From a bacterium (lineage in GTDB: Bacteria; UBA9089; CG2-30-40-21; SBAY01), in contig JBFLYA010000243.1 in the NCBI GenBank assembly GCA_040757115.1, positions 1 through 5,601 of the forward strand: a stretch of 5,601 nucleotides of DNA, read 5' to 3'. This document shows, one piece after another, positions 1 through 5,601 of the stretch. Both the position numbers and the translations under genes were made by a program. The stretch's first letter is position 1. Every line of letters begins with the position of its first letter. The notes beneath the pieces were generated by a model that had not been told where the DNA came from, searched no databases, and worked only from the letters and a program-made list of their open reading frames with translations.

Positions 1-33
1 GTCAACTTCAACACTGGGAGGGAGGCAAAGGGC

Positions 34-870
34 ATGAGAATCAAGCCGCTCTTTATAGAACAGATTGTCAAGAAAACATTATTTTTAGGCACTGCCTTAA
101 CGGTCTTAATTTTATTATTCATTATCTTCTATGTGCTCAAGAATGGGCTGGCAGTAATAGATTTAGAATTTCTTTTAAGTTCACCAAAAGAACTCGGCAG
201 AGCTGGAGGAATATTCCCCTGCATTATAGGAACAATTATCCTTCCCGTAGTAGCAATTCTCATTGCCACGCCGCTTGGTGTTGGCACTGCCATCTATTTA
301 ACAGAATACACAAGAGAGAGTCGGTTGACAAAAATAATTAGATTTGGCACTGAATGTCTGGCTGGAGTGCCATCTATTATCTTTGGTTTATTTGGATTTG
401 TTCTTTTTGTTGTTTATCTTGGTTTTGGTTGGTCAATTCTCTCTGGAGGATTTACATTGGCTTTTATGATTCTGCCAACAATAATTCGCACTTCGGAGGA
501 GGCAATTAAATCTGTGCCTTATGCCTATCGTGAGGTAAGTTTTTCACTTGGCGGAACCAAATGGCAAAGTATTACCAGAGTTGTGCTTCCTCAAGCATTA
601 CCCGGAATAGTTACCGGCATAATCTTAGGTATAGGTAGAAGTATCGGCGAGACCGCCGCGGTAATATTTACGGCTGGTTCATCCTTACAAATCCCGGATT
701 CTTTATTTGATTCAAGTAGAACGATGGCTGTCCATTTTTACATTTTGACCCGCGAGGGTATCTCTATGCAAAATGCCTACGGCACAGCCACTATCCTGAT
801 AATTGCTATTTTATTAATTAATCTCTTTGCCTACTGGTTGATGCACCGGTTTATGGCAAAGTTTTCCTGA
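34..870 (+). CDS. pstA: Phosphate ABC transporter permease PstA
   Basis: This is an inner-membrane permease subunit of the Pst high-affinity phosphate importer, which pairs with PstC to form the channel. The 278-residue product has about six hydrophobic segments (roughly residues 14-35, 61-89, 109-130, 134-151, 191-216 and 250-271). The cytoplasmic EAA loop of binding-protein-dependent permeases is clear: EEAIKSVPYAYRE from 155, then SLGGTKWQSI and VVLPQALPGIVTG, the surface that docks on the ATPase. The GRSIGETAAV stretch (201-210) is typical of PstA/PstC. Length is normal for PstA. The ATG start is supported by a GGGAGGGAGG run at 16-25, eight bases upstream, although this frame stays open to the window edge. 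A TGA in another frame overlaps the start as ATGA (34-37) and could be the end of pstC. The next gene lies 114 bases downstream, an unusually long gap for this operon. Assignment to PstA rather than PstC rests on order and overall resemblance and is fairly secure. Confidence 0.95.
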   Translation: MRIKPLFIEQIVKKTLFLGTALTVLILLFIIFYVLKNGLAVIDLEFLLSSPKELGRAGGIFPCIIGTIILPVVAILIATPLGVGTAIYLTEYTRESRLTKIIRFGTECLAGVPSIIFGLFGFVLFVVYLGFGWSILSGGFTLAFMILPTIIRTSEEAIKSVPYAYREVSFSLGGTKWQSITRVVLPQALPGIVTGIILGIGRSIGETAAVIFTAGSSLQIPDSLFDSSRTMAVHFYILTREGISMQNAYGTATILIIAILLINLFAYWLMHRFMAKFS

Positions 871-876
871 TAGGGT

Positions 877-905
877 TTAACAATAGGGCTTCACGAAATT
901 ATAAA
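877..905 (+). promoter_or_regulatory. Candidate internal sigma70-type promoter upstream of pstB1
   Basis: TTAACA at 877-882 matches the -35 consensus at five of six positions, and TATAAA at 900-905 matches the -10 consensus at five of six, with a 17-base spacer. It starts seven bases after the pstA stop codon and would drive pstB1, pstB2 and perhaps phoU independently of the upstream genes. In A+T-rich DNA such matches arise by chance, so this is a candidate only. No convincing Pho box was seen beside it. Confidence 0.35.
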
Positions 906-922
906 GTAAGTAATCGGTTAAA

Positions 923-966
923 TGGTAATTGGTAACTAATTACCATTCACCAGTTACCAATTACCA
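923..966. repeat. 15-bp perfect inverted repeat of the TGGTAAT family (pstB1 leader)
   Basis: The arms TGGTAATTGGTAACT (923-937) and AGTTACCAATTACCA (952-966) are exact reverse complements with a 14-base loop. The arms are built from the heptamer TGGTAAT and relatives. The right arm ends eight bases before the GGAG ribosome binding site of pstB1, so an RNA hairpin here would sit in the leader directly upstream of the translation start. There is no T-run after it, so it does not look like an intrinsic terminator. The same sequence family recurs at 2504-2524 and 2727-2772. Confidence 0.85.
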
Positions 967-973
967 AAAATAT

Positions 974-977
974 GGAG
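974..977 (+). promoter_or_regulatory. Ribosome binding site fixing the TTG start of pstB1
   Basis: GGAG at 974-977 lies seven bases upstream of TTG at 985. The reading frame has a stop (TAA at 937-939) shortly upstream and no ATG or GTG between it and 985, so TTG with this site is the best start. The ATG at 972 is in another frame. Confidence 0.7.
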
Positions 978-984
978 TGCAAAA

Positions 985-1740
985 TTGGAAGATAAAATTA
1001 TCGTTAAAGACCTTAACCTTTACTTTGGCTCATTTTGTGCTCTGAAATCTATTAATCTGGAGATTAGAGCGAATGAGATTTTAGCCATTATTGGGCCGGC
1101 AAAATCAGGAAAAACTACATTTTTACGCAGTTTAAATAGATTAAATGACTTAATTCATAATGTAAAAGTAGAAGGCGAGGTTCATCTTGATGGTAAAAAT
1201 ATTTACAAAGAGGATATTTCACTTAGCTGGCTTCGACGAAAGGTAGGAATGGTATTTGCCCTGCCGGTTCCACTTCCAGGAAGTATATTTGAAAATATTA
1301 CCTACGGACCTAAACTGGCTGGTGTTACTTCTAAAGAGACACTTGCATATCTGGTCGAGAAGAGTCTAAATGCCGCATTTTTATGGGATGAGGTAAAAGA
1401 TAGACTGCATACCTCTGCACTTAAACTCTCTGGTGGTCAACAACAGCGATTATGTATTGCCCGCACATTAGCCTTAGAGCCTGAGGTAATTTTATTAGAC
1501 GAGCCCTGCTCAGGACTTGACCCAATCTCTACCGCTAAAATAGAAGAGGCACTCCATAAATTAAAAAAAGAATATACTATAGTTCTTGTAACAAACAATA
1601 CAAAACAAGCGGCAAGGGTATCAGATAACACCGCATTCTTTTTAATGGGAAATTTGGTAGAATATGGTTTAACAGACCATATTTTTACTGTCCCTCAGGA
1701 TAAAAGGACCGAAGATTATATCTCCGGAAGGTTTGGATAA
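985..1740 (+). CDS. pstB: PstB-type phosphate ABC transporter ATPase, copy 1 (Q-loop and H-loop degenerate)
   Basis: This is an ATP-binding subunit of the phosphate importer on the cytoplasmic face of the PstA/PstC channel. Domain order is that of PstB: A-loop Tyr13, Walker A GPAKSGKTT (37-45, unusual inside but with GK-T intact), Q-loop region, LSGGQ signature (148-152), Walker B with LLDEP (D172, E173), D-loop SGLD (176-179), H-loop region, and the PstB-typical RTEDYISGRFG C-terminus. Two key residues are missing. The Q-loop Gln is Ala92 (codon GCC at 1258), in FALPVPLPGS where PstB usually has FQ-P-P-FP-S. The switch His is Asn204 (AAC at 1594), giving VTNN instead of VTHN. The remaining frame is full length (251 residues) with no frameshift, so it is not simple decay. 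It starts with TTG. The neighbouring pstB copy starts 2 bases after its stop and has the complementary defect, so the two probably form a heterodimer. Family membership is secure; activity as a homodimer is doubtful (inference). Confidence 0.95.
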   Translation: MEDKIIVKDLNLYFGSFCALKSINLEIRANEILAIIGPAKSGKTTFLRSLNRLNDLIHNVKVEGEVHLDGKNIYKEDISLSWLRRKVGMVFALPVPLPGSIFENITYGPKLAGVTSKETLAYLVEKSLNAAFLWDEVKDRLHTSALKLSGGQQQRLCIARTLALEPEVILLDEPCSGLDPISTAKIEEALHKLKKEYTIVLVTNNTKQAARVSDNTAFFLMGNLVEYGLTDHIFTVPQDKRTEDYISGRFG

Positions 1741-1742
1741 AA

Positions 1743-2498
1743 ATGACAGATAAAATTGAAATCACCAATCTATCATTTTATTATGGTAACTTTTTAGCAT
1801 TAAAAAATGTCCAGATGAATATTAAAGAAAAGGCAGTTACGGCTTTAATCGGACCATCAGGCTGTGGGAAATCAACATTGCTTCGCACACTTAATCGAAC
1901 AAATGAATTACTCGAAGGAACAAAGGTAGAGGGAAAGGTGCTAATTGACCAGCAGGATATTTATGCCCCTCAAACCGATATAATCCAATTGCGAAAAAAG
2001 GTAGGTATGGTTTTTCAACGGCCCAATTGTTTTCCGTTATCTATCTATGATAATGTGGCTTACGGACCAAAGGTTCATGGCATCAAGAAAAAGGTTGAAT
2101 TAGACAGAATAGTAGAGAAAAGCCTGATTGCCACATTGCTTTTTGATGAATTAAAAGATAAATTAAAACAATCCGCATTAAGTCTATCGTTAGAACATCA
2201 ACAACGACTATGTATCGCTCGTGTTCTGGCTTTAGGTTCGGAGATTATTTTACTTGATGAGCCTTGCTCTGCCCTTGACCCAATTACTACCTTACGCATT
2301 GAAGAGCTATTAGCAGACCTCAAAAAGGATTACACGATTGTCATTGTTACTCATAACATGCAACAGGCGGCAAGGGTCTCAGATTATTCTGGTTATATGT
2401 TATTAGGGGAACTTGTTGAATTTGACCGAACATCTAAAATATTCACCAACCCGCAGGATAGACGAACCGAAGATTATATCACCGGAAGGTTTGGGTAA
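1743..2498 (+). CDS. pstB: PstB-type phosphate ABC transporter ATPase, copy 2 (signature motif degenerate)
   Basis: This is the second ATP-binding subunit of the phosphate importer, 251 residues like its neighbour and alignable to it without gaps (about 139 identical positions by hand count). It has a textbook Walker A GPSGCGKST (37-45), Q-loop Gln92 in FQRPNCFPLS, Walker B and catalytic Glu in LLDEP (D172, E173), D-loop SALD and switch His204 in VTHN. The ABC signature is altered: LSLEH at 148-152 (codons CTA TCG TTA GAA CAT, 2184-2198) replaces LSGGQ, while the following QQRLCIAR is intact. Losing both glycines should abolish its ability to complete the partner's ATP site. It starts with ATG two bases after the pstB1 stop; a GGAAGG at 1726-1731 within the end of pstB1 is the likely ribosome binding site, suggesting coupled translation. 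Together with copy 1 it predicts one canonical and one degenerate ATP site. PstB family assignment is secure; the heterodimer is inferred. Confidence 0.95.
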   Translation: MTDKIEITNLSFYYGNFLALKNVQMNIKEKAVTALIGPSGCGKSTLLRTLNRTNELLEGTKVEGKVLIDQQDIYAPQTDIIQLRKKVGMVFQRPNCFPLSIYDNVAYGPKVHGIKKKVELDRIVEKSLIATLLFDELKDKLKQSALSLSLEHQQRLCIARVLALGSEIILLDEPCSALDPITTLRIEELLADLKKDYTIVIVTHNMQQAARVSDYSGYMLLGELVEFDRTSKIFTNPQDRRTEDYITGRFG

Positions 2499-2503
2499 AT
2501 AAA

Positions 2504-2772
2504 TGGTAATTGGTAATTGGTAAGTAATAAGTCAGTTATTTGGGGGAATGAACATTAACCTGCGGAGAACAAAGCAATGAAAATAGTAGGCAAGTAGGTA
2601 GTAGGTAAGTAGGAAAGGGATAAAGGATGTGCACGGTATTCCTCTTCTGGGGGCAATGTCTCCCCCTTTCCTACTCTCCTACTTCCTACTTTCAGGAGAA
2701 TCCCCCATTTCACTGACCCATTACATTGGTAACTATTGTCACCAGTTACCGCTTACCAATTACCAATTACCA
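2504..2772. repeat. Nested imperfect palindrome bounded by 21-bp perfect inverted repeats
   Basis: This occupies nearly all of the 294-base gap between pstB2 and phoU. The outer left arm (2504-2524: TGGTAAT twice, then TGGTAAG) is the exact reverse complement of 2752-2772. Inside are GTCAGT (2531-2536) pairing with ACTGAC (2712-2717), TGGGGGA (2541-2547) pairing with TCCCCCA (2701-2707), and a 28-base inner pair. All pairs are nested in the same order, so the whole 269-base unit could fold into one long interrupted stem. There is no open reading frame of credible coding character inside. It resembles a miniature inverted-repeat element or a composite of dispersed repeats; no target-site duplication was recognised. 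Confidence 0.75.
2592..2691. repeat. Inner inverted repeat built from GTAGG-type heptamers
   Basis: The left arm 2592-2619 (AAGTAGG, TAGTAGG, then TAAGTAGG and AAAGGG) matches the reverse complement of 2664-2691 at 25 of 28 positions, with a 44-base loop. GGGGG (2649-2653) and CCCCC (2662-2666) could form a smaller competing hairpin. No T-run follows on the plus strand, so a simple intrinsic terminator is not indicated. Its heptamer composition parallels the TGGTAAT outer arms but the sequence is unrelated. Confidence 0.75.
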
Positions 2773-2775
2773 AAA
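2727..2775. repeat. TGGTAAT-family repeat in the phoU leader, matching the pstB1 leader
   Basis: GGTAACT (2728-2734) and AGTTACC (2744-2750) form a small hairpin with a nine-base loop, followed by CTTACCAATTACCAATTACC. TCACCAGTTACC at 2739-2750 is identical to 947-958, and TTACCAATTACCAAAA at 2760-2775 is identical to 954-969. In both places the repeat ends just before the ribosome binding site of the next gene (pstB1 and phoU). Its right half doubles as the outer right arm of the 2504-2772 palindrome. Confidence 0.75.
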
Positions 2776-2776
2776 G

Positions 2777-2784
2777 AAAGGAGG
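2777..2784 (+). promoter_or_regulatory. Ribosome binding site fixing the phoU start
   Basis: AAAGGAGG at 2777-2784 is a near-perfect Shine-Dalgarno sequence eight bases before ATG at 2793. It favours this ATG over an in-frame ATG at 2736, whose first 19 codons would be translated from repeat sequence. Confidence 0.85.
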
Positions 2785-2792
2785 ACACAAAA

Positions 2793-3461
2793 ATGGAAAG
2801 ATTTTTTGATGAGGAATTAGAAGAATTGAAGGCGAAGCTACTTTATATGGCTGAGATAGCAGAAAAGATGATAGAATTGGCTATTCGTGGATTAATAGAA
2901 CGGAATAAGGATTTAGCCTCGGGGGTGTTTAAGGCTGAGAAGGAAATAAATATACTTCATATTGAGGTGGATGAATTGTGCCTGCGGCTCATTGCCCTAC
3001 GACAACCAACGGCTAAAGACTTGAGATTTATTACCGCCGCAATGAAGATAAACAGCGAATTAGAACGAATTGGAGACCAATCTGTCAATATCTCAGAAAA
3101 TACTGAGGTCTACTTAAATTATCCTGAAGTAAAACCATTAATTGATACCCCACGCATGGCAGAGATTGCCAGACAAATGGTCAAAGATAGTCTATCTTCA
3201 TTTGTAGATAAGGATGTAGAGTTAGCTCGCTCTGTCCTTCGACGCGATGATGAAGTAGATGGCTTACGAGACCAGATATTTCGCGAGCTTTTAACTTATA
3301 TGATGTCAGACCTGACGAAGATTCAACCAGCATTAGCCTTAATTCTTATTGCCCGAAATATCGAACGGATAGCCGACCACGCCACAAATATCAGCGAAGA
3401 TGTAGTATTTATGGTTTTAGGCAAGGATATAAGACATCATATTGAAGAAGTGAGGGAATGA
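2793..3461 (+). CDS. phoU: Phosphate signalling and transport regulator PhoU
   Basis: PhoU is a peripheral cytoplasmic protein that, in known systems, links the Pst transporter to the PhoR/PhoB phosphate sensor and represses the Pho response when phosphate is plentiful. The 222-residue product is all-helical in character and shows the family's two repeated three-helix halves. The first has LRQPTAKDLRFITAAMKIN (69-87) followed by ELERIGDQSVNISE (89-102). The second has LALILIARNIERIADHATNISEDVVF (181-206, described here by its span). The acidic E-R-I-x-D motifs at 91-95 and 191-195 are the metal-cluster ligands of PhoU. Length is normal. The start at ATG 2793 follows AAAGGAGG; the longer in-frame version beginning at 2736 reads repeat DNA and is rejected. 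It follows pstB2 after a 294-base repeat-filled gap and ends 9 bases from the converging dapL. No phoR or phoB lies in the window. Identification is secure. Confidence 0.96.
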   Translation: MERFFDEELEELKAKLLYMAEIAEKMIELAIRGLIERNKDLASGVFKAEKEINILHIEVDELCLRLIALRQPTAKDLRFITAAMKINSELERIGDQSVNISENTEVYLNYPEVKPLIDTPRMAEIARQMVKDSLSSFVDKDVELARSVLRRDDEVDGLRDQIFRELLTYMMSDLTKIQPALALILIARNIERIADHATNISEDVVFMVLGKDIRHHIEEVRE

Positions 3462-3470
3462 TTGCAAACA

Positions 3471-4652
3471 TTAGAATTGCAGGGCACAAGATTTAATTCT
3501 TGAGATTACTTCTTTTAATCTTTGCTCATCAACCGTTAATGCGAATCGTATGTAGCCCTCTCCATAATCTCCAAATCCCACACCCGGCGTAGTCACAATA
3601 CCTGCTTTTTCAATAAGTTGAGTCGTGAGTTTTGTTGAGGTAAGATGATTTGGGGTGGATAGCCAGATGTAAAAAGTCGCTTTAGATTTTTTTACCTTCA
3701 AACCTAAACTATTCAAACCATCGCTTAAAACATCTCGTCGAGATTGATACATTGTTCGCATCTGCTCTACACAATCCTGAGAAGATGTAAGTGCTTTAAT
3801 TGCCGCATATTGCACTGCCTGAAATATCCCGGAGTCAATATTAGTCTTGACTTTGAGGAGTCCCGAGAGCACCTTTTCATTTCCAACAGCAAATCCAATT
3901 CGCCAGCCCGTCATATTATAGGTTTTAGAAAGGGAATGAAATTCTATCCCAACTTCTTTCGCACCATCTACCTCAAGGAAACTTACTGGCTTTATCCCAT
4001 CAAAATAAATCTCAGAATATGCCGCATCATGACAGACAATAATGTTGTATTTATTGGCAAATTCTACGACTTGCTGGAAAAACTTTAGACTGCAAGTAGC
4101 CGAAGTAGGATTATTCGGGTAATTAAGAAAGAGTAACTTTGCTTGAGAAAGAATATTATCTGGTATTTCACTCAAATCAGGTAAAAAATCATTCTGTTCT
4201 CTTAATGGAAGTGAGTATGGCGTTGCCCCGGCTAATATCGTTGCAGATTGATACACAGGATAGCCCGGGTCAGGAACTAAAACTACATCATTTGTCTCAA
4301 CAAAGGCAAAAGGAATATGGGCAATTCCTTCTTTCGAGCCAATCAAAGGTAAAACTTCTTTTTCCGGGTCTAATTCTACGCCAAATCTATTTTTATACCA
4401 GTTAGCAATCGCGACTCTAAGTTCTAAAAGTCCATTATAAGAGGGATATTGATGGTTTTTAGGGTCGTATGATGCCTGATTTAATGCCTCAATGATATGA
4501 TTTGGTGTAGGCATATCCGGGTCTCCAATACTTACATCAATCAAATCTATCCCTTTTTTCCTTGCCTCTTGTTTCAACTCATCAATTTTAGCAAATAAAT
4601 AGGGTGGTAATGCGGCTATTCGATTAGCCATTTCTATTTTAATCTTACTCAA
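3471..4652 (-). CDS. dapL: LL-diaminopimelate aminotransferase DapL
   Basis: This is a cytoplasmic PLP enzyme that converts tetrahydrodipicolinate and glutamate directly to LL-2,6-diaminopimelate, for lysine and peptidoglycan. The 393-residue fold-type I aminotransferase shows ISIGDPDMPTP-like N-terminal substrate loop residues (40-50), phosphate-binding GSKEG (105-109), DPGYPVY (128-134), NYPNNPTS (177-184), HDAAY with cofactor Asp209, and the Schiff-base lysine K243 in SLSKTYNMTGWRIGF, with Arg251 for the PLP phosphate. Arg369 in GYIRFAL should bind the substrate carboxylate. The start is TTG at 4652: GAGGAGG lies at 4660-4666, seven bases upstream, and no in-frame ATG precedes it; Met8 would lack such a site. 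It lies 41 bases downstream of dapB on the same strand, probably one operon, and that neighbour strongly favours DapL over related alanine or aspartate aminotransferases, which remain the alternative. Its stop is 9 bases from that of phoU. Confidence 0.9.
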   Translation of the reverse strand: MSKIKIEMANRIAALPPYLFAKIDELKQEARKKGIDLIDVSIGDPDMPTPNHIIEALNQASYDPKNHQYPSYNGLLELRVAIANWYKNRFGVELDPEKEVLPLIGSKEGIAHIPFAFVETNDVVLVPDPGYPVYQSATILAGATPYSLPLREQNDFLPDLSEIPDNILSQAKLLFLNYPNNPTSATCSLKFFQQVVEFANKYNIIVCHDAAYSEIYFDGIKPVSFLEVDGAKEVGIEFHSLSKTYNMTGWRIGFAVGNEKVLSGLLKVKTNIDSGIFQAVQYAAIKALTSSQDCVEQMRTMYQSRRDVLSDGLNSLGLKVKKSKATFYIWLSTPNHLTSTKLTTQLIEKAGIVTTPGVGFGDYGEGYIRFALTVDEQRLKEVISRIKSCALQF

Positions 4653-4659
4653 TGTTATT

Positions 4660-4666
4660 CCTCCTC
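4660..4666 (-). promoter_or_regulatory. Ribosome binding site fixing the TTG start of dapL
   Basis: On the minus strand GAGGAGG (plus-strand CCTCCTC) lies seven bases upstream of TTG at 4652-4650. This strong site makes the TTG start credible despite the in-frame ATG at codon 8. Confidence 0.85.
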
Positions 4667-4693
4667 TACTTTCAAGGTTATAAATCGTAACTG

Positions 4694-5494
4694 TTATAAA
4701 TTCAACACATCTTGCATATCATACAAACCTGGTGTTTTTTTTGCAACAAATCTTGCGGCTTTAATTGCTCCATGAGCAAATGTTAGCCGTGAATGGGCAC
4801 GGTGAATAAGTTCCAATCGTTCACCTTCACTACCAAAAATGACTGTATGTTCTCCAACAATATCCCCAGACCTAAGAGCAAATATACCAATTTCATCAGG
4901 TTTTCGCTCTCCTACCTGTCCCTGTCGGCTATAAACTGCAACTTGATTAAAATCCCTATTTAGACTATTGGCAATTATCTTGCCTAACATTATTGCCGTG
5001 CCAGATGGGGCATCTTTTTTATGGTGATGATGTGCTTCAAGTATCTCTACTTCGTAATCATTCCCTAATACCTTTGCAATCTCACCGACTAACTTAAACA
5101 GAAGATTAACTCCAATACTCATATTTGGGGCAAAAACAATCGGGATAGAAAATGATAGGTCATTTATGCAATCTGTTTGAGCCTTATCTAATCCCGTTGT
5201 TCCAATGACCATTGCCAGATTATTTGCCGCGGCTATTTCAAGATGCTCAATCGTTGTTTTAGGATTAGTAAATTCAATCAAAACATCGCCTGATTTAATG
5301 ATTTTTTCTAAACTATCGACAATAGGCACGGTTATTCTTTTATCTCCAATTCTTTCACCAATATCACAACCAATCGCCTCATGTCCTGAATGCTCAATTC
5401 CAGCAATCAATTCCATATCTTTTTGCTCAAATACTAACTTCGCAATCATACTTCCCATCCTACCACAGACACCGCTGACAATTACTTTAATCAT
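4694..5494 (-). CDS. dapB: 4-hydroxy-tetrahydrodipicolinate reductase DapB
   Basis: DapB is a cytoplasmic NAD(P)H-dependent reductase that produces tetrahydrodipicolinate, the substrate of DapL, in the diaminopimelate/lysine pathway. The 266-residue product has the N-terminal nucleotide-binding loop GVCGRMG (8-14), IEFTNPKTTIEH (73-84), GTTGLD (98-103) and FAPNMSIGVN (121-130). The catalytic and substrate-binding segment is EAHHHHKKDAPSGTA (153-167), in which H155, H156 and K159 correspond to the E. coli residues H159, H160 and K163. The C-terminal SRLTFAHGAIKAARF is also typical. E34-H35 sits where E. coli has Glu-Arg contacting the cofactor, so NADH versus NADPH preference is open. The ATG start is preceded six bases upstream by AAAGGAGGGA (plus 5501-5510). 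It probably leads an operon with dapL; dapA is not in the window. Length and motifs are complete, so the call is secure. Confidence 0.97.
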   Translation of the reverse strand: MIKVIVSGVCGRMGSMIAKLVFEQKDMELIAGIEHSGHEAIGCDIGERIGDKRITVPIVDSLEKIIKSGDVLIEFTNPKTTIEHLEIAAANNLAMVIGTTGLDKAQTDCINDLSFSIPIVFAPNMSIGVNLLFKLVGEIAKVLGNDYEVEILEAHHHHKKDAPSGTAIMLGKIIANSLNRDFNQVAVYSRQGQVGERKPDEIGIFALRSGDIVGEHTVIFGSEGERLELIHRAHSRLTFAHGAIKAARFVAKKTPGLYDMQDVLNL

Positions 5495-5500
5495 TAATAT

Positions 5501-5510
5501 TCCCTCCTTT
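5501..5510 (-). promoter_or_regulatory. Ribosome binding site of dapB
   Basis: The minus strand reads AAAGGAGGGA (plus-strand TCCCTCCTTT), six bases before the ATG at 5494. It is a near-ideal Shine-Dalgarno sequence and suggests efficient translation. No confident -10/-35 pair was recognised upstream of it within the window. Confidence 0.85.
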
Positions 5511-5540
5511 TGAGTAATGGTAACCGTTCAGGGATATAGC

Positions 5541-5564
5541 CACAGAGTCACAGAGAACACAGAG
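5541..5564. repeat. Three CACAGAG heptamers, dispersed-repeat type
   Basis: CACAGAG occurs at 5541-5547, 5549-5555 and 5558-5564, separated by one and two bases. The run lies in the dapB upstream region. It is a short direct-repeat array without CRISPR geometry: the spacers are far too short and the unit is only seven bases. Confidence 0.8.
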
Positions 5565-5576
5565 GGAATATATAAC

Positions 5577-5593
5577 CACGAATGAACACGAAT
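5577..5593. repeat. Two CACGAAT heptamers, dispersed-repeat type
   Basis: CACGAAT occurs at 5577-5583 and 5587-5593 with a three-base spacer, twelve bases beyond the CACAGAG run, and the array may continue past the window edge. It has the same unit length and spacing style as the neighbouring CACAGAG array. Confidence 0.7.
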
Positions 5594-5601
5594 AATAAAA
5601 A

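Follow-up and report, generated by a model that had tools for sequence, protein, structure and literature searches.

Few bacterial ATPases are conserved as widely as PstB, which is regarded as a homodimer. The stretch of DNA analysed here, referred to as the window (a whole contig of 5601 bases belonging to a 4.3 Mb genome that is 99.87% complete), encodes two PstB proteins side by side, neither of which carries the complete set of catalytic motifs.

Two diverged PstB copies in one pst operon

The two reading frames had been described in the first-pass annotation as adjacent, 251 residues long and alignable without gaps, which was confirmed here with an identity of 55%, and every residue that had been named for PstB1 and PstB2 was found in its place when both were aligned (Table 1). 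E173 is present in both window proteins. PstB1 displays further changes of its own that had gone unmentioned, namely a P-loop reading GPAKSGKT, F97 replaced by L and A177 of the D-loop replaced by G. Both proteins pass the curated TIGR00972 PstB equivalog cut-off, and the AlphaFold model of PstB1 (mean pLDDT 93.7) compares with E. coli PstB (9k3x chain C) at a TM score of 0.94 and 52% identity, showing an intact ATPase fold. An assembly or sequencing error was ruled out, the same residues being found in a separate genome of the same genus (G001) and in dozens of others.

E. coli PstSCAB (PDB 9k3s, 9k3x, 9k3y) belongs to the same transporter family and follows the same operon logic with PhoU. 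Its two PstB subunits, however, are identical, with Q, H and LSGGQ all present, whereas the window holds two diverged copies that would make up one consensus and one degenerate ATP site. Since PstB1 is without Q92 and H204 and PstB2 without LSGGQ, the window system is, judged by its motifs, a variant and not a plain member of the homodimeric E. coli-type Pst.

Table 1. Features of the window, with the model scores or residue counts that support them
Feature	Position	Strand	Evidence
PstA permease subunit	34..870	+	TIGR00974, 287.8 bits (cut-off 193.45)
PstB1 ATPase subunit	985..1740	+	TTG start, GGAG upstream; TIGR00972, 358.7 bits (cut-off 343.2)
PstB1 Q-loop position 92, Gln to Ala	1258..1260	+	A in 85/88, D in 2/88 and P in 1/88 conforming pairs
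PstB1 signature LSGGQ (148-152), intact	1426..1440	+	[LMI]SGGQ in 88/88 conforming pairs
PstB1 switch position 204, His to Asn	1594..1596	+	N in 88/88 conforming pairs
PstB2 ATPase subunit	1743..2498	+	TIGR00972, 376.3 bits (cut-off 343.2)
PstB2 Q-loop Gln 92, intact	2016..2018	+	Window alignment
PstB2 degenerate signature LSLEH (148-152; LSGGQ in canonical PstB)	2184..2198	+	D, E or Y at 151 in 75/75 first-set pairs
PstB2 switch His 204, intact	2352..2354	+	Window alignment
PhoU phosphate signalling protein, operon end	2793..3461	+	TIGR02135, 206.3 bits (cut-off 130.25)

PstC and PstS are encoded on another contig of the same genome (C55) and both pass the PstSCA models. The terminal 127 bases of C55 match the start of the window without a difference, which makes pstS-pstC-(small ORF)-pstA-pstB1-pstB2-phoU the most likely order of the operon across the two contigs. 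The association of the PstB pair with PstS, PstC, PstA and PhoU and this gene order are repeated in relatives, the named ones closest in PstB1 being Candidatus Desantisbacteria, and phoU lies downstream of the pair in most loci examined. On family membership of all subunits the substrate would be phosphate; a non-phosphate substrate is not favoured, the Pst-specific models being passed by all of them. Beyond phoU, on the minus strand, lie a gene for LL-diaminopimelate aminotransferase and then dapB. The small ORF (...GYGFLEKVYENAMVIEL...), which interrupts the pst operon between pstC and pstA on C55 (L131 1-707), is one that we take to resemble GxxExxY proteins, and the contig break falls just 3' of it, at the start of pstA. 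Repeats based on GGTAATTGGTAA / TTACCAATTACC occupy intergenic positions 919-984, 2500-2530 and 2738-2790 of the window, on both sides of pstB1-pstB2, and the motif occurs 12 times in the 78 kb of other loci sampled from this genome.

Conservation and joint inheritance of the two PstB types

The first-pass annotation had proposed that genomes be searched for adjacent pstB pairs and residues 92, 148-152 and 204 read in them. A first set was made of close PstB1 relatives in a collection of 84,980 species genomes, the PstB1 query biasing it towards PstB1, and a survey set of 389 genomes, mostly of different families, extended over the domain. Because scores with the PstB2 profile alone do not separate PstB2 from canonical PstB (canonical Firmicute PstBs reach 428 bits), motifs had to be read one by one, and removal of duplicates left 89 distinct adjacent PstB-PstB pairs of any kind. 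The same partition of six features was found in 88 of these 89, the first gene being without Q92 and H204 and with [LMI]SGGQ, and the second with Q92 and H204 and without SGG in its signature; the pattern of the window is therefore not due to chance. Relatives in which the defects do not co-occur, named beforehand as evidence that would count against the pairing, did not turn up, since the one non-conforming pair consists of genes 2 and 3 of a three-gene cluster (L153) whose genes 1 and 2 conform.

The 82 PstBs found outside such pairs comprised 68 fully canonical proteins, 8 of PstB1 type, 5 of PstB2 type and one intermediate (L080), and none of these 82 combined both kinds of defect in one chain. 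The sole chain seen to do so is the third gene of L153, with Q92, N204 and LSNGQ. This locus (G057 C35, 2536-5757) also holds a highly diverged PstB1 (P92, DEF, SIAVDP).

PstB1 was present in 28 of the 389 survey genomes, and in one more (G253) below threshold. The partition is spread over about a dozen phyla, the named sources including Desantisbacteria, Omnitrophota, Spirochaetota, Verrucomicrobiota, Kiritimatiellota, Lentisphaerota, Ignavibacteriota, Bacteroidota, Hydrogenedentota, Aminicenantes, Acidobacteriota, Planctomycetota and WOR-3, some of these names being metagenome-bin labels that may be wrong.

A scan of the whole protein for positions more than 95% conserved in canonical PstB located the changes. 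PstB2 has lost only 150 and 151, both in the signature, while PstB1 has lost nothing there and eight positions elsewhere: 39 and 41 in the P-loop, 92 in the Q-loop and 97 immediately beyond it, 177 in the D-loop, the switch residue 204, and also 189 and 213. The replacements are specific, with N204 in 75/75, A92 in 74/75 and D, E or Y at 151 in 75/75 of the first set, and D at 92 in two more PstB1 from the survey. K43, D172 and E173 are invariant in both PstB1 and PstB2. The deviations are thus conserved across orthologues, as expected of a degenerate-site ABC transporter.

In a maximum-likelihood tree of 196 sequences, built by a quick method and with no bootstrap, PstB1 formed one clade (81 rows, SH-aLRT 100) and PstB2 another (75 rows, SH-aLRT 96), both apart from canonical PstBs. 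Evolutionary distances within the two types were correlated over 72 loci (r = 0.78, the largest value in 2000 permutations being 0.16), which indicates joint inheritance of PstB1 and PstB2. Comparison of the window with L051 gave dN/dS of about 0.11 for PstB1 and 0.06 for PstB2, rough values with dS near or above 1. The two types form old clades with good support, and purifying selection acts on both. At or near the base of both clades stands L080 (Myxococcota label), where the genes are ordered pstB2-pstS-pstC-pstA-pstB1-phoU; its PstB1-like copy has D92 and keeps H204, and its PstB2-like copy reads LTLGQ, keeping the second signature Gly. It is possibly an evolutionary intermediate.

In a reciprocal search of the same 389 genomes with the PstB2 profile, 58 scored highly. 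Motifs were read in all of these for which a pair had not yet been established, except G170, G213, G329 and G392, which are close relatives of genomes already read, and all were canonical apart from G253, which has a conforming pair, and G236, whose PstB2 is only 418 bases away from the end of its contig, so that a gene preceding it would fall beyond the break. Other than at this contig end, no PstB2 type without PstB1 was found in the search. In G319, PstB1 lies deep within a 161 kb contig and PstB2 on a separate 25 kb contig, each keeping its type, so the halves are retained together even when they are not neighbours. The one clear gap is in G004 (96% complete), where PstB1 is present and neither PstB2 nor PhoU was found anywhere in the bin. 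The genes on its contig C44 (L056) run pstS-pstC-pstA-pstB1 and then into unrelated ones; a contig may be missing or misassembled, or the genes may truly have been lost.

A third, canonical pstB elsewhere in the genome had also been named beforehand as an observation that would weigh against the pair, and a hidden copy of this kind was rejected: only two of 34 TIGR00972 matches in the window's genome (99.87% complete) pass the cut-off, the next best scoring 178.8 bits against 343.2, and the two next-best matches were read by eye as other ABC ATPases. Likewise, G056 and another ten genomes from the window's phylum have two PstBs each and no third at E <= 1e-80. The pair occurs without a further PstB in 19 genomes, and with one or two further PstBs, canonical where read, in 10 other surveyed genomes outside the window's phylum, where either half could in principle pair with the canonical protein. 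A canonical pstB closely precedes the asymmetric pst operon in eight loci (L058, L067, L079, L093, L097, L115, L123 and L128), and in several of these it comes with a pstA or phoU of its own; some bacteria thus possess the two kinds of Pst importer next to each other.

Adjacent paralogues with altered catalytic motifs could also arise if selection were relaxed once a gene had duplicated, so that one copy or both were decaying into pseudogenes and the partition was a coincidence. Against this stand the occurrence of the same partition in about a dozen phyla, the specific replacement residues, the intact reading frames, the low dN/dS and the absence from the window's genome of a canonical copy to take over. 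The chance of such decay is negligible, and for the clade as a whole it is refuted by conservation and dN/dS, so the earlier view that a perfect partition does not reflect decay was borne out.

A predicted PstB1-PstB2 heterodimer

Each composite ATP site draws Walker A/B and the Q- and H-loops from one subunit and its signature from the partner (PMC7756269). A homodimer of PstB1 would have two sites without Q and H and one of PstB2 two sites without the signature, while the heterodimer would have, by sequence, one complete site and one carrying every defect. All deviations thus lie within one composite site, in the window and in 88 of the 89 distinct adjacent pairs. The sequence pattern itself is beyond reasonable doubt. 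From it we infer heterodimerisation, ATP retention by the degenerate site and, on the basis of established ABC chemistry, which of the two sites would hydrolyse. It is accordingly highly probable that a PstSCA-PhoU importer is powered here by an obligate heterodimer of PstB1 and PstB2, in which one site is consensus and hydrolysing and the other is degenerate and acts as an ATP clamp; the pairing put forward in the first-pass annotation is thereby supported. Points against this reading are the catalytic Glu kept in PstB1, the apparent lack of PstB2 in G004, the H204 and second signature Gly kept at L080, and the canonical PstB that ten of the surveyed genomes have in addition to the pair.

In such a heterodimer, Walker A/B, Q92, E173 and H204 of PstB2 would face LSGGQ of PstB1 and form the consensus, hydrolysing site, and Walker A/B of PstB1, without the Q-loop Gln and switch His, would face LSLEH of PstB2 and form the degenerate one. 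The latter probably binds Mg-ATP, as K43, T44, D172 and E173 are kept, and for this reason would hold it as a persistent clamp that hydrolyses hardly any ATP or none, a role proposed for degenerate sites in exporters (PMC7756269). One ATP would then drive each cycle, since the degenerate site would contribute little or no hydrolysis. In ABCB1, single Q-loop changes are tolerated and a double change abolishes activity (PMC7544095).

Since PstB1 has the catalytic Glu, some hydrolysis at the degenerate site is possible, and a heterodimer could be envisaged in which both sites hydrolyse, the PstB1 site being slow and active and the asymmetry tuning rate or sensing. The invariance of the catalytic Glu and Walker A Lys in PstB1 (75/75), unlike in exporter degenerate sites (PMC7544095), is in line with this, as is the slow hydrolysis retained by exporter sites in which Glu is changed to Asp (PMC7756269). 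However, Q92, H204 and the facing signature glycine 151 are lost together in the 88 conforming pairs, and an acidic residue at 151 would face the gamma phosphate, making activity at both sites improbable.

PstB1 might instead lie outside the ATP sandwich as a regulatory pseudo-ATPase, signalling for example via PhoU or a sensor kinase, with PstB2 homodimers powering transport. The position of phoU after the pair in most loci would suit such a role, PhoU being known to interact with PstB (PMC12096839), and in E. faecalis one of the two canonical PstBs encoded in tandem has an accessory role and can be replaced by excess PstB2 (PMC12096839). Yet PstB1 keeps [LMI]SGGQ, a motif acting in trans in the sandwich, in 88/88 conforming pairs, homodimers of PstB2 would lack a working signature at both sites, and PstB2 shows no other conserved loss, which fits a partner supplying the signature. 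This role is thus also unlikely, if by a hair less so than hydrolysis at both sites, and the obligate heterodimer with a clamped degenerate site is preferred to either.

On the membrane side, the window PstA has the coupling helix YREVSFSLGG (V168, S171), where canonical Pst has A or G at 168 and A at 171. Position 168 is the most divergent of PstA between pair and canonical systems (V in 80/90 vs A or G in 28/28) and 171 is among the top six (S in 77/90 vs A in 25/28), the two groups of genomes differing also in ancestry. A universal change of the PstA coupling helix had been expected and was not found, several Omnitrophota keeping the ancestral residues, and no comparable change was seen in the conserved core of the PstC coupling helix between pair and canonical systems. 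The changes at PstA 168 and 171, together with F97 to L beside the PstB1 Q-loop, point to docking of PstB1 on PstA, which is about an even call and is put forward as a lead rather than a result. Docking of PstB2 on PstC may follow, more tentatively than the heterodimer itself. For the full picture, in which a Pst subfamily of about a dozen phyla uses one hydrolysing and one ATP-clamped site per cycle, with PstB1 dedicated to PstA (co-diverged at A168 to V and A171 to S) and PstB2 to PstC, the chances appear evenly balanced.

Relation to known transporters and significance

Firmicutes are known to have tandem canonical PstBs, and the pstB1-pstB2 genes of E. faecalis are likewise adjacent paralogues in a pst-phoU operon, about 60% identical and of unequal function, PstB2 being required and PstB1 accessory; unlike in the window, motifs are intact in both (PMC12096839). 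According to the same paper, tandem pstB paralogues had not been the subject of any earlier published study (PMC12096839). Bacillus subtilis pstBA-pstBB are adjacent paralogues too, for which a mixed PstBA-PstBB pair has been modelled (PMC11466899).

The exporters TM287/288, TAP and BmrCD, and yeast Pdr5, likewise combine a consensus with a degenerate composite site. Pdr5 is, by analogy of motifs, the closest parallel, one half having the H-loop His changed and the other the signature LNVEQ, which faces the degenerate site and is similar to the LSLEQ found here (PMC7756269, PMC8421411). Restoring that site of Pdr5 to canonical form abolished its activity (PMC7756269). Exporters usually lose the catalytic Glu, and Pdr5 also the Walker A Lys, whereas the Pst pairs keep both and lose the Q-loop Gln. 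Loss of that Glu is called a hallmark of exporter degenerate sites (PMC7544095), and with E173 kept in 75/75 PstB1 the Pst pair would work like the exporter design without being one. No common ancestry of the degenerate state with exporters is implied. Importers with one degenerate ATP site are represented by RbsA and NupO for sugars and nucleosides (PMC11466899); these belong to another importer class in which both ATPase domains share one chain and the degenerate half is without the Walker A Lys, in contrast to the separate genes of the Pst pair. The parallel with exporters drawn in the first-pass annotation holds for the combination of one degenerate and one consensus site and has to be qualified on two counts: degenerate importers were already known (PMC11466899), so that the principle extends beyond exporters, and retention of the catalytic Glu sets the chemistry apart. 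The open-access literature searched contained no description of a degenerate-site or asymmetric Pst, or of a heterodimeric importer of this kind; what appears to be new is the degenerate-site Pst importer, degenerate importers (RbsA, NupO) and tandem canonical PstBs (Enterococcus) being already known.

Both proteins are at present simply annotated as PstB, and neither would be expected from its sequence to work alone. Phosphate sensing is also touched: PhoU exerts its effect via PstB and would here encounter two unlike partners. The purpose of a degenerate ATP site is still a question for the exporters that have one (PMC7756269), and a large, natural and apparently obligate asymmetric class would allow it to be asked in an importer whose two halves are separately expressible genes. 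If the full picture holds, the degenerate-site exporters would have a natural equivalent in a nutrient importer, one arrived at through other chemistry, with Q-loop and switch lost and the catalytic Glu kept.
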